Of a stretch of 64,000 bases of DNA, positions 1 to 64,000 are shown piece after piece; the first letter of the stretch is position 1; each line of letters starts with the position of its first letter. A program made the position numbers and the translations under genes. Below the pieces are notes generated by a model. That model saw only the letters and a list, made by a program, of their open reading frames with translations. It was not told the origin of the DNA and made no database searches. The DNA lies in assembly GCA_002839705.1 (NCBI GenBank), contig PGYO01000006.1:1-64000 (forward strand), given 5' to 3'. The stretch comes from Methanobacteriales archaeon HGW-Methanobacteriales-1 (GTDB lineage Archaea; Methanobacteriota; Methanobacteria; Methanobacteriales; Methanobacteriaceae).

Positions 1-1
1 T

Positions 2-160
2 ACTAATGCTACATTGACATTGACAGTATTAGTTAATGGTACTGGAACAATAATTAACAATGCTGCAAAAACTGCACCGGATATTAATTTAGTCCAAGAT
101 CCGAACTTGAACAACAACTCAAAAGAAATATTTTTAAATGTTGTTGAACGAATACAATAA
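2..160 (+). CDS. C-terminal end of an adhesin-like surface protein (partial)
   Basis: An open frame runs from the window edge to TAA at 158-160, giving 52 residues. It begins NATLTLTVLVNGTGTIINNA, which resembles the end of a DUF11/CARDB-type beta-sandwich repeat found in large Thr/Asn-rich surface proteins of Methanobacteriales. The remainder is an Asn-rich tail with no obvious membrane anchor. Most of the gene lies outside the window, so the family call is tentative. The lasso precursor starts 28 bases after its stop on the same strand and could be cotranscribed. Confidence 0.55.
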   Translation, partial: TNATLTLTVLVNGTGTIINNAAKTAPDINLVQDPNLNNNSKEIFLNVVERIQ

Positions 161-188
161 AAATAATACTATAATGGAGAATAATAAA

Positions 189-320
189 ATGAAAAATTTG
201 AAGAGATTAAAGGTATATGGGAAACCTATGATAAAAGAATATGGTGATGTTGCAAAGATGACTAGGGGTCTTTGGACTACAGGACCTCCGGATGGACAGC
301 CTTCTAGAGCTTCAGATTAG
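189..320 (+). CDS. Lasso peptide precursor (A protein)
   Basis: This gene encodes 43 residues. The start chosen is ATG 189, which has GGAG at 176-179; ATG 174 is in frame but has no such site. The leader matches the lasso leader pattern Y-x-x-P-x-(L/I)-x3-G-x5-T: Tyr10, Pro13, Ile15, Gly19, Thr25. Thr25 is the penultimate leader residue, which places cleavage after Arg26. The core is then GLWTTGPPDGQPSRASD: Gly1 supplies the amine and Asp9 the side-chain carboxylate of a 9-residue macrolactam, leaving an 8-residue tail. Ser13 and Ser16 are possible targets of the kinase in the locus. The gene is convergent with the cyclase. The core assignment follows family rules and is not measured. Confidence 0.9.
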   Translation: MKNLKRLKVYGKPMIKEYGDVAKMTRGLWTTGPPDGQPSRASD

Positions 321-326
321 CTCTAG
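304..326. terminator. Hairpin between convergent precursor and cyclase genes
   Basis: CTAGAGC (304-310) and GCTCTAG (320-326) form a perfect 7-bp inverted repeat around a 9-base loop. T-rich sequence follows on the + side (327-350). The hairpin contains the precursor stop codon, and the cyclase stop (328-330) lies next to it, so it could end or stabilise both transcripts. The structure is seen in the sequence; the termination role is inferred. Confidence 0.5.
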
Positions 327-327
327 T

Positions 328-2202
328 TTATAAATTTTTTATTTTTATATTATTTTTTTCAAGCCAAATAACAAATGTAACTAATTGCCATAGATCCCAA
401 ATGTCAGAATAGTTGGATTTTTTTTTGGATCTTTGATATATTCTTTCAAAATCTTCTTTTTTCACGAAAATGTCGTATTTATCAGATAATTCATAAATGA
501 TTTCTTCTAACTTTTTTTCCTCACCTCTGATGAAGTTATTTTTAAATACAGATCCAAAAAATCTTTTTCTTGGACGCCATTGTATTGATTTAGGTAGTAT
601 ATTTTCCATACTTCTACGCAATATTAACCGGTTCCAGCCTGATTGAAACTTCTGCTCCGCCGGTATCCCATAACAAAATTCAACTACTCTTTTATCAAAA
701 AATGGAAATCTTGGTTCAATTGAAAATGCAGAAAAATGTTTATTTAACTGTTCAAAAGCATTTTGATGAGTTCCAAGAGTAAGCCATTTATAATGGAATT
801 TTTTGGAAGATTTTGGTTGAATGGAAGACAGATTAAGTTCTTCATATCTTTTTTTAAAATCAAATTTTGAACCAATTAAGTCATTTTCGAGAATTGAATC
901 TTTAAGTGTTTTATTTTGTTTTTTATTCCATAATTTTTTAATTGTTAATGGAATAGATGGTAGAATAATATTACTATATATAATATTTAAATAATCTTCA
1001 TTTTTGTTTTTTGAAATAGAGTTAATTTCTTTAATTAATTTTTTTAATTTTAAATTAAATGCAAGTTCCTTTAGATAAAATTGACCCATATAACATACAG
1101 TATCACCATCATATCCACTAATCGCAACACGAATATTATTTTTTTTCATTTTTTTAAATAAATCCCAAAATAAATTCATATTAGGTGAGGGAATGGGTTG
1201 TTCTAAGTGCCACATTAAATTGTCAACATCTTTTAAAGGGCTTATTGGATCAACAATCAAAAAATGAGAGTTGGTAACTTTAGAATTTAACACGATATCA
1301 ATAAAAAAGCTTTCGTCATCCTCAGGAAATTTATTACTAATTAGAGAAAAAGTATTCATATCTTTTTTTGTATTGGTTATATTTTGGGATGCACTAAAAA
1401 TTGAAGATGAATCTAAACCTCCACTTAATTCAAATCCAATTGGGAATGAGGATCTTAAACGGCATTTAATTGCTTTATTAAAAACTTCAAGGAATGCATT
1501 GACATATTCCTCATTAGAATCCATTATTATTTCTAATTTGGGATCTAATCTCCAATAATTACTCACTTTTTGATTTGAATAATCAATTGTGATTGAATGA
1601 TTTCCGGGTAATCTTAGTATATCTTTATAGAATGTTAAAGTTGTTTCATTTGAGATAGATGTTAAATAATATAATGCTTTTAAATATTCTAAGTCTTGAG
1701 GAATGTTTGGAATACATAAAATTGCTTTTAATTCTGTTGCAAAAATGAACTTTTCTCTATCGGAATAATAATAAAATGGCTTAACACCAAAATGATCACG
1801 AGCACAGAATAATTTTTCCTTATTTTTGTCCCATATTGCAAATGCAAAATCACCTAATAGCTTGTCTGGACAATTTTCACCCCATTTTTGATAAGCCTTT
1901 AAAATAAAATAACTATCTGCGATATTTTCTTCATCTGGTATTTCTAACTCTTGAGATAATTCTTTTCTATTATCGATCCGGGCATCTGCAGTTATAACTA
2001 AGCCATCTTCTTCAAAGGGTAATTTTTCATGTAATGACTCTTCTGTGGTCCAGAGCATCTGGTGACCAAGTGCTATAGGTCCTTCATACCAAACCGCAGA
2101 CTCATCAGGCCCTCTGTGAGAAAGTTTATCATTCATTTTTTTCATGAGTTCAGGGTCAACTTTATATCCATTTCTGAAAAAGATTCCGGCAATTGCACTC
2201 AT
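328..2202 (-). CDS. Lasso cyclase, asparagine-synthetase-B-like (C protein)
   Basis: This 624-residue protein should activate the Asp9 side chain of the core with ATP and close the lactam on Gly1. It has an N-terminal class II glutaminase-like domain (SHRGPDE near residue 30, GDFAFAIWD, ARDHFGVKPFYYY) and a C-terminal PP-loop synthetase domain with SGGLDSSS near residue 260 and SGYDGDT further on. The N-terminus is MSAIAGIF, not MCGIAGIF, so the glutaminase Cys is absent. That is usual for lasso cyclases and argues against a true asparagine synthetase. The kinase gene ends 19 bases upstream, so the two are probably cotranscribed. Confidence 0.9.
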   Translation of the reverse strand: MSAIAGIFFRNGYKVDPELMKKMNDKLSHRGPDESAVWYEGPIALGHQMLWTTEESLHEKLPFEEDGLVITADARIDNRKELSQELEIPDEENIADSYFILKAYQKWGENCPDKLLGDFAFAIWDKNKEKLFCARDHFGVKPFYYYSDREKFIFATELKAILCIPNIPQDLEYLKALYYLTSISNETTLTFYKDILRLPGNHSITIDYSNQKVSNYWRLDPKLEIIMDSNEEYVNAFLEVFNKAIKCRLRSSFPIGFELSGGLDSSSIFSASQNITNTKKDMNTFSLISNKFPEDDESFFIDIVLNSKVTNSHFLIVDPISPLKDVDNLMWHLEQPIPSPNMNLFWDLFKKMKKNNIRVAISGYDGDTVCYMGQFYLKELAFNLKLKKLIKEINSISKNKNEDYLNIIYSNIILPSIPLTIKKLWNKKQNKTLKDSILENDLIGSKFDFKKRYEELNLSSIQPKSSKKFHYKWLTLGTHQNAFEQLNKHFSAFSIEPRFPFFDKRVVEFCYGIPAEQKFQSGWNRLILRRSMENILPKSIQWRPRKRFFGSVFKNNFIRGEEKKLEEIIYELSDKYDIFVKKEDFERIYQRSKKKSNYSDIWDLWQLVTFVIWLEKNNIKIKNL

Positions 2203-2221
2203 ATTATCACATATAAATTCT

Positions 2222-3112
2222 TTATCCCATATCCTTTTGAATTGATTTAATTACTTTATAAAGTTCTTCCAATGAATCAGGTATTTCTAAAAGCGAAATG
2301 TCGACATATTTTAATAAAGATGCGCATTGTTGTAAATGAATAGGATGGTCTGATTTTTTATACCTTGAAATTCCAAAAGTATTTTCAACTAATTTAATTA
2401 TAGCCTCTTGAGGTTTAAAATTATCAATACTTATTTTATTTCCTCTTTGAAGAACATATAATTTTTTTAAAGGTATTTCCTTTAATGAAAAACTATTAAC
2501 CGTTGGAACATGAATTTTATCAATTTCATAATCATTATAATAAACCTTTTGCAAGCTGAAATTACCATATTGTCTGGATTTATAGGATAATCTTAAACTG
2601 GGAAAACCTGGTTTAATTAAGGGAGTTTGATTTTTCATATCAATGGCTATATAATCATCAGCAATAATGGGATAACCTTCTTTATAAAATGTCATTGCTG
2701 TTGTAGATTTACCATATCCTTTAATCCCTAAAAATGCTATCGCTTGGTTATTTATATTCACTGCACTTGCATGTAATAAAAACAATCCTCTTTGATAAAG
2801 AAGAGTGGCCATCACAGTACCTAAAATGAAGCTCCGCAATATTAAATCATTAATATCTGGAACGGAATTAACTATAATTTCATTCCCATTTGATATTTTA
2901 AACTTACCTATCTCATCCCAGAATCTGTAAATTGTCTTTTTTGTAACTCTAAAATATTCTCCTTCTACAATTGTATTACCGGAATAAATATCAAAATGTC
3001 CATATTTGATTGTTAAATCCGGTTTTTTTGATTCATATTGGACAAGTTCTGGAAGAAATATTTCAGAATGGATATTTAGTCCAAATGCTTTGTATTTGTA
3101 CATTTTAATCAT
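2222..3112 (-). CDS. HPr-kinase-like ATPase of the lasso locus
   Basis: This 296-residue protein resembles the HprK-type kinases found in some lasso clusters, of which the paeninodin kinase is the best known (it phosphorylates a C-terminal Ser of the precursor). A Walker A loop, GIKGYGKSTT, lies near residues 128-137, followed by ADDYIAID, which fits a metal/base motif. About 110 residues precede the P-loop. Translation may start at Met1 or Met4; neither has a strong ribosome binding site. It lies directly upstream of the cyclase. The likely substrate is the precursor Ser16 or Ser13 of the core, by analogy only. Confidence 0.75.
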   Translation of the reverse strand: MIKMYKYKAFGLNIHSEIFLPELVQYESKKPDLTIKYGHFDIYSGNTIVEGEYFRVTKKTIYRFWDEIGKFKISNGNEIIVNSVPDINDLILRSFILGTVMATLLYQRGLFLLHASAVNINNQAIAFLGIKGYGKSTTAMTFYKEGYPIIADDYIAIDMKNQTPLIKPGFPSLRLSYKSRQYGNFSLQKVYYNDYEIDKIHVPTVNSFSLKEIPLKKLYVLQRGNKISIDNFKPQEAIIKLVENTFGISRYKKSDHPIHLQQCASLLKYVDISLLEIPDSLEELYKVIKSIQKDMG

Positions 3113-3210
3113 TAGTTAATTTATTGTTCCATTTTTGAACATTTAGTTTTTAATTTAATCAAGTTATATTTGAATTTATATTTTAAGTTGTTATATCTAT
3201 GATTTTTCAT

Positions 3211-3279
3211 TCATTTTTTCATGAGTTCTGGATCTACATCCTTTCCATTTCTCATGAATATTCCAGTTATGCCGCTCAT
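3211..3279 (-). pseudogene. Remnant of a second lasso cyclase gene (N-terminus only)
   Basis: Read on the minus strand from ATG 3279, this stretch gives MSGITGIFMRNG and then DVDPELMKK followed by TGA. The intact cyclase at 2202 begins MSAIAGIFFRNG, also followed by VDPELMKK and then MNDK. The fragment ends because an A-run is one base shorter than in the intact gene; bases just past the break still resemble the intact sequence (ATGAATGA). A TATA-like ATTATATAAC lies about 60 bases upstream (about 3338-3350). It looks like a duplicated or recombined cyclase 5' end left in the leader of the kinase-cyclase unit. Confidence 0.7.
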
Positions 3280-3361
3280 TTTTTTCACTAACTATTAAGA
3301 TAATTAAAATAATTATGTCCTTAAAAAAGTATTTAGAGTTATATAATAAAATTTATTCTAA

Positions 3362-3832
3362 TCATTTATAGTATTTCCCAGTACATTCTTCAATTTCTAT
3401 CTTAATAATACTGGTCCCCCTGAGGGCCTTTTCTGGAAAATCAATTCCTTCTAGTGGGGAGTGTATTTGCCCACGATTTTATTAAGAACATCTATTTTTA
3501 ATTCAACATCATCCTTGATAATTGATGCTTTTCCCATTATTACCACGCTTTCGTACTCGGTATTTACATCGCATGGTGCATCATCTAAGATGAGGCCTTT
3601 CATAATGAAAGTTTCAAAACATACTTTTTCATTAGCTAAAAACATTGCTTATTTTCTGGCCTCGTGGTAAGCCGTGGATGAAAATTTTGTTATCGTGGTA
3701 AACATGGTGTACTGGTAAAACATATGGGGATCCGTTTTCATTTATAGTTGCTATGTTTCCGACAGGTGTTTTTTCCAGGACTTCGGTTATCTGTTCTTCA
3801 CTTAGTGGATGTTTTTTCATTCTATACTGCAT
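3362..3832 (-). pseudogene. Nim/pyridoxamine-phosphate-oxidase-like flavoprotein, two frameshifts
   Basis: Three consecutive frame segments rebuild one protein of about 156 residues. The first (MQYRMKKHPLSEEQITEVLE, then VGNIATINENG, YVLPVHHVYHD, HGLPRGQK) is the N-terminal half of a Nim/PNPOx split-barrel protein. A one-base excess in a T run near 3645 moves the frame to NEKVCFETF, then ESVVIMGKA and LNKIVGKYTPH. A one-base loss near 3453 moves it again to LEGIDFPEKALRGTSIIKIE, ending at TGA 3362-3364. The protein would be an FMN-dependent reductase or oxidase. Both lesions could be sequencing errors, but two in 470 bases suggest decay. Confidence 0.7.
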
Positions 3833-4113
3833 ATTATTTACTTCCTTGATTTAAAATTACTTAGATTCCATTTGATAAAACTATTTTTCATTTTATCAAC
3901 ATTATTCTATAATACTGTTTATTTTTTTTAAAAATAGCTATTTCTATTCAAATATATTTAAAGATTTTTGTACTATTTTGTTCAATTGAAAATATTTTTA
4001 TTAAATAGTCACAGTTCAAAATCTTTTAAAAAACAATATGAAGTAAAACAAGATATTAAATTAAAATAAGTATATTATTGAATTTCTAGATTTTATGGCA
4101 CTTATGGTTTCAA

Positions 4114-4698
4114 TTAGATTTGATTATTTATAAAAAATTCTAGATTCCCCAGCATAATTATTTTCGGCCCAGTTAATACATTAGAAATAAATGGATCTTC
4201 CTCTTTTATTCTTTTATCTAATTCTTCTTTACTGAATAAAACATAACTTATTTCTCTCAATAATGTTTCTTCTAGCTTTGAAAGTTCTTTTATTAATATG
4301 TCTTCATTTATATCTCCAACAAGAAAAATATCCAGATCACTATCTATTGTATCTTCTCCTGAGGCAAAGGAACCATAGATAAAGGCCAGCTCGATATTAC
4401 CTAAATTTGTTAAATCATCCTTCAGGACTTTGGAGACGCCTTCAGTTTTTAAAATAATGCTTTTTAGTTCAGGATATATGGAAAAATTTTTATTTATAAT
4501 GTAATATTTCATATTCCCTTTATTTTTACTTATTAATAGTCCAATATCTTCTAAATTAGATAATTCTCTTCTAACGGCATTAATATTTTCATGAATGGTT
4601 CTTGAAATTTCTCTTATAAATAATTCAGTGTCAGGATTCATTAAAAATAATGTTAAAATTTTAACCCTGGTTTTAGATGTGAAAATTTTATTTAGCAT
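4114..4698 (-). CDS. Winged-helix plus nucleotidyltransferase domain protein
   Basis: The protein has 194 residues. Residues 1-75 look like an ArsR/MarR-type winged helix (KTRVKILTLFLMN, FIREISRTI, LSNLEDIGLLIS). Residues from about 95 carry a minimal nucleotidyltransferase core with GSFASGEDTIDSDLDIFLVG, the GS-x9-DxD metal/nucleotide motif. It starts 12 bases after the leader peptidase stop, so it is probably translated from the same message. Nucleotidyltransferases occur in some kinase-containing lasso clusters and may decorate a phosphorylated peptide. This HTH-fused form also occurs alone in archaea, including MNT-type toxin partners, so a role in peptide modification is a guess. Confidence 0.7.
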   Translation of the reverse strand: MLNKIFTSKTRVKILTLFLMNPDTELFIREISRTIHENINAVRRELSNLEDIGLLISKNKGNMKYYIINKNFSIYPELKSIILKTEGVSKVLKDDLTNLGNIELAFIYGSFASGEDTIDSDLDIFLVGDINEDILIKELSKLEETLLREISYVLFSKEELDKRIKEEDPFISNVLTGPKIIMLGNLEFFINNQI

Positions 4699-4710
4699 TG
4701 TATAAAAAAG

Positions 4711-5133
4711 TTACTCAGATTTTTCACTCAAATCCATAATTGGAACATAATCAATCTCTGATTCACCTAAAACCACACCACCATCATGTTCCAACCAGGC
4801 ATGGGCCTCAAATTCTCCTTTATCTCTGGAAACCCCTATTTTAATATTGGAATCATATCCATACTGGGATAATAATATTTGGCCAGCCAGGGCCCGTACC
4901 AAACAGGTAGGTCTGGGAGTAAAATCACTCATCACATGTATGGCCCAGGTAATTAGCTTTAATGGTATTCTATTTTTACCACTTTTAGACGTAAATCTTT
5001 TAATTATTCTTTGAATTTGCACAAAAGAAAATATCCAGAGCATTATCCTAACTATCCACAATATGGTCAGGGCTTTAATTAGAAGCCATTTAGTTTCATT
5101 ATTTAATTTAAGAAAACTGTGGATAATAGTCAT
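4711..5133 (-). CDS. Lasso leader peptidase (B2, transglutaminase-like)
   Basis: This 140-residue protein has the B2/transglutaminase-core hallmarks: RPTCLVRALAG with the nucleophile at about Cys77, then IGV, then EAHAWLE with the catalytic His at about 111. An acidic residue in the following EHDGG is a candidate third member. The first 45 residues are hydrophobic and basic, as is common in B2 proteins. It should cut the precursor after Arg26, two residues after Thr25, so that Gly1 is free for cyclisation. It follows the PqqD-like gene by about 100 bases. Confidence 0.9.
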   Translation of the reverse strand: MTIIHSFLKLNNETKWLLIKALTILWIVRIMLWIFSFVQIQRIIKRFTSKSGKNRIPLKLITWAIHVMSDFTPRPTCLVRALAGQILLSQYGYDSNIKIGVSRDKGEFEAHAWLEHDGGVVLGESEIDYVPIMDLSEKSE

Positions 5134-5233
5134 TAGAGCCGCTCACTTTATAGAAATTATAATTAAGAAAATAGATTATTATTTGTTTAGGTAATTAATT
5201 ACTGGAAATAACTATTTTATCAGGATAACTATT

Positions 5234-5512
5234 CTAAGAGATCTCAATAAGATTTTTCTCCTGCAGATTACCCAGTAACTCTATTAAATCATTCTCACAG
5301 ACCTCTTCTTCCACATCGTATTCATTTAAAATGGCCTCTTTAATCTCTTTAACCGTTATAGGTTTTTGAATAAGATTCCAGATAAAGGCCCCTACTGGAT
5401 TAAGGCCATAATAAACACCGTCTTTAAGGCCTAAAATTACCACTTCGTCTTCTAAATCGCAGTGTACTGCTTCTTTGGTTACGGAAATTACTGATAAATC
5501 TGATATAATCAT
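5234..5512 (-). CDS. PqqD-like leader-recognition protein (B1/RRE)
   Basis: This 92-residue PqqD-fold protein contains VILGLKDGVYYGLNPVGAFI, the family's signature region, then a C-terminal helical part ending NLQEKNLIEIS. In lasso systems the free-standing PqqD/RRE protein (B1) binds the leader Y-x-x-P motif and presents the precursor to B2. Translation starts at ATG 5512 after AGAGGAAT. TATA-like sequence (TATTTAAATA, about 5535-5546) suggests that a B1-B2-nucleotidyltransferase transcript begins just upstream. Confidence 0.88.
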   Translation of the reverse strand: MIISDLSVISVTKEAVHCDLEDEVVILGLKDGVYYGLNPVGAFIWNLIQKPITVKEIKEAILNEYDVEEEVCENDLIELLGNLQEKNLIEIS

Positions 5513-6152
5513 TATTTATTCCTCTAGAAAAGTTATTTAAATATAATAATAGTATGTTCTATTAGTATATTCAATTTTAATTATATTATTTTTGGAATAT
5601 AATTCCTTTCTAAAATAGATAATATAAATAAACTAATTTCAACAAATAATCATATTAACCAATGCTCAAAATCAGGTATTGTTTTATATAAGTATGTTTT
5701 AATTACCTATGATTTTATTTGAGTTTACTTTACTTTAATGCATTGTTCATCAAAAACAATAATGATTGATTGAGTAGAACTACATCAATATATAATATTT
5801 ATCAATCAATGATTACAAAACTAGAATTATTGAAATTTACTTTATAAAATAATAATTTATTGATAAAATTAAAAAGTAAGCTGCTGACATGTGTGTACCC
5901 CGGCCAACAGCAACTTTAATATTAATTAATATTCTAGTATTATAAATAATTTTTGGCCATAAGGCGGGGTTTTATTTAAATTTAAATGCAGTATTGCTTT
6001 TATTTAACAATAATGCAATAATAATTTAATTTATACTTTAAAATATCCCTAATTTAATAGAGTAATTTATCAAATAAAGTACTAAATAGAATTAAGAATG
6101 AATTTTTTTCATAAAATAACTTAAATATTTTCTCTTGTTACTCCAAGATATC
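5513..6152. other. Intergenic region with one GC-rich island
   Basis: About 640 bases separate the divergent PqqD-like and MFS genes. It is very AT-rich except for 5883-5910 and 5956-5970. CCCCGGCC (5898-5905) and GGCGGGG (5963-5969) could pair with one bulged base across a 57-base loop. No convincing ORF is present on either strand (the longest from the island is an 18-codon frame). Promoters for both flanking genes must lie here. TTAAATATTT at 6121-6130 is a TATA candidate for the MFS gene. Confidence 0.4.
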
Positions 6153-7511
6153 ATGATAAAAGACACCCGATCATTTGCCCTTATTCTGGCCTTCCTAGCT
6201 TCTTTCTTAACTCCCTTTGTAGGTTCTTCCATTAATATCGCCCTCCCTCAAATAAGTCAGGAATTATCTATAAATGCTATTATTATGGGGTGGATTCCCA
6301 CAGCATATTTGCTGGTATTGGCAGTTTTATTAATTCCCGTGGGTCGATTTTCAGATATTCATGGCCGTAAAAAAATATTCTGGATGGGAATTATTATATT
6401 CACCATATCGTCTTTTTTAGCTGGCTTTTCCACTTCTGGTGAAATGCTATTATTCTTCCGGATAATTCAGGGAATTGGATCGGCCATGATATTTGCCAAT
6501 GTTAATGCCATGGTAGCCTCTGTTTTCCCGGTTATGGAAAGAGGTCGTGCTCTGGGAATAGCCGTTACTGGAGCATATTTGGGACTTTTCTTAGGCCCAG
6601 TTCTAGGGGGAATTTTAACCGAGAGTCTGGGCTGGAGAAGTATTTTCTTTTTCAATGTTCCTTTAGGAGTAATCACCACTTATGCTGCATCTAAACTTAA
6701 AGAAGAATGGAGGCCGGCTAAGGGTGAAAACTTTGATATAATTGGTACTTTTATACTGGGAATTTCCATGGTGTTGGTCATATTAGGACTTACTCAACTT
6801 CCACAGATGAATGGAGCATTTATATTATCTGCAGGTTTAATAAGCGGACTAATCTACTATTTTTATCAAAATAAAATCGAAACCCCAGTATTTGACCTGA
6901 GAATATTTAAAAATAGGACGTTTGGATTTAACAGCCTGGCCACCTTAATTAGTTACACAGCCAGCTATCCTTTAATATTTCTTTTAAGTTTATATCTCCA
7001 ATATGCTTTAAAATTAAATCCCGCCACGGCAGGTATTGTCTTAGCAGTCCAGCCACTTTTTATAACTATTTTTTCATCCTATGCCGGACGCCTATCTGAT
7101 AGGAAAGACCCTTATAAACTGGCCATGCTAGGAATGACTATAGTAACCATCACTACCTTTGTTCTGGCCTTTATTAATTCCCATATATGGGAAATACTCA
7201 TTCTTCTAAGTTTAATGGGTATCGGCTTTGCTCTATTTGGAACTCCTAACAACAACATTGTGTTCTCTTCGGTTAAAAAGAAATATTTTGGTGTGGCTGG
7301 AGCTTCTTTAAGCACCATGAGGGTGGTAGGCCAGTTAATGGGAATGGCCTTCTCTCTATTACTTTTGAATATATTTATTGGAGGAACATTCATTGGCCCC
7401 GAAAATATCAGTCTATTTATATTGTGTACTCAGATTTCTCTGGTTTTATTCAGTATAATGTGTTTTTTTGGTATTCTTGCTACTTGGAGGGGAAGAGAGC
7501 AATCAATTTAA
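6153..7511 (+). CDS. MFS drug/proton antiporter, EmrB/QacA type
   Basis: This 452-residue polytopic protein fits the DHA2 family. TM1 ends with SSINIALPQISQELS. Motif A-like sequence is GRFSDIHGRKKIFW, and the motif C-like sequence in TM5 is GPVLGGILTESLGWR. I chose ATG 6153 over an in-frame TTG at 6135. There is no clear ribosome binding site and the TATA-like box is about 25 bases upstream, so the mRNA may be leaderless. It exports an unknown small molecule. Because it flanks a lasso locus that has no ABC exporter of its own, it is a candidate for peptide export, but the two are divergent and such antiporters are common. Confidence 0.85.
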   Translation: MIKDTRSFALILAFLASFLTPFVGSSINIALPQISQELSINAIIMGWIPTAYLLVLAVLLIPVGRFSDIHGRKKIFWMGIIIFTISSFLAGFSTSGEMLLFFRIIQGIGSAMIFANVNAMVASVFPVMERGRALGIAVTGAYLGLFLGPVLGGILTESLGWRSIFFFNVPLGVITTYAASKLKEEWRPAKGENFDIIGTFILGISMVLVILGLTQLPQMNGAFILSAGLISGLIYYFYQNKIETPVFDLRIFKNRTFGFNSLATLISYTASYPLIFLLSLYLQYALKLNPATAGIVLAVQPLFITIFSSYAGRLSDRKDPYKLAMLGMTIVTITTFVLAFINSHIWEILILLSLMGIGFALFGTPNNNIVFSSVKKKYFGVAGASLSTMRVVGQLMGMAFSLLLLNIFIGGTFIGPENISLFILCTQISLVLFSIMCFFGILATWRGREQSI

Positions 7512-7731
7512 AATTTTAAGATCCTACTGCGTAAAAATAGCATATACTAGTTTATTAAAATTTTATTAAAAAAAACCCTTTCAATTAATTATAAAATATT
7601 TAGAAAAATCGAAATTTTATTATAATATCAAATAATGATTAAAATAAAAAAATAGAAAGACTTAGAGTCTTCCTAGATGGTATTTTGTATTTATTTATTT
7701 TCGCTGGATTTATTGAATAAAACCAATACAA

Positions 7732-9048
7732 TTAACAACCTAAACTTCCAGAATAGTTGAAGAAATTGTTGTTTAAAACATTTCCATATCTAAATAGTGC
7801 ATATCCCGCAGCACCATTGTTTAATGCGGCCTTAACATCATTGAGTAGCTCTGTAGCACTGAGTGGTGTTGGTTTAGCATCAGATTTATATGTCGTTAAA
7901 CCGATCCATACTGGCTTTCCATTGGAATGACTGGATATATATTTGCTAGTTTTACCAATCCAAGCAGCGTCTTTATTGTAATTTCCTTTGTAGACCATTG
8001 GTATTAACACATCCAGGTAATTACCTAGTTGGGTGTAGTCTTGTCCATAGTAATAGGCATTAGCATTGGTTTCGGGCATTAACGCTGCAGATAGGAGTGC
8101 ATTGGGTTTAACTGTTTTCACTGCTTTAGTGATTTTGGCCACAAGATTAGTGATAGTTGTTGTTCCACCTGGACTGGCATAAGCTTTTCCAGAGTATCTA
8201 ATGTAATCTAGATGAATACCATTGATACCATTAATTTTGGCATAGCTGACAATTCTTTTGGTTAAATTGTTCATGTAACTGTAAGCATAGGCCTTATTGT
8301 AGCCCAATTTGGTGGTTTTTTTGTACTTTGTCTGGTAAACTGTTTTGTATTTGATTTTATACGTGGATTTATAGACATATTTGTAGTAGGTCTTTTTAAC
8401 TAATTTATATTTTAATTTATATTTTAATTTACCATGGGAGTAATAGTAGCTTTTGTAATATTTTTTAACTGATTTTTTGTAAGCAACTTTTACTTTTACT
8501 TTGTACCAGTATTTGTACGCTTTTTTAACTTTTGTTTTGTAAGATGTGCTAACGCTGTAGGTATACCTACCTGTGGGATCGATGAATTTTCCATTACTCT
8601 TTAAACATAGTACCCAGGCACTTACCCTGATACCTGCATTTTTAGCATTATTTAAAAAGGCTGTAAGATTAGCTTTGAATTTGGAATCACTTAAAGCGAG
8701 CTGATGTAAGAATATATCTTGTATTCCACCGGTTTTAATCTGGGCAAAGTTTATATTTCCCATATCCGATGCTTTAACCCACATGGACCCGTGAACTGTA
8801 CTAGCTGAACCACTACTGGTGCTGGTTTTTACTGTATTTTGAGTGTTACTGCTGTTATTAGATGTATTTGTGCTTTGATTATGCTTAATTTCATTTTCAT
8901 CATTGTTATTTGAATTGGAATCATTGACATTGTTCTCTGTGTTATTCACTGAAGTTTCATTTCCTATATTCTCGGCATATATCACATCGGAGCTAAGAAA
9001 TACTAAACATAGGGTTAATACGAAAACTATTTTTAATTTTCGATAAAT
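7732..9048 (-). CDS. Secreted glycoside-hydrolase-like protein with Lys/Tyr-rich insert, probable AUU start
   Basis: The frame is open to ATT at 9048-9046, placed three bases after a perfect GGAGGTGAT (9060-9052). Starting there adds a signal peptide (RKLKIVFVLTLCLVFLSS, then VIYA). The next usual start, GTG 8985, would lose it. The mature protein has a Ser/Asn-rich linker, then a TIM-barrel resembling DUF4015/GHL-type hydrolases (MWVKASDMGNINF, GIRVSAWVLC, GINGIHLDYIRYSG, DVLIPMVYKGN, NGAAGYALFRYGN). About 80 residues of Lys/Tyr-rich sequence interrupt the barrel. It probably acts on or binds the pseudomurein wall or surface glycans. Length is 438 residues. Confidence 0.7.
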   Translation of the reverse strand: MYRKLKIVFVLTLCLVFLSSDVIYAENIGNETSVNNTENNVNDSNSNNNDENEIKHNQSTNTSNNSSNTQNTVKTSTSSGSASTVHGSMWVKASDMGNINFAQIKTGGIQDIFLHQLALSDSKFKANLTAFLNNAKNAGIRVSAWVLCLKSNGKFIDPTGRYTYSVSTSYKTKVKKAYKYWYKVKVKVAYKKSVKKYYKSYYYSHGKLKYKLKYKLVKKTYYKYVYKSTYKIKYKTVYQTKYKKTTKLGYNKAYAYSYMNNLTKRIVSYAKINGINGIHLDYIRYSGKAYASPGGTTTITNLVAKITKAVKTVKPNALLSAALMPETNANAYYYGQDYTQLGNYLDVLIPMVYKGNYNKDAAWIGKTSKYISSHSNGKPVWIGLTTYKSDAKPTPLSATELLNDVKAALNNGAAGYALFRYGNVLNNNFFNYSGSLGC

Positions 9049-9060
9049 TTTATCACCTCC
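9046..9060 (-). promoter_or_regulatory. Strong ribosome binding site deciding an AUU start
   Basis: On the minus strand GGAGGTGAT is followed by AAA and ATT. The same spacing with ATG occurs elsewhere in the window (GGTGATAAAATG at 41012-41024). The in-frame region between this ATT and the upstream stop holds no ATG, GTG or TTG. Confidence 0.65.
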
Positions 9061-10388
9061 ATCAATTAGGTCTTATTAGTTATAATGTCAAAAAAATTTA
9101 TTATTTATATTAAAAATCTAATAAAAGACTGCACTTATAATATTAATATGGACTTTAACATACTATTTAAAATATTCGGATTTAAAATTGAAAAAAGGCT
9201 TTATTTAGAACTATTAAATTAAAATGGACTTTATTAGAACGTTTTAAATCTCATTATATTGGAATTTTATTCCTGTGAATTTATTTCAACTGAAAGTTCT
9301 TTGAAATTGCTTTTTCTAAGAATATATATCTAATACATGGCAATTTTATTCGTAATGGTCTCTATTATTACTTATATGATAATGGTCTTCTTTTTATGAA
9401 CATAATAATATCACTTATAATTCAAAAGTATTATTAATTGATTAAATAAATTATTTAATGGATTTAGTTTATTATAATTGATATATTTTTCACTAATAAA
9501 ATTAACATAAAATATTAAAATTCCTTGTTTTCTCTCCGGAGATGATTTAGCACTTCGGCCCCAATCAAAGAGCAGATAAAGGCTTAAAACACTGTCACTG
9601 ATAAAATAGGCTCCATTTAAGATTCATCAAAATCCATTACAATTAAAATATCTTTCCATAAGCTATTTAATTGTATAATGTCTGATGCTACAAAATTCCC
9701 AGTTAATGTTTGAAATATGGATATTATTGGAGGTATAAACATTAAAAAAATCAAAATTTACTTTTTAAGAATCCACTCTTGCTTTTTCAGTAAAATAAAC
9801 AAAAGTAGTAATGCTGGGTGCAAAAAACGCCCAAAAGATGAAATTTGATAAATAAACCAGGCCTTGTTTTTATCACCCATACTGTAATAGAAAATATAAC
9901 CGAATCCCTAGAAGGCTTTGGCAATAGATAAAATAAAGAATAATTAATTATTCTGGATTCTTTATCTAATATAATAAAGTAAAATCCCATTAAAACATAA
10001 ATTAGAAATCAATAAGAGAAAGAGTTGAATAAATGTTCATAATAGTCTACCATTTGAATTTAAAATCGTTGAATAATCCTGCAAATAAGTTAATTGAATA
10101 CATTTAAATAATGTTTTGCGTATTATAATAGTTGTTATTACTTCTAATAGTCTTAATAAGGATAATTAATTAAATTAAAATATTAATATCAAAAATTAGT
10201 TTTATCATTTAATTAATACTCAAACTAATTTATAAAATATAATAACTAATTAAAATTATAAGAATTCTAATTATTTCATTAATCAAGTTATTGACATTAC
10301 AATACTACATTAAAAGAAATTCTATAATAATTCTGTTAAGTTAATCTCAAATAATCTACCTCAAATTACCCATTATATTCGTGATATC
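9049..10388. other. Long non-coding gap holding a decayed gene
   Basis: About 1.3 kb lies between the secreted hydrolase and the first GT-C gene. The only coding signal is the broken sensor gene at 9560-10015. The rest is strongly AT-rich with no frame I can support and no tRNA-like sequence. Confidence 0.6.
9560..10015 (-). pseudogene. Decayed N-terminal sensor region of a histidine kinase
   Basis: Minus-strand frames join to give LDKESRIINYSLFYLL, then SIAKAF-stop-GFGYIFYYS, GDKNKAWFIYQISSFG, HPALLLLFILLKK, stop, ILIFLMFIPPIISIFQTLTG and NFVASDIIQLN. The order and wording fit the N-terminal multi-helix region of archaeal and bacterial histidine kinases (AFWGFGY, FLHPALLLLF, Y/FIPPIIS). A frameshift lies near 9923 and in-frame stops replace a probable Trp (TAG) and a Lys-rich junction (TAA). 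No kinase domain follows. The family call rests on pattern memory. Confidence 0.5.
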
Positions 10389-12194
10389 ATGATTTCATTT
10401 CGTAAAATTTATAATAAGATGGAAAAAAGACCTTTCTGGGTTTATTCCATCATCTTAATAGCTTTTGCAATTATTTTTACCATTTATCTGCTTGAAGTGC
10501 AGATTAGAATTGGAGTAATTTACTGGGATGTATATCTTTATTTAAACAATGCACTTATGTTTGCCGGACTAGGTGACGGCTATAAAATTTACTTATCTCC
10601 TTTAATCCCCTTTTTAACATCCCTACTATATCGTGCTGGCTTTGTATGCCAGGCCTCTCTTTATTCAGTGACAGGTTTAATATTTATTCTGGGTATTTAT
10701 GGGATGTATTTACTCCTAAATCTTCGATTCACACATCTAAAAAGCTTTGCCGGGGCCATTATATTTACTTCCTGTTCAGTTGTACTTCCGTGGGCCGTTT
10801 CTGGAGCATTGGATGTTCCGGCAGTATGTTTTTCCATCTGGACTATATTTTTAGCAGTGTATGGTCTTGAAAAAAATAATAAAGCAATTTACTTTATATT
10901 TCCAGCAGCAGCTTTAGCTTTCCTTACTCGATATACGTCGGGCTTGCTTATTTTACCTCTTTTATTCTTATTTATAACTCATTATTTTGATAAGGGATTT
11001 ACTAAAAGTGAAATAAAAAAAATAGCTATTAGTATCGTTCTGGGAATTTTAATTTTCCTTCCATTTGTTGGATTTTTTTATGCTAATTTAGGAAACCCCT
11101 TCCCCTTTTTAGACCAATTCGGGGTTAGTGTAGAAAATCACGCTTCTACCAGAGATCCTGGATTAATGCCCGATAAGGCTTATTATTTAAAAAATATTCC
11201 TAACTACATTTCCAGTTATCCATTAAATAATTCTAGACTTGATTTTGGATCAATGATGACCCCAAATACGGGTCAAGTTAATCCGATTTCTTATTTAATC
11301 CTGATTTTAACCGGTTTGGGTCTTATTTCATATGTTTCCGGAATTTTAAATAAATTATGGGCTTTTTTAAAGAATAATTGCCTGGATCGTGCTACCAAAA
11401 AGAATACTGGCTCTATGAGGAATATTAATAAAAAATTAGATTCATGGCTCAATAATAGATATATCCTACCCATAATGGTTTTTTTAGTTGAAATCTTGAT
11501 TATTTTATTTATTATCAGTTTAGGAGGTAATTCATACTTAATAAGTGAACTTCTAATGTTTTTCACTATTTTAATTACCTATTTTGCTTTGCGAAAAATT
11601 GAAATCATTAAGGGGCGGGAAATCAAAAAGGTTTTTAGAATCGATTTAATTATTTTAATATGGTTTTTAACCTATCTTATTTCTCACAGCTTTTTATCCA
11701 TAAAGGTGGATAGATATTTCATCACCATGATTCCAGCTGTGGTTTATTTCATGGTTCTGGGACTTTCCAATACAGGTAATCTTATAGCGAGATTAACTAA
11801 TAAATTAGACCATAAAAAAATTATATCAGGAGCTCTTATATTAATTTTAGCCTTAACTCTATTTGCTTCTGCCCTGCAGCCCTATGAAGACAAAGTTCCT
11901 TACAAGGTTTATGGATTTTTGGAAGAAGGAGCAAAAATGATGAAAACCTATGATCCCCAATATAAAGAAAAAGTCATTTTTTCAGATCAATGGCCTGCTT
12001 TAAGCTGGTATCTCAAAATGGATGTTCAGAGAGGATATCCTCTGGATTTTAAAACATCAGATGAATTTTCACAGATGCTTAAAAATTCCAATGCCACCTA
12101 TTTCATAAGCACTAATGGAAGAGGTTCTTTGAATATGGAGGGCTATAGCAAAGTAGCTAATGACAAAATTGTTTATATTTATAAAAGAAATTGA
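10389..12194 (+). CDS. GT-C membrane glycosyltransferase (PMT/ArnT-like)
   Basis: This 601-residue protein has about 12 hydrophobic segments. After TM1 comes VIYWDVYLYLNNAL, which places an acidic residue in the first outward loop as in GT-C enzymes that use polyprenyl-phosphate sugars. Later motifs shared with the next gene are SGALDVPA, LTRYTSGLL, KVDRYFIT and WYLK. It probably transfers a sugar from a lipid-phosphate donor to a surface acceptor on the outer face of the membrane. ATG 10389 follows CGTGATATC. It is the first gene of the glycan island. Confidence 0.75.
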   Translation: MISFRKIYNKMEKRPFWVYSIILIAFAIIFTIYLLEVQIRIGVIYWDVYLYLNNALMFAGLGDGYKIYLSPLIPFLTSLLYRAGFVCQASLYSVTGLIFILGIYGMYLLLNLRFTHLKSFAGAIIFTSCSVVLPWAVSGALDVPAVCFSIWTIFLAVYGLEKNNKAIYFIFPAAALAFLTRYTSGLLILPLLFLFITHYFDKGFTKSEIKKIAISIVLGILIFLPFVGFFYANLGNPFPFLDQFGVSVENHASTRDPGLMPDKAYYLKNIPNYISSYPLNNSRLDFGSMMTPNTGQVNPISYLILILTGLGLISYVSGILNKLWAFLKNNCLDRATKKNTGSMRNINKKLDSWLNNRYILPIMVFLVEILIILFIISLGGNSYLISELLMFFTILITYFALRKIEIIKGREIKKVFRIDLIILIWFLTYLISHSFLSIKVDRYFITMIPAVVYFMVLGLSNTGNLIARLTNKLDHKKIISGALILILALTLFASALQPYEDKVPYKVYGFLEEGAKMMKTYDPQYKEKVIFSDQWPALSWYLKMDVQRGYPLDFKTSDEFSQMLKNSNATYFISTNGRGSLNMEGYSKVANDKIVYIYKRN

Positions 12195-12324
12195 GTATAA
12201 GATAAGAAACTTGTATTTTGAATATTAAATAATTAAATATTAATAATTATCATTAAATTTAAATCATGAATTTATTCCAATCTAATAAAATAACAGAATT
12301 TATTAAATTTATTGGGGCCTAAAA

Positions 12325-14052
12325 ATGGAAAAAATAAAAAAATGTATGGCCAATAATAAGCCTTCCTTGATAGCATTCACTCTCTTGGCAGTTATAACTG
12401 CTATTTTTACCTATTCTCTAGTTACCATACAATCTCAAATTGGAGTATACTACTGGGATATATTTTTATATCTAAATAATGCCCTTAAAATGGCAGGGAT
12501 GGGTGTGGGTGATACTCTTTATTTATCCCCATTTTTACCATTTATCACCTCACTATTTTTCAGAGCAGATTTCATCTATGAATCAACTTTATTTGCCATC
12601 AGCGGAGTTTTTTACTTTTTAGGAACTCTGGGCCTTTACTTACTTTTAAAAATGAGATTCAATGAATGGGAAAGTTTGGTAGGTGCCTTATCTTTTGCTA
12701 CATTCACTGTGGTTGTTATATGGGCCGTTTCCGGAGCTCTGGACGTTCCAGCAATTTCTTTATCCATATGGGCCTTGTACTTCACCTTACTGGCCGTTAA
12801 AAGAGATTCAAAATTCTTTTATATTGCTTTTCCCGTGGCCATGCTGGCCTTTTTAACCAGATATACTTCGGGATTAATTTTAATTCCCATGCTCCTGGTA
12901 ATTTACATAAACCGTCCACAAGGGCCGGATTTAAAAAAAGCTATCAAAGGAATAGTTTTAGGTATATTAATATATTTACCCTTCATGTTCTACTTTAAAA
13001 GACAGGTAGGGAATCTTTTCCCATTTTTACAACAATTTTCAGGATCGGCATCTGGTGCAGTGTCTTCTGCTAACCCAGGATACAGTCTAGATACCCTATA
13101 TTATTTTAAACACATACCAGAATATATTTCATCCCAGGCTATCAGTGGATATCAAAACATGTTGTGGCCTTCCTACAGTCTCCCCACAATACTGGCCTAT
13201 GTTTTAATTGGAATTTTAATGGTGGGAATTTTAATCTACCTATTTAAAATATTTAAAAAGTTATTTGAAGAGTTTAAAACTCTTAAAAATGGAAATATTA
13301 AAAATGGAAATGAATCAATAAATGTTTTTGGTAAATTAAATAATTTAAAAACATTTTATTTCAGACTAGCTGCTGTTATTATCTCCGTGATTATTCTAGT
13401 AGGAACTTATTCCCAGGTTTCTTATGCGGTAAGTGAAGTTATCATGGTTGTGATGTCCATTTCTATTTATCTCCTCTTAAAGGATTTAGATTTGAAATAT
13501 CTGGACCTGGATATCTTATTTTTAACCTGGTTTTTGGCCTTTTTAATTATGCACAGTGCCCACCCGGTTAAGGTAGATCGTTATTTCATAACCATGGCCC
13601 CGCCACTGGCCTATGGGATTGCCTTGGGTATTAATCAAATATCCAGTTTAATTAAATACAAATTTAAAGGAATTAATGCCACCTCAGCTCTGATTTCTGT
13701 TTTACTGGTATTCTCCATAATATTTTCCACAGTTACCTATATTGATGCCATTCCCCACTCGGATCCTCAGGTTGAATCAGAACAAGCTGCTGCCCAATGG
13801 CTTATGGATTATGATCCTTACTATAAAAACAAGACCATAGCTGCTGATAGAGGCCCGGCCTTTAGCTGGTACCTTAAAAAATATGTATTTACGCGCATCC
13901 CTCTAAAAGTGACGCATGAAGTATTTACTCAGCTCATGGCTGAAATTGATCCTGAATACTATTTGTACGTTCAATCACAGACTCCTCTTAATTTAGAAGG
14001 TTACCATGTCCTTAAAAAAGTAGATAACGTGCTTATTTATCAGAAAGATTAA
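12325..14052 (+). CDS. GT-C membrane glycosyltransferase, paralogue of the preceding gene
   Basis: This 575-residue polytopic protein is collinear with its neighbour: VYYWDIFLYLNNAL, VSGALDVPAIS, LTRYTSGLIL, KVDRYFITMAPP and FSWYLKK. It has the same GT-C layout with a short soluble C-terminal tail. The pair probably arose by tandem duplication and may add different sugars, or the same sugar at successive positions. It lies 130 bases after the first copy on the same strand. Confidence 0.75.
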   Translation: MEKIKKCMANNKPSLIAFTLLAVITAIFTYSLVTIQSQIGVYYWDIFLYLNNALKMAGMGVGDTLYLSPFLPFITSLFFRADFIYESTLFAISGVFYFLGTLGLYLLLKMRFNEWESLVGALSFATFTVVVIWAVSGALDVPAISLSIWALYFTLLAVKRDSKFFYIAFPVAMLAFLTRYTSGLILIPMLLVIYINRPQGPDLKKAIKGIVLGILIYLPFMFYFKRQVGNLFPFLQQFSGSASGAVSSANPGYSLDTLYYFKHIPEYISSQAISGYQNMLWPSYSLPTILAYVLIGILMVGILIYLFKIFKKLFEEFKTLKNGNIKNGNESINVFGKLNNLKTFYFRLAAVIISVIILVGTYSQVSYAVSEVIMVVMSISIYLLLKDLDLKYLDLDILFLTWFLAFLIMHSAHPVKVDRYFITMAPPLAYGIALGINQISSLIKYKFKGINATSALISVLLVFSIIFSTVTYIDAIPHSDPQVESEQAAAQWLMDYDPYYKNKTIAADRGPAFSWYLKKYVFTRIPLKVTHEVFTQLMAEIDPEYYLYVQSQTPLNLEGYHVLKKVDNVLIYQKD

Positions 14053-14330
14053 ATTTTTATTTTCATTATTTAATTATTCATTATTTTTAAATTGAAAAAT
14101 TAACAGGGGACATTTTATACTTAATTTATAAGAAAAATATATAGGCTTTTAAATAAAAATTAAGTTAAATTAATTACTTGTGATGAGATATTATAACAAA
14201 TCTCATAGGATTAAAAAAATTATATGGAATTATTATATGGAATAAAAATATAATACAATAATTGTTATTCACTAATTTAAGTTCATTTTAACAGATTTAA
14301 TAAGAGATTTAATAATTAGGAGATTTATTT

Positions 14331-15275
14331 ATGGAAACTCAAAGAATTTTAGTTACTGGAGGCTCTGGATTTATAGGTACTAATTTGGTAAACGACCTTA
14401 GAAGTCGTGGCCACGAAGTACTGGCTCTGGATCTTTTACATCATGAAATAGATGATTATGTAAGGGCGGATGTTAAAAATTACCGCCAAATAGAACGTGT
14501 ATTTGATAATAACGATAAATTTGACTATGTTTATCATCTGGCTGCAGAATATGGCCGTTGGAATGGGGAAGATTACTATGAAAACCTGTGGGAAACCAAT
14601 GTAATGGGATCCAAACACATGATTCGACTCCAGGAAAAACTAAAGTTCAGAATGATATTTTTCTCCTCAGCAGAAGTCTACGGGGACTACAATGGAGTAA
14701 TGAGTGAAGATGTAATGGTTGATAAACCTATATCTGAAACTTATCAAATGAATGATTATGCCATCACCAAATGGGCCGGAGAACTCATGTGCATGAATTC
14801 GGCCACCATGCATGATACCGAAACGGTTAGAGTACGACCGGTTAATTGTTACGGGCCACATGAAGCTTACTCTAAATATAAAGGATTCATACCAATATTC
14901 ATTTACCATGCACTGCACAACAAACCCTACGACGTTTACATGGGCCACAAAAGAATAATTGATTATGTGGAAGATACAGCACGTACCTTTGCCAATATTG
15001 TGGACAACTTTATCCCTGGTGAGGCCTACAATGTAGGCAGTAAACAGGAATGGGAACACGAAATTAAAGAATATTCAGACATGGTTCTGGATGCCGTGGG
15101 AATTGATGATTCCATTGTAACCTACCATGAAGAAGAGGCCTTTACTACTAAAGTAAAAACCATGGACTTCTCTAAAGCCATTAAGGATTTAAAGCACAAT
15201 CCGCAAGTTACGCCGGAAGAGGGAATCAAGAAAACCGCGGAATGGATGAAATGGTATTATCGGATTGATGAATAA
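14331..15275 (+). CDS. Extended SDR sugar-nucleotide epimerase/dehydratase
   Basis: This 314-residue enzyme binds NAD(P) through TGGSGFIGTN at residues 8-17 and has catalytic Ser (FFSSAEVYGD) and YAITK (Tyr-x3-Lys). YGPHEAYSKYKGFIP and IDYVEDTAR are substrate-loop sequences of NDP-sugar epimerases and dehydratases. The substrate cannot be read from the sequence; it is one of four such enzymes in the island. AGGAG precedes ATG 14331. Confidence 0.8.
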   Translation: METQRILVTGGSGFIGTNLVNDLRSRGHEVLALDLLHHEIDDYVRADVKNYRQIERVFDNNDKFDYVYHLAAEYGRWNGEDYYENLWETNVMGSKHMIRLQEKLKFRMIFFSSAEVYGDYNGVMSEDVMVDKPISETYQMNDYAITKWAGELMCMNSATMHDTETVRVRPVNCYGPHEAYSKYKGFIPIFIYHALHNKPYDVYMGHKRIIDYVEDTARTFANIVDNFIPGEAYNVGSKQEWEHEIKEYSDMVLDAVGIDDSIVTYHEEEAFTTKVKTMDFSKAIKDLKHNPQVTPEEGIKKTAEWMKWYYRIDE

Positions 15276-15339
15276 TATTTAATATGGATTATTTGGTTCA
15301 ATTTAAGAATCTAATTATATAAAATCAGGAAACAATATT

Positions 15340-16218
15340 ATGAGTAAAATAGTTGCATTACTACCTGCTTTTAATGAAGAAGTTGCTTTGGGAAGCATTA
15401 TTCTTAGATGCCAGGAACATGTGGATAAAATAATTGTTATAGATGATGGGAGTACGGATAGTACATCTAAAGTAGCTGAATTGGCTGGTGCAGAGGTTAT
15501 CCGGCATCATAAAAATATGGGAAAGGGAGCTGCTTTAAAATCAGGTTTTCAAGCTGCCAGTGATGCGGATGTAATAATTACCATAGATTCCGATGCTCAA
15601 CACAACCCTGATGAAATTCCACTATTAGTCGCACCTATTCTGGAAGGAAAAGCAGATATAGTTAATGGAAGTCGCTACATTACTGGTGCAGATGAAAATA
15701 CTCCGGCATATCGAAGAGTAGGTCAAAAAGTACTGGATAAGGCCACTAATATGTCCAGTGGACTGCACACTACTGATACTCAGAGTGGATTCCGGGCATT
15801 CTCTTCCAAAAGCTTTCCATTTTTCCGATTTGAAGAGAAGGGCTTTGGAGTAGAAAGTGAAATGTTAGTAGATGCTGCCCAGGCCGGTTTAACGGTGATA
15901 GAAGTTGAAATTGGGGTAAGATATGATGTAGATGGATCTACTAAAAACCCGTTAAGCCATGGAATCCGGGTTCTATTTAAGATATTCCAGGACATGGAAC
16001 TAAACAGGCCATTATACTATTTCACCGCCCCAGGACTCCTCATAGTTCTTATAGGTGCTTCTTTAGGATTGTTTTTTCTGCGAGATTATGTAATTGGAAA
16101 AAGTATCAGCATGGGCCCTACTATGTTAGCCATCATGTTAACTCTATTTGGAACTTTTATGATGTTTACCGGTATTATTTTAGATTCCATGGGCCGTATG
16201 ATACGTCAAAATCGCTAA
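15340..16218 (+). CDS. Dolichyl-phosphate sugar synthase-like GT2
   Basis: This 292-residue protein has a GT2 domain (LLPAFNEE, VIDDGSTDST, GKGAALKSGF, ITIDSDAQHNPDEIP with the DSD metal motif, GSRY), then two C-terminal hydrophobic segments from about residue 225. The layout fits enzymes that load a nucleotide sugar onto a polyprenyl phosphate on the inner face of the membrane. It would supply donors for the two GT-C enzymes upstream. It follows the SDR gene by 64 bases and has an AGGAAA ribosome binding site. Confidence 0.8.
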   Translation: MSKIVALLPAFNEEVALGSIILRCQEHVDKIIVIDDGSTDSTSKVAELAGAEVIRHHKNMGKGAALKSGFQAASDADVIITIDSDAQHNPDEIPLLVAPILEGKADIVNGSRYITGADENTPAYRRVGQKVLDKATNMSSGLHTTDTQSGFRAFSSKSFPFFRFEEKGFGVESEMLVDAAQAGLTVIEVEIGVRYDVDGSTKNPLSHGIRVLFKIFQDMELNRPLYYFTAPGLLIVLIGASLGLFFLRDYVIGKSISMGPTMLAIMLTLFGTFMMFTGIILDSMGRMIRQNR

Positions 16219-16455
16219 ATGCACTCTTTTTTTAAATATATATTTTAAATCAATTATTTTTCATTTTTTTAAAATTAATTGTAAATTTACAAGGACAATA
16301 TTATTGGAGTGTTTCTAATAATAGCTAAATTAAAACAATATCATTACTTATTTTAAATAATAGAATTAATATATAAATTAAAAATCATTGAAAATATAAT
16401 CGTTAACTATGCTAATTAATTAGTTAATTCATAATAATCACAGAGGTTTTTTAAA

Positions 16456-17451
16456 ATGGATCAATTTAAGGAATATGAAGATAAAACGGTACTGGTAACT
16501 GGCGGGGCCGGTTGTGTAGGAAGTAATCTCTCACGAAGATTAGGAGAATTAGGTGCAGGTAAAGTTATCATACTGGATAACATGTCTTCGGCCTATGAAT
16601 GGAATATACCTCAACTAGATAATGTGGAATTCATTAAAGGGGATATTTTGGATGATGCTTCTTTAAAAAGAGTGTTTAAAGAAAAACCAGACTATGTTTT
16701 CCATTTAGCGGCTCACTTTGCCAATCAAAATAGTGTAGATAATCCTGAAAAGGATTTAATGGTTAATGGTATAGGTATCTTAAAAGTTTTACAATACGCT
16801 CAACTGGTGGGAGTGGAAAGATTCGTATACTCATCTTCTGGATGTGGAGTCTATGGACTGGACTCTAAAATGCCATTTGAAGAGCATGATATTTCTATTT
16901 CTCTACACACCCCCTACCAAGTAACTAAATTATTGGGTGAGTTATACACTAATTACTTCCACAATCTCTATGATATGCCCATTGTAAATGCCAGATTTTT
17001 CAATGTATTTGGCCCCGGAGAAGTCCCGGGAAAATACCGAAACGTTATTCCTAACTTTTTCTATTGGTCCATGACTGGTCAGGCCCTACCTATCACTGGT
17101 GACGGATCAGAAACAAGAGACTGGACCTTTGTGGAAGATATTGTCAATGGACTTCTAGCTATGGGAATTAAAGAAGAAGCTATAGGTCAAGCTATAAATT
17201 TAGGCTCTGCCAAGGATAATAGAGTTATTGACATGGCCAAATGGGTTAATGAACTCACGGGAAACGAAGAAGGTGTAGCGTACATGGCCCGAAGAAACTG
17301 GGATGCCAAGACTCAGCTTTTATCCTCCATTGAAAAGGCCCAAAAAATACTGGACTATCAGCCCACCGTTAGCTTTAAAGAAGGCCTTAAAAGAACTCAT
17401 AAATGGTTTGATGATAACTGGGAAAACATAGAAGGGAGTGCCGAGTTTTAA
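16456..17451 (+). CDS. Extended SDR sugar-nucleotide epimerase/dehydratase
   Basis: This 331-residue enzyme has TGGAGCVGSN for NAD binding, VYSSSGCGVYG and YQVTKLLGE (Tyr-x3-Lys), FNVFGPGE, and GDGSETRDWTFVEDIV, the standard NDP-sugar 4-epimerase/4,6-dehydratase set. A Cys replaces the usual Phe in the second glycine-rich position (GCVG for GFIG). Substrate is unknown. It has its own ribosome binding site (AGAGG) after a 237-base gap. Confidence 0.8.
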   Translation: MDQFKEYEDKTVLVTGGAGCVGSNLSRRLGELGAGKVIILDNMSSAYEWNIPQLDNVEFIKGDILDDASLKRVFKEKPDYVFHLAAHFANQNSVDNPEKDLMVNGIGILKVLQYAQLVGVERFVYSSSGCGVYGLDSKMPFEEHDISISLHTPYQVTKLLGELYTNYFHNLYDMPIVNARFFNVFGPGEVPGKYRNVIPNFFYWSMTGQALPITGDGSETRDWTFVEDIVNGLLAMGIKEEAIGQAINLGSAKDNRVIDMAKWVNELTGNEEGVAYMARRNWDAKTQLLSSIEKAQKILDYQPTVSFKEGLKRTHKWFDDNWENIEGSAEF

Positions 17452-17558
17452 TTAAAACTCACTTTTCTTTAAATAAATATTTTATACTTATTTTTTGGCA
17501 AATTATATTGAATATAATATTACTCTATACTATTTTTAAGGATGGAGGAGTTCTTTTA

Positions 17559-18677
17559 GTGGGTTCTAGTAAAAAAATAGGAAGCAGAATATTTTATCTG
17601 GATCAATTGAGGGCTTTAGCCATTATTGCTATCATTTTTGCTCATGTTTCTAATTTATGGTATGGTTCTGCTTTAGGTAGTTTGAACTGGATGGTACTTT
17701 ATTTTTTTAATATAGCTGGAAGAATGGGCGTTCCAATATTCCTAATGCTATCGGGTGCATTACTTTTAAACAGAGATTATGCCATTTATGACTTTATAAA
17801 AAGAAGATTTCCACGTGTTTTAATCCCTTTTATATTCTGGATGATAATTGCCATAATACTGGTCTTAGTAACTCGGGATGTGTATTCTTACTTTATATCT
17901 CTTTCAAATGCTGTTATTTTTGTAGTTGAAACATTTTTAACCAGTAGATGGTACGTTTGGATGATTCTTGGTGTTTACTTAGCCATGCCCATAATAAACG
18001 ACTTTGTTAAAAATAGGGGATTAAAAGGTGTGGAATATTTTTTAATTCTATGGGTTATAACTTCGACACTGCTATTATTAAGCCTTTATTTCCACAAATC
18101 CATGTATTATCTAGATTTAACTATTTTTGCAGGGCCGCTGGGCTTTGTTCTTTTAGGATACTATATCCATAATAAGGACTTTAAAAAGGCTTTCAATTAT
18201 TCTCCTGATAAATTAGCAGTCTTAGGGTTATTACTGTTCATCTCAGCAGTTTTAATAAAAACAATATTGGTATATATGCACGTCTTTGACCCATATATGT
18301 TTAGATACTACATTTTCCAGACCAAAAGTCACCTGGAAATTGATATATTTGCATTTATACAGGCCATGGGTATTTTTTTGATGTTTAAATATCTTAATGA
18401 CTCCAATGCAAAAGAATTAACCACTAAAATTTCATCTTTTTTAAAAGATGGCCTTATGGGACGTTTAACAGTTTCTTTGAGCAGATGCAGCTATGGTATT
18501 TATTTAAATCATTATATTAGCATAGCCATTATTGGCCTTATTGGCTTTGATGCAGTTACTCATAATGCTTTAAAGTGGATTCCATTTTTAGCTATAGTTA
18601 TTTTAATAGTTAGTTGGGTATTAATTTTAATTATGGACAAAATTCCTTATTTAAATAAACTATCTGGAACCCATTAA
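17559..18677 (+). CDS. Acyltransferase family 3 membrane protein
   Basis: This 372-residue protein has about ten hydrophobic segments and the family N-terminus RIFYLDQLRALAIIAIIFAH with the conserved His. It likely O-acetylates or O-acylates surface sugars. I chose GTG 17559, ten bases after GGAGG (17544-17548), over an in-frame TTG at 17508 that lacks a site. SRCSYGIYLNHY near residue 310 is the usual late motif (YGIYLxH). Confidence 0.8.
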   Translation: MGSSKKIGSRIFYLDQLRALAIIAIIFAHVSNLWYGSALGSLNWMVLYFFNIAGRMGVPIFLMLSGALLLNRDYAIYDFIKRRFPRVLIPFIFWMIIAIILVLVTRDVYSYFISLSNAVIFVVETFLTSRWYVWMILGVYLAMPIINDFVKNRGLKGVEYFLILWVITSTLLLLSLYFHKSMYYLDLTIFAGPLGFVLLGYYIHNKDFKKAFNYSPDKLAVLGLLLFISAVLIKTILVYMHVFDPYMFRYYIFQTKSHLEIDIFAFIQAMGIFLMFKYLNDSNAKELTTKISSFLKDGLMGRLTVSLSRCSYGIYLNHYISIAIIGLIGFDAVTHNALKWIPFLAIVILIVSWVLILIMDKIPYLNKLSGTH

Positions 18678-18772
18678 TCTTTTTAATAATTATATTAAAT
18701 GAGGTGACACTTATTTATAATAGATAAATCCCTATATTAATTGCAGATTTAATTAAAAGATTTTATTAAGTC

Positions 18773-18833
18773 TCATCAAATGATTTATTCAATTTAGTGA
18801 CTATTTACTTAGGTCATCAAATGATTTATTCAA
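18773..18833. repeat. 20-bp direct repeat, two copies
   Basis: TCATCAAATGATTTATTCAA occurs at 18773-18792 and again at 18814-18833, 41 bases apart, in the gap before a glycosyltransferase. A third partial TCATCAAAT follows near 18858. No function is evident. Confidence 0.6.
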
Positions 18834-18930
18834 AACTTATTGATATTCAATTACTCATCATCAAATTTAGTGAATTTAATTTATAGTAAATATATAATTC
18901 AATTTTTAAGAAATTCATCAGGTAATTTAA

Positions 18931-20142
18931 ATGCGCATACTCATTGTTCAGGAATCAGACTGGATTGAAAGAAATCCACATCAACAACACCATCTAATGG
19001 ATCGACTATCCGTCAAAGGCCATTCCATTCGAGTAATAGATCATGGGATTGATTGGAGAAGAAAGGACGAAAAAAGATTTGATTTCCTGGTTGATAGAAA
19101 AGTTTACCACCATGTTCATAAGGTAAATCCTAAAGCCAGAATACAAGTTATTAGACCTTCCCTAATCCAGATACCCGTTTTAGATTATGTTTCCATTCCC
19201 TATTTCCATGGGAAAGAAATTGAAAGGCAAATAAAAGAATTTAATCCCGATATAATTATTGCCTTTGGTTTGTTAAATGCTAATCTGGCAGCCAAATCTG
19301 CTAATAAACATGGTATTCCTTTTGTTTATTATTTAATAGATGTATTATATGCTTTAATTCCTGAGAAAATATTCCAGGGGTTGGGAAAAAATATTAATAA
19401 GCGTACCATCGCTCGATCTGATTTAGTACTAACTATTAACAAACGATTGGCTGAGTTAGCAATAGAACTCGGTTCAAACCCAGAAAAAACTCAAATAATT
19501 GATGCGGGAATTGACTTAAAACAGTTCAATCCAGATCTTGATGGTTCACGCATCCGGGATGAATACGGTATAAACAAAGATGATACGGTACTTTTCTTCA
19601 TGGGTTGGATTTATCACTTTGCGGGAATGAAGGAGTTGGCCATAGAATTGGGCCAAAATAAGGAAAAGTATCCCCAAATTAAAATTGTGGTGGTAGGAGA
19701 TGGAGATGCCTATGACGATATGGTTCGCATTAGAGACAAATATGGTCTGCAAGACCAGTTAATTCTCACGGGAAAGCAACCATATAATCTAATACCAGAA
19801 TTCACTGCTGCCGCAGATATATGCTTACTCCCGGCTCACCAGGATGAAGAGATTATGCAGGACATTGTACCTATTAAGATTTACGAATACATGGCCATGG
19901 AAAAACCAGTTATTGTTACCAGACTACCTGGAATTAGCATGGAATTTGGTGAAGGCCATGGATTACAGTATATCAATGGATCAGAGGAAGTTTTACCATT
20001 GGCTCAAAAAATGAGAAATGATAATATCATTAAAGATGAGGGAAAAAAGGCCCGTCAATTTGTCAAAAACAATGACTGGGAATTAATCACCGAAAGATTT
20101 GAAGAAACAATTAATAAATTGATAAAAGATTTTTCGGGCTGA
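18931..20142 (+). CDS. GT4-family glycosyltransferase
   Basis: This 403-residue GT-B enzyme has a Rossmann N-domain and a C-domain with FFMGWIYHFAGM, VVVGDGDAYDDM, ILTGKQPYNLIP, and EIMQDIVPIKIYEYMAMEKPVI, in which EYMAMEKPV fits the E-x7-E donor region of GT4. It is cytoplasmic and probably extends the surface glycan. ATG 18931 follows AGGTAATTTAA. Confidence 0.82.
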   Translation: MRILIVQESDWIERNPHQQHHLMDRLSVKGHSIRVIDHGIDWRRKDEKRFDFLVDRKVYHHVHKVNPKARIQVIRPSLIQIPVLDYVSIPYFHGKEIERQIKEFNPDIIIAFGLLNANLAAKSANKHGIPFVYYLIDVLYALIPEKIFQGLGKNINKRTIARSDLVLTINKRLAELAIELGSNPEKTQIIDAGIDLKQFNPDLDGSRIRDEYGINKDDTVLFFMGWIYHFAGMKELAIELGQNKEKYPQIKIVVVGDGDAYDDMVRIRDKYGLQDQLILTGKQPYNLIPEFTAAADICLLPAHQDEEIMQDIVPIKIYEYMAMEKPVIVTRLPGISMEFGEGHGLQYINGSEEVLPLAQKMRNDNIIKDEGKKARQFVKNNDWELITERFEETINKLIKDFSG

Positions 20143-20238
20143 TTTTATCTTTAAAAATAAAGATTTTATCTTTAAAAATGACTTGATATAAACTGGATAT
20201 TTATTAAAGCAACATTAGTACCATATTAGTTGATTTTT

Positions 20239-21420
20239 ATGAAAATTCTACATGTAACTCCATTTTTTAAACCATCCTGGGAAGCAGGTGGCCCGCCTCG
20301 TTCAGTTTATGAAACTGCACGTCGACAAGTCACCGGTGGCCATGAAGTTACAGTTTTCACCACCGACGGTTTTAAGAAAAGGTTAGATGTTGAAAAAAAT
20401 GTTCCAGTTGAGGTGGAAGGAATAGAAACTTATTATTTCCGTAATTTGTCCATGTTTTTAGCGGGAGGATTAAATTTTCCAGTTCCTTATTATATGCCTC
20501 TGGTTGTTCGAAAAAGACTTAAAGAATTTGATATTATTCATATACACGAGCACCGAACGTTTTTAGCAGCAATTGTTCATAGGTATGCTAAAAAATATGA
20601 TATTCCCTACCTCATCCAACCTCGAGGATCAGCCCCTACCATGATAAAAAGCCGTCAAAAAGAGATTTTTGACAAAATAGTGGGTAAATCTATAATCTAT
20701 GATGCCTGTAAAATAATTGCATCTTCTAATTCTGAGGCAAGCCAATATAGGGATGTTTTCACGAATCTAGATCTTGATTCGGTGGTACAGATTCCTAATG
20801 GAATTGATCTAAAAACTTATCAAAAATTACCTCTCCAAGGCCTTTTTAGAGAAAAAATGGGAATTAAAGAAGATGAGAAGATAATATTATATCTAAGCCG
20901 TCTTCATGAGAGAAAAGGTATTGATTTACTTTTAAAATCATTTAAAAATTTAATAAATAAAATAGGGCCTTCAAAACTGGTTATTGCCGGTCCAGACGAT
21001 CATTATCTGGATAAGATTAATCAAATGGTTCAGGAGCTCGGAATCGAAAATTCAGTTATCATTCCCGGCCCTTTATATGAAAATGATAAATTAGAAGCTT
21101 ATGTTGATGCAGATGTATTTGTTCTCCCTTCCCGAGATCGTTACGAGTCTTTTGGTAATGTGGTGGTGGAAGCCATGGCCTGTAAGACACCAGTGGTGGT
21201 AACTAAATATTGCGGAGTTTCAGAATGGGTTTCATCAGATGAGGGCCAGGTAATAGATTATCTGGAAGATCAGCTGGAAAAGGCATTAGTAGATATACTG
21301 CAAAATGATTTAAAAAGGGATTCTATGGCCCAAAAAGCTCGTGAACTTGCTTTAAATACATTTAACTGGGAAACTGTTGTTAAGGAAACCCAAGAAGTGT
21401 ATGAAAAATGTTTAAAATAA
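20239..21420 (+). CDS. GT4-family glycosyltransferase
   Basis: This 393-residue enzyme begins MKILHVTPFFKPSWEAGGPP, a classic GT4 N-terminus. It has LSRLHERKGIDLL, the phosphate-binding region, and PSRDRYESFGNVVVEAMACKTPVV with the E-x7-E element. I chose ATG 20239 over the in-frame TTG 20230. It is the last plus-strand gene of this block and converges with the next glycosyltransferase. Confidence 0.85.
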   Translation: MKILHVTPFFKPSWEAGGPPRSVYETARRQVTGGHEVTVFTTDGFKKRLDVEKNVPVEVEGIETYYFRNLSMFLAGGLNFPVPYYMPLVVRKRLKEFDIIHIHEHRTFLAAIVHRYAKKYDIPYLIQPRGSAPTMIKSRQKEIFDKIVGKSIIYDACKIIASSNSEASQYRDVFTNLDLDSVVQIPNGIDLKTYQKLPLQGLFREKMGIKEDEKIILYLSRLHERKGIDLLLKSFKNLINKIGPSKLVIAGPDDHYLDKINQMVQELGIENSVIIPGPLYENDKLEAYVDADVFVLPSRDRYESFGNVVVEAMACKTPVVVTKYCGVSEWVSSDEGQVIDYLEDQLEKALVDILQNDLKRDSMAQKARELALNTFNWETVVKETQEVYEKCLK

Positions 21421-21516
21421 AAAATTAATTAAATAAATGGGAATTAATTAATAAAAAATTATATGTTAAATATATTCAGAATCTACATTTAGAATCATTT
21501 TTTTTCAAATAATTGC

Positions 21517-22608
21517 TTATAATACGCTCTTAATTATTTTAAGGGCTTCTAATCCAATCTGTTCAGGAGTTAGCTTTTCCTGGAAAAGATTAAAACCATT
21601 ATCCGCAATCCTGGTGCGAAGTTTTTCATCTTCCTTTAGTTCTAAAATTGCGGAAGCTAAACTTTCCGGATTGGCCATTTCACATAAAAGAGCATTATTT
21701 CTGTTTTCAAATAGTTCCAAAGCCCCGGGTGAATATCCAGTAATAAGTGGTTTTTTCATAGCTAAAATTTGATAAGCCTTGGTAGGTATCACTCGCATGG
21801 ACTTTTCGGTTCCTCCAAAAATTCCCAGACAGGCATCAGATTGGGCAATGTAGTTAGGGAGTTCTTGATAATCCACCATTCCTTTAAATTCTATATTAGA
21901 TAAATGCAGACTTTCATAGAGTTTCTGAATTTCTGGAAATGTTTGTCCCCGGCCAATTAACTGGAAACTTATATTCTCATTTTCTAATATCTTAGCAGCC
22001 TGAATAATGTATTCTATACCGTGTAATGGTATGTAAGTACCGTAAAATAGAACTTTAAAGGATTCTGTGATATTTGTTTCCTTTTGATCATCCAATCTCA
22101 CCTTTTCATTATCCTTCAAACTTGTTTGAGGGTAGAACAAGTCATCTTCTGCACCAATAAGCAATCTTCTAAACTTTTCTTTTTCTATGTGGAATGTTTC
22201 ATGGAAGTATTCCACATTTTGATTAGTGTCCTGCAGTACCACGTCTGAAAAAAGGCAGTTGTACTTATCCAGGTTATAAAATAATCTAGAAAGGACGGGA
22301 TTTTGGTGAACTCCCCTATCCTGATTAGTATCATATAAGGATACATAAGTATCAAATATTAGGGGTTTTCTAGTTATTTTTTTAAGTAGAATGGCTAAAG
22401 GTTGCACATAATTACTGGCCTCACCTACCAAAATAACATCAAAGTCTTTTTCAGATAGATACTTCCGGGCCAGCTGGGGATAACGGAGTAATATCTGTGA
22501 TGAGTCTGTAACCTCAGTTACTTCTACTCCCTGAGATTGAAGTCCCTTAATTATTATTCTATGCCGTGGATAAGATGGGGCATAGGAACCAAAGTAGCAC
22601 ACTTTCAT
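21517..22608 (-). CDS. GT4-like glycosyltransferase
   Basis: This 363-residue GT-B protein begins MKVCYFGSYAPSYPRHR. The C-domain holds VLFYGTYIPLHGIEYII, FQLIGRGQTFPEI, FKGMVDYQELPNYIAQSDACLGIFGG and MRVIPTKAYQILAMKKPLITG. I prefer ATG 22608 because GAGTGAT precedes it by three bases, the spacing seen at other genes here. ATG 22620 is an in-frame alternative. It heads a minus-strand series of glycan genes (27.7-21.5 kb). Confidence 0.75.
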   Translation of the reverse strand: MKVCYFGSYAPSYPRHRIIIKGLQSQGVEVTEVTDSSQILLRYPQLARKYLSEKDFDVILVGEASNYVQPLAILLKKITRKPLIFDTYVSLYDTNQDRGVHQNPVLSRLFYNLDKYNCLFSDVVLQDTNQNVEYFHETFHIEKEKFRRLLIGAEDDLFYPQTSLKDNEKVRLDDQKETNITESFKVLFYGTYIPLHGIEYIIQAAKILENENISFQLIGRGQTFPEIQKLYESLHLSNIEFKGMVDYQELPNYIAQSDACLGIFGGTEKSMRVIPTKAYQILAMKKPLITGYSPGALELFENRNNALLCEMANPESLASAILELKEDEKLRTRIADNGFNLFQEKLTPEQIGLEALKIIKSVL

Positions 22609-22824
22609 GGTATCACTCATTTAGATTGCAGTAAACATTTAGTAAGATGGATAAATGAAATTTTCAGATAAAATAATTATAGGATTCTTATCATATAATT
22701 ACTTGATTTGATTAAGGATTTATTTACCTATTTGAATGTGGCCCCTTACCTGGATCACAGGTTTATTTTAAAATTAATTAGAATATTATTTAAAATAATT
22801 CTATAACGAGTATGGGATTAATAT

Positions 22825-23610
22825 CTAGTTGAATTTTCTTTTTATAAAATTCACTCCTAAATTAAAGGTAAGTGATGCTCTTTGTAGTAGAAGCGGAGTT
22901 TTGGTATCCCATTCACCACAGGTGGTGTAGATTTTACTGAAATGGGCCCGGTGTTTTTTCATGAGCTTGGGAAGAATTTTATAGTATTCCGCGGGATGAT
23001 ACCCCATTTTTAAAGCAGTTTTAAGAGGATTTTCATCTCCCGAGTGGGCGGAAAGGTGATAAATACTCATAGGGACTACATAAACTTTTAAACCTATTTC
23101 TTGACAACTTAAACAATAATCAACGCCATACAAGTGCCATCCCGGGCAGGTTTCCTCATCGAATTCTATTTTCTGGAAAACTTCACGAGGTATGATAAAT
23201 AAGCATTCATCCACAGTTTCCACTTCTTCTGGAGCTTCAATAGGATTTCCCCATTTAACCGGAGGGACTTCATGTTTTATTATATTTCTTTGCCTTTCCA
23301 GGTGATTTTGGCCGTTGATAGACATCCCGGCCACGCCAGCCACTCCTAAATGGTGCAACTTGTCTAAAATTTTATGAACATCTTCTAACCAGGAACTTGA
23401 TTCCAGATCTACATCTTGATGAACAAACATTATATAATCGCCTTTTGCTTTTCTAGCACCATAATTTAGGGCTTCAGCAGAAGATTTAAATCTACCATCT
23501 GTATTATCAATTAAAATACGCTCATGTTCGCAACTTTGAAGGTTTAAAACAGGAAGCAAATAATTTTTCAGGCTTTCCCTATGGTTATATACACATATGA
23601 CTGAAATCAT
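22825..23610 (-). CDS. GT2-like glycosyltransferase
   Basis: This 261-residue GT-A protein has MISVICVYNHRESLKNYL, ALNYGARKAKGDYIMFVHQDVDLES with a DVD metal motif, VAGVAGMS, and GWHLYGVDYCLSCQEIGLKVYVVP. It has no membrane segment. It belongs to the same minus-strand group as its neighbours. Acceptor and sugar are unknown. Confidence 0.78.
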   Translation of the reverse strand: MISVICVYNHRESLKNYLLPVLNLQSCEHERILIDNTDGRFKSSAEALNYGARKAKGDYIMFVHQDVDLESSSWLEDVHKILDKLHHLGVAGVAGMSINGQNHLERQRNIIKHEVPPVKWGNPIEAPEEVETVDECLFIIPREVFQKIEFDEETCPGWHLYGVDYCLSCQEIGLKVYVVPMSIYHLSAHSGDENPLKTALKMGYHPAEYYKILPKLMKKHRAHFSKIYTTCGEWDTKTPLLLQRASLTFNLGVNFIKRKFN

Positions 23611-23689
23611 TTAATCACTTTGATATTTTAGAATTATATTTTAGAATTATAGATTTAGAAGTATTTGAGTAAATATTCAAGGAATACAA

Positions 23690-24871
23690 TTAATTTCCAT
23701 CCATGGCCTTTATTAATATACTCTCAAAGCTATTAATGGCATTTTCCCAGGTATGATATGCTGCTGTTTTTAATCCATTTTCTTTGAACTTTGTTTGCAT
23801 TTCTTCATCATTTAAAACATTGATTATAGCTTCAGCCAGGACTTCTGGATTTTTAGGAGGTACCATTAATGCATTTTCACCATTTTTAACATAATCACGC
23901 ACACCCAGGCAATCAGCAGTAACTACTGGAGTTTCACAGGCCATTGCTTCTAAAGGGGGAAGGCCAAACCCTTCCATGTGTGAAGGGAATGCAAAAATAT
24001 CAGATGAACTATACAGTTCCGCCATTTTATCATCACTTGCATGGTTAAAAGTGATGAAATCAAAATCAAGATCTTCTTTTACTAACAATTTATCTAAAAC
24101 TTCTTTTTTTCCCACGGCAACTAAAGTAACATTTTTAAATTCTTTAGCTACAATATTAAGAGCATCAATAAGGTCCTGATCGCCTTTATAGGATAATCCT
24201 CGGAATATACTCATTATTTTTGGACCATCACTACTATCAGAGGAAATATTTTCATCCCCCTTTAGATTAGAGGCTTTAAATATATTTTCTCGAGGATAAA
24301 ACACGTTGTGATCAATTCCATTGACTATAACGTCGGAATCTTTATTATAATTTTCTTGTATCCACTCTTTTAACCATCCCGATATAGTTATAATATTAAA
24401 TGGTAAATACAGGCTTTCATGAAACATTTGAGTGAAATAGTTCCCTCTTTCCTGGGCCAACTCATCAAAGTCCTGACAAAGATAAACGGGAACTCCTTTA
24501 TCACTTCTATAAACTGCAAAAGTCGTGGGAAACCAGGTAGCGATATTGATATCACATGGGGGAGTGTTTTCGGATAATGCTTTAACTAAATCCGGTTCAA
24601 ATCCTAATTTAAGTTTCTGGGTTAAGGTTAAGGCCTCATAATATCGGGCAGGACGCTTAAGGAGAACTTTCAAAATAGGACTCAATAATTTTATGGGCCA
24701 TGGTGGTTTAACATAATTTAAACGGGCCTTTAAAGGAAACCAGGAGTGATCTCCTCCTAAGGCAGTTATAGTTACCTGGTGGCCTCGATCTACTAAACCA
24801 TTAGCCAGCTCAAAAATTACTTTATATCCACCAGACATGTTGGTAGACCATAGGGTGAAATTGATATCCAT
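23690..24871 (-). CDS. GT4-family glycosyltransferase
   Basis: This 393-residue enzyme begins MDINFTLWSTNMSGGYKVIF and has MSIFRGLSYKGDQDLI, VAVGKKEVLDKL, and SSDIFAFPSHMEGFGLPPLE followed by AMACETPVVTAD, the GT4 donor-site stretch. GGAGATAAA precedes the start. It is cytoplasmic and probably contributes one linkage of the surface glycan. Confidence 0.85.
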   Translation of the reverse strand: MDINFTLWSTNMSGGYKVIFELANGLVDRGHQVTITALGGDHSWFPLKARLNYVKPPWPIKLLSPILKVLLKRPARYYEALTLTQKLKLGFEPDLVKALSENTPPCDINIATWFPTTFAVYRSDKGVPVYLCQDFDELAQERGNYFTQMFHESLYLPFNIITISGWLKEWIQENYNKDSDVIVNGIDHNVFYPRENIFKASNLKGDENISSDSSDGPKIMSIFRGLSYKGDQDLIDALNIVAKEFKNVTLVAVGKKEVLDKLLVKEDLDFDFITFNHASDDKMAELYSSSDIFAFPSHMEGFGLPPLEAMACETPVVTADCLGVRDYVKNGENALMVPPKNPEVLAEAIINVLNDEEMQTKFKENGLKTAAYHTWENAINSFESILIKAMDGN

Positions 24872-25088
24872 TTTATCTCCTTTAAAATTATTAAATCATT
24901 AATAGATAAATCCAGAATTTGTTTGAAAGTATATTGGTAAAATTTTATTTGTTTATTTTTAATTAATATTGGGATTATTAAAATTTAAGGGTATGTAAAG
25001 TAGTTTAACTATTAATTCTATTTTCATATTAAAACTATAATTTTCAATTTCATAAAATTCGACTTAAATATAGTTTAATTTATTTCAA

Positions 25089-26144
25089 TTATACTTTTAA
25101 TTTAAAACCATCTTTCAGGCCTCTTAAATAACATGAAACCTTTTTTAAGTCTTTAAGATGGATTAAATAGTACCATATATCCAACCAAAACACATGTGTG
25201 AAAAAATGCAACAAGAAACTGCGATATTCCCTGGAGTTGGCATTCTTTTTCATGAAGAATACTCGATTGCGGCTTAAATAATAAAGTTCAAAACATGGTT
25301 TACTGGAAGCCCCGTGTTTATGCCAAATAATTGATTCTGCTTGATAAACAGACCTATAACCTTTTTTATAGCCCCTATATGACCAATCAGTGTCTTCCCA
25401 GTACATAAAAAACCTTTCATCAAGCAGGCCCACTTCATCCAATACTTCACTTTTTACCAGAACGCAGGAACCCCCCACATAACCTATATCTACCGAATTA
25501 GGGTATTGTCCACGCTCTTCTTCTTGATATCCTCTCTGGAAAGTTTTGGCCTTTTTAAGATCTATCCCTCCACCACCAGTTATTTGAATGATTTTTTGGG
25601 GGTAGGGATGATAGAAGTACGTTTTGGGGCCTACGAATCCTATGTCCTTACTATTTTCAGAGATTTCAACCATAGGTTCTAAAAATCCATTTTCCACTAC
25701 TGTATCATTATTTAAAAGAAGAATGTAATCAGTTTTCACCATGTTTTGGGCAAATTTGATGCCTACATTGTTTCCACCAGCGAAACCATGGTTTTTATTA
25801 TTTTTTATTAAGAAAAGATTGCTTGCACTGGGTAAACTTTTAATATCTTTTTTAAAATAAGTTTCTTCTTCAATATCACTCTCATTAAATTCCCATAATT
25901 CAACTGGTTTTTTAGAGGGATTTTTAATAATTTTAGAAATATTTCCAGCTTTCAATTCACTAAAAACATTTAATTCTCCAGAACAGAAATCTCTTATTTT
26001 TGACAGAGAATCATCGGTGGAATAGTTATCTACTAATACTACGCTGAATGAAGGATAACTTATTTGATAAACACTTTCTAAACACTCTAAAGTGTCTTTC
26101 CATCCATTCCAGTTTAGTAAAATAATAGTAACGTGAGGTGGCAT
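25089..26144 (-). CDS. GT2-family glycosyltransferase, rhamnosyltransferase-like
   Basis: This 351-residue protein begins MPPHVTIILLNWNGWKDTLE, then GFAGGNNVGI, YILLLNNDTVVENGFLEPM (NND metal motif), GGSCVLVKSEVLDEVGLLDE and FFMYWEDTDWSYRGYKKGY. This is the usual order of WcaE/rhamnosyltransferase-type GT2 enzymes. About 60 extra residues sit between the VLVDNYS motif and the GFAGG motif. Donor specificity cannot be read from the sequence. Confidence 0.82.
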   Translation of the reverse strand: MPPHVTIILLNWNGWKDTLECLESVYQISYPSFSVVLVDNYSTDDSLSKIRDFCSGELNVFSELKAGNISKIIKNPSKKPVELWEFNESDIEEETYFKKDIKSLPSASNLFLIKNNKNHGFAGGNNVGIKFAQNMVKTDYILLLNNDTVVENGFLEPMVEISENSKDIGFVGPKTYFYHPYPQKIIQITGGGGIDLKKAKTFQRGYQEEERGQYPNSVDIGYVGGSCVLVKSEVLDEVGLLDERFFMYWEDTDWSYRGYKKGYRSVYQAESIIWHKHGASSKPCFELYYLSRNRVFFMKKNANSREYRSFLLHFFTHVFWLDIWYYLIHLKDLKKVSCYLRGLKDGFKLKV

Positions 26145-26238
26145 GGCTAACTCCTTTATATAATTATTAATTCTTTTCCATTGAATTTATATAATAAATA
26201 TTAGTTTTTACCTAGTTTAATCTAATAAATTCATGCTA

Positions 26239-27678
26239 TTAATTGGATTTGCTTTTACGGATCATGCTTTTAATTATAGCAATATCCTGGTCATCTATGG
26301 CCTTGGTTAACAATATACCTATTAGATAAACTATAGCACAGATAACGATCATGACCAATAGAGGTAGCTTTAAGAAAACTAAAACACCTAACATGACTAT
26401 ACAAGGTATTATAATTCTCCATAAATCTCTCAATATGGCATTTCCCACGGAATATTCTGTTCTGGATATTAAACGAACAAATAAGAGCATTATTAAAAAT
26501 TCAGTAAACACGGTAGCAATACTGGCCCCATAAAAACTTAAAATATTAATTAGGACTATATTTATACCAATATTTACTACCGCACCGATTCCAGTTATTT
26601 TAGTAACTGCCATTTGTTTATCCACTGATCCTAAAAGATTAGAGGAGAGTCCATTTATAAACATGAACACAATGGACCAGATGAGTATCTGTAGAGCGGC
26701 TACAGAAGGCAGATACTGCGGAGTATATATAAATAATATTATTTCCTGGGCCAGCATGGTAGTTCCAACTGCCACAGGAAGACTTATAATGAGCATAAAC
26801 TTGAATGAACGTTGATAAGTTAATTTTAAAGAATTTGAGGATTCCATATAAAATTTTGACATGAAAGGGAATAAAGCTAGTATATAAACACTGTACAGGG
26901 AAAGCATTACCATAAGAAGTTTATAAGGAGCATTGTAAAGACCCACGGCAGCATCTCCCTGCATAAAAGAAAGCATTACAGTGTCAATCCAAAAATATAT
27001 GGTGGTAAATACGCTGGTAATTCCAAAGGGAAGTGCTTTAAAAATGGTTTCTTTCCAAAATCTCCTATCAAATTCAAAGGAGGGCACTGTAAATTTCCAT
27101 GCGGTTACCATAATGGAATAAATCAAAGTAATGATACTGGCAAATAAATAAGCCAGACTTATAGTTACCACACTACCTCCCATGTAAATAGCCAGTAATA
27201 TACCCATCAAAAGTAGCGAACTGTTTAGTATGTTTCCAATAGTCTGAAATTCCATTCGCTGCTGGCCCTGGAAGATAGCATTGAAAAGCGCGCTAAATGA
27301 TGTAAAAATCATATATGCGCCTATAATCAGGGTTACATCCACAGTTTGCGGTGGATAATTTTTTATTATGATGGTGAGGTAGAGTAAGATGAAGGTGAAT
27401 ATGGCCAGTAAAACTTTAATCAAAGCAACATTCGCCAAAAGCTTTTTTGTTTTTTCAGTAGTTCGAGCAATTTCTCTGGTAGAATAGGTACTTAATCCCA
27501 GATCAGCTACAACACTAAATATACCGGTCAGGGCCAGAGCAGCAGAAAGAATTCCAAAACCAGCGGTTCCTAAATAACTGGCAGTATAAATGGTCCATAC
27601 AAAGGCCATGATATTGGTAAATAATGATGCTATCATCAATAGGCCGGTATTTTTTGCTATTTTTCTTGCCACGCTCAT
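26239..27678 (-). CDS. Polysaccharide flippase, Wzx/MATE-like
   Basis: This 479-residue protein has 12-14 hydrophobic segments. It begins MSVARKIAKNTGLLMIASLF and includes YLGTAGFGILSAALALTGIF, STREIART, FQGQQRMEFQ and WIDTVMLSFMQGDAAVGLYN, typical of the polysaccharide transporter family. It would flip lipid-linked sugars across the membrane so that the GT-C enzymes can use them. It is the first gene of the minus-strand block. Confidence 0.88.
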   Translation of the reverse strand: MSVARKIAKNTGLLMIASLFTNIMAFVWTIYTASYLGTAGFGILSAALALTGIFSVVADLGLSTYSTREIARTTEKTKKLLANVALIKVLLAIFTFILLYLTIIIKNYPPQTVDVTLIIGAYMIFTSFSALFNAIFQGQQRMEFQTIGNILNSSLLLMGILLAIYMGGSVVTISLAYLFASIITLIYSIMVTAWKFTVPSFEFDRRFWKETIFKALPFGITSVFTTIYFWIDTVMLSFMQGDAAVGLYNAPYKLLMVMLSLYSVYILALFPFMSKFYMESSNSLKLTYQRSFKFMLIISLPVAVGTTMLAQEIILFIYTPQYLPSVAALQILIWSIVFMFINGLSSNLLGSVDKQMAVTKITGIGAVVNIGINIVLINILSFYGASIATVFTEFLIMLLFVRLISRTEYSVGNAILRDLWRIIIPCIVMLGVLVFLKLPLLVMIVICAIVYLIGILLTKAIDDQDIAIIKSMIRKSKSN

Positions 27679-28351
27679 ATTATTACCTTATGTATTCCCA
27701 TTTGTAATCGATGATACCCTATTTCAGATTATAATGGTTTATAGGAGATATCATTTCATTAGCATATTATATAATTAATAAAAGTCAATTTAAGAATTAA
27801 ATAAGAATATTAGTACCAATTAATTATATTAATTTAAGTAAAGTCATTAAATATTATAATCACTACACAATTCTTTTATTCATTTACTTTTATCATTTAT
27901 TAAAGTTGTTGTGTATAACTAATATTTAATCTAAGTATAAGACTTTAATTTTTAGATTTTCTATCAACTGAGGTATTTGGAGTTTTTTTATAGAATTTAA
28001 AAACTAATAATCATTTCTAAGAATGCTTGATTTTTTAATTTTAATGAATGTAATGCTGATTTTAATTTTAAAGATATAATGCGGAATTTATCTATTATTA
28101 AGTTATAATAATAATATTTATATCTTAGATTTCTAAAAAGTTATTTATTATAGTGATTGATGTTATTTAATTGCCAATTTATTGATTATATGATGAAGCA
28201 ATAATTAAATAAATCTAAACAGAATAAAATATAATACTAAAATTACTATTAATAAAAGATAATGTCCTAAATAAGTACACTAGATTATTCGGGCTTATTT
28301 TATGAGCTTATTCATTTAATGGAATTATAATTAATTATATCGGGTGGTTCA
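27679..28351. other. Divergent promoter region, flippase and ugd
   Basis: These 673 bases are AT-rich and separate the minus-strand glycan block from the plus-strand ugd. A TATATAAT-type element near 27765-27775 may serve the flippase. GGGTGGTT just before 28352 is the ugd ribosome binding site. I see no coding frame or RNA gene. Confidence 0.5.
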
Positions 28352-29653
28352 ATGAATATTACGGTAATTGGAGCAGGTTATGTGGGATTGATAACTGCTT
28401 CCTGTTTCGCGGATTTAGGAAATGAAGTTTTGTGTATAGAAAAAAGGGAATCTACGGTTAATAAACTTCAGAAGGGTGAATCTCACATATACGAGCATGG
28501 CCTTACAGAAATACTTCAAAATAACTTGGAAGAAGGCAGACTAAGATTTACTACTGATATGGAAGAAGCAATAAAATTCTCTGAAGTAATTTTCATTTGC
28601 GTAGGAACTCCTCAAAGTGATGATGGGAAAGCAGACCTGTCTCAAGTGGAAGACGTTTCTCGACAGATCGCCGAACATCTTAATGGTTATAAATTAATCA
28701 TCGAAAAATCAACCGTGCCTGTAAATACTAACCAATGGGTGAAAAAGACCATTAAAAGATATGCTTGTGATGAGGCTCAATTTGATGTTGCGTCGAATCC
28801 TGAATTCTTAAGAGAAGGTACTGGAATCCATGATTTCATGAATCCAGATCGTATTGTGGTAGGTGCTGAGAGTGATCGTGCTCAAGCTATTTTTAAAGAA
28901 TTATATTCACCATTTACCAAAGAAGGCCGCCCCTTATTATTCACCAAACCCGCAGCAGCAGAACTCATTAAACACGCTTCTAATTCTTTTTTAGCCATGA
29001 AAATATCATACATCAACATGATTTCAGCATTATGTGAAAAAGTGGGAGTTGATGTTAATACGGTGGCTCAAGGTATAGGCCTTGACCATAGAATTGGAGA
29101 GAATTTCCTCAATGCAGGTATTGGATATGGTGGATCCTGCTTTCCTAAAGATGTTCAGGCTTTTATTAAAATTGCCGAAGATCATGGCCTGGAATTTGGA
29201 CTTTTAAAGGAGACTGAAAAAATAAATGCTTTCCAAAAAAGGTCATTTTTGGATAAGATAGAGGATATTTTATGGATTAATAAAGATAAGAATATTGCAG
29301 TATGGGGATTAGCATTTAAACCAGAAACTGATGATATTCGAGAAGCACCAGCTATTGAAATTACCCAGGAATTGGAAAAAAATGGAGCCAACCTTCATTT
29401 ATATGATCCCGAGGCTAGTGATAATTTTAAAGATATTTTACCAGAATCAGACAGTGTCAAATATTTTGAAGATAAATATGATGCCCTTAAAGATGCTGAT
29501 GCTCTTTTAATAATTACGGAATGGCAGGAATTTAAAGAAGCTGACTTGAAAAAGGTAAAAGAACTAATGAGGCTCCCCATTATTATTGATGGGCGAAATA
29601 TTTTTAAAGTGGATGAAATGAAGGAATTTGAATATTACAGTGTAGGAAGATGA
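28352..29653 (+). CDS. ugd: UDP-glucose 6-dehydrogenase
   Basis: This 433-residue enzyme should oxidise UDP-glucose (or a related UDP-sugar) to the uronate with two NAD+. It has GAGYVGLITASCFADLG at the N-terminus, FICVGTPQSDDGKADLS, ASNPEFLREG, KHASNSFLAMKISYIN, and GYGGSCFPKD with the catalytic nucleophile at Cys263. WGLAFKPETDDIREAP opens the third domain. The length is normal. The next gene is UXS-like, so the product is probably UDP-glucuronate on the way to UDP-xylose. UDP-ManNAc dehydrogenase is the main alternative, but the motif set fits Ugd better. Confidence 0.85.
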   Translation: MNITVIGAGYVGLITASCFADLGNEVLCIEKRESTVNKLQKGESHIYEHGLTEILQNNLEEGRLRFTTDMEEAIKFSEVIFICVGTPQSDDGKADLSQVEDVSRQIAEHLNGYKLIIEKSTVPVNTNQWVKKTIKRYACDEAQFDVASNPEFLREGTGIHDFMNPDRIVVGAESDRAQAIFKELYSPFTKEGRPLLFTKPAAAELIKHASNSFLAMKISYINMISALCEKVGVDVNTVAQGIGLDHRIGENFLNAGIGYGGSCFPKDVQAFIKIAEDHGLEFGLLKETEKINAFQKRSFLDKIEDILWINKDKNIAVWGLAFKPETDDIREAPAIEITQELEKNGANLHLYDPEASDNFKDILPESDSVKYFEDKYDALKDADALLIITEWQEFKEADLKKVKELMRLPIIIDGRNIFKVDEMKEFEYYSVGR

Positions 29654-29767
29654 ATTATTTACTATTTAAATGGTTAGAAGCTTAATTTTTATTAGGGCTT
29701 CTTATTTAATCATTAATATTTGATTATTATTAATTAATAGGCTTTCAGTTAATTATGGAGAATTTTC

Positions 29768-30754
29768 ATGGATAAAAAAGGTAAAGTTTTAATTACAGGG
29801 GCTGCAGGATTCATTGGAAGTCATTTAGTTGATAAATATTTAGCTGAGGGCTTTGAAGTAGTAGGAATTGATAATTTTCTCACCGGCAGTGCACATAACC
29901 TTTCCCATCTGGATTCAAATCCTTATTTCCATTTCATAAAAGCTGATGTTTCTTCCAGACCAGAAATGGAAAAAACTGGGTTTTTTAATATTCCTCGCAC
30001 AGAAAAATTTGACATAGTGCTTCATTTTGCCTGTCCGGCTAGTCCCGTCGATTATTTTAAATTCCCTTTAGAAACCATGAAAGCTGATTCTTATGGAACT
30101 TTTAATACTCTTGAAATAGCTCATAACATGGATGCAACCTATGTTATAGCCTCCACCTCTGAAATTTATGGGGATCCTGAGGTCCATCCACAAACAGAAA
30201 GTTACTGGGGAAATGTAAATCCTAATGGGCCAAGATCAGTATATGATGAAGCTAAAAGATTCTCAGAAGCTGCAGTAATGTCATATCATCGTGAGTTTGG
30301 CCTGGATAGTAGAATTGTTAGAATATTCAATACCTATGGTCCTAGAATGAAAATAAATGATGGACGGGTGGTTCCTAACTTTATTTATCAGGTTCTTAAA
30401 GGCGAGGACATCACAGTTTATGGTGATGGATCTCAAAGTCGTAGTTTCTGTTATGTAGATGATGTAGTAGAAGGAATATTCCGTTTTTCCACATACCTGG
30501 GACTTGATGGTGAAGTTATGAATTTAGGTAATCCTGACGAGTATAAAATCATTGATTTTGCTAAAATTATTCTCCAAAAAATGAATGGTTCCTCTAAGAT
30601 TTCTTTTAAACCATTGCCGGTGGATGACCCACGCCAAAGAAAACCTGATGTCTCTAAGGCTAATAAAATTATTAAATGGGAAGCTAAAACGTCTTTGGAT
30701 CAGGGCCTGGGAAAAACAATTGATTTCTTTAAAAATGTTATTATGGAAATCTAA
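29768..30754 (+). CDS. UDP-glucuronate decarboxylase-like SDR (UDP-xylose synthase)
   Basis: This 328-residue extended SDR has TGAAGFIGSH, FACPASPVDY, ASTSEIYGDPEVHPQTESYW, then GNVNPNGPRSVYDEAKRFSE (Tyr-x3-Lys within YDEAK), RIFNTYGPRM, DGRVVPNFI and YGDGSQSRSFCYVDDVVEG. This wording is characteristic of UDP-glucuronate decarboxylases rather than GalE or RmlB. It lies 114 bases after ugd on the same strand. The reaction is decarboxylation of UDP-glucuronate to UDP-xylose with internal recycling of NAD+. Confidence 0.8.
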   Translation: MDKKGKVLITGAAGFIGSHLVDKYLAEGFEVVGIDNFLTGSAHNLSHLDSNPYFHFIKADVSSRPEMEKTGFFNIPRTEKFDIVLHFACPASPVDYFKFPLETMKADSYGTFNTLEIAHNMDATYVIASTSEIYGDPEVHPQTESYWGNVNPNGPRSVYDEAKRFSEAAVMSYHREFGLDSRIVRIFNTYGPRMKINDGRVVPNFIYQVLKGEDITVYGDGSQSRSFCYVDDVVEGIFRFSTYLGLDGEVMNLGNPDEYKIIDFAKIILQKMNGSSKISFKPLPVDDPRQRKPDVSKANKIIKWEAKTSLDQGLGKTIDFFKNVIMEI

Positions 30755-30984
30755 AAATAATGATTTTAAATTATTACACCCTAATTTTTTCAATTAGTGA
30801 TTATTAAACTTTAATTAACAAAAGTTATTATAATGGTTACAATAATTCCATAAATTATTTTAATCTATTAATTATCAATTAATTCTTTAATTAAAAATCA
30901 TTCATAAATCAATAATAACCTTTTATTACTATAATAATAACATATAAATAATAATGAAAATAATATTACTTTTGGGTGATGTGC

Positions 30985-31860
30985 TTGTACGATTATGATT
31001 TAGCTGTAGCATACAGAATTTATCCTGGTGTATCAAAAGTACCCCCTGTTTTTAGTCAAGATAAACTTAAACTTTCTGAATTTTGTTTGAAATCTTTTAA
31101 AGATTCTCTGGGTGATTTAAAAGTTAAAATGATTGTATTGCTGGATAACTGTCCGGTGGAATATAATACACTTTTTCAAAAATATTTTGCTGAAGATGAC
31201 CTGGAATTAATTGAATTAAAAGGAATTGGTAATCAATCAACCTTTGATCTTCAAATCCTAGCCCTTTTAGAACAGGAATATTCTAATAGGGTTTATTTTG
31301 CTGAAGACGATTATTTTTATCTTCCTAATCAATTTAAAGAAATGATTACCTTTATGGATAGTTATGATGATGTTGATTTTGTTTCGGCCTATGATCATCT
31401 GGATTATTATAATCATCCGCTACATCAACATAAATATGAAACCCGGTCCACCGCAACTCGAAAATGGAGAACTGCTAATTCAACTTGTTTAACATTTTTA
31501 ACCACTAAAAAAACTTTGAGCGATGTTCAAGAAGTTTTAAAAACTTATGTTAATGGTAGTTATGATTCTAGTATGTGGTTGGCCCTTACTAAGTATCAAT
31601 TAAATCCTTTTAACATGCTTAAATCCACTGAAATGAGAAAAATAGTTTTCAGGGCATGGCTGGACTCCGGGAGGCAAGTAATTTCAGGCAAAAGATTTAA
31701 ATTATGGACGCCTTTACCCTCTATAGCCACCCATATGGAAAATAGTTGTATTGCTCCGGGAATTGACTGGAAGAATATAATGGCCAAGGAAGCTTTAAAA
31801 ATAGATCCGGAATGGAATGAAAGTGATTTTAAATTAATATTTAAATCCCATATGATTTAA
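30985..31860 (+). CDS. Glycosyltransferase-like protein, GT-A type
   Basis: This protein of about 291 residues has no close family I can name. It includes VKMIVLLDNCP, NQSTFDLQILALLEQEYSNR, then VYFAEDDYFYLPNQ, where the acidic EDD resembles a GT-A metal motif, and NSTCLTFLTTKKTL. I prefer TTG 30985, four bases after GGGTGAT (30974-30980), because ATG 30979 overlaps that site. It follows the UXS-like gene by 230 bases, so it might use UDP-xylose; that is a guess from position. Confidence 0.55.
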   Translation: MYDYDLAVAYRIYPGVSKVPPVFSQDKLKLSEFCLKSFKDSLGDLKVKMIVLLDNCPVEYNTLFQKYFAEDDLELIELKGIGNQSTFDLQILALLEQEYSNRVYFAEDDYFYLPNQFKEMITFMDSYDDVDFVSAYDHLDYYNHPLHQHKYETRSTATRKWRTANSTCLTFLTTKKTLSDVQEVLKTYVNGSYDSSMWLALTKYQLNPFNMLKSTEMRKIVFRAWLDSGRQVISGKRFKLWTPLPSIATHMENSCIAPGIDWKNIMAKEALKIDPEWNESDFKLIFKSHMI

Positions 31861-31972
31861 AAAATATAAAAAGAATATTTTTTTTTTTATTGAAGTAACT
31901 ATATTATAATTAGACTATTTTTTTACTTTTATTAGAATTAAATAAGTTAAAATAGTTTAAATAATATTTAAA

Positions 31973-32905
31973 CTATTTTTTTGATTTTTTAAACCATTCA
32001 ATAGTCTCTCTTAATTGTCTTTCAAAGTCTTTTTCTGCTTTAAAATCAATATTTTTCAGGCCACTGACTTCGGCCATGGAATGTTTTATATCTCCGGAAC
32101 GTTCTTCCATATATTTTGCTTCCAAAGGAGATCCTAAAATATTTTTAATCATAATAAACAGTTCATTCACACTTAAAGCAGTCCCTCCTGCTAAATTAAG
32201 AACTCCACTGAATTTTGACTCACAGGCCTTGATATTAGCATCAACCACATCATTAACAAAGATAAAGTCTCTACTCTGTTCTCCATCACCATAAATTATA
32301 GGTGAATTGCCATTTAACAATGAATCAACGAATTTAGGAATAACTGCAGCGTACTGTGAATCTGGGGCTTGACGAGGGCCAAAAACATTAAAGTATCTAA
32401 AAGAAACTGTTTCTAGACCGTAAACTTCTGAAAATACTTTACAATATTGTTCAGCAGATGTTTTAGAAACGGCATATGGTGATAGTGGATTTACTGGCTC
32501 ACTTTCTTTAAGGGGCATGTTAGTATTGTCACCATAAACTGCGGAACTGGAGGCATTTAATAATTTCTTTACACCAGCATCTCGAGCAGCAACTAATATT
32601 TTCAGGGTCCCGGTGGCATTTATTCGGTGTGATTCTTCTGGAAAATCCACACTCAGGGGCACACTGGCCATGGCGGCCTCATGGAATATGTAATCTTTGT
32701 CCTGGAAGATATCTTTTAAGTCTAAATCATTAATTCCCCCAATTATTATCTCCAGATTTTCATGTTGGGGGTAGGCTAGATTGTTGATATTTCCTGATGA
32801 TTTATCATCAATAATAGTAACTTGGTTATTTTCAACTAATTTATCAACTAAATGGCTTCCAATAAATCCTAAACCACCGGTCACAACTATATTTTTATTT
32901 TGCAT
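31973..32905 (-). CDS. UDP-hexose(NAc) 4-epimerase-like SDR
   Basis: This 310-residue enzyme has TGGLGFIGSHLVDKL, FHEAAMASVPLSV, ASSSAVYGDN, PYAVSKTSAEQY (Tyr-x3-Lys), FRYFNVFGPRQ and YGDGEQSRDFIFVNDVVDA. This pattern fits GalE/WbpP-type 4-epimerases acting on UDP-glucose/galactose or their N-acetyl forms. It converges with the preceding glycosyltransferase. AGGGAA precedes its ATG. Confidence 0.82.
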   Translation of the reverse strand: MQNKNIVVTGGLGFIGSHLVDKLVENNQVTIIDDKSSGNINNLAYPQHENLEIIIGGINDLDLKDIFQDKDYIFHEAAMASVPLSVDFPEESHRINATGTLKILVAARDAGVKKLLNASSSAVYGDNTNMPLKESEPVNPLSPYAVSKTSAEQYCKVFSEVYGLETVSFRYFNVFGPRQAPDSQYAAVIPKFVDSLLNGNSPIIYGDGEQSRDFIFVNDVVDANIKACESKFSGVLNLAGGTALSVNELFIMIKNILGSPLEAKYMEERSGDIKHSMAEVSGLKNIDFKAEKDFERQLRETIEWFKKSKK

Positions 32906-33207
32906 GAATCATACTTCCCTATAATAGTTTTTATCAATGTTTTATTTATAAAATGGTTTAAAATTTTTCTTTAAGTATAGTTTTATTCCTGTTCGATTTT
33001 ATGGTGTCAACCTATATTTTATTTAATTAAAGTTGAGGGTAATTTTTAATAAATTTAATTAAACTCTCTTTTTTTAAAGTTCCCATCGTAAATTTTTATA
33101 TAATAATTAATCTTTTTTAAGAGATTTATATTATATAGTATTATTGATGTGAATACTGTTTTACTAGTTAAACTTTCAACATCATAAATTTAAAGTAGCT
33201 ATTTGGA
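32906..33207. other. Gap before the DUF1616-like gene
   Basis: About 300 bases of AT-rich sequence between two minus-strand genes. I see no gene, hairpin or repeat that I can support. Confidence 0.5.
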
Positions 33208-36200
33208 TTAGACTACATTAACCCATAGATGTAAGGATCTATACGCATTTTTATCATCAGGTAACTTGTATAAAATTAATTCCAGTTTTTGATTAGTTCC
33301 AGATGCATCTGGTGTGAAAATTATGTCCTTTTCCCATTTCTGATTATTTTTCAGACTTATATTTTCAGTGCTTATGATTTTTCCCTGTAAGGTGACCATC
33401 ACTTTATAATTTACCGTGGAATATTCATGATTCACTACACCCACAAATAATTTTCCAGATTGTCCCAAGGTGAGATTGGTTGGATAGTCACTGGCCTTTC
33501 CATTAGGTCCTAAAATATAGAACTCCGTGAATTTTTCCCCTTCCTTAGGTTTAACAATTATATATGCGGTAGTAGCAATGGCCAGCACTAAAGAAAGTAT
33601 CAATATTATAGAAAGAATTTTATCAAGTCGGGATTCCCTATTAAATGACTGTTTCCAGGAAGATAAGGAGCTAGTAATTTCTGGATTAAATCTATTTTCA
33701 CTAGAAACTTTTCTTCTTCTAATATAAGATATTACAACCATTATAATAGTAAATATGGTTAAAGAAATTACTATTGGTGATAATTTAATTCCAAATGGAG
33801 TATAATTAAGTGCTAGCCCTATTAATGGAGATATGGCCAGGCTCAGCCCAAAACTAAGGGCCCCTCTTGCAATATTATCCAGATCCTGTTTTTTAGGGAA
33901 TAATGCAGCAATTAAAGTATATCCTGGAATGAATAAAACGAATAACAACCCTAATATAGAATTCAATGGAGTTTTACTTATTATAGGAACATAGATGCTT
34001 ATAATAGTTAAAAATGTGATTATTAAAACAATTAGCAGATCCACTGGTATAAATCTCTTTTTCTTATTTTGATTTGAGTATTCTGGTTTTTTAATTTCTT
34101 TATTCTCTTTTTTATCATTAAAAATATCAGATGATGAAAATGATTTGGCCAGCTCTTCTTCTAAGTAATTTTTCTGAACCGGTTTTTTAACAACTGCGGG
34201 TTCAGGTTTTTTAACAGGGATTGATTCAGGTTTTTTAAGGGTAAATAATGGATCTTCTTTAACTTCTTTTTTGGCCAGCGCAATATCTTCTTTGAGAATT
34301 TCTATACCCTTCTCTTTTTTAATATTCTCTGATTTTTCTTTAGAATATTCTTTTATATCATTTAATACTTTTTCATCCTTATTTTTATCCAATCCTGCTT
34401 TATTTTCTCCCATCTCTTTTTTAGAGTCCTTTTTAGAAAGGTCATCCCGGGATGTGTCGGTTGAAACTGTTATTTTATTAGACTTCCAAAATGCAATTAA
34501 TATACATATAATGGATATAATTGCTAAAATTCCCACATACAAACTTTGATTCAGGTCTGGTTGGTTAAGTAAATGGCCTAAATACAGCATTCCAAATAGA
34601 ATCAGGATATCCAAAGATAAACTAATAACTATGCTGATAGCTGCGGCAAATATAATTCCCGAAAACTTTTCCGGTATAAATAACTCTTTTATAGCATATC
34701 CTGGTAAATAGAGAAGAATTGGTGCTATAAATATCCAGTTTACAGTTTCTCCTACGGCAATTCCTAAATTTGAAGATAAAAATGAGGATACTGCTTGAAT
34801 TGTGAAAACAATACCTATCATGCTTAAAATTAAAACAATAATTAATTTCAATGGAGATGAACTTCTAAATAACTTGGAAATAGGCTTTGAAGTCTTTTTA
34901 GAATCTGATTTCTTATCTTTTTCGAGTTCATCATATACGTGTGATGATTTGCTTTTTTCCCGGCCATCTTTTTCCATATCCTTTTTACGGGACATAACTA
35001 TTTTTCGAGCATCTGAAGGACTTAAAGAGGTCTTGACTTCATCTGTTGTTTTAATATCTTTACCGGGACCTTTATCATTTAATACCGGAGCAATTTTTTC
35101 TTTTCCTAAATCACTTTTTAAATTTTGCTTATCATCATTTAGCTTACTATTAATCCTATTTTGCAGGGGTTTTTCATGGGTATTTTCAGAATACTTTTTG
35201 AAAATCCGGTCTTCATTTTTTAAATTAGTTTCGGATATTGATTCTTTTTGGGATATAGTTAAAACATTTAATTCACTTTTTTCTGAAATCAATTCACTTT
35301 TATCATATCTAAAACTTTGTTTTACTTTTTTATGATGTCTAGTCTTTCTTAAGCATCCTACAATTCCCATGGCCAGGGAAATAACTAAAATAACTGCTAA
35401 GAAATATGCGGATGGGGGGTGGATTTTGAAGAAGGTTAATAAAGCACACAGACTTAAAATAATACCCGTACTCAATAAAACACTGTAAATGATCTTTTTT
35501 AACAATCTTTGGTCCGAAAATTTAATAAATAGCCCCGATAGCACGCAATACCCTAATATAAAGAAAAGAAGTAGTATTATAAATACCGTTTTAATGGAAC
35601 TCGAAGTTTGAGGTAAAAATATTAAAATTCCACATATCACAGTTAAAATAAGAACCAGAATTATATCATTCATGGATTTTTTAACTTTTATTACCTCGAT
35701 TTTTTCTTTTGATTTATCAACTTTGGAATCTTCCTGAGATTTTAAGGACCATCTATTTTTTGATTTATCAGGTTTACTATTATTTTTTGATTCTGATGGG
35801 GTAGGTTTACTTTTATCAATATATTTCTTACCATAAGCTGGGGGTCTAGGCATTTCTGACGATTTGGAGGAATATTTGGGGTTAGGTGTTGTTTGGGAGG
35901 AGTATTTGGAAGTGGTAACTGTTTCCGTGGTATTGATTTTTTCATTAATTTTCATTAATTTTTCTTTTTCAGCTTTAGCAGCAGCTTTAGCAGTATTTAA
36001 ATTGTTATATTTATCATCATAGACAGTGGCCTTATTTTTATCCTTCCTTTTGATTGACAAATTAGAAATAGATTTCTTTGACCTTAAAAATCTAATAGTT
36101 CTAATTATAAATAATATTAATAAAATGGGAATTATGGCAAGTTCATAGTATATGGTGGATCCATAATAAGGCGTATAATTCAATAAAATACTCCAAAAAC

Positions 36201-36450
36201 CTATTAAAAAGATTCCTATAATAGGAGATAATATTAATCTTGTTAAAAAATCAATATCATTTTTTTTGGGAAAAAATATGATGCTTAATCCATAACCGGT
36301 GGCCATAACTAAAATTATTCCGGCAATTATTCCTATATTAATGTTAAACTGCCAGTTTAGAATAAATAGACTAATAGCAGCAGCAATTAGAACTATTATG
36401 TCGCTTTTAATAGATAATACTGGATTTTCATTTATTTTCTGACTTTCCAT
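33208..36450 (-). CDS. Large membrane protein with repeated DUF1616-like modules
   Basis: This 1080-residue protein alternates membrane modules of about four helices (near residues 10-120, 260-360, 535-650 and 790-900) with long charged linkers rich in Lys, Glu and Ser. Each module has a LP/FxPGY/YGL-type turn (ILLYLPGYAI, VLFIPGYTLIA). A last helix leads to an outward beta domain at the C-terminus (FTEFYILGPNGKASDYPTNL, then VGVVNHEYSTVNYKV), the usual end of DUF1616 proteins. Single-module family members are much shorter, so this looks like an internal duplication. Its place at the end of the glycan island suggests a role in surface assembly, but function is unknown. Confidence 0.65.
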   Translation of the reverse strand: MESQKINENPVLSIKSDIIVLIAAAISLFILNWQFNINIGIIAGIILVMATGYGLSIIFFPKKNDIDFLTRLILSPIIGIFLIGFWSILLNYTPYYGSTIYYELAIIPILLILFIIRTIRFLRSKKSISNLSIKRKDKNKATVYDDKYNNLNTAKAAAKAEKEKLMKINEKINTTETVTTSKYSSQTTPNPKYSSKSSEMPRPPAYGKKYIDKSKPTPSESKNNSKPDKSKNRWSLKSQEDSKVDKSKEKIEVIKVKKSMNDIILVLILTVICGILIFLPQTSSSIKTVFIILLLFFILGYCVLSGLFIKFSDQRLLKKIIYSVLLSTGIILSLCALLTFFKIHPPSAYFLAVILVISLAMGIVGCLRKTRHHKKVKQSFRYDKSELISEKSELNVLTISQKESISETNLKNEDRIFKKYSENTHEKPLQNRINSKLNDDKQNLKSDLGKEKIAPVLNDKGPGKDIKTTDEVKTSLSPSDARKIVMSRKKDMEKDGREKSKSSHVYDELEKDKKSDSKKTSKPISKLFRSSSPLKLIIVLILSMIGIVFTIQAVSSFLSSNLGIAVGETVNWIFIAPILLYLPGYAIKELFIPEKFSGIIFAAAISIVISLSLDILILFGMLYLGHLLNQPDLNQSLYVGILAIISIICILIAFWKSNKITVSTDTSRDDLSKKDSKKEMGENKAGLDKNKDEKVLNDIKEYSKEKSENIKKEKGIEILKEDIALAKKEVKEDPLFTLKKPESIPVKKPEPAVVKKPVQKNYLEEELAKSFSSSDIFNDKKENKEIKKPEYSNQNKKKRFIPVDLLIVLIITFLTIISIYVPIISKTPLNSILGLLFVLFIPGYTLIAALFPKKQDLDNIARGALSFGLSLAISPLIGLALNYTPFGIKLSPIVISLTIFTIIMVVISYIRRRKVSSENRFNPEITSSLSSWKQSFNRESRLDKILSIILILSLVLAIATTAYIIVKPKEGEKFTEFYILGPNGKASDYPTNLTLGQSGKLFVGVVNHEYSTVNYKVMVTLQGKIISTENISLKNNQKWEKDIIFTPDASGTNQKLELILYKLPDDKNAYRSLHLWVNVV

Positions 36451-37155
36451 CCAATTCCTCTCATTCTAAATACTTATTAAAAGCTATTAATTAATATAAA
36501 AGCTATAATAATTTAGATAATAATATTTCTTACATAATATTGATTTATATATTATATAGATTGTTATTTATTTTAAATTAATGATTTTTAATCAGACCCA
36601 AACATCTTCTTTTGAATCTTTTCTATTAATTCCTTATTATTATGAGAATAATTATTGACCAATTAAAAATTAATTGTATCCCTTATTAGTATTAATAATG
36701 TATAATTATTTTATAAATTCAATTAGTTCATTAATTATTAAATAGTTGAATTTCATATTTTTCTAAATTAATTTCCAATAAATTTTTTAAAATAGCAATT
36801 GTTATATTTCCAAGGATTTAACATTTTTAATCCTTTTTATTACTTACATATTCTCTTATTTTGCTTATAGCTTTTGTTTTATCTTTTAAATTATTGTAAT
36901 ATTGCTTAAAAGCACGATTTTTCAATTAACTAATATTTAACGTTGTTATATTATTTTTAAATCTTTAATTTTAGCGATATATGCATTTAATAAGATAAAA
37001 ACTGTAGAAATCCTAAATAAACTATATTTTATTTAATTTTAGAACTAATTAACGTAAATTAGAATTTAATAGAAGTTTTTATTATTTATGCTAATTTTTA
37101 ATTGATAAAAGCCAAGTAAAAACATTTATATATTCTGGAGTAATATCCATTTAAC
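36451..37155. other. Intergenic region upstream of the eha operon
   Basis: About 700 bases of very AT-rich sequence between the minus-strand DUF1616-like gene and ehaA. I found no ORF or RNA gene. The eha promoter occupies its right-hand end. Confidence 0.55.
37125..37133 (+). promoter_or_regulatory. TATA box for the eha operon
   Basis: TTTATATAT is centred about 27 bases before ATG 37156, so transcription should start within a base or two of the start codon. The GGAG at 37137-37140 would then lie upstream of the transcript, and ehaA would be read from a leaderless mRNA. Position is seen; use is inferred. Confidence 0.5.
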
Positions 37156-37473
37156 ATGATTATTCATGCTAATGAAATGTACACATTAATCAGCTACTTG
37201 CTGGTAGTGGGTTCGGCCATAGGAATAGGTATAATAATAAAATTACCTTTACTTCCTGAAAGGCCAATGCGGCAGTCATGGACGGTTAGTGCCGTGTTTC
37301 CTACTGCGATCATTGCTTTAGGTTTACTGGCCATCTTTTTCCAACTGGGAATAAGAGGTTTCTATCAGGGTATGGATCTTGCTATATTAATTGGTATTTT
37401 AACTGCATTTTTTGCTAAATATCTCTTGGAAGATGCTTTCCCTAGACCCAAATCGGAGGAATCAAATGAATGA
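37156..37473 (+). CDS. ehaA: Energy-converting hydrogenase A subunit EhaA
   Basis: This 105-residue integral membrane protein has three hydrophobic segments and a charged tail ending [11 protein letters not shown]. It is the first gene of a collinear block whose later members (6- and 10-cluster polyferredoxins, NiFe subunits) identify the Eha complex. EhaA is one of the small subunits found only in Eha and has no known catalytic role. It overlaps ehaB by 8 bases. Confidence 0.8.
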
Positions 37474-37969
37474 ATTACTGGGAGTTGCACTAGCAGCTAT
37501 TATTACCTGGCTTAACTTTGTTTTAATTGATACCTGGATGGGCCTTCCTGAAGCTCCTGGAGTTAAAGGGGCCGATGTTATTGGTCGAGATGTGAAAAAA
37601 AGAGGAGGCGATCTGGCCGGTGGATTTTTCCAGGGAAACATTGTTTGTTCTCCTGATGCTTCTGCAGGTACGCTCTTAGGTGCGGTGGGATGTTATTTAA
37701 TTGGAATCCCGGAAGGTGGATTCATTGCTGCATTACTGGTTTTCATTGGAAATCGGCTTTGTGCTGATCCCGGATATGCCGGTACCACGGGTGCCTTAAC
37801 TATTACCTTTATTATTGCTGCCTGTTCTGTAATTGGTTTAACACCAGCTATGTTCATGGTGGGAATGATTATTGCTATCACTACTATTCAAGGTGTTCAT
37901 CATCCTCTTGCATCACGATTACTGGGTGCCATTGCTAAAAAAATGGGTAGGCATACAAAATTAACCTAA
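37466..37969 (+). CDS. ehaB: Energy-converting hydrogenase A subunit EhaB
   Basis: This 167-residue membrane protein contains [40 protein letters not shown] and several glycine-rich helices. The start is ATG 37466 after CGGAGGA, overlapping the end of ehaA; an in-frame TTG at 37412 is too far upstream. It is a conserved Eha-specific integral subunit without an assigned activity. Confidence 0.8.
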
Positions 37970-38086
37970 TAAAAAAATAAAATTTTACCCATAACTCATT
38001 AATACAAAATGAAATTAAATATCTAATAGGTACTTAAAAATAATATCTTAAATATCAAAATAAATTCTTTAACAGGATGATAAATC

Positions 38087-38338
38087 ATGTTGATTGAGAT
38101 TGTAGGAATAATAGTTATTATAATGGCTGTAAGAGTTTTACTAGCTCAAGATAGGTCAGAAAGACTTCTTTACCTTAATGTTATAGGATTTGGAATGTCT
38201 GCATTAATTGCTTTGTATATCCAGACCCCTTTTGGTGCCATAATAGCTATTACATTCTTTGTAACTTCTACTTTAAGTTCTAATGCCATTGCTTATTCAT
38301 TGGGAAGAGTTAAAGAAGAAATAATATATGATGAATAA
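38087..38338 (+). CDS. ehaC: Energy-converting hydrogenase A subunit EhaC
   Basis: This 83-residue protein has about three hydrophobic segments and a short acidic tail (VKEEIIYDE). It matches the DUF2109/EhaC type in length and position. AGGATGATAAATC precedes ATG 38087. A 117-base gap separates it from ehaB, but no terminator is evident. Confidence 0.8.
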
Positions 38339-38453
38339 AACTTGATTTACTTAAAAAGAATATTTGAAATATGAAATTTCAATAAACTCAATATAACTTA
38401 TAAAAAAACATAAATTACTCATTTAATGGAATACTCATGCCCTGGTGAAACTC

Positions 38454-38738
38454 ATGAATCCCCTGGATTTCATAAATCTAACTACAATATCGGCGGTGCT
38501 AATGCTTATTGGAGCTATTGGTGTAATAGTTCTGCCAAAACCTATGGATAAGGTTATAATGTTTGCTTTACTTCAAGCAGGTTTTATTGGTACTGTGGTG
38601 GCTGCAAAATATCTGGATGTGGCCATGGCAGCAGCAATATTTGATCCTATTGCCACCGTCATTTTTTTAATGGCAATTATAAAGTTGAATGAAATAAGAG
38701 TAAAAAAGAGAGACCTGGAGGGAGAACAACTTGATTGA
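38454..38738 (+). CDS. ehaD: Energy-converting hydrogenase A subunit EhaD
   Basis: This 94-residue membrane protein starts [21 protein letters not shown] chose ATG 38454 because GGTGA lies five bases upstream; GTG 38445 is part of that same site. It has three hydrophobic segments, one holding [17 protein letters not shown], and a charged end. It overlaps ehaE by 8 bases. It fits the DUF2108/EhaD family. Confidence 0.78.
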
Positions 38739-38991
38739 AACGCAAATATGGTTTTACACCGGAATAGTTCTCCTGGTTGGTGGTAGTATTGCCACGGCTA
38801 TTGGCCCTGGTGTAAAAGATCCAATTATAAGGACTTTGAATACTGAAATCCCAGCTATTGGTCTTTCTTTAATCTTTTTAACTTATAATCACACTATAGC
38901 GCTTTTAACTTACATTGCAGCTTCTGTTATTATTACTATGATTCTTTTAAGAGTCGTTGTCAGAATGGAAGAAATGGGGGCTGAGCTATGA
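38731..38991 (+). CDS. ehaE: Energy-converting hydrogenase A subunit EhaE
   Basis: This 86-residue integral protein starts at TTG 38731, six bases after GGAGGGAG. It has a [20 protein letters not shown] loop, then a hydrophobic pair ([20 protein letters not shown]). It fits DUF2107/EhaE. Its stop overlaps the ehaF start by four bases (ATGA), so translation is probably coupled. Confidence 0.8.
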
Positions 38992-39470
38992 AGGATATTG
39001 GCCAATTATGGAATGATCTGGCTAACCCTAAGAGGATCCCTAGACTATTTTCCGTAGTTCTGGGATTAATTTTAATTGTGGGATTTTTTGTCCCTATGGC
39101 TCTTAATGACCATCAAATTTATCCACGTCCTTTGCCACAGGAACAGGTAAATCAACAAAACCCTCTGGCTCCTTATGATAGGGGTGGAGTTCCTTTAGTA
39201 GAACCTGGAATTGTTAAAGCACAATATCCTCAAAATGCTGCTAAATTAGGTATGACAACTGGTTACCTATCACCTATTGCCATTGGTGTGAAGAATACCA
39301 CCCGTTATTATGGTACTTCTATCTATTCATCTCCTGGTGGCTTAATTGACGAGATATTATACTACACCCGTGGTTTTGACACTATATTAGAATCTACCAT
39401 ACTCATGATGGCCTTTGTGATTGCTTCCTGGGTTGCTTTGAACTTCACTATGAGAAGGAGGAAAGATTGA
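38988..39470 (+). CDS. ehaF: Energy-converting hydrogenase A subunit EhaF
   Basis: This 160-residue protein has one membrane segment near each end ([17 protein letters not shown] and [15 protein letters not shown]). Between them lie about 85 polar residues that probably face outward ([39 protein letters not shown]). It fits DUF2106/EhaF. It is unusual in this operon for its large loop. Confidence 0.8.
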
Positions 39471-40138
39471 TGTTAGTTCCTGAACTTGTACCAGCATACA
39501 CCGTTTCTTTGTTCCTTCCAGCACTTTACGCCGGTTTAATCACGGGCTTTATTGGCCTTCTGGCTATATCTTTCCAGAAAAATGACCTTAGTGCATTAAT
39601 ACTTACCGATATTGTGGGACTGTCCATGTTGGTTATAGTGGCTTCAGTAGGTACTGATCTAGCAGAAGCATTAATTTTACCCGGTTTAGTAGTAGAACTG
39701 GCAGAAATCATGGCTATCTCTGAGATATTAATGAGTAGAGAAATGCGCAAAACTGGTAAAACAGCCCCTTTACTTCCATTCCCGTTCACTGCGGATATGG
39801 AAATAATGACCACTGCTGCAAATTTCATTGCAGTCATATTGGTGGTGTATGGGGTATTCTTAAGTGGATTTACTGGTGGGGCCATTGCCGGTGGAGGAAT
39901 ATTATTCTATGTTATCTCTAAAAAATCCCGTGGACTTCCTATAAAAATCTGGGAAGGTATTGCAGGTATCTCAGGTATTGCCTGGACTATATGGTTGGCC
40001 GGATTTTTAATATTCTTTGTAGCTCCAGATTACTGGCTTTTAGGTTTATTCATGTCTGCATTTGGTATTTTAATCAAAGTAGCATCTAAAATGGGCCTGA
40101 TTGGTGTGATGGCTAGAGAGGAATTCAAAAGAGAGTAA
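39470..40138 (+). CDS. ehaG: Energy-converting hydrogenase A subunit EhaG
   Basis: This 222-residue protein has six or seven hydrophobic segments. ATG 39470 follows AAGGAGG and overlaps the ehaF stop by one base. It contains [34 protein letters not shown] and [20 protein letters not shown]. It fits DUF2105/EhaG, one of the integral Eha-specific subunits. Confidence 0.8.
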
Positions 40139-40252
40139 AAATCATAACCTAAATTTAATCATTTGATTAAATGCCAACTATCAGATGTAGGACATGGTCC
40201 AATAATTAAAATTTACTAAATTTCAAGTTAAAAATAAAAAGAGGAGTAGCAG

Positions 40253-40930
40253 ATGGATATAGCAACATTAGGCGGGCAAATACTGGGTCAAATACCTCTG
40301 GGTGATATTGTACTTTACCTTACTCCTTTCAACCTGTTCATGTTTGCCGGTGCCCTTATATTTACTACTTTAATTGCCATAAGCCGGACTGAAACTCAAG
40401 TAGAAGCAGAGTTTGGTTCACTTAAAGATAAAAAAATACAAGTAGATCTTGAAGAATTTAAAATTAGAAGATTTCTGGCTATTGTTTGTGGCCTGGCCAC
40501 AGCAGGTGCCATGATTACCGGAGACCTGTTTAACTTTACCTTATTTGTAGCCCTTATTGGTATAGTTAACATCGGTATTGTATCTGCAGTAAAGCAGGTT
40601 GATGTGCTTAATGCAGCTTATCAATATGGTCTGGTGGCGATGATTGCATCAATGCCATTGTTTGCAGGTGCAGCTTTGATATTAGGTGCTACCGGGACTT
40701 TAAGTCTCTTCCAGCTCTCTCAGACTGCTACTACTCCTATGATGTATTTCGCATCGTTATTATTACTAATGGGAATTGTTGGTGAAACGGGTGTGGCCCC
40801 ATTTTATGCTACCAAAGCAGAAATGTTTAGAACACCAGGATCTCCATTTATCCTTATAATTCACTTAAGTTCTTTATTAATAATTATAAGAGCAATTGAA
40901 ATATTATTAATCATAAATAAACCATTTTAA
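40253..40930 (+). CDS. ehaH: Energy-converting hydrogenase A subunit EhaH (antiporter-like)
   Basis: This 225-residue protein resembles part of an Mrp/NuoL-type antiporter subunit: [20 protein letters not shown], then [39 protein letters not shown] and Pro/Gly breaks in helices. It is much shorter than NuoL (about 600 residues), which is normal for EhaH. It probably forms part of the Na+ or H+ path that drives ferredoxin reduction. GAGGAG precedes ATG 40253. Confidence 0.8.
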
Positions 40931-41021
40931 CCGTTAAACATTAAATAATTGATTTAATAATTAAAATTGTCTATTACTAGAAATAATCATTAAATATCCG
41001 GTTTGGGGTGCAGGTGATAAA

Positions 41022-41237
41022 ATGAATCAATTAAAAATAGCAAGCTATTTGATGTTTGCAATTTCAGTTATAGGTATAGTTTATGCCCTGATCTTTAATC
41101 CAGCTAGCTGGATTGTTTATGGAATAGCTATTGTATTAATACCAGTATTTTTACTATCTCTAGGCCTTCTTACCATGGCTAAGAGTACAAAAGAGGAGGA
41201 AGATGAGAGAACTAATGAACCATTTATTGGATATTAA
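41022..41237 (+). CDS. ehaI: Energy-converting hydrogenase A subunit EhaI
   Basis: This 71-residue protein has two hydrophobic segments and a strongly acidic tail (STKEEEDERTNEPFIGY). GGTGATAAA stands directly before ATG 41022, the model ribosome binding site for this window. It is placed as EhaI by order between the antiporter-like and NuoH-like genes. Confidence 0.75.
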   Translation: MNQLKIASYLMFAISVIGIVYALIFNPASWIVYGIAIVLIPVFLLSLGLLTMAKSTKEEEDERTNEPFIGY

Positions 41238-41376
41238 ATTGTTTGAAAAATTAATATTCAGATATTTGATGGATAATCTTTAATTTCAATTGATTAATTC
41301 CATTTAATCTTTATATTAATTAAATTGAAATGCTAATCAAAGTAATGGTTAAATCTCTCGACTCAACGGTGATGAA

Positions 41377-42240
41377 ATGAATCTAATGGCAAACATCCTT
41401 CTAAATGTTCTCATTGCTTTCTTGATGGGAAGTATCCTGTTTGGATTGCAAAGGAAGATCATGGCCCGTATACAGATGAGACCTGGGCCTCCCATCATAC
41501 AACATCTTCTACACATATTAAAATTTTATATTAAAGAATCATCTTTCCCTAAAACAGCAGCAATGCCATTTTATGTGGCAATTTCCAGTACCCTTTGTGC
41601 TATATGGATCACCGCAGTAATTGTAGGTCCCGTAATTGGAGGATCACTTTTAATAATATTTGCGGTTTATACTATGCACAAAATCGTGGAACACAATGCT
41701 GGTTCATCCTCTGGTTCTCCCTATGGAAAAATTAGCTGTGTCAGAGCTGTATTTTCTGCAGCCGCGGAGGTTCCCCTTTTTGCAGTTTTAGTAATCATTT
41801 ACCTTCAGACCGGTACCATGATGATTGGTAATATTGTTAATTATCAGGCCCTGAATGGTCCCCTATTATTTACCATACCTCTAGCCGCGGTGATGTTCTT
41901 TGTCCTTATCCTTTCCAAGGCACCTTATTCACCATTTGCAATCACCAAAGGAAAAGATATAATTTCTGGTTATGAAACAGAGCACTTTGGTGTTTTAAGA
42001 GGATACTTGATGATTTCAGAATCAATAGCATGGTATATGCTCCTATGGGTATTTTTAACAGTTTTCATAGGGCCTTTAAGTTTAATAGGATATGTTATTG
42101 GAATGGTTATCCTAAGTGCCATTGTGGCCTTTATTAATGCAATTACTCCTATATTAAATCCAAATCACTCGGTTATGATGCAGGTGACATTTGCATTCAT
42201 TGGAATATTTGGTTCCATTTTACTAATGATAGTGTTTTAA
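41377..42240 (+). CDS. ehaJ: Energy-converting hydrogenase A subunit EhaJ (NuoH-like)
   Basis: This 287-residue protein is the NuoH/EchB-type membrane subunit that anchors the hydrogenase: [20 protein letters not shown] at residues 22-41, then [21 protein letters not shown], and [20 protein letters not shown], the conserved acidic loop. Eight hydrophobic segments are present. GGTGATGAA precedes ATG 41377. Confidence 0.88.
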
Positions 42241-42394
42241 CTATTAATTTAGTGATTTAAACTATTATTATATATTCAAAGAAAAAAACAGTTAATTTAG
42301 TGATTAAATTTATTCAATAACATTCAAACAAAAAAAGTTAATTAATAAACATTTATTAATATTATAAAATCTTCATCTGGAAGGAGAATTAGAA

Positions 42395-42652
42395 ATGGCA
42401 GAAGAAAAAGATTTACTATTCCTGGTAGCTTTAGTAGCTTTTGGAGTAATATTGGCTAGTGGATTGGCAGCCTTCCTACAATGGATGGTGGTAATTCCAA
42501 TCACTTTAGTAGCAATTCTATTTACCGGACTTCTACTAAAACAGCATAATGACAAAGTAGTACATTTTTCCGAAAACTTAGAAAAATGGGCTTTTATCGC
42601 CGCTTTATTATTCTTTATAGTGGCATTCATAGTTCTCTACAAACCAGCTTAA
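42395..42652 (+). CDS. ehaK: Energy-converting hydrogenase A subunit EhaK
   Basis: This 85-residue protein has three hydrophobic segments and a short polar stretch (KQHNDKVVHFSENLEKW). GGAAGGAGAATTAGAA precedes ATG 42395. It is assigned EhaK by position between EhaJ and EhaL. Confidence 0.72.
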   Translation: MAEEKDLLFLVALVAFGVILASGLAAFLQWMVVIPITLVAILFTGLLLKQHNDKVVHFSENLEKWAFIAALLFFIVAFIVLYKPA

Positions 42653-42664
42653 TGGTGTGATAAA

Positions 42665-42988
42665 GTGACCGAAACTTTCTATCTCATATATTTAATATCA
42701 TTTGTAATAGGGTCCATAGTAGGACTCCTATTGAGTTATAAAAAATACTCAGCCCCTTTTGTTACAGAAAAAATAGATATTATAGCACTTATAGTATCTG
42801 TTATTGGATGGGTAATCCTTTTAAATAATCAGCTTATAGTTCTAATTCAACCATTTATTTCCATCACAGTCGGTCTTTTCATGGTGGCCATGGTTTTAGG
42901 TATGAGGCCGGGATACGGTCGTTATGAAACAGTGATTGGAGTAGTTATATCTGGTGCAGTTTGGTTACTTACAAACTCAATTTTATAA
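42665..42988 (+). CDS. ehaL: Energy-converting hydrogenase A subunit EhaL
   Basis: This 107-residue protein starts at GTG 42665 after GGTGTGATAAA. It has about four hydrophobic segments with SYKKYSAPFVTEKIDIIALI and MRPGYGRYETVIG between them. It fits DUF2104/EhaL. The start lies 12 bases after the ehaK stop. Confidence 0.75.
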   Translation: MTETFYLIYLISFVIGSIVGLLLSYKKYSAPFVTEKIDIIALIVSVIGWVILLNNQLIVLIQPFISITVGLFMVAMVLGMRPGYGRYETVIGVVISGAVWLLTNSIL

Positions 42989-43117
42989 TCATGATTATCA
43001 TTAATATAATCGAAATAGGGGATATTAATCAAAATATCCAGCTGAATAGATCTTAATTAACTAAATAAATTCACATATAATAACGCAATAACTTTAAAAA
43101 TTTAAACCGGTGTTATA

Positions 43118-43501
43118 ATGGATGATGAACAATCACGTCTGGAATTAATGAAAACCAGGATAATTAGAAGTTACAGGTGGAGGGAAGACATTGTTAAACC
43201 TTTAGCTGAGGAGCTGGAAATTGATCTGGACCTTTTTGAACAAATTCTAATTAATAAACTGGATATGTCTAGTTTAGAAGCACTTCACCCCCGCTTTGAA
43301 TCAGCACGCCAAAGATGTATAAAAGAAAGAGTACACGCAGACTTACAGTTGTGCTGGCTGGAAGATGTAATGGAAATTGTATCCCCTCAACAGTCTGAAT
43401 ATATTAAAATGAAAATATCTCAGGAAGTAATTGATGGTATACCCTATCCTGAGGCCCTGGAAGACGGTAAGAAAGAACTTCTAAAAATTTTATCTAAATA
43501 G
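43118..43501 (+). CDS. ehaM: Energy-converting hydrogenase A subunit EhaM (soluble)
   Basis: This 127-residue soluble, mostly helical protein (MDDEQSRLELMKTRIIRSYR, then HADLQLCWLEDVMEIVSPQQ) fits DUF1959, the hydrophilic EhaM subunit. It has no Cys pattern suggesting a cluster. Its last codons and stop lie in the first copy of a 30-bp tandem duplication (43491-43559). GGTGTTATA precedes the start. Confidence 0.78.
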   Translation: MDDEQSRLELMKTRIIRSYRWREDIVKPLAEELEIDLDLFEQILINKLDMSSLEALHPRFESARQRCIKERVHADLQLCWLEDVMEIVSPQQSEYIKMKISQEVIDGIPYPEALEDGKKELLKILSK

Positions 43502-43559
43502 TGTTTTGAAGTAATTGTTCGATAACATTTATCTAAATAGTGTTTTGAAGTAATTGTTC
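43491..43559. repeat. 30-bp tandem duplication at the end of ehaM
   Basis: A 30-base unit beginning TATCTAAATAGTGTTTTG occurs at 43491-43520 and again, identical, at 43530-43559, with a 39-base period. The first copy contains the ehaM stop codon. It looks like a recent slip or repeat event that lengthens the ehaM-ehaN gap. Confidence 0.75.
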
Positions 43560-43659
43560 AAAAACATATAATTAATGCTTACATGAATAGTAAATCATAA
43601 TTCATCTATTAAAAAATTTAATAAATTAACATTAACGAGGGAAATTAAGAGGTAAAGAA

Positions 43660-44109
43660 ATGTTAAATGCTCTTAAAGATATTGTAAGAAAGAGTTCAAT
43701 TCACGTTTGTCTGGTGAATTCTGGAGGATGTAATGGCTGTGATATTGAAGTTGTTGCCTTACTATCTCCCAGATACGATCTAGAACAGTATGGTATATAT
43801 GTTCACAATAATCCACGGGAGGCGGATGTTATTTTAGTTACTGGTGCGGTCACTGAACAGTGGAAAGAAAATCTAAGGCGGATTTATACCAAAGCACCTG
43901 AACCTAAAATAGTAGTGGCTCTTGGAAACTGCCCTATATCCGGGGATGTCTTTAATCAAGAAGGTGGATGTGTCAATGCACCAGTTTCTGATTTCATTCC
44001 AGTAGATGCTGAAGTATCTGGATGCCCACCTCGACCTTCAGAAATATTAGAAGCTATCTTAGCTGTGGCCCCGGGTGCCATAGCTGCTAAAGGGAGGCAA
44101 AAAGAATGA
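43660..44109 (+). CDS. ehaN: Energy-converting hydrogenase A small subunit EhaN
   Basis: This 149-residue protein is the electron-transfer small subunit. [20 protein letters not shown] places Cys24 and Cys27, [12 protein letters not shown] and [13 protein letters not shown] give the two further ligands of the proximal [4Fe-4S] cluster. [13 protein letters not shown] is the family loop. It overlaps ehaO by four bases. AGAGGTAAAG precedes ATG 43660. Confidence 0.9.
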
Positions 44110-45233
44110 TTCTACCTATAGGTCCTATTCACCCTGGATTAAAGGAACCTCTTCGTTTAAAACTTAAAACTCAAGGAGAAAGAGTAATAAGTGCAGAAAT
44201 TGATTATGGTTATGTTCATCGAGGAATTGAACGTATAATGGTTGGTAAAACCTGGCAAAAATCCATTTATCTTGCAGAGAGAGTATGTGGAATTTGCTCT
44301 TATGTCCATACCCAAACCTTTGCCGAAACATTTGAAAAAATATCCGGTGAAAGAGCGCCTCTCAGAGCCCAGTATTTGCGAGTACTTACCAATGAACTGG
44401 ATAGAATTCAAAGCCACTTACTGGCCAATTCCACATTTTTTAAGGCCGTGGAACATGAAACATTATTCATGTACATGCTTCATTTAAGAGAACCTGTCAT
44501 GGATGCCATTGAGCTTTTAACTGGTAATAGGGTTAATATGGGATGGAATGTAGTTGGTGGAGTCCGTATGGATGTTAAAGATGTTCATCTCCAGCAGATC
44601 ATGACCATAATGAATAAATTAGAAGTGGAATATCAAAAATACGTGGAAATGTACGAGCAAGGTCCTTTAATGGGATTGAGGTCTAAAAAGGTTGGTCGAA
44701 TGACCAAAGAAGAGGCTATAAAATCCCGAGCTGTAGGGCCAATTGGTAGGGCTTCTGGTTTAAAACACGATCTTCGAGAGGACCATCATACCTACCGTGA
44801 TAATTTTGACTTTAAAGTTATCTGGAGAAAAGAAGGTGACGTCTTTGCCCGTAACATGAATCGTTTTGATGAGATTCCACAATCTATTAGTCTTATAAAA
44901 CAAGTTATTGAGAATTTACCTGAAGGTGATGTCCGTAAAAAAATAGATATTGGTGCAGGATTCGGAGAATGGAGAAATGAAGCTCCTCGGGGTGAAGTTA
45001 CCTATATGATTGAAACTAATGGTAATTTAATTAATAATGCCTCCATTAGAACTCCCAGTATCATGAATATTGATGCCTGTGCTAAGTATATGCTAAAAGA
45101 CGTGGCTACTGTATCAGATGCCATTGCGGCCTATGCCAGTGTTGATCCATGTATTGCCTGCGCGGAACGGGTGGTAATTGTGGATGAAAAAGGTGGAGAA
45201 AAACAATTCCAAGGTATCTTCGATATTAAATAG
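44106..45233 (+). CDS. ehaO: Energy-converting hydrogenase A large subunit EhaO ([NiFe] site)
   Basis: This 375-residue catalytic subunit has both NiFe-binding pairs: RVCGIC (Cys61, Cys64) and DPCIAC (Cys349, Cys352). It also has the N-terminal [16 protein letters not shown] and [13 protein letters not shown] segments of group 4 hydrogenases. The complex uses membrane ion motive force to reduce low-potential ferredoxin with H2, mainly to refill methanogenic intermediates. About 23 residues follow the last Cys. GGAGG precedes the overlapping start. Confidence 0.92.
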
Positions 45234-45369
45234 TATCTTGAATTTAAATCAATAATTAAAATTTAATTATTTGAAATATCTAAAATGGCAAATAATTCAA
45301 TTTAATCTAAAATCAGTAATTAATGGTTAATAATTAACTAATTAAATATTTACAATGTGATGGTGTCCT

Positions 45370-46398
45370 ATGTCTTCTGTAATATGGTACATGTATGAAT
45401 TCGCTCGAAAATCATGGGCAGAGAAATTTGCTGGAGCAAAATCTGAACACGATATAGTAGAAAAACCTGATCGGTTTAGAGACTTTCCAGAAGTTTTCAA
45501 AGAATATTGTATTGGTTGCGGAGCTTGCACAGCAGCTTGTCCCGCGCCTGGAGCGATAAAATTAGTCAGAGATGAAGATACTGCAGATACGGAAGGCCTA
45601 ACCTATCCGGTAATTGTTGTGGGTGCTTGTATTCGATGTGGTTTCTGTGCGGAAGTATGTCCTACTGATCCTAAAACACTTACCTGTGGTGAAAATCACT
45701 TAATCCGTGAAGAATTTACCATTCTTCCTGTGGATAAGATGTTTGTTATTGATGATTATCTCTGTATTAGATGTAAAAAATGTATGAAATCCTGTCAGGT
45801 TGACGCCATTCACGAAGAAGATAATAAAATACTGGTTGATCAGAAAAAGTGCATTGCCTGTGGAGACTGCTTAGATGCTTGCCCGGTAAAAGGTGCACTA
45901 AAAGGTATTTACATTTCAAATATAGAAGAGCAAAAACAGATTATCAACATTATGGTTCAAACACTGGAAAAAGCCATTGAAGATCGTCAGGAAGACCTTA
46001 AAAAATTGTCATCTGATAAAATATTCAAAATGGAATATCCTCTAGCGGAATTAAAGGAAAGAGCCCTTAATATAATTCCTAAAGAAGAAATGGTCATGGA
46101 TTTAATGGAAAAAATCACTGATCGTTTGAAAATGAGAATTATCACCTGGGATGAAGAGAAGTGTACTAAATGTCGCTTGTGTGTAGAAGAATGTCCTTCT
46201 GGTGCTATAACTTATAATAAAGAAACTGGTGTTACTAGAGATCCTGAAAAGTGCTTAAGATGTAGTACTTGCCATCAAACATGTCCATTTGGGGTGGCTG
46301 GTTATTATCTAGCTAAATTCCTTATTGATAAAAATTCTGATGGTGAAGATGTGATTTTAATAACTCTAAAACCTTCACAATTGCCTGTTGTTGATTAA
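45370..46398 (+). CDS. ehaP: Eha polyferredoxin, six [4Fe-4S] clusters (EhaP)
   Basis: The 342 residues contain six Cys motifs: [60 protein letters not shown] and [12 protein letters not shown]. Four come first, then about 100 residues of helical spacer, then two. Six clusters match EhaP and separate this operon from Ehb. It should wire electrons between the small subunit and ferredoxin partners. GGTGTCCT precedes ATG 45370. Confidence 0.9.
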
Positions 46399-46547
46399 TT
46401 AAACTTATTAAATTAAAATCAAGTCTAAAATTAATTAAACTATCAACTGTCAGTTAAATTATTTAAATTTATAAATCCTTGAATTTTATTAAAATAAAAA
46501 GATATTCAGTTAAAATTATTTAATAATGGATTAAAGTCTCTTAGGAG

Positions 46548-47903
46548 TTGATTAGTATTCCTGTCACAACTAAAAAAGTCTTCAAGCCCCTTAGGGAAGT
46601 TGAAGTGGACTATGAAATTGACCATAGCAAGTGTAAAGAGTGTAAAGATAGGCCTTGTTTAGAATCTTGCCCAGTGGAAGCAGTACATGAGATACCTCCA
46701 GATAAACACATTGAAATAGATGATAAATGTTTTGGATGTGTTTTATGCAGAGAAGCATGTCCTTATGATGCTATTAAGATGAGAACCATTCTCTCAGAAC
46801 CTATTAGAGAAAATATTCCTAATATTAACCCTAAACTTTGTAGAAGATGTGGTGCTTGTGTTGGTGCTTGTAAGACCGGAGCTATTCAATTAATTGCCTC
46901 TGGAACTGAGGAAGCTCACAGTGTTATTGATGAAGATAAATGCGTAAGATGCGGGTACTGCTCCAGAGTTTGCCCTACCGAGGCCATAAAATATGGTAAG
47001 ATTTTACCCAGATCTGTGGTTGGTGGAAAAGCAATCGTAGTCAACCAAAAAGATTGTATTGGTTGTATGACTTGTACCAGAGTTTGTCCTTCCAAAGGAG
47101 CAATTAATGTAGGTAAAATAAGTAAACTACCATATATTGATCCTTCTTATTGTGCAAGATGCGAAGAATGTCTCGAAGTATGTCCTTCCACCGCTATTAA
47201 ATATTCATCCCGAAAAAGGGCCTATGAACAATTTTCTAAAATTAAAACCATGGAAATTGTATCTGAACTTCTTGAAAAAGAATCTGAAAAATTGGCCAAA
47301 GATGCAGGAAGAATTGATAATGTTTTAAACAAAATTTTAAGAGATGTTGGTTATCAAAATGAGGAAGATGAATTTTCAATTGACGTTACTTCTATTATAA
47401 AAGAAAAAATTGAAGGATTTGTTGATTCCGGTCTTGAAATGAGTGACATTAAAGAAATTATTGAATTCACTTCTCCTAAACGTCAAATAACGGTCATTGA
47501 CGAGAACTGTATTGGTTGTGGTGCTTGTATGGCCCAATGCCCGGTAAGTTGTATTGAACTGGAAATGCCATCTCCCGTACATATTGGTTCAGAATGTGTT
47601 TATTGTGGTAAATGCAGTGCCATATGTCCGGTCTCAGCAGTGGAATTGAAAGAAGAGTATTTTGAAGCTGAAAATGATGAAATAATTCTTAAAAGGCGTA
47701 AGATAACTGGCCCTAGAAACGGTGAAGTTGAAGTTAATGATTCTATTTGCCAAGCTTGCGGCGTTTGTGTTAATAATTGCCCCGTAGATGCTCTAACACT
47801 TGAAAATGATAAAATTAGTGTTAATCAGGAAACCTGTATTGCCTGTGGTGAATGTCAGTCACTATGTCCTGTAAATTCAATTAAAGTTAGGGTAAAGGAT
47901 TAA
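46548..47903 (+). CDS. ehaQ: Eha polyferredoxin, ten [4Fe-4S] clusters (EhaQ)
   Basis: About 450 residues carry ten ferredoxin motifs, six in the first 220 residues, four in the last 130, with a helical spacer between. The first is irregular ([14 protein letters not shown]). Others include [24 protein letters not shown] and [12 protein letters not shown]. Ten clusters match EhaQ. The start is unclear: TTG 46548 touches the AGGAG site (46543-46547), while ATT 46557 is nine bases away and no ATG is available. Confidence 0.88.
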
Positions 47904-48026
47904 ATATTATTTAATTTAAAATCTTGAATTTTAAATTAACACTTTAATTGAATTACATTTAATTTAGCTTAGAAATTTACTTGCTTAGAAATTTTTATAT
48001 TATAATATTCCCTGGGAGGAGGCACT

Positions 48027-49061
48027 TTGCCAAAAAAAATATTTATTACTGATTGTGAAGGACCTTTGTCTGTTAATGACAATGCATTTGAATTAGCAGG
48101 CCATTTCATCCCTGATGGAGAAAAATTCTTCTCAGAAGTTAGTCATTATGATGATGTACTGGTGGAAGAAGTAAAAAGGCCAGGTTATAATGCGGGTGAT
48201 ACTCTTAAATTGATTATTCCTTTTTTAAAAGCATATGGTGTGGATAACCAAAAAATCATTGATTTTTCACGAGGAAATGTCATGATGGTTCCTGGTGCTA
48301 CTGAAACCATGTCTTATGTTGAATCTACCATGCCTTCATTCATAGTAAGCACCAGTTATGGTCAGTATATTAATGCACTATGTGATTTAACTGGATTCTC
48401 CTTTAAAAATACATATTTTACTCAAGCTGACCTGGATAAACATGTTCTTTTACCTGCCGAAAAGCAAAGATTGATGGAAATCAAGGACCTAATAGTTAAT
48501 GGTGCTGACTTTGAAACCATGGATAAAATCTTCTTTGAAGAGCTTCCCCAAATGGAAATTGGTAAAATAATTCATGAGGTAAAAACTGTGGGAGGGGAAG
48601 GGAAAAAACTGGCAGTGGAAGATATTTTAACAAAGAATGATGCCTCCCCAGATAGTGTCATGTATGTTGGTGACAGCATTACTGATGTGGAGCCCTTAAA
48701 ATTTGCAAAGGATAATCGTGGAGTTTCAGTTTCATTTAATGGTAATGAATATGCCATCAATGCTGCAGATATTGCTATAATATCCAAAAATACCATAGCT
48801 ACATCCATACTAATTGATCTACATTCTAAATTCAATAGCGATTATGTAAGAAGATTTGTGGAAGGTTACGCTATAGATCCTCAACGAGCATTGGCCAACT
48901 TCAGAGTAAGTTTCCAGCTTTTGGAACAATTTAAAGAAATATTTCCTTCAGATTTACCTATAATTGAATTAATTAATGATGAAAACCGGGAAGAACTCAT
49001 CAAAAAAAGTTTAATATGTCGAAAAGAACTTAGAGGAGAATCTATTGGTAGTTTGGGATAA
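48027..49061 (+). CDS. ehaR: Energy-converting hydrogenase A subunit EhaR, HAD-like
   Basis: This 344-residue protein starts at TTG 48027, four bases after GGAGGAGG. ITDCEGPLSVND is a variant HAD motif I (D-x-E instead of D-x-D), and VMYVGDSITDVEPLKFA is motif IV. It resembles HAD phosphatases and is annotated in relatives as EhaR. The substrate is unknown, and the altered motif I may mean altered chemistry. Confidence 0.75.
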   Translation: MPKKIFITDCEGPLSVNDNAFELAGHFIPDGEKFFSEVSHYDDVLVEEVKRPGYNAGDTLKLIIPFLKAYGVDNQKIIDFSRGNVMMVPGATETMSYVESTMPSFIVSTSYGQYINALCDLTGFSFKNTYFTQADLDKHVLLPAEKQRLMEIKDLIVNGADFETMDKIFFEELPQMEIGKIIHEVKTVGGEGKKLAVEDILTKNDASPDSVMYVGDSITDVEPLKFAKDNRGVSVSFNGNEYAINAADIAIISKNTIATSILIDLHSKFNSDYVRRFVEGYAIDPQRALANFRVSFQLLEQFKEIFPSDLPIIELINDENREELIKKSLICRKELRGESIGSLG

Positions 49062-49119
49062 TTTAATTTAGGGATTAATGGATTTATTTGAAATATTTAA
49101 ATGACGGGGAGTTAAATTA

Positions 49120-50010
49120 ATGGAAATTAATGGAATAGAAATTGAGGATACTTACTGCGAGATTTTTGATGGGACTTGCGTAAGGGCCATTATAACGGGG
49201 GATAATGATCAAATCATTGAAAGAGCTGCCTATGATGCAACTTCCACTCCAGGTGCAGTTATTGGAAGAGTTGAAGGTGGTTTAGAATCCTTCATTGATT
49301 CATCTAAAACTCCTGATGGTAGAAATGGCGCTATATTACAATTCTGGTTTGGATTAGATGATCTGGAGAAATTCGAAGTAGAATTATCCTATAGAATTCG
49401 CCAGGATATACTGGTAAAACCATTTACTTCTATGTTCAATGCCACACCTGATGCTGATGGTTTCATAGGCATGATGAAACAAGTAGGCCACTGTGGTGAT
49501 GGTTATGAATGGGAAGAAGAATTATATGGTCGTAATATGATTATAGTTCCTATTGCTATTCCTGACTTTAAAATTGAGAGTAAATTAGGATATAAAACTG
49601 GATTTATGGGTGCTAATTTCTGGTATATGTGCCAGACCAGAGAAGCGGTAATTGAAGCTGGTCAAAGGGCACTGGAGGCCATTAAAGAAGTTGAAGGAGT
49701 TATAACGCCATTTGATATTTGTTCAGCAGCATCTAAACCTGAAACTAACTATCCCTGGATTGGCCCTACAACTAATCATCCTTATTGTCCGTCACTAAGG
49801 CCCAAACTCAAAGAACAGTCTTTAGTACCTGAAAATGCAAATTTTATTCCAGAAATAGTTATTAATGGAATGGACATGGAAAGTGTAAAAAAAGCCATGA
49901 AAGTAGGTATTGAAGCGGCCTGTGAAGTAGATGGTGTTACTAAAATCTCTGCCGGCAATTATAATGGCCAATTAGGTAAATATAAACTTAATTTAAAAGA
50001 TCTTTTTTAA
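49120..50010 (+). CDS. Formylmethanofuran-H4MPT formyltransferase paralogue
   Basis: This 296-residue protein looks like a full-length Ftr: [20 protein letters not shown], then [33 protein letters not shown], and [20 protein letters not shown]. Ftr moves the formyl group between methanofuran and tetrahydromethanopterin. Its position after ehaR matches the second Ftr copy (ftrII) reported next to eha in Methanothermobacter. I infer a paralogue, with the main ftr elsewhere. Whether it is catalytic or regulatory cannot be read here. Confidence 0.82.
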
Positions 50011-50130
50011 TTTAATCAATTAATATTTATTAAAAGATCAATTTCATAAATCAATGTGTAAATTAAATCAGTAAAGTTATTAAAATTATTAAATCATTGT
50101 TTAACAAATTTAAACTATTAAAAGACAATT

Positions 50131-51144
50131 ATGACAAATAAAAACGATCAAATGGATATTATTGGCTTCGGCGCCCTTAACATGGACCAACTCCACCTGG
50201 TGGATAAAATCGCCGGTCCTGATGAAGAAAGCTTTATCCATGGATTCCAGGAGTCTTGTGGTGGTTCTGCTGCTAATACAGTTATAGGAGCTTCACGTTT
50301 AGGCCTTAAAACAGGTTTTGTTGGTAAATTAGCTTCTGATGGTGAGGGAGATTTACTTCATCAAAATTTAATCCAGGAAGGTGTTGATGTAAATGGTCTT
50401 ATTATCTCACCAAAAGGTAGAAGTGGTCGGGTCATGGGTTTTGTAGATAAAAAAGGTGACCGGGCACTATATGTTGAGCCTGGAATTAATGATGAAATAA
50501 CCATTGATCAAATTGATATTGATTATGCATCTAAAACTAAAATTATTCATTTAAGTTCCTTTGTTGGTAATTCTTTTAATGCCCAGGAAGATTTATTATC
50601 TCAAATCCCAGATGAAGTTAAGGTAAGCTTTGATCCCGGTAGAATCTATGCTGAAAAAGGATTTAATGCTTTAAAAAAGATTTTAAATCGAACTGATATT
50701 TTACTAATTAATCAAGCAGAATTAAAGATAATGTTGGCCAGTGAAACTGATTCTAACATTAAATCTAATTTAAATAACTTTGATTCACTATCTAATCTTG
50801 ATAAAGAGTCTAATGATAAATATAATTTAATAAGAGCATTTGATATTTTTACGGACTTAGGTATTGATACTATAGTGGTTAAAATGGGAGATAAAGGATC
50901 TTTTGCTTTGGATGGATCTCAAGAGGTTTTTGTGCCCTGTTTTGATGTGAAATGTATTGATACTACGGGTGCTGGAGATTCATTTAATGCTGGCTTTTTA
51001 TATGCTCAAATTAATGATTTTTCACTGGAAAAGTCATGTGAATTTGGAAATTTGGTGGCCTCCAAATGTGTGGAGTGTACCGGAGCTACTAATGGCTTGC
51101 CCTCAATTTCTAACATTGACCTAGAAAAATATGAAAAGAATTAA
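50131..51144 (+). CDS. PfkB/ribokinase-family sugar kinase
   Basis: This 337-residue kinase has GFGALNMDQL, GGSAANTVIGASRLG (N-terminal PfkB motif), VSFDPGRIYAEKG, VVKMGDKGSFAL, and DTTGAGDSFNAGFL with the catalytic Asp of the second signature. An Asn/Ser-rich insert of about 25 residues near 210-235 is unusual. The phosphorylated sugar is unknown. It lies between the Ftr paralogue and a polyferredoxin on the same strand. Confidence 0.8.
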   Translation: MTNKNDQMDIIGFGALNMDQLHLVDKIAGPDEESFIHGFQESCGGSAANTVIGASRLGLKTGFVGKLASDGEGDLLHQNLIQEGVDVNGLIISPKGRSGRVMGFVDKKGDRALYVEPGINDEITIDQIDIDYASKTKIIHLSSFVGNSFNAQEDLLSQIPDEVKVSFDPGRIYAEKGFNALKKILNRTDILLINQAELKIMLASETDSNIKSNLNNFDSLSNLDKESNDKYNLIRAFDIFTDLGIDTIVVKMGDKGSFALDGSQEVFVPCFDVKCIDTTGAGDSFNAGFLYAQINDFSLEKSCEFGNLVASKCVECTGATNGLPSISNIDLEKYEKN

Positions 51145-51345
51145 TAAGTTAAAACTATGCATATTTAATTGAAACATTAATAAATTAAAATAATTTCACT
51201 AACAAGAAGAATTCAATAAAGTTCATTGAAATTGGATATTAATAAATAAAATTAAGTTAAATTATAATTAAATTATAATAGTTATCCCTTATGAGTTATC
51301 TATTACAAAATATTTCGCAATTATTTTAGTCTTAGAGGTTTGATT

Positions 51346-52113
51346 ATGGATATAAGTTTTAAAAAGAAAGTTGGAGACCTGCAAAAAGAGGTTGCCTTAA
51401 AATCAGCTGATTTAGAAGAATATGTTGAGGATTTTGAGGTTGAAATCGAGAAATGTTCTCTTTCAGATAAATTCATTAATATTTCTCCCCGATGTGTCCG
51501 CTGCAATCTATGTGCTCAAGAATGCCCGGTTGATGCAATTGAAATGGCTGATACCATAAAGCCTGCTAAAATACTTAATAATTGTGTTAAATGTGAAATA
51601 TGTGCTCAAACCTGCCCGGTACGTTGTATTAATGTTTTAAAAACCACGGCTGAGGTTGATGATCAAATTGACTATAGGCTGGAAAGCATTAATGTTCCTC
51701 ATAGAGTTATTCGCATGAAAAATATTGAAGTATCACCTGAAAAGTGTACTTCCTGTGGGACCTGCGTTAAATTATGCCCTACTCAAGCTATCACGGTAGA
51801 AAATGACCATATTCCGGCAGAGATAAACAAAAAATTGTGTGTGGGATGTGGCTCTTGTGCCAGTGTATGTCCACAACAGGCCATAACTCTAGAACGGGAT
51901 ATGGGACCGGTTATTGTAACCAAGGAATTACTTATTGACCAGGATACTTGTGTGGAATGTTTAATTTGTGAAGAAAATTGCCCTACAATGGCCATTAAAT
52001 TAGAAGATGGCGAAGTTGTTCTTGATAAAGATAAATGTATATTATGTGATGTTTGCTCGACAAAATGTCCGGTGAACGCTTTAAAACTGGAGAGGATGGC
52101 CCATGAAAGTTAA
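51346..52113 (+). CDS. Polyferredoxin with six [4Fe-4S] motifs
   Basis: This 255-residue protein has six motifs: CVRCNLCAQECP, CVKCEICAQTCP, CTSCGTCVKLCP, CVGCGSCASVCP, CVECLICEENCP and CILCDVCSTKCP. A helical N-terminus of about 45 residues precedes them. I chose ATG 51346 after AGAGGTTTGATT over TTG 51340. It overlaps the CBS gene. It probably relays electrons for Eha or a partner; the operon link is by position. Confidence 0.85.
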   Translation: MDISFKKKVGDLQKEVALKSADLEEYVEDFEVEIEKCSLSDKFINISPRCVRCNLCAQECPVDAIEMADTIKPAKILNNCVKCEICAQTCPVRCINVLKTTAEVDDQIDYRLESINVPHRVIRMKNIEVSPEKCTSCGTCVKLCPTQAITVENDHIPAEINKKLCVGCGSCASVCPQQAITLERDMGPVIVTKELLIDQDTCVECLICEENCPTMAIKLEDGEVVLDKDKCILCDVCSTKCPVNALKLERMAHES

Positions 52114-52738
52114 GGAGATTATGGACAAGGAATTTATTGATGTATCCCCGAATCAAGGTTTGATTGAAGTTTCTATTAAAATGGAAAATCATAAAAAGTT
52201 CACTACACCCGTGGTTGACAGTGAAAACCATTTAGTGGGATGGATTACATCACTGGATGTTACGAGAGGATTAAGAGAAAATTTAAAAACTGTTTCGGAT
52301 ATTATGCATCCCAAAGATGATATTGTCCATGTCCATGAAAACGATCCTGCTCGATTGGCTGTTCTGGAGACTTCCCACCATAAATTAGTTAGTATACCAG
52401 TTATTGATGATAATGATGTAGTTATGGGTGTAGTAAGATCTTTTGATATTGTCGAAACTCTCTCTCAGCTTTATGAAATTAAGGTTTCTAAAATATTTGA
52501 GGCCATGGAACAGGAATTGAAAGGCGTTAGCTGGGACGAACTTATGGAAGCCTCTGCTATTGTTACTCGTCGTAGAACTGGTAAACGTATTAAACCTCAA
52601 GAATATGAAAAAAATATCAAAGATGCTACCTTTGGAGAAGCAATTTGGGCCACTGGTGGTTTAGAAAAATTCTTTGTTGGTTTAATTGCTATAGGGGAAA
52701 TGGTTATTGCCCGTAAAGTTGCCCGGGCACGTAAATAG
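52103..52738 (+). CDS. CBS-pair protein with extra C-terminal domain
   Basis: The 211 residues comprise two CBS motifs (VKEIMDKEFIDVSPNQGLIE and VSDIMHPKDDIVHVHENDPA onward) and about 80 C-terminal residues (VSWDELMEASAIV-like, RRRTGKRIKPQEYEKNIKD, FGEAIWATGGLEKF). CBS pairs usually bind adenine nucleotides and regulate a partner. The start overlaps the polyferredoxin stop, so the two are translationally coupled and may act together. The C-terminal family is not known to me. Confidence 0.8.
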   Translation: MKVKEIMDKEFIDVSPNQGLIEVSIKMENHKKFTTPVVDSENHLVGWITSLDVTRGLRENLKTVSDIMHPKDDIVHVHENDPARLAVLETSHHKLVSIPVIDDNDVVMGVVRSFDIVETLSQLYEIKVSKIFEAMEQELKGVSWDELMEASAIVTRRRTGKRIKPQEYEKNIKDATFGEAIWATGGLEKFFVGLIAIGEMVIARKVARARK

Positions 52739-52890
52739 ATTTATTTTTTCTATTTCTTATTCTTTTTATTTAAAATCATTTTTGCTTTGTTATTTTTCTA
52801 TTTTTCTTTTAGATTTTTATTAATTCTTTTTTAAATTATTTATAAATTTAAAATTTTTATTTATATTTAACCAAAAAACAGTAACTTTTA

Positions 52891-52920
52891 TATAACTATT
52901 GTTATATAACTATGGTAAAC
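52891..52920. promoter_or_regulatory. TATAAC-N4-GTTATA palindrome array, PLP enzyme gene
   Basis: TATAACTATTGTTATA (52891-52906) is a perfect inverted repeat. A second, imperfect copy, TATAACTATGGTAAAC (52905-52920), follows 14 bases on. The gene starts at 53033, and a separate TATA-like box lies near 52981-52990. The same palindrome stands before thiS and the MOSC gene. Confidence 0.6.
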
Positions 52921-53032
52921 TTTGAAGGATACATTAATATAATTGAATTTTTATTTAATTAAAGACTTAAAAATTGCCTAATTATATATTAAACTCAAAA
53001 ATTCAATATAAATCGACTTAGGAGATATAAAA

Positions 53033-54160
53033 ATGAAATTTTCTACAAAATCAGTACATGCTGGTAGAAAACCTGATCCAACAACTGGAGCGGTAGCAAC
53101 TCCAATTTATCAGACATCTACCTTTGTATTTGATGATTATAACCAACCTAAAGAGCATGATTACTCTAGAACCAGTAATCCAACTAGAAGTGCTCTCGAA
53201 GATGCTTTAGCCGCATTGGAAGGAGGAAATGCAGGATTTACATTTTCCAGTGGAATGTCTGCCATATCCACAACTCTCCATCTTTTAAAATCAGGAGATC
53301 ATGTAATTGCTTCTTATGATATCTATGGTGGAACTTATCGTCTTTTTGCTGAAATAATGTCTAAATTTGGTATTGAAACCACATTCATGAAACTAAATGA
53401 TGAAGAAGCTATAATTGATGCTATTAAACCTAATACAAAGTTAATCTGGGTGGAAACTCCTTCAAATCCCTTAGTTAACATAACTGATTTGGAAATGATT
53501 GCTAAAATTGCCAAGGAACATGATCTTTTATCCGTATCAGACAATACCTTTGCTACTCCTTATTTCCTTAAACCTATTGACTTTGGTATTGATTTGGTAG
53601 TTCACTCTACTACCAAGTACTTGAATGGCCATTCCGATGTTATTGGGGGAGCTATTATAACCACCACACCACAGCTGGCAGAGGATATTCATTTCCTATT
53701 AAATGGTTTAGGAACCAATGCTGCACCATTTGACTCCTGGTTAGTTTTAAGAGGAATCAAATCTCTTCCCGTTAGAATGAAGCAGCATGAGAAGAGCGCT
53801 ACTGCGGTTGCTGAGTTTTTATTTGATCATCCCGCTGTAGATGAGGTATATTTCCCGGGATTAAAATCACATCCGGGCCATGAAATTGCTAAAAAACAAA
53901 TGAAAGGTTATGGTGGAGTAGTTTCCTTTAATTTAAAATCAGATGTAAAAACCTTTTTAAATAAACTGGATCTTTTTTTACTGGCGGAATCTTTAGGCGG
54001 TGCTGATTCCCTGGTGGAACATGCCGCTACCATGAGCCACTCTTCTATGGATCCTGAAACTCGTTTAAAAACAGGAATCACCGACCAGCTTATTAGATTA
54101 TCTATTGGCCTGGAAGATGTTGATGATTTAATTGAGGATTTGGCTAATGGGCTGGATTAA
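53033..54160 (+). CDS. Cys/Met-metabolism PLP enzyme (cystathionine synthase/lyase or O-acylhomoserine sulfhydrylase type)
   Basis: This 375-residue enzyme begins KFSTKSVHAGRKPDPTTGAV and has YSRTSNPTR, ALEGGNAGFTFSSGMSAIS, YDIYGGTYRLF, WVETPSNPLVNITD, and HSTTKYLNGHSD with the PLP Lys at 195. SLGGADSLVEHAATMSH is the C-terminal substrate-site stretch. The family handles cystathionine, O-acylhomoserine and related thiols; sequence alone does not choose between them. AGGAGATATAAAA precedes ATG 53033. A shared palindrome lies upstream. Confidence 0.85.
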   Translation: MKFSTKSVHAGRKPDPTTGAVATPIYQTSTFVFDDYNQPKEHDYSRTSNPTRSALEDALAALEGGNAGFTFSSGMSAISTTLHLLKSGDHVIASYDIYGGTYRLFAEIMSKFGIETTFMKLNDEEAIIDAIKPNTKLIWVETPSNPLVNITDLEMIAKIAKEHDLLSVSDNTFATPYFLKPIDFGIDLVVHSTTKYLNGHSDVIGGAIITTTPQLAEDIHFLLNGLGTNAAPFDSWLVLRGIKSLPVRMKQHEKSATAVAEFLFDHPAVDEVYFPGLKSHPGHEIAKKQMKGYGGVVSFNLKSDVKTFLNKLDLFLLAESLGGADSLVEHAATMSHSSMDPETRLKTGITDQLIRLSIGLEDVDDLIEDLANGLD

Positions 54161-54282
54161 TGGTGATTGAAGATTTGGGTAAAGGATTAGAATAATCTTT
54201 TAATTAATTATTAATAAGACCTTTTTATTTTTCCTTTATTTTTGGAAAATATTCTTTAAAATCATTAGAATTAGCAATGGCA

Positions 54283-54326
54283 TATAACAATATTTATATA
54301 ACTATAATTATATAACAATTGTTAAG
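54283..54326. promoter_or_regulatory. Triple palindrome array upstream of the thiS-like gene
   Basis: Three copies at a strict 14-base period: TATAACAATATTTATA (54283-54298), TATAACTATAATTATA (54297-54312) and TATAACAATTGTTAAG (54311-54326). They overlap TATA-like sequence just before the gene (start 54370), which would suit repression. The same element occurs at 52891 and 57246. Confidence 0.62.
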
Positions 54327-54369
54327 AGACTTTATTTGAATTAATATAATGGGAAATATGGTGAATAAC

Positions 54370-54561
54370 ATGAAAATAGACTTCCAGGACTCAGAAATTC
54401 AACTTGAAGTAGAAGATATTTCTGTAGAAGAAATGCTAAAACAGCTGGATATAAATCCGGTGGAAGTAGTAGTTACTCAAAATGGAAGGATAGTTTTGGA
54501 AAGCTCTATTCTCCAAAGAGGGGATGAAGTTAAAATAATCCAGGTTATTCATGGAGGATAA
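54370..54561 (+). CDS. ThiS/MoaD-like sulfur carrier protein
   Basis: This 63-residue ubiquitin-like protein ends in the diagnostic HGG, the site of thiocarboxylate formation. I chose ATG 54370, with GGTGA five bases upstream; ATG 54349 and 54358 are in-frame alternatives without a site. It could feed sulfur into thiamine, molybdopterin, thiouridine or cysteine synthesis. thiI follows at 54706 on the same strand. No E1-like activating enzyme is in the window. Confidence 0.82.
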   Translation: MKIDFQDSEIQLEVEDISVEEMLKQLDINPVEVVVTQNGRIVLESSILQRGDEVKIIQVIHGG

Positions 54562-54705
54562 CTAAAATTTACTGGAATTTGTATTAAGTAGGATAATTTC
54601 TAGCAAAAAACATTATCACATCACTTTTAACCAGTTCAATATTTTAATTTTTAATTTTATGTTAAAACTGAATTAATGCTATTTAATTAATTATGAGGGG
54701 ATTAT

Positions 54706-55890
54706 ATGAAATATGATTTAATATTACTGAGATACGGGGAAATTGGTATTAAAAGCCCACCAGTTAGACGAAGATTTGAAAAGAAATTGATTTATAATAT
54801 CCACGCCGCTTTAGATGGCAAAATAATAAATGATGGTGGCCGATTTTTACTTTATCCTCGTGATAAAGACAATAAAAATGAAGAAACTGCAAACCTCATT
54901 GAATCGGCCCTGGAAAAGCTTTATAAAATATTTGGTATAGTATCCTTTTCACCAGCAGTGGAAACCACAACCACCAAAGAAAATATTAAGATTAAGGTTC
55001 AGGAATATGTGGAAAACTTATTAAAAGAAGGAATATTCTCTCCTGAACAATCATTTGCTATTCGGGCTAGAAGAGTTGGAGATCATGATTTTACCAGTCA
55101 AGAAATCGCTGCTTTTGCCGGTTCGGCATTCTTTGAAAAAACTGAATCAAAGGTTGACCTTTCCAATCCGGACTTTGTTCTTTATTTAGAAATTAGAGAA
55201 AATAAAACTTTCATATATCACGAAAAATTACAAGGGACCGGAGGAATGCCACTGGGTACTCAAGGCAAAGTCATTGCCCTGGTCTCAGGTGGAATTGACT
55301 CTCCGGTGGCCACTTATCTCATGATGAAAAGAGGCTGTGATGTGACTATATTGAACTTTAATAATCAACCATTTACTGAACCATCTGAAAAGCTTTTAAA
55401 AATAGCCAAAAAACTAAAAGAATATGCTTCAGGTTCTAAATTAAAAGTTTACCAGGCAAAATATGGGGATTATCTGAAAAAATGCCAGGATGAAGCACCA
55501 GAGAGAATGACCTGTGTTTTCTGTAAAAGTGGGATGTATCAGGTTGCAGAAAAACTTGCAGAAAAAGAAGGAGCACTGGCCATTATTGATGGTAGTAGTG
55601 TGGGACAAGTAGCTTCTCAAACACTCCCTAATATTTTAGCCACCAGATACTCGACTAATCTTCCAGTTTTAAGTCCATTAATCGGATTGGACAAGTTGGA
55701 AATCGAGAATATTGGTAGAAAAATTGGAACTTTTCCAATTTCCACCCTTCCCGATAGTGGATGTAAAGCTGCTCCCAGATATCCCGAAACCAATGCTAAT
55801 TTAGAGCAGACTTTGGAAATTCAAGAGGATCTTGATTTAAAGTCAAATCTGGATGATGTATTTGACAATATTATTGAATTAAAATTTTAA
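54706..55890 (+). CDS. thiI: tRNA 4-thiouridine synthase ThiI (archaeal form)
   Basis: This 394-residue enzyme has an NFLD/THUMP region (LRYGEIGIKSPPVRRRFEKK, then FAIRARRVGDHDFTSQEIA), then the PP-loop ALVSGGIDSPVATYLMMKRG near residue 190. There is no rhodanese domain. Instead it has CVFC (Cys270, Cys273) and a third Cys353 in DSGCKAAP, the Cys set that binds an Fe-S cluster in methanogen ThiI. It makes s4U in tRNA, probably with sulfide. GAGGGG precedes the start. Confidence 0.88.
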   Translation: MKYDLILLRYGEIGIKSPPVRRRFEKKLIYNIHAALDGKIINDGGRFLLYPRDKDNKNEETANLIESALEKLYKIFGIVSFSPAVETTTTKENIKIKVQEYVENLLKEGIFSPEQSFAIRARRVGDHDFTSQEIAAFAGSAFFEKTESKVDLSNPDFVLYLEIRENKTFIYHEKLQGTGGMPLGTQGKVIALVSGGIDSPVATYLMMKRGCDVTILNFNNQPFTEPSEKLLKIAKKLKEYASGSKLKVYQAKYGDYLKKCQDEAPERMTCVFCKSGMYQVAEKLAEKEGALAIIDGSSVGQVASQTLPNILATRYSTNLPVLSPLIGLDKLEIENIGRKIGTFPISTLPDSGCKAAPRYPETNANLEQTLEIQEDLDLKSNLDDVFDNIIELKF

Positions 55891-55989
55891 TTATATTTCA
55901 ATTTAAAAAATTTTTTTAATTCATAACTTAACAGAGTTAATTTCAAGTTCATTTATAATAAAAAAATGAAAATTTTGGAGGTAGAAAAA

Positions 55990-56814
55990 ATGGTTATATT
56001 TTCTAGCGCATCTGAAAAGGATATAACTAAAGCTATTGTTTCTGAATTTGCTGAAGAATTTATAGAATACATTGAAAGTGACGTTATTATAATAGGTGCA
56101 GGCCCTAGTGGACTATATGCTGCCAAAAAACTTTGTGAAGCCGGTGTTAAAACTCTAATAATTGAAAGTAACAATTATTTAGGCGGGGGCTTCTGGATTG
56201 GTGGATATTTAATGAATAAGCTCACGGTTAGAGCTCCTGGTCAAAAAATCCTTGATGAAATTGGAGTACCTTACAAAGAGTTCCAAGAAGGTTTATATGT
56301 TGCTGATGGGCCTCATGCCTGTTCCAAGCTTATTGCCAGTGCCTGTGACGCTGGGGTTAAAGTTATCAACATGACTAAATTCGACGATGTAGTTTTAAGG
56401 GATGGAAAAGTTTCTGGTGTTGTTATTAACTGGACTCCGGTTTCTGCTCTTCCCCGAGCCATCACCTGTGTTGACCCGGTTGCTATTGAATCTAAATTGG
56501 TAATTGATGCTACTGGACACGATGCAGTGGTGGTCAGTTCCTTAGAAGAAAGAGGCCTGGTTGAAATTAAAGGATTCTCTCCTATGTGGGTGGAAAAATC
56601 AGAAGATGCCATTGTTGAAAACACACGAGAAGTATTCCCTGGAGTTTTAGTCACTGGAATGGCTGTTGCAACAGCCTTTGGACAATCTAGAATGGGCCCT
56701 ACCTTTGGTGGAATGCTAGTCTCAGGTGAAAGAGTTGCTGAGATTGCTATCGATTTATTAAAGAATGAAAATGATAGTAAACTTTCTCCTGAAGCAGCTA
56801 CGGTAAGTAAATAA
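55990..56814 (+). CDS. Thi4-family thiazole synthase
   Basis: This 274-residue protein starts at ATG 55990 after GGAGGTAGAAAA; ATG 55966 is in frame but lies upstream of that site. It has [17 protein letters not shown] for the dinucleotide, [37 protein letters not shown] and [17 protein letters not shown]. Thi4 builds the thiazole ring of thiamine from NAD, glycine and a sulfur source. Cys160, in [11 protein letters not shown], sits where yeast Thi4 has its sulfur-donor Cys and where Methanococcus enzymes have His. Confidence 0.85.
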
Positions 56815-57422
56815 TTTACTTACATTTTTTTTAGAATAAAATTAAATTTAAATATTATTTTTTTTAGATTTCTTTTTATTATCACAATTATTCATAAATA
56901 TCTACAAAAAAATTTACTGGTAATAAATATTTGAAAATAATTATAAAACATCTAAAATATTTTTTTAGTAATTTTAACTAATCAAATAAAATCAAAACAT
57001 TGATAAAAAATTGATTTATAATCAAAACTTCGTTATAGTCTTGTTTAGCGAACATAAATCCTTGCTATTTGAGTCAAAATTGATGATATTAATGTATTCA
57101 AAACATTGGTATTTAATCAACTACATATAGGGGCAGTGGTCCATTTGAACGGGTTTTTAGTTTTTTACAATAAGATATGGAAAATATGATTAAATACGGT
57201 ACTAATATTAAGATAGTTGTGAAATAATAGGGACTGCTATTTATATATAACAATAGTTATATATTTATAAAAATTTTATATCTAATAGATGAATTAGTTA
57301 AATAAAATATTCTGAATGGAGTAAACCGTATTTTGCATTAACATAAGTTCAAATAGGTTCTAAAATTAAGTTTAGGAATATTTGGTAACTACTTTAAGGA
57401 ATTCAATTCATGGGTGGATATT
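56815..57422. other. Gap between thi4 and the MOSC gene
   Basis: About 600 bases, AT-rich. It holds the palindrome at 57246-57261. A less AT-rich patch near 57127-57160 (around GGGGCAGTGGTCC) has no pairing partner or reading frame that I can support. Confidence 0.5.
57246..57261. promoter_or_regulatory. Palindrome upstream of the MOSC gene
   Basis: TATAACAATAGTTATA is a perfect inverted repeat and is the exact reverse complement of the 52891-52906 site. It overlaps TTATATATAA (57241-57250), a TATA candidate. The gene starts at 57423, so a leader of about 150 bases would be expected. Confidence 0.6.
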
Positions 57423-57860
57423 ATGGGAAAAATAATTGCAGTTTGTATTAGTAAGGAAAAACAAACTAAGAAAAAAGACATTAAATCTGGCCATATTATA
57501 AAAAACCATGGTCTGGAAGGTGATGCTCATGCAGATAGTGATTCGCACCGTCAGATATCATTACTGGCCCAGGAAAGTATTGATAAAATGAAAGCTCAGG
57601 GCCTGGATGTTAAAGCTGGAGACTTTGCTGAGAATCTTACCACTACTGATATTGACCTCAAATCTCTTCCTGTTGGTACCGTACTGAAGGCCGGGGAAGA
57701 GGTTCTTTTGGAAATTACTCAAATTGGAAAAGAATGCCACACTCCCTGCGCTATTTATCACCAGGTTGGAAATTGCGTCATGCCTAGTGAAGGGATATTT
57801 GCTGTGGTTTTAGAAGGTGGAGTAATTAAATCAGGGGATCAAATTCTGATTAAAGATTAA
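57423..57860 (+). CDS. MOSC-domain protein
   Basis: This 145-residue stand-alone MOSC (molybdenum cofactor sulfurase C-terminal) protein has GKIIAVCISKEKQTKKK, LEGDAHADSDSHRQISLLAQ, KAGDFAENLTT, LPVGTVLKAG and GKECHTPCAIYHQVG with the conserved Cys. Such proteins are thought to move sulfur or molybdenum-cofactor-bound sulfur. ATG 57423 follows GGTGGATATT; GTG 57414 is part of that site. It carries the same upstream palindrome as two sulfur genes. Confidence 0.82.
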   Translation: MGKIIAVCISKEKQTKKKDIKSGHIIKNHGLEGDAHADSDSHRQISLLAQESIDKMKAQGLDVKAGDFAENLTTTDIDLKSLPVGTVLKAGEEVLLEITQIGKECHTPCAIYHQVGNCVMPSEGIFAVVLEGGVIKSGDQILIKD

Positions 57861-58104
57861 ATAAGATATATTCAAGTTTTTTCAATTTTAAACTCTTAAT
57901 TTATTTTTTATTCATTTATTTTAAAGTGGTACTTATATCAATTTATTTAATGATTAGATAGTATGATTTTTACAAAGAGTAAACTTTAAATACTATTGTT
58001 CGTATAATATGGTACATTCGATAAGACACGAACTAATTTAAGTTGGTGTATTTATTAATTGAATTTATAAATAATTATAAGAATAATTGGTTGGGAAAGA
58101 TAAA

Positions 58105-58323
58105 ATGAAATGCGAAAATCTAAGTCAAGTATGTCCTGAATGTGGCTGTAAAGATAAAAGAATATCTCGAAGAAGGAATTCTGATTCCAATGAAGATGCT
58201 TTTTATATTCCACATATACCTCAAGGTTCGGTAGGAATTGTTAAATGTGGTGAATGCGGCCATGTATTTGAGATATGTGCCGATAGTAAGATGCCAGTTG
58301 AAGTAAAAAAGAAGCTAGTATAG
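58105..58323 (+). CDS. Small zinc-ribbon protein
   Basis: This 72-residue protein has two Cys pairs, CPECGC near residue 10 and CGECG near residue 49, which should bind one Zn. The rest is basic then acidic (RISRRRNSDSNEDAFYIPHI). Function is unknown. ATG 58105 is preferred to TTG 58087. It could be a small nucleic-acid or protein-binding adaptor. Confidence 0.65.
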   Translation: MKCENLSQVCPECGCKDKRISRRRNSDSNEDAFYIPHIPQGSVGIVKCGECGHVFEICADSKMPVEVKKKLV

Positions 58324-58443
58324 TTTATTTTTTTAGTTATACTCTATTTTTTAATATTTTAATTTTACTTAAGGCCTATACTTTTTTTTAATATTTTAAA
58401 ACTAATTCGGAAAATATTTAAAATAAACACCCTAATATACAAA

Positions 58444-58992
58444 ATGGGTCAAATGATTTCAGATAAAAGATTAAAAAATGCAATTCCTTCATTAGTGTCT
58501 ATTATAAGGATAATATTAGCACCTTTATTTTTAATAGCATTTTTGGAAAATAATTTAATTCTGTCTATTTGTATATACACCATAGCAGTTGCCACCGATG
58601 CAATTGATGGTTATCTTGCCAGAATACTTGATTCAGTTACTCCTTTAGGAGCTTATTTAGATATAACTGCTGATTTAATACTAATTTTAACTGGATTTGT
58701 GGCCTTCACCATAAAGGGAATTTATCCTTACTGGATTCTGATTCTCATTATAATCATGTTTTTACAGTTCATAATTACCTCTAAATTCAAGGTTCCAGTC
58801 TATGATCCCATTGGTAAATATTATGGAGCTTTCCTATTTTTAGTTATTTTCATAACCCTTATCGCCGACATATTCCATAATAATTATTTAAATTACATAT
58901 TATTAATTTTAATAGTTATTTTCACAGCAATATCTCTCATTAGTCGGTTATTTTTTATTATAAAACTTAAAAATCAAACTAAAAATAAATAA
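58444..58992 (+). CDS. CDP-alcohol phosphatidyltransferase family protein
   Basis: This 182-residue membrane protein has the family signature D-G-x2-A-R-x8-G-x3-D-x3-D, seen as DGYLARILDSVTPLGAYLDI and the following TAD. About five hydrophobic segments are present. The enzyme swaps CMP of a CDP-archaeol-type lipid for an alcohol such as inositol phosphate, glycerol phosphate or serine. Which alcohol cannot be read from the motif. Confidence 0.82.
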   Translation: MGQMISDKRLKNAIPSLVSIIRIILAPLFLIAFLENNLILSICIYTIAVATDAIDGYLARILDSVTPLGAYLDITADLILILTGFVAFTIKGIYPYWILILIIIMFLQFIITSKFKVPVYDPIGKYYGAFLFLVIFITLIADIFHNNYLNYILLILIVIFTAISLISRLFFIIKLKNQTKNK

Positions 58993-59053
58993 AAATATAA
59001 TATTCTACTTTGTGATGTTTTTTAATGAGAATACTAGAATAAAATAGTCAATT

Positions 59054-60313
59054 CTAGGCTATCATACTTATTACCAGTCCGATACTTAGGCCCATTACAA
59101 TTAAAACAGTAGCAATGGAAACGAAGTTAAATAATCGGGAATTAACATGTTCACCCATTATACTTTTATCATTAATGATTAAAAGCATTAATATCAGTAC
59201 AAATGGTAGAAGCAATCCATTAGCTACTTGGGATAGATAAAGTATGGATAATAAAGGCACATTGGGAACCATGATTATTATAACTGCTAATATTATCAAT
59301 CCTAGATATAATCCGTGAAAAATGGGTGCTTCCCGGAAGCTTTTGGAGACTCCAGCTTCAAAACCTAAACTTTCACAAACATAATATGCTGTAGAAAGAG
59401 GTAATATACTGGCTGCAAATAAAGAAGCATTTAAAAAACCAAAGGCAAATAATATGCTGGCATATTGCCCGGCCAGAGGAACCAGGGCTTTGGAAACATC
59501 GGCAACATCGTTTACTTCTATTCCACTACTAAATATGGTTGCAGCACAGGCTAAAACAATGAAAAAGGCCACAATATTAACTACTATAGCTCCAATAACC
59601 GCATCTGCTTTGGAATATTTCAGGTTTTTTAAACTAATTCCTTTTTCTACCACGGAGGATTGGAGATAGAACATCATCCAGGGAGCAATAGTAGTACCTA
59701 CCATCCCTATTACCATGGTTATATATGCCGTACTAATGGTTAACTGAGGCATTATCACACTTTGGGCAGCAAACCCCCAGTTAGGCTGGGCCAGAAATCC
59801 CGCAATGATGTATGAAAAATAAAGAGCAGAAGCTAACAAAAAGATTTTTTCCACACTTTTATAAGTTCCTTTTACTACCAAAAGCCATACAAATAGTGCG
59901 GCCAGGGGTAAGGCTATAACTCGTGGAATACCAAATATCCCGGTACTTACGGCGATTCCTGAAAATTCAGCCAACACATTACCAAAATTGGCAAGTAAAA
60001 GTGCTATCATCATTAAGAATGTGAATTTAACTCCTACTTTCTCACGAATGAGATCGGCCAATCCTTTACCCGTTACAATACCCATTCTTACGCCCATTTC
60101 TTGAATAACAGCTAATGCTATTATCATGGGAATAAATAGCCATAATAAACTATAACCAAACTGTGAACCGGCCAGTGAATAAGTGGTTATACCTCCAGCA
60201 TCGTTATCTACGTTTGCCGTAATTATACCGGGCCCCATCACTGAGAGAAAAATTATAAAGCTGATGATGAAAGGATTTTTAAGAATCCTACGGCTAAAAA
60301 TACGGAAATCCAT
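59054..60313 (-). CDS. Nramp-family divalent metal transporter, non-canonical metal site
   Basis: This 419-residue protein has about 11 hydrophobic segments. TM1 reads GPGIITANVDNDAGGITTYS where canonical Nramp has D-P-G-N, and TM6 reads GTTIAPWMMFYLQSS where the metal-binding Met of M-P-H is replaced by Ala. Loss of that Met is reported for Nramp-related Mg2+ transporters, so Mg2+ or another hard cation is as likely as Mn2+/Fe2+. ATG 60313 follows CGTGATAACT; GTG 60322 lies in that site. A MgtE_N/CBS gene lies next to it. Confidence 0.82.
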   Translation of the reverse strand: MDFRIFSRRILKNPFIISFIIFLSVMGPGIITANVDNDAGGITTYSLAGSQFGYSLLWLFIPMIIALAVIQEMGVRMGIVTGKGLADLIREKVGVKFTFLMMIALLLANFGNVLAEFSGIAVSTGIFGIPRVIALPLAALFVWLLVVKGTYKSVEKIFLLASALYFSYIIAGFLAQPNWGFAAQSVIMPQLTISTAYITMVIGMVGTTIAPWMMFYLQSSVVEKGISLKNLKYSKADAVIGAIVVNIVAFFIVLACAATIFSSGIEVNDVADVSKALVPLAGQYASILFAFGFLNASLFAASILPLSTAYYVCESLGFEAGVSKSFREAPIFHGLYLGLIILAVIIIMVPNVPLLSILYLSQVANGLLLPFVLILMLLIINDKSIMGEHVNSRLFNFVSIATVLIVMGLSIGLVISMIA

Positions 60314-60537
60314 AGTTATCACGGTTATAATTGATTTAAATATTAATTTATAAGTTAAAATTAATTTAAAAAATTATTAATTATATTTGCAATTTTTTAA
60401 ATTTTTGAAATCAGAATGATATTAGGCTTAAAAAGATACCATATGCTATAAATCCTAGGATAAATTAAATTACGTCTTTACCTAAGTGTAATTTATTTTT
60501 GAATCAATATTTAAAAATTTAATTGAAAATTATTTAA

Positions 60538-61779
60538 TTATCTTCCAAACATCCTTGGAACTCTTTTTTTCCATGCGGTTGGAAGAACAATATCTATAGC
60601 ATCATCTACTGTAATAATGCCCTTTAACTTGCTTTCATTTTCCACAACGGGTAGAGCTATCAAATTGTATTTAGCAATTTGCTGGGCCACATCGTGTTGA
60701 TCATCCATTACATCCACTTTGATGATGTTGGTATGCATAAAATCAGCAACTGGGGTTTCAGGATCTACTAAGAGAATATCTCTCATGGAAGTTACTCCCA
60801 CCAGATCTTCATCTTTAGAGACTACATAGATATAGTATATTGTTTCTACATCTTTAGCAATCTCACGAAGTGAATTCATTACTTCACCGGCAGTTAATTT
60901 TTGATTAACTTCTGCAAATTCAGTGGTCATAATTCCACCAGCGGTGTTTTCAGGATATTCCAGTAACTCCCTCAAATCTTTAGATTCTTCCGGTTCCATT
61001 AAATCCAGTAATTCTTCAGCTTTTTCTTCTGTTAAATCTGCTAAAACATCTGCAGCATCATCGGGAGACATTTCATCCAGAATTTCAGCAGCTCGCTGAC
61101 TTTCCATTCCTTCGAGTAATGATACTTGTCTTTCAGGGGAAATTTCTTCCAGGGCGTCTGCTGCAGACTCATCATCCAATGAATTTAAAATAGTTAATGA
61201 TTCATTTAGGCCTAATTGGTCCATAATTTCGGCCATATCTGCCGGGTGGAGCTTTTTTATATTTTGTTTAGGAACTTTTAATTTAAGTTTTGAATAATCA
61301 CTTTTTAAAGTGTCAATATCTTCCCAGGAGATGAGGTCTTCGCTTGAACTGATACCCAGTGGTTTAGTAATTTTTTCCAATCCTAATCTTCTTAATATGC
61401 CGCTGAATCCAATATCAACACCAATGACGTGATAATGACCATTAGTAGGTGATATTTTAAGATCATTTACTCGTCTGACTTTTTTATCCTCGATATCTAC
61501 TACTTGCCTATCAATGACATCTTTAAAGAGACATATTTCGTGTTTTTTTAGTTCGTATTCTTTTAATTGATTTAAATCAGATTTCAAGATAATTTCTTTA
61601 TTTATATTGTCCACATATTTCCAGGAGATACTCATTAATTTTTTATCAGAAGTATTTATTGTAAGGGCTTTAATTATGGGGTATGAGTGAAGTGGTGAGA
61701 CTATCACGTCTTTTAATTTTCCAATTTCGGCACCATCTGGTGTAATGACTGGTTTTTTAATAAACTCACTTATGTACAA
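60538..61779 (-). CDS. PRC-barrel, MgtE_N and CBS-domain protein without a channel
   Basis: This 413-residue soluble protein has two PRC-barrel-like segments (residues 1-165, starting MYISEFIKKPVITPDGAEIG), an MgtE N-type acidic helical superhelix (KLHPADMAEIMDQLG, then RAAEILDEMSPDDAADVLAD, EEKAEELLDLM), then a CBS pair with GGIMTTEFAEV. The MgtE membrane domain is absent. In MgtE these two domains sense Mg2+. The start is TTG 61779, five bases after GGAGGTGA; the GTG at 61788 is inside that site. It may regulate the neighbouring transporter. Confidence 0.78.
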   Translation of the reverse strand: MYISEFIKKPVITPDGAEIGKLKDVIVSPLHSYPIIKALTINTSDKKLMSISWKYVDNINKEIILKSDLNQLKEYELKKHEICLFKDVIDRQVVDIEDKKVRRVNDLKISPTNGHYHVIGVDIGFSGILRRLGLEKITKPLGISSSEDLISWEDIDTLKSDYSKLKLKVPKQNIKKLHPADMAEIMDQLGLNESLTILNSLDDESAADALEEISPERQVSLLEGMESQRAAEILDEMSPDDAADVLADLTEEKAEELLDLMEPEESKDLRELLEYPENTAGGIMTTEFAEVNQKLTAGEVMNSLREIAKDVETIYYIYVVSKDEDLVGVTSMRDILLVDPETPVADFMHTNIIKVDVMDDQHDVAQQIAKYNLIALPVVENESKLKGIITVDDAIDIVLPTAWKKRVPRMFGR

Positions 61780-61845
61780 GCCGTTCACCTCCTTTGTTGA
61801 TTATATTTGATTATTTATAATGATTTATAATATGGCTAGATTTAA

Positions 61846-62286
61846 TTAAAACGGTGGAGTCATGGTTTCTTTAACTCTTTCCATTACAATCATTTCAGTT
61901 AAATCTTCTACTCCGTCAACCGAACGAATTTTGCTGTTAACTATCTTATTAAGCTCTTCCAGATCATGGGCCCAGACTTTTATAAGAATATCATATTCTC
62001 CAGAAATACTATAAACTTCTGATACTTCTGCAAGTTTAGATAGTTCAATCTCAACATTTTTATGCTTTTCAGATTCTGTTTGAATAATGATAATGGCAGT
62101 AACAGTTAAACCTAGTTTGTTTTGATCTAAAATTACCGTATATTGTTTTATAGCATCATTTTCCAGCTTTTTCAGTCGGTTGGAAATTGTGGCATCTGGC
62201 ACGTCTATGTCTTTTGACATTTGGGAGAGGGTTATCCTAGAATTTTTCATCAGGGAGCGAATTATATCTGAATCTATCTCATCCAT
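61846..62286 (-). CDS. Lrp/AsnC-family transcription regulator
   Basis: This 146-residue protein has the AsnC-type helix-turn-helix ([20 protein letters not shown], residues 20-39) and a C-terminal ligand-binding (RAM) domain including [20 protein letters not shown]. Such regulators respond to amino acids or related effectors. GGTGAAATTAA precedes ATG 62286. It is on the same strand as the metal and UbiA genes, but target genes are unknown. Confidence 0.88.
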
Positions 62287-62511
62287 TTAATTTCACCATA
62301 TTTATTAAATTTTCTAAATTTCTATAATTAAACTTAGTATCCTACTATTAATATATAAATATATGGGAAGATTACCAATATTTTTTTAGTTATTAGGAAA
62401 TTTACCAAAAAAAATTTTTATTTTGAGAAATTTTTAAATAATTATAATTAACTTAATCTTGAACTTATTCAAATAATAAAATTTCATTGAATTGTTTATT
62501 CCTTAAATTGC

Positions 62512-63447
62512 TTATTTTAAGATTATAATCACGAAATAAATGTCAATTAAAAATGAAATTAAAAAAAGAGTAGCTACATTAATAATGGCGAAATTCGTGG
62601 CGATTTTTTTTGCCGAAGGCCTTTTTATCAACTCGATTATTCCTAAAATTAATGAAATAATGGATATTAATGCCAATATTTGGAAGTTTATATTCGAGGG
62701 AAATATATGGAGATAGGGTATTAGTAAAAATGAGGTGGTGGCCAATATAGCAGAAATTCCAATAATTTTAAAGCCAAAAGGGCGACCATAAGATACAATT
62801 AGATTCTTTTTACCCCCTAATTTATCTCCTTCCATATCTGGGATTTCAAAACTGCAAATAAATATTAACTGGAAAAAAATAATGGGAATGCAGAAAATCC
62901 AGAATGGCAGATTTAAAGTTCCCATCAATGTAAAATAACCCGCGCCTAGAAATATAATGACGGCTATTATATTGGATAACTCTCCTAAATTGCGATAAGC
63001 TAATTTTATGGGTGGTGCAGTATAAAACCAGGCTAAAAGATTTCCAAATAGTAAAAATAAGAAATAACTTAGGGGATAGTTAAAAATTATAATAAATAAT
63101 GCTGCCAGCGAAACAGATAAACTCATTAGTGCTAGGGAGAACCATTTAGAAAATTCTTTTAATTCTGGATTTTCCACCAGAATTCCACTGCCTCCTGATA
63201 TGGGGGTGGGATTATTAAATTTGTCCAATTCACTATCAAAGTAGTCATTACTGTAATGTACAGATAGATGGGCCAGCATCAAAATTACATATCCTAATAA
63301 AAACTTGTTTAAAACAAAGGGTGCACTAATTAAAATGGCAAGAAGGGCACCCATGGTAAAAATAAGAAAATCCCCAACTAAATATTGTGGCCTACCTAAT
63401 TTTACAATTTTTTTAAAAAGATCTGCTTTAGAATCAATGTTTTTCAT
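62512..63447 (-). CDS. UbiA-family prenyltransferase
   Basis: This 311-residue membrane protein has eight or nine hydrophobic segments. It has both Asp-rich motifs: NDYFDSELDKFNN (N-D-x2-D-x3-D) and DMEGDKLGGKKNL. The family attaches polyprenyl chains to aromatic rings or glycerol phosphates. It resembles the MenA-like branch. Methanogens lack menaquinone, so a lipid or another isoprenoid product is expected. A paralogue follows on the same strand. Confidence 0.82.
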   Translation of the reverse strand: MKNIDSKADLFKKIVKLGRPQYLVGDFLIFTMGALLAILISAPFVLNKFLLGYVILMLAHLSVHYSNDYFDSELDKFNNPTPISGGSGILVENPELKEFSKWFSLALMSLSVSLAALFIIIFNYPLSYFLFLLFGNLLAWFYTAPPIKLAYRNLGELSNIIAVIIFLGAGYFTLMGTLNLPFWIFCIPIIFFQLIFICSFEIPDMEGDKLGGKKNLIVSYGRPFGFKIIGISAILATTSFLLIPYLHIFPSNINFQILALISIISLILGIIELIKRPSAKKIATNFAIINVATLFLISFLIDIYFVIIILK

Positions 63448-63549
63448 GGTATTGCCCAGAATATTTTAAGGAATAGGTATAAATACTCATTCTAATCATA
63501 TTATTTATCTATTTTCACTCAGTTCTTTTAAAAATAAACTAGGAATTGT

Positions 63550-63999
63550 TTATTTTATTAAATATATAAAATAACAATTAATCAAGATTATTGCAGTAAA
63601 AATAGACGCAAGATTATATATACAGTATGGGGTAGCGGTTTTTTTATTCACTGGCCTTTTTATAATTTCAATTATTCCCAAGGTTAATGGAATCAATGAT
63701 ATTAGGGTCAATAACTGGAAGTTTATGATGGATGGAAATAAGGGGGTATATGGCATTAATATGAAGGATAATGTGGCCAAAAAGGATGCCATAGCTATTA
63801 ATTTAAAGCCAAATGAACGACCACGTGTAGCAATCCATGTATTTTTACCACCAAGTTTATCTCCTTCCATATCCGGGATTTCAACACTGCTGGTAAACAT
63901 CAACTGCCAGAATATGATGGGAATAGCAAATATCAAAAAAGTGAGATCCAAAGTTCCCATTAATGTAAAATAACCCAATCCTGGAAATAAGAGGCCAAT
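63550..63999 (-). CDS. UbiA-family prenyltransferase, paralogue (5' end outside window)
   Basis: The C-terminal half of a second UbiA protein, open to the window edge. GYFTLMGTLDLTFLIFAIPI, EIPDMEGDKLGGKNTWIATR and the final hydrophobic segments align with the previous gene. The second Asp motif is intact (DMEGD). The N-terminal Asp motif lies outside the window. The two copies are a tandem duplicate, about 100 bases apart. Confidence 0.8.
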   Translation of the reverse strand: MGLLFPGLGYFTLMGTLDLTFLIFAIPIIFWQLMFTSSVEIPDMEGDKLGGKNTWIATRGRSFGFKLIAMASFLATLSFILMPYTPLFPSIINFQLLTLISLIPLTLGIIEIIKRPVNKKTATPYCIYNLASIFTAIILINCYFIYLIK

Positions 64000-64000
64000 T

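Follow-up and report, generated by a model that had tools for sequence, protein, structure and literature searches.

The question raised by this locus is whether a short open reading frame near a contig end of a Methanobacteriales genome encodes a lasso peptide and, if so, what kind of cluster produces it. The window, which is the whole stretch of 64,000 nucleotides analysed here, starts at the end of contig C6, within a DUF11 gene. A formylmethanofuran formyltransferase gene (Ftr) at 49120-50010 supports a methanogen host. It is very probable, from sequence comparison, that positions 189-320 encode a threaded 17-residue lasso peptide. The features at the contig edge are as follows.

1..160, + strand: C-terminal end of an adhesin-like DUF11 gene truncated at the contig start (DUF11, E 2.9e-4)
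176..179, + strand: GGAG ribosome-binding site, 9 nt before the ATG at 189, read from the sequence
189..320, + strand: lasso precursor A, 43 aa (ORF translation, profile of five precursors)
189..266, + strand: leader peptide, 26 aa, MKNLKRLKVYGKPMIKEYGDVAKMTR (five-locus comparison)
267..317, + strand: core GLWTTGPPDGQPSRASD, 17 residues by translation, with an inferred Gly1-Asp9 ring and residues 10-17 as the tail

The preliminary description had proposed a 17-residue core directly after Thr-Arg, with Asp at position 9, a Gly1-Asp9 ring and a mass of 1722.80 ([M+H]+ 1723.80). Codons 267-317 read GLWTTGPPDGQPSRASD, followed by a TAG stop at 318-320, and the translation places Asp at core position 9. 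The recomputed cyclic monoisotopic mass is 1722.7962, with [M+H]+ at 1723.8034, in agreement with the earlier hand values. The only acidic residues of the core are D9 and D17; thus, given the Gly1 start, D9 is the sole acceptor within the allowed range of positions 7-9, and the Gly1-Asp9 ring is retained as the best reading of the sequence. The presence of Asp in this range and the lack of Cys are as in class II lasso cores. Asp9 by itself is poor support for a lasso peptide, because about one random core in three, by our rough estimate, would carry an acidic residue at position 7, 8 or 9. Strong evidence comes from the leader residues together with the adjoining lasso genes C, B2, B1 and the HprK-like kinase. 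Arg14 is predicted as the likeliest tail plug. Capistruin, a bacterial lasso peptide with a longer core, likewise has a Gly1-Asp9 ring and an Arg in the tail; it is not known to have a kinase.

The leader contains Tyr(-17), Pro(-14), Ile(-12) and Thr(-2), with the motif YGKPMI. This agrees with the class II leader pattern, [Y/W]xxPx[L/V/I..] plus Thr(-2), and leader motifs of this kind have been described (PMC10368454, PMC13381572). Among 151 genomes of the order, seven show a strong cyclase match, and precursors were obtained from five loci:

Window: leader YGKPMIKEYGDVAKMTR, core GLWTTGPPDGQPSRASD, predicted acceptor D9
G139: leader YKKPIITYHGDLKVITK, core GGQDGKGDLAARYGEPYS, predicted acceptor D8
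G140: leader YEKPELITHGDLKVMTT, core GGVSGGTESGDYRL, predicted acceptor E8
G141: leader YNKPTLKKHGDLKLITK, core AGQDGKGDYAGKYGES, predicted acceptor D8
G138: leader YKKPKLVIHGNLKDLTR, core KISGPGDGPSLMPS, predicted acceptor D7

All five precursors have Tyr at -17, Pro at -14 and Thr at -2 (5/5), a layout that matches characterised precursors (PMC10368454). In each, the YxxP Tyr stands 17 residues before the leader end, and this constant spacing fixes the cut site; with the lasso genes adjoining, the proposed core boundary stands as the best reading. The four related cores carry an acidic residue at position 7 or 8. The Pro-rich stretch GPPDG of the window core is similar to GPGDG in G138, and is too short to prove shared origin.

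By Markov simulation, 64 kb of sequence would be expected to contain the leader pattern Y..P.[LIVMF]...G.....T 0.047 times; the window contains it a single time. Extended by its core portion and a nearby stop, the pattern again has one match in the window, and none in 150 simulated windows. NCBIfam and Pfam hold no model for the precursor family. A profile of the five precursors found exactly one copy in each of the five lasso genomes (E 5e-17 to 5e-22) and no further convincing copy in 139 family genomes (next match E 0.06); as the profile was built from the same five sequences, the informative part is the lack of extra copies.

The lasso genes inside the window are as follows.

328..2202, - strand: lasso cyclase C, 624 aa (NF033535, 671.7 bits, cut-off 525)
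2222..3112, - strand: HprK-like precursor kinase K1 (family match, motifs)
4711..5133, - strand: B2 leader peptidase with transglutaminase fold (NF033537, 96.8 bits, cut-off 33; PF13471)
5234..5512, - strand: B1 RRE protein, PqqD/RRE (PF05402; TbiB1 and PbaB1 matches)

An adjoining asparagine-synthetase-type cyclase and a B1 (RRE) with a B2 (transglutaminase-fold peptidase) are features of class II lasso clusters, and both are found here. Cyclase C starts with MSAI, lacks the glutaminase Cys and keeps the ATP motif SGGLDSS. K1 contains the H, GxxGxGKS and DD residues (HASAV..GIKGYGKST..ADD), which are conserved among lasso kinases (PMC10368454); its match to Hpr_kinase_C is weak, under the curated cut-off. 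B1 matches the solved lasso RREs TbiB1 (5v1u) and PbaB1 (9x90) and scores 74.4 against the NCBIfam lasso model, slightly under the cut-off of 80. Asn38 and Asp75 of B1 occupy the positions of N33 and D70, the Tyr-leader RRE residues whose roles are described in PMC13381572.

Two variants of the locus were observed in other genomes. In G139 (L016:4648-7959) and G008 (L019:896-4207), B2 and C are separated by a 1103-aa 7TM-PAS histidine kinase. It is a possible cluster regulator and is absent from the window. In G142 (L018:2042-4974), a 339-aa protein with a C-terminal PqqD/RRE domain precedes a cyclase 29% identical to that of the window, on a contig too short to reveal a precursor.

The remaining genes of such a cluster lie on another contig. 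The search with the ABC transporter of G141 revealed a 66% identical homologue (D) on contig C10 of the same genome. Beside D are kinase K2, the PF14907 nucleotidyltransferase N and a DUF11 gene running off the contig end. The reading frames of D and N are open. Thus the K, D and N gene set of paeninodin-like clusters is present, with K1 in the window and K2, D and N on C10.

L030:11005-11899 (G000 contig C10): K2, second lasso kinase, with the frame broken by one extra A in an A-run
L030:12425-16299, window 1-160, L014:4759-8310 and L015:11346-15389: DUF11 adhesin-like genes in lasso loci

The order is contiguous in G141 (N, D, K, adhesin, A, C, B2, B1) and in G138 (D, K, adhesin, A, C, B2, B1), and contigs break inside the repeat-rich DUF11 gene in all three genomes of the window's genus. 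C10 and C6 are therefore almost certainly joined through the DUF11 gene, a join drawn from gene order in relatives and not from a read. Among 139 family genomes, D and K occur together in five and N occurs in six, all of them lasso-cyclase carriers (p 5e-8 to 8e-10, with relatedness ignored). The DUF11 gene ends 28 bp upstream of the precursor on the same strand, and in 5/5 loci such a gene lies before the precursor, on its strand, between the kinase/exporter and the precursor. It is no more than a candidate member of the cluster, as there are 53 DUF11 domain matches in the window's genome. An MFS transporter at 6135-7511 was also considered as the dedicated exporter. This candidate was weakened once D tracked the lasso genomes; beyond the genus, the best copies share 44-53% identity with it, and none in G141 passes that threshold.

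The best explanation, with a probability of about 0.88, is a phosphorylated-type class II archaeal lasso cluster consisting of A, B1, B2, C, K, D and N, with an exchangeable core-C module. All of these genes, the leader motif, its spacing and the only possible acceptor residue are present in the sequence; cyclisation, threading, phosphorylation, export and a role of the product are predicted from them. B1 would bind the YxxPxI leader, the HprK-like kinase may phosphorylate the precursor, and B2 would cut after Thr-Arg. C would use ATP to activate Asp9 and close the ring with the Gly1 amine about the tail, for which Arg14 is the likeliest plug. N may attach one more group, and export of the product would fall to D, an MsbA-like ABC protein.

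Several genes between the cyclase and B2, or within that region, are broken or isolated.

3211..3279, - strand: relic of an older cyclase start, 22 codons, MSGITGIFMRNGKDVDPELMKK then stop (homology)
3451-3832, - strand: gene for a PPOX/Nim-like flavin protein, split over two frames and located between the cassette and B2
4114-4698, - strand: HTH-MNT nucleotidyltransferase, without a HEPN partner in the window

An intact 156-aa PPOX homologue is found directly before the cyclase of G139 (L016:8696-9166), and K2 is intact in G139 and G140. The broken frames of K2 and PPOX indicate that parts of the lasso locus in this genome are decaying. In G141, the homologue of the HTH-MNT gene is 79% identical and is followed by a HEPN gene (L015:7976-9038), which looks like a toxin-antitoxin-like pair within the lasso locus. 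The HTH-MNT protein had been a candidate for a PsmN-type tailoring enzyme. It was rejected as toxin-antitoxin-like; the PF14907 enzyme is on C10.

The broken K2 and PPOX genes, the cyclase relic and the HTH-MNT gene, orphaned here and with a HEPN partner in G141 alone, could also mean that the cluster no longer works: crippled by cassette exchange and gene breakage, it would keep a readable core and make no mature peptide. This is improbable, since intact copies of A, B1, B2, C and K1 retain their active-site motifs, D and N are open, and the extra base in K2 may be a sequencing error.

Among known systems, the Bradymonas Bsf cluster (BsfA, BsfB1, BsfB2, BsfK; PMC10368454) shares the YxxPxL-type motif at -17 to -12, a core ending in Asp rather than Ser, separate B1 and B2 proteins, and an HprK-like kinase with the H-G-G-G-K-S-D-D motif that is common to K1. 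BsfA has Ile(-2), an Asp8 ring and a phosphate site at Ser3, whereas the window precursor has Thr(-2), Asp9 and Trp3, and the Bsf host is bacterial, in contrast to the archaeal host here (PMC10368454). Clusters of the paeninodin/pseudomycoidin type have the same genes A, C, K, B1, B2, D and N, including the HprK-like kinase, the ABC exporter and the nucleotidyltransferase (PMC9266682, PMC7533575). However, paeninodin-like clusters have a WxxP leader, a Gly/Gln RRE pocket and a core ending in phosphorylated Ser, whereas the window has YxxP, Asn38/Asp75 in B1 and a core ending in Asp. Despite the gene set, the cluster is placed outside the paeninodin subgroup on sequence grounds, owing to RRE residues Asn38 and Asp75 and the Tyr-leader type.

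The linear polyphosphorylated peptides (LPP; PMC13381572) share with this cluster the Tyr-type RRE, the HprK-like kinase, the NTP transferase, the MsbA-like exporter and the location in polysaccharide loci. As B1, K, D and N are common to both, with an RRE like that of LppB, and as the window tail has no aromatic plugs, the processed product might be linear, or branched-cyclic and unthreaded. This reading is less likely still than a non-working cluster: LPP clusters have no cyclase and no B2 and use the signal-peptidase-type LppS (SpI-type leader peptidase), but the window contains a B2 peptidase and a cyclase with a strong lasso match, and judged on these two genes it is not an LPP cluster. 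That the ORF at 189-320 is a chance frame and the true precursor lies elsewhere is highly improbable; the ORF is short and the contig edge is 188 bp away, but every lasso genome has a single precursor at the conserved place, flanked by the DUF11 gene and C, and the leader spacing does not vary.

For the predicted lasso peptide, the site of phosphorylation would have to differ from the known cases. Known HprK-like kinases act either at the C-terminal Ser (PMC9266682) or at Ser3 of the core (PMC10368454, PMC13381572). In the window core, these positions are Asp and Trp3, so that neither usual site is present and the candidates are left among its hydroxyl residues T4, T5, S13 and S16. The Ser-ending cores (G138, G139 and G141) are accompanied by K2 alone, as far as seen. 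The cores without C-terminal Ser (window and G140) are accompanied by an extra divergent kinase, K1, beside A or C. Position 4 is the sole hydroxyl position common to both K1 cores, which, from two cases, is only a hint of the K1 site.

The preliminary description had added 79.97 for phosphorylation. The addition of HPO3 does give [M+H]+ 1803.7698; it assumes one phosphate, with the usual Ser sites absent. Calculated [M+H]+ values for one to four phosphates are 1803.770, 1883.736, 1963.703 and 2043.669, and that for phosphate plus hexose is 1965.823. As the usual sites are missing and polyphosphate and NTP-transferase products are known in such clusters, the native mass may be neither 1723.8 nor that plus 79.97. 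The authors of PMC13381572 did not find the native products of such clusters by MS; thus, a missing 1723.80 signal in extracts would not count against the structure.

The positions 10-31 kb of the window are filled with glycosyltransferases, nucleotide-sugar enzymes and a flippase, and a glycosyltransferase is also found on the C10 side. Bacterial paeninodin and LPP clusters often lie in polysaccharide loci (PMC13381572). From the location within a surface-polysaccharide locus, we infer an envelope or neighbour-facing role of the peptide.

From the comparison between relatives, the peptide and the catalytic region of the cyclase seem to be exchanged together, while the remaining enzymes are kept. 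The DNA of the window and G140 is 95.8-98.9% identical over 4682-12438. Their B1 proteins are 92% and B2 proteins 84% identical, whereas their cyclases are 47% identical and their precursors dissimilar. The cyclases of G139 and G141, from different genera, are 76% identical, and their cores are alike. In the cyclase tree, G139 groups with G141 (100/99), and the genus as a single clade is rejected (p-AU 1.1e-5). The B1 and B2 trees fit the genus relationships, on proteins too short for a strong decision.

Within C, identity is about 80-90% and drops to about 40% past ~150 residues. Four genomes show a downward step in GC3 at codons 157-191 (44 to 17, 52 to 17, 37 to 21 and 38 to 19). The step in the window cyclase is weak (25 to 17, p 0.057). 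Control genes show no GC3 trend like that in C. The homology of the window to three relatives ends at 3199, close to the relic of the older cyclase start. Most simply, the former C and A would have been largely replaced by an AT-rich K1-C-A cassette. This suggests that the exchangeable module here comprises the core, the whole of C and K1, with B1 and B2 remaining with the genome. As for outside relatives, the search of genome contigs with cyclase C gave a single match, at 28%, and the search of viral contigs and plasmids gave none. A distant cyclase relative with 28% identity is observed in a Candidatus Staskawiczbacteria genome (L020:4292-6214).

A broader, rather doubtful reading joins these observations. 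The core, the catalytic two-thirds of C and a matching kinase might swap as an AT-rich module between stable arms, namely the 5' part of C and the repeat-rich DUF11 gene. The kinase site might follow: a C-terminal Ser for K2 and, for K1, a residue within the ring, for instance position 4. The peptides might act at the surface, with rapid exchange in this archaeal locus under selection like that of biological conflict.

No archaeal lasso peptide with a characterised product was found in the literature search, and Euryarchaeota are mentioned only as an underexplored source (PMC7533575). The locus offers a defined mass and a set of five natural precursors whose predicted rings have 7, 8 or 9 residues. 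As near-identical B1 proteins are paired with unlike cores, the question of which part of the machinery reads the core becomes testable, as does the role of phosphorylated lasso peptides in archaeal cells. The kind of peptide is itself already known; the wider interest lies in the exchangeable module of core, cyclase and kinase and in its archaeal setting.
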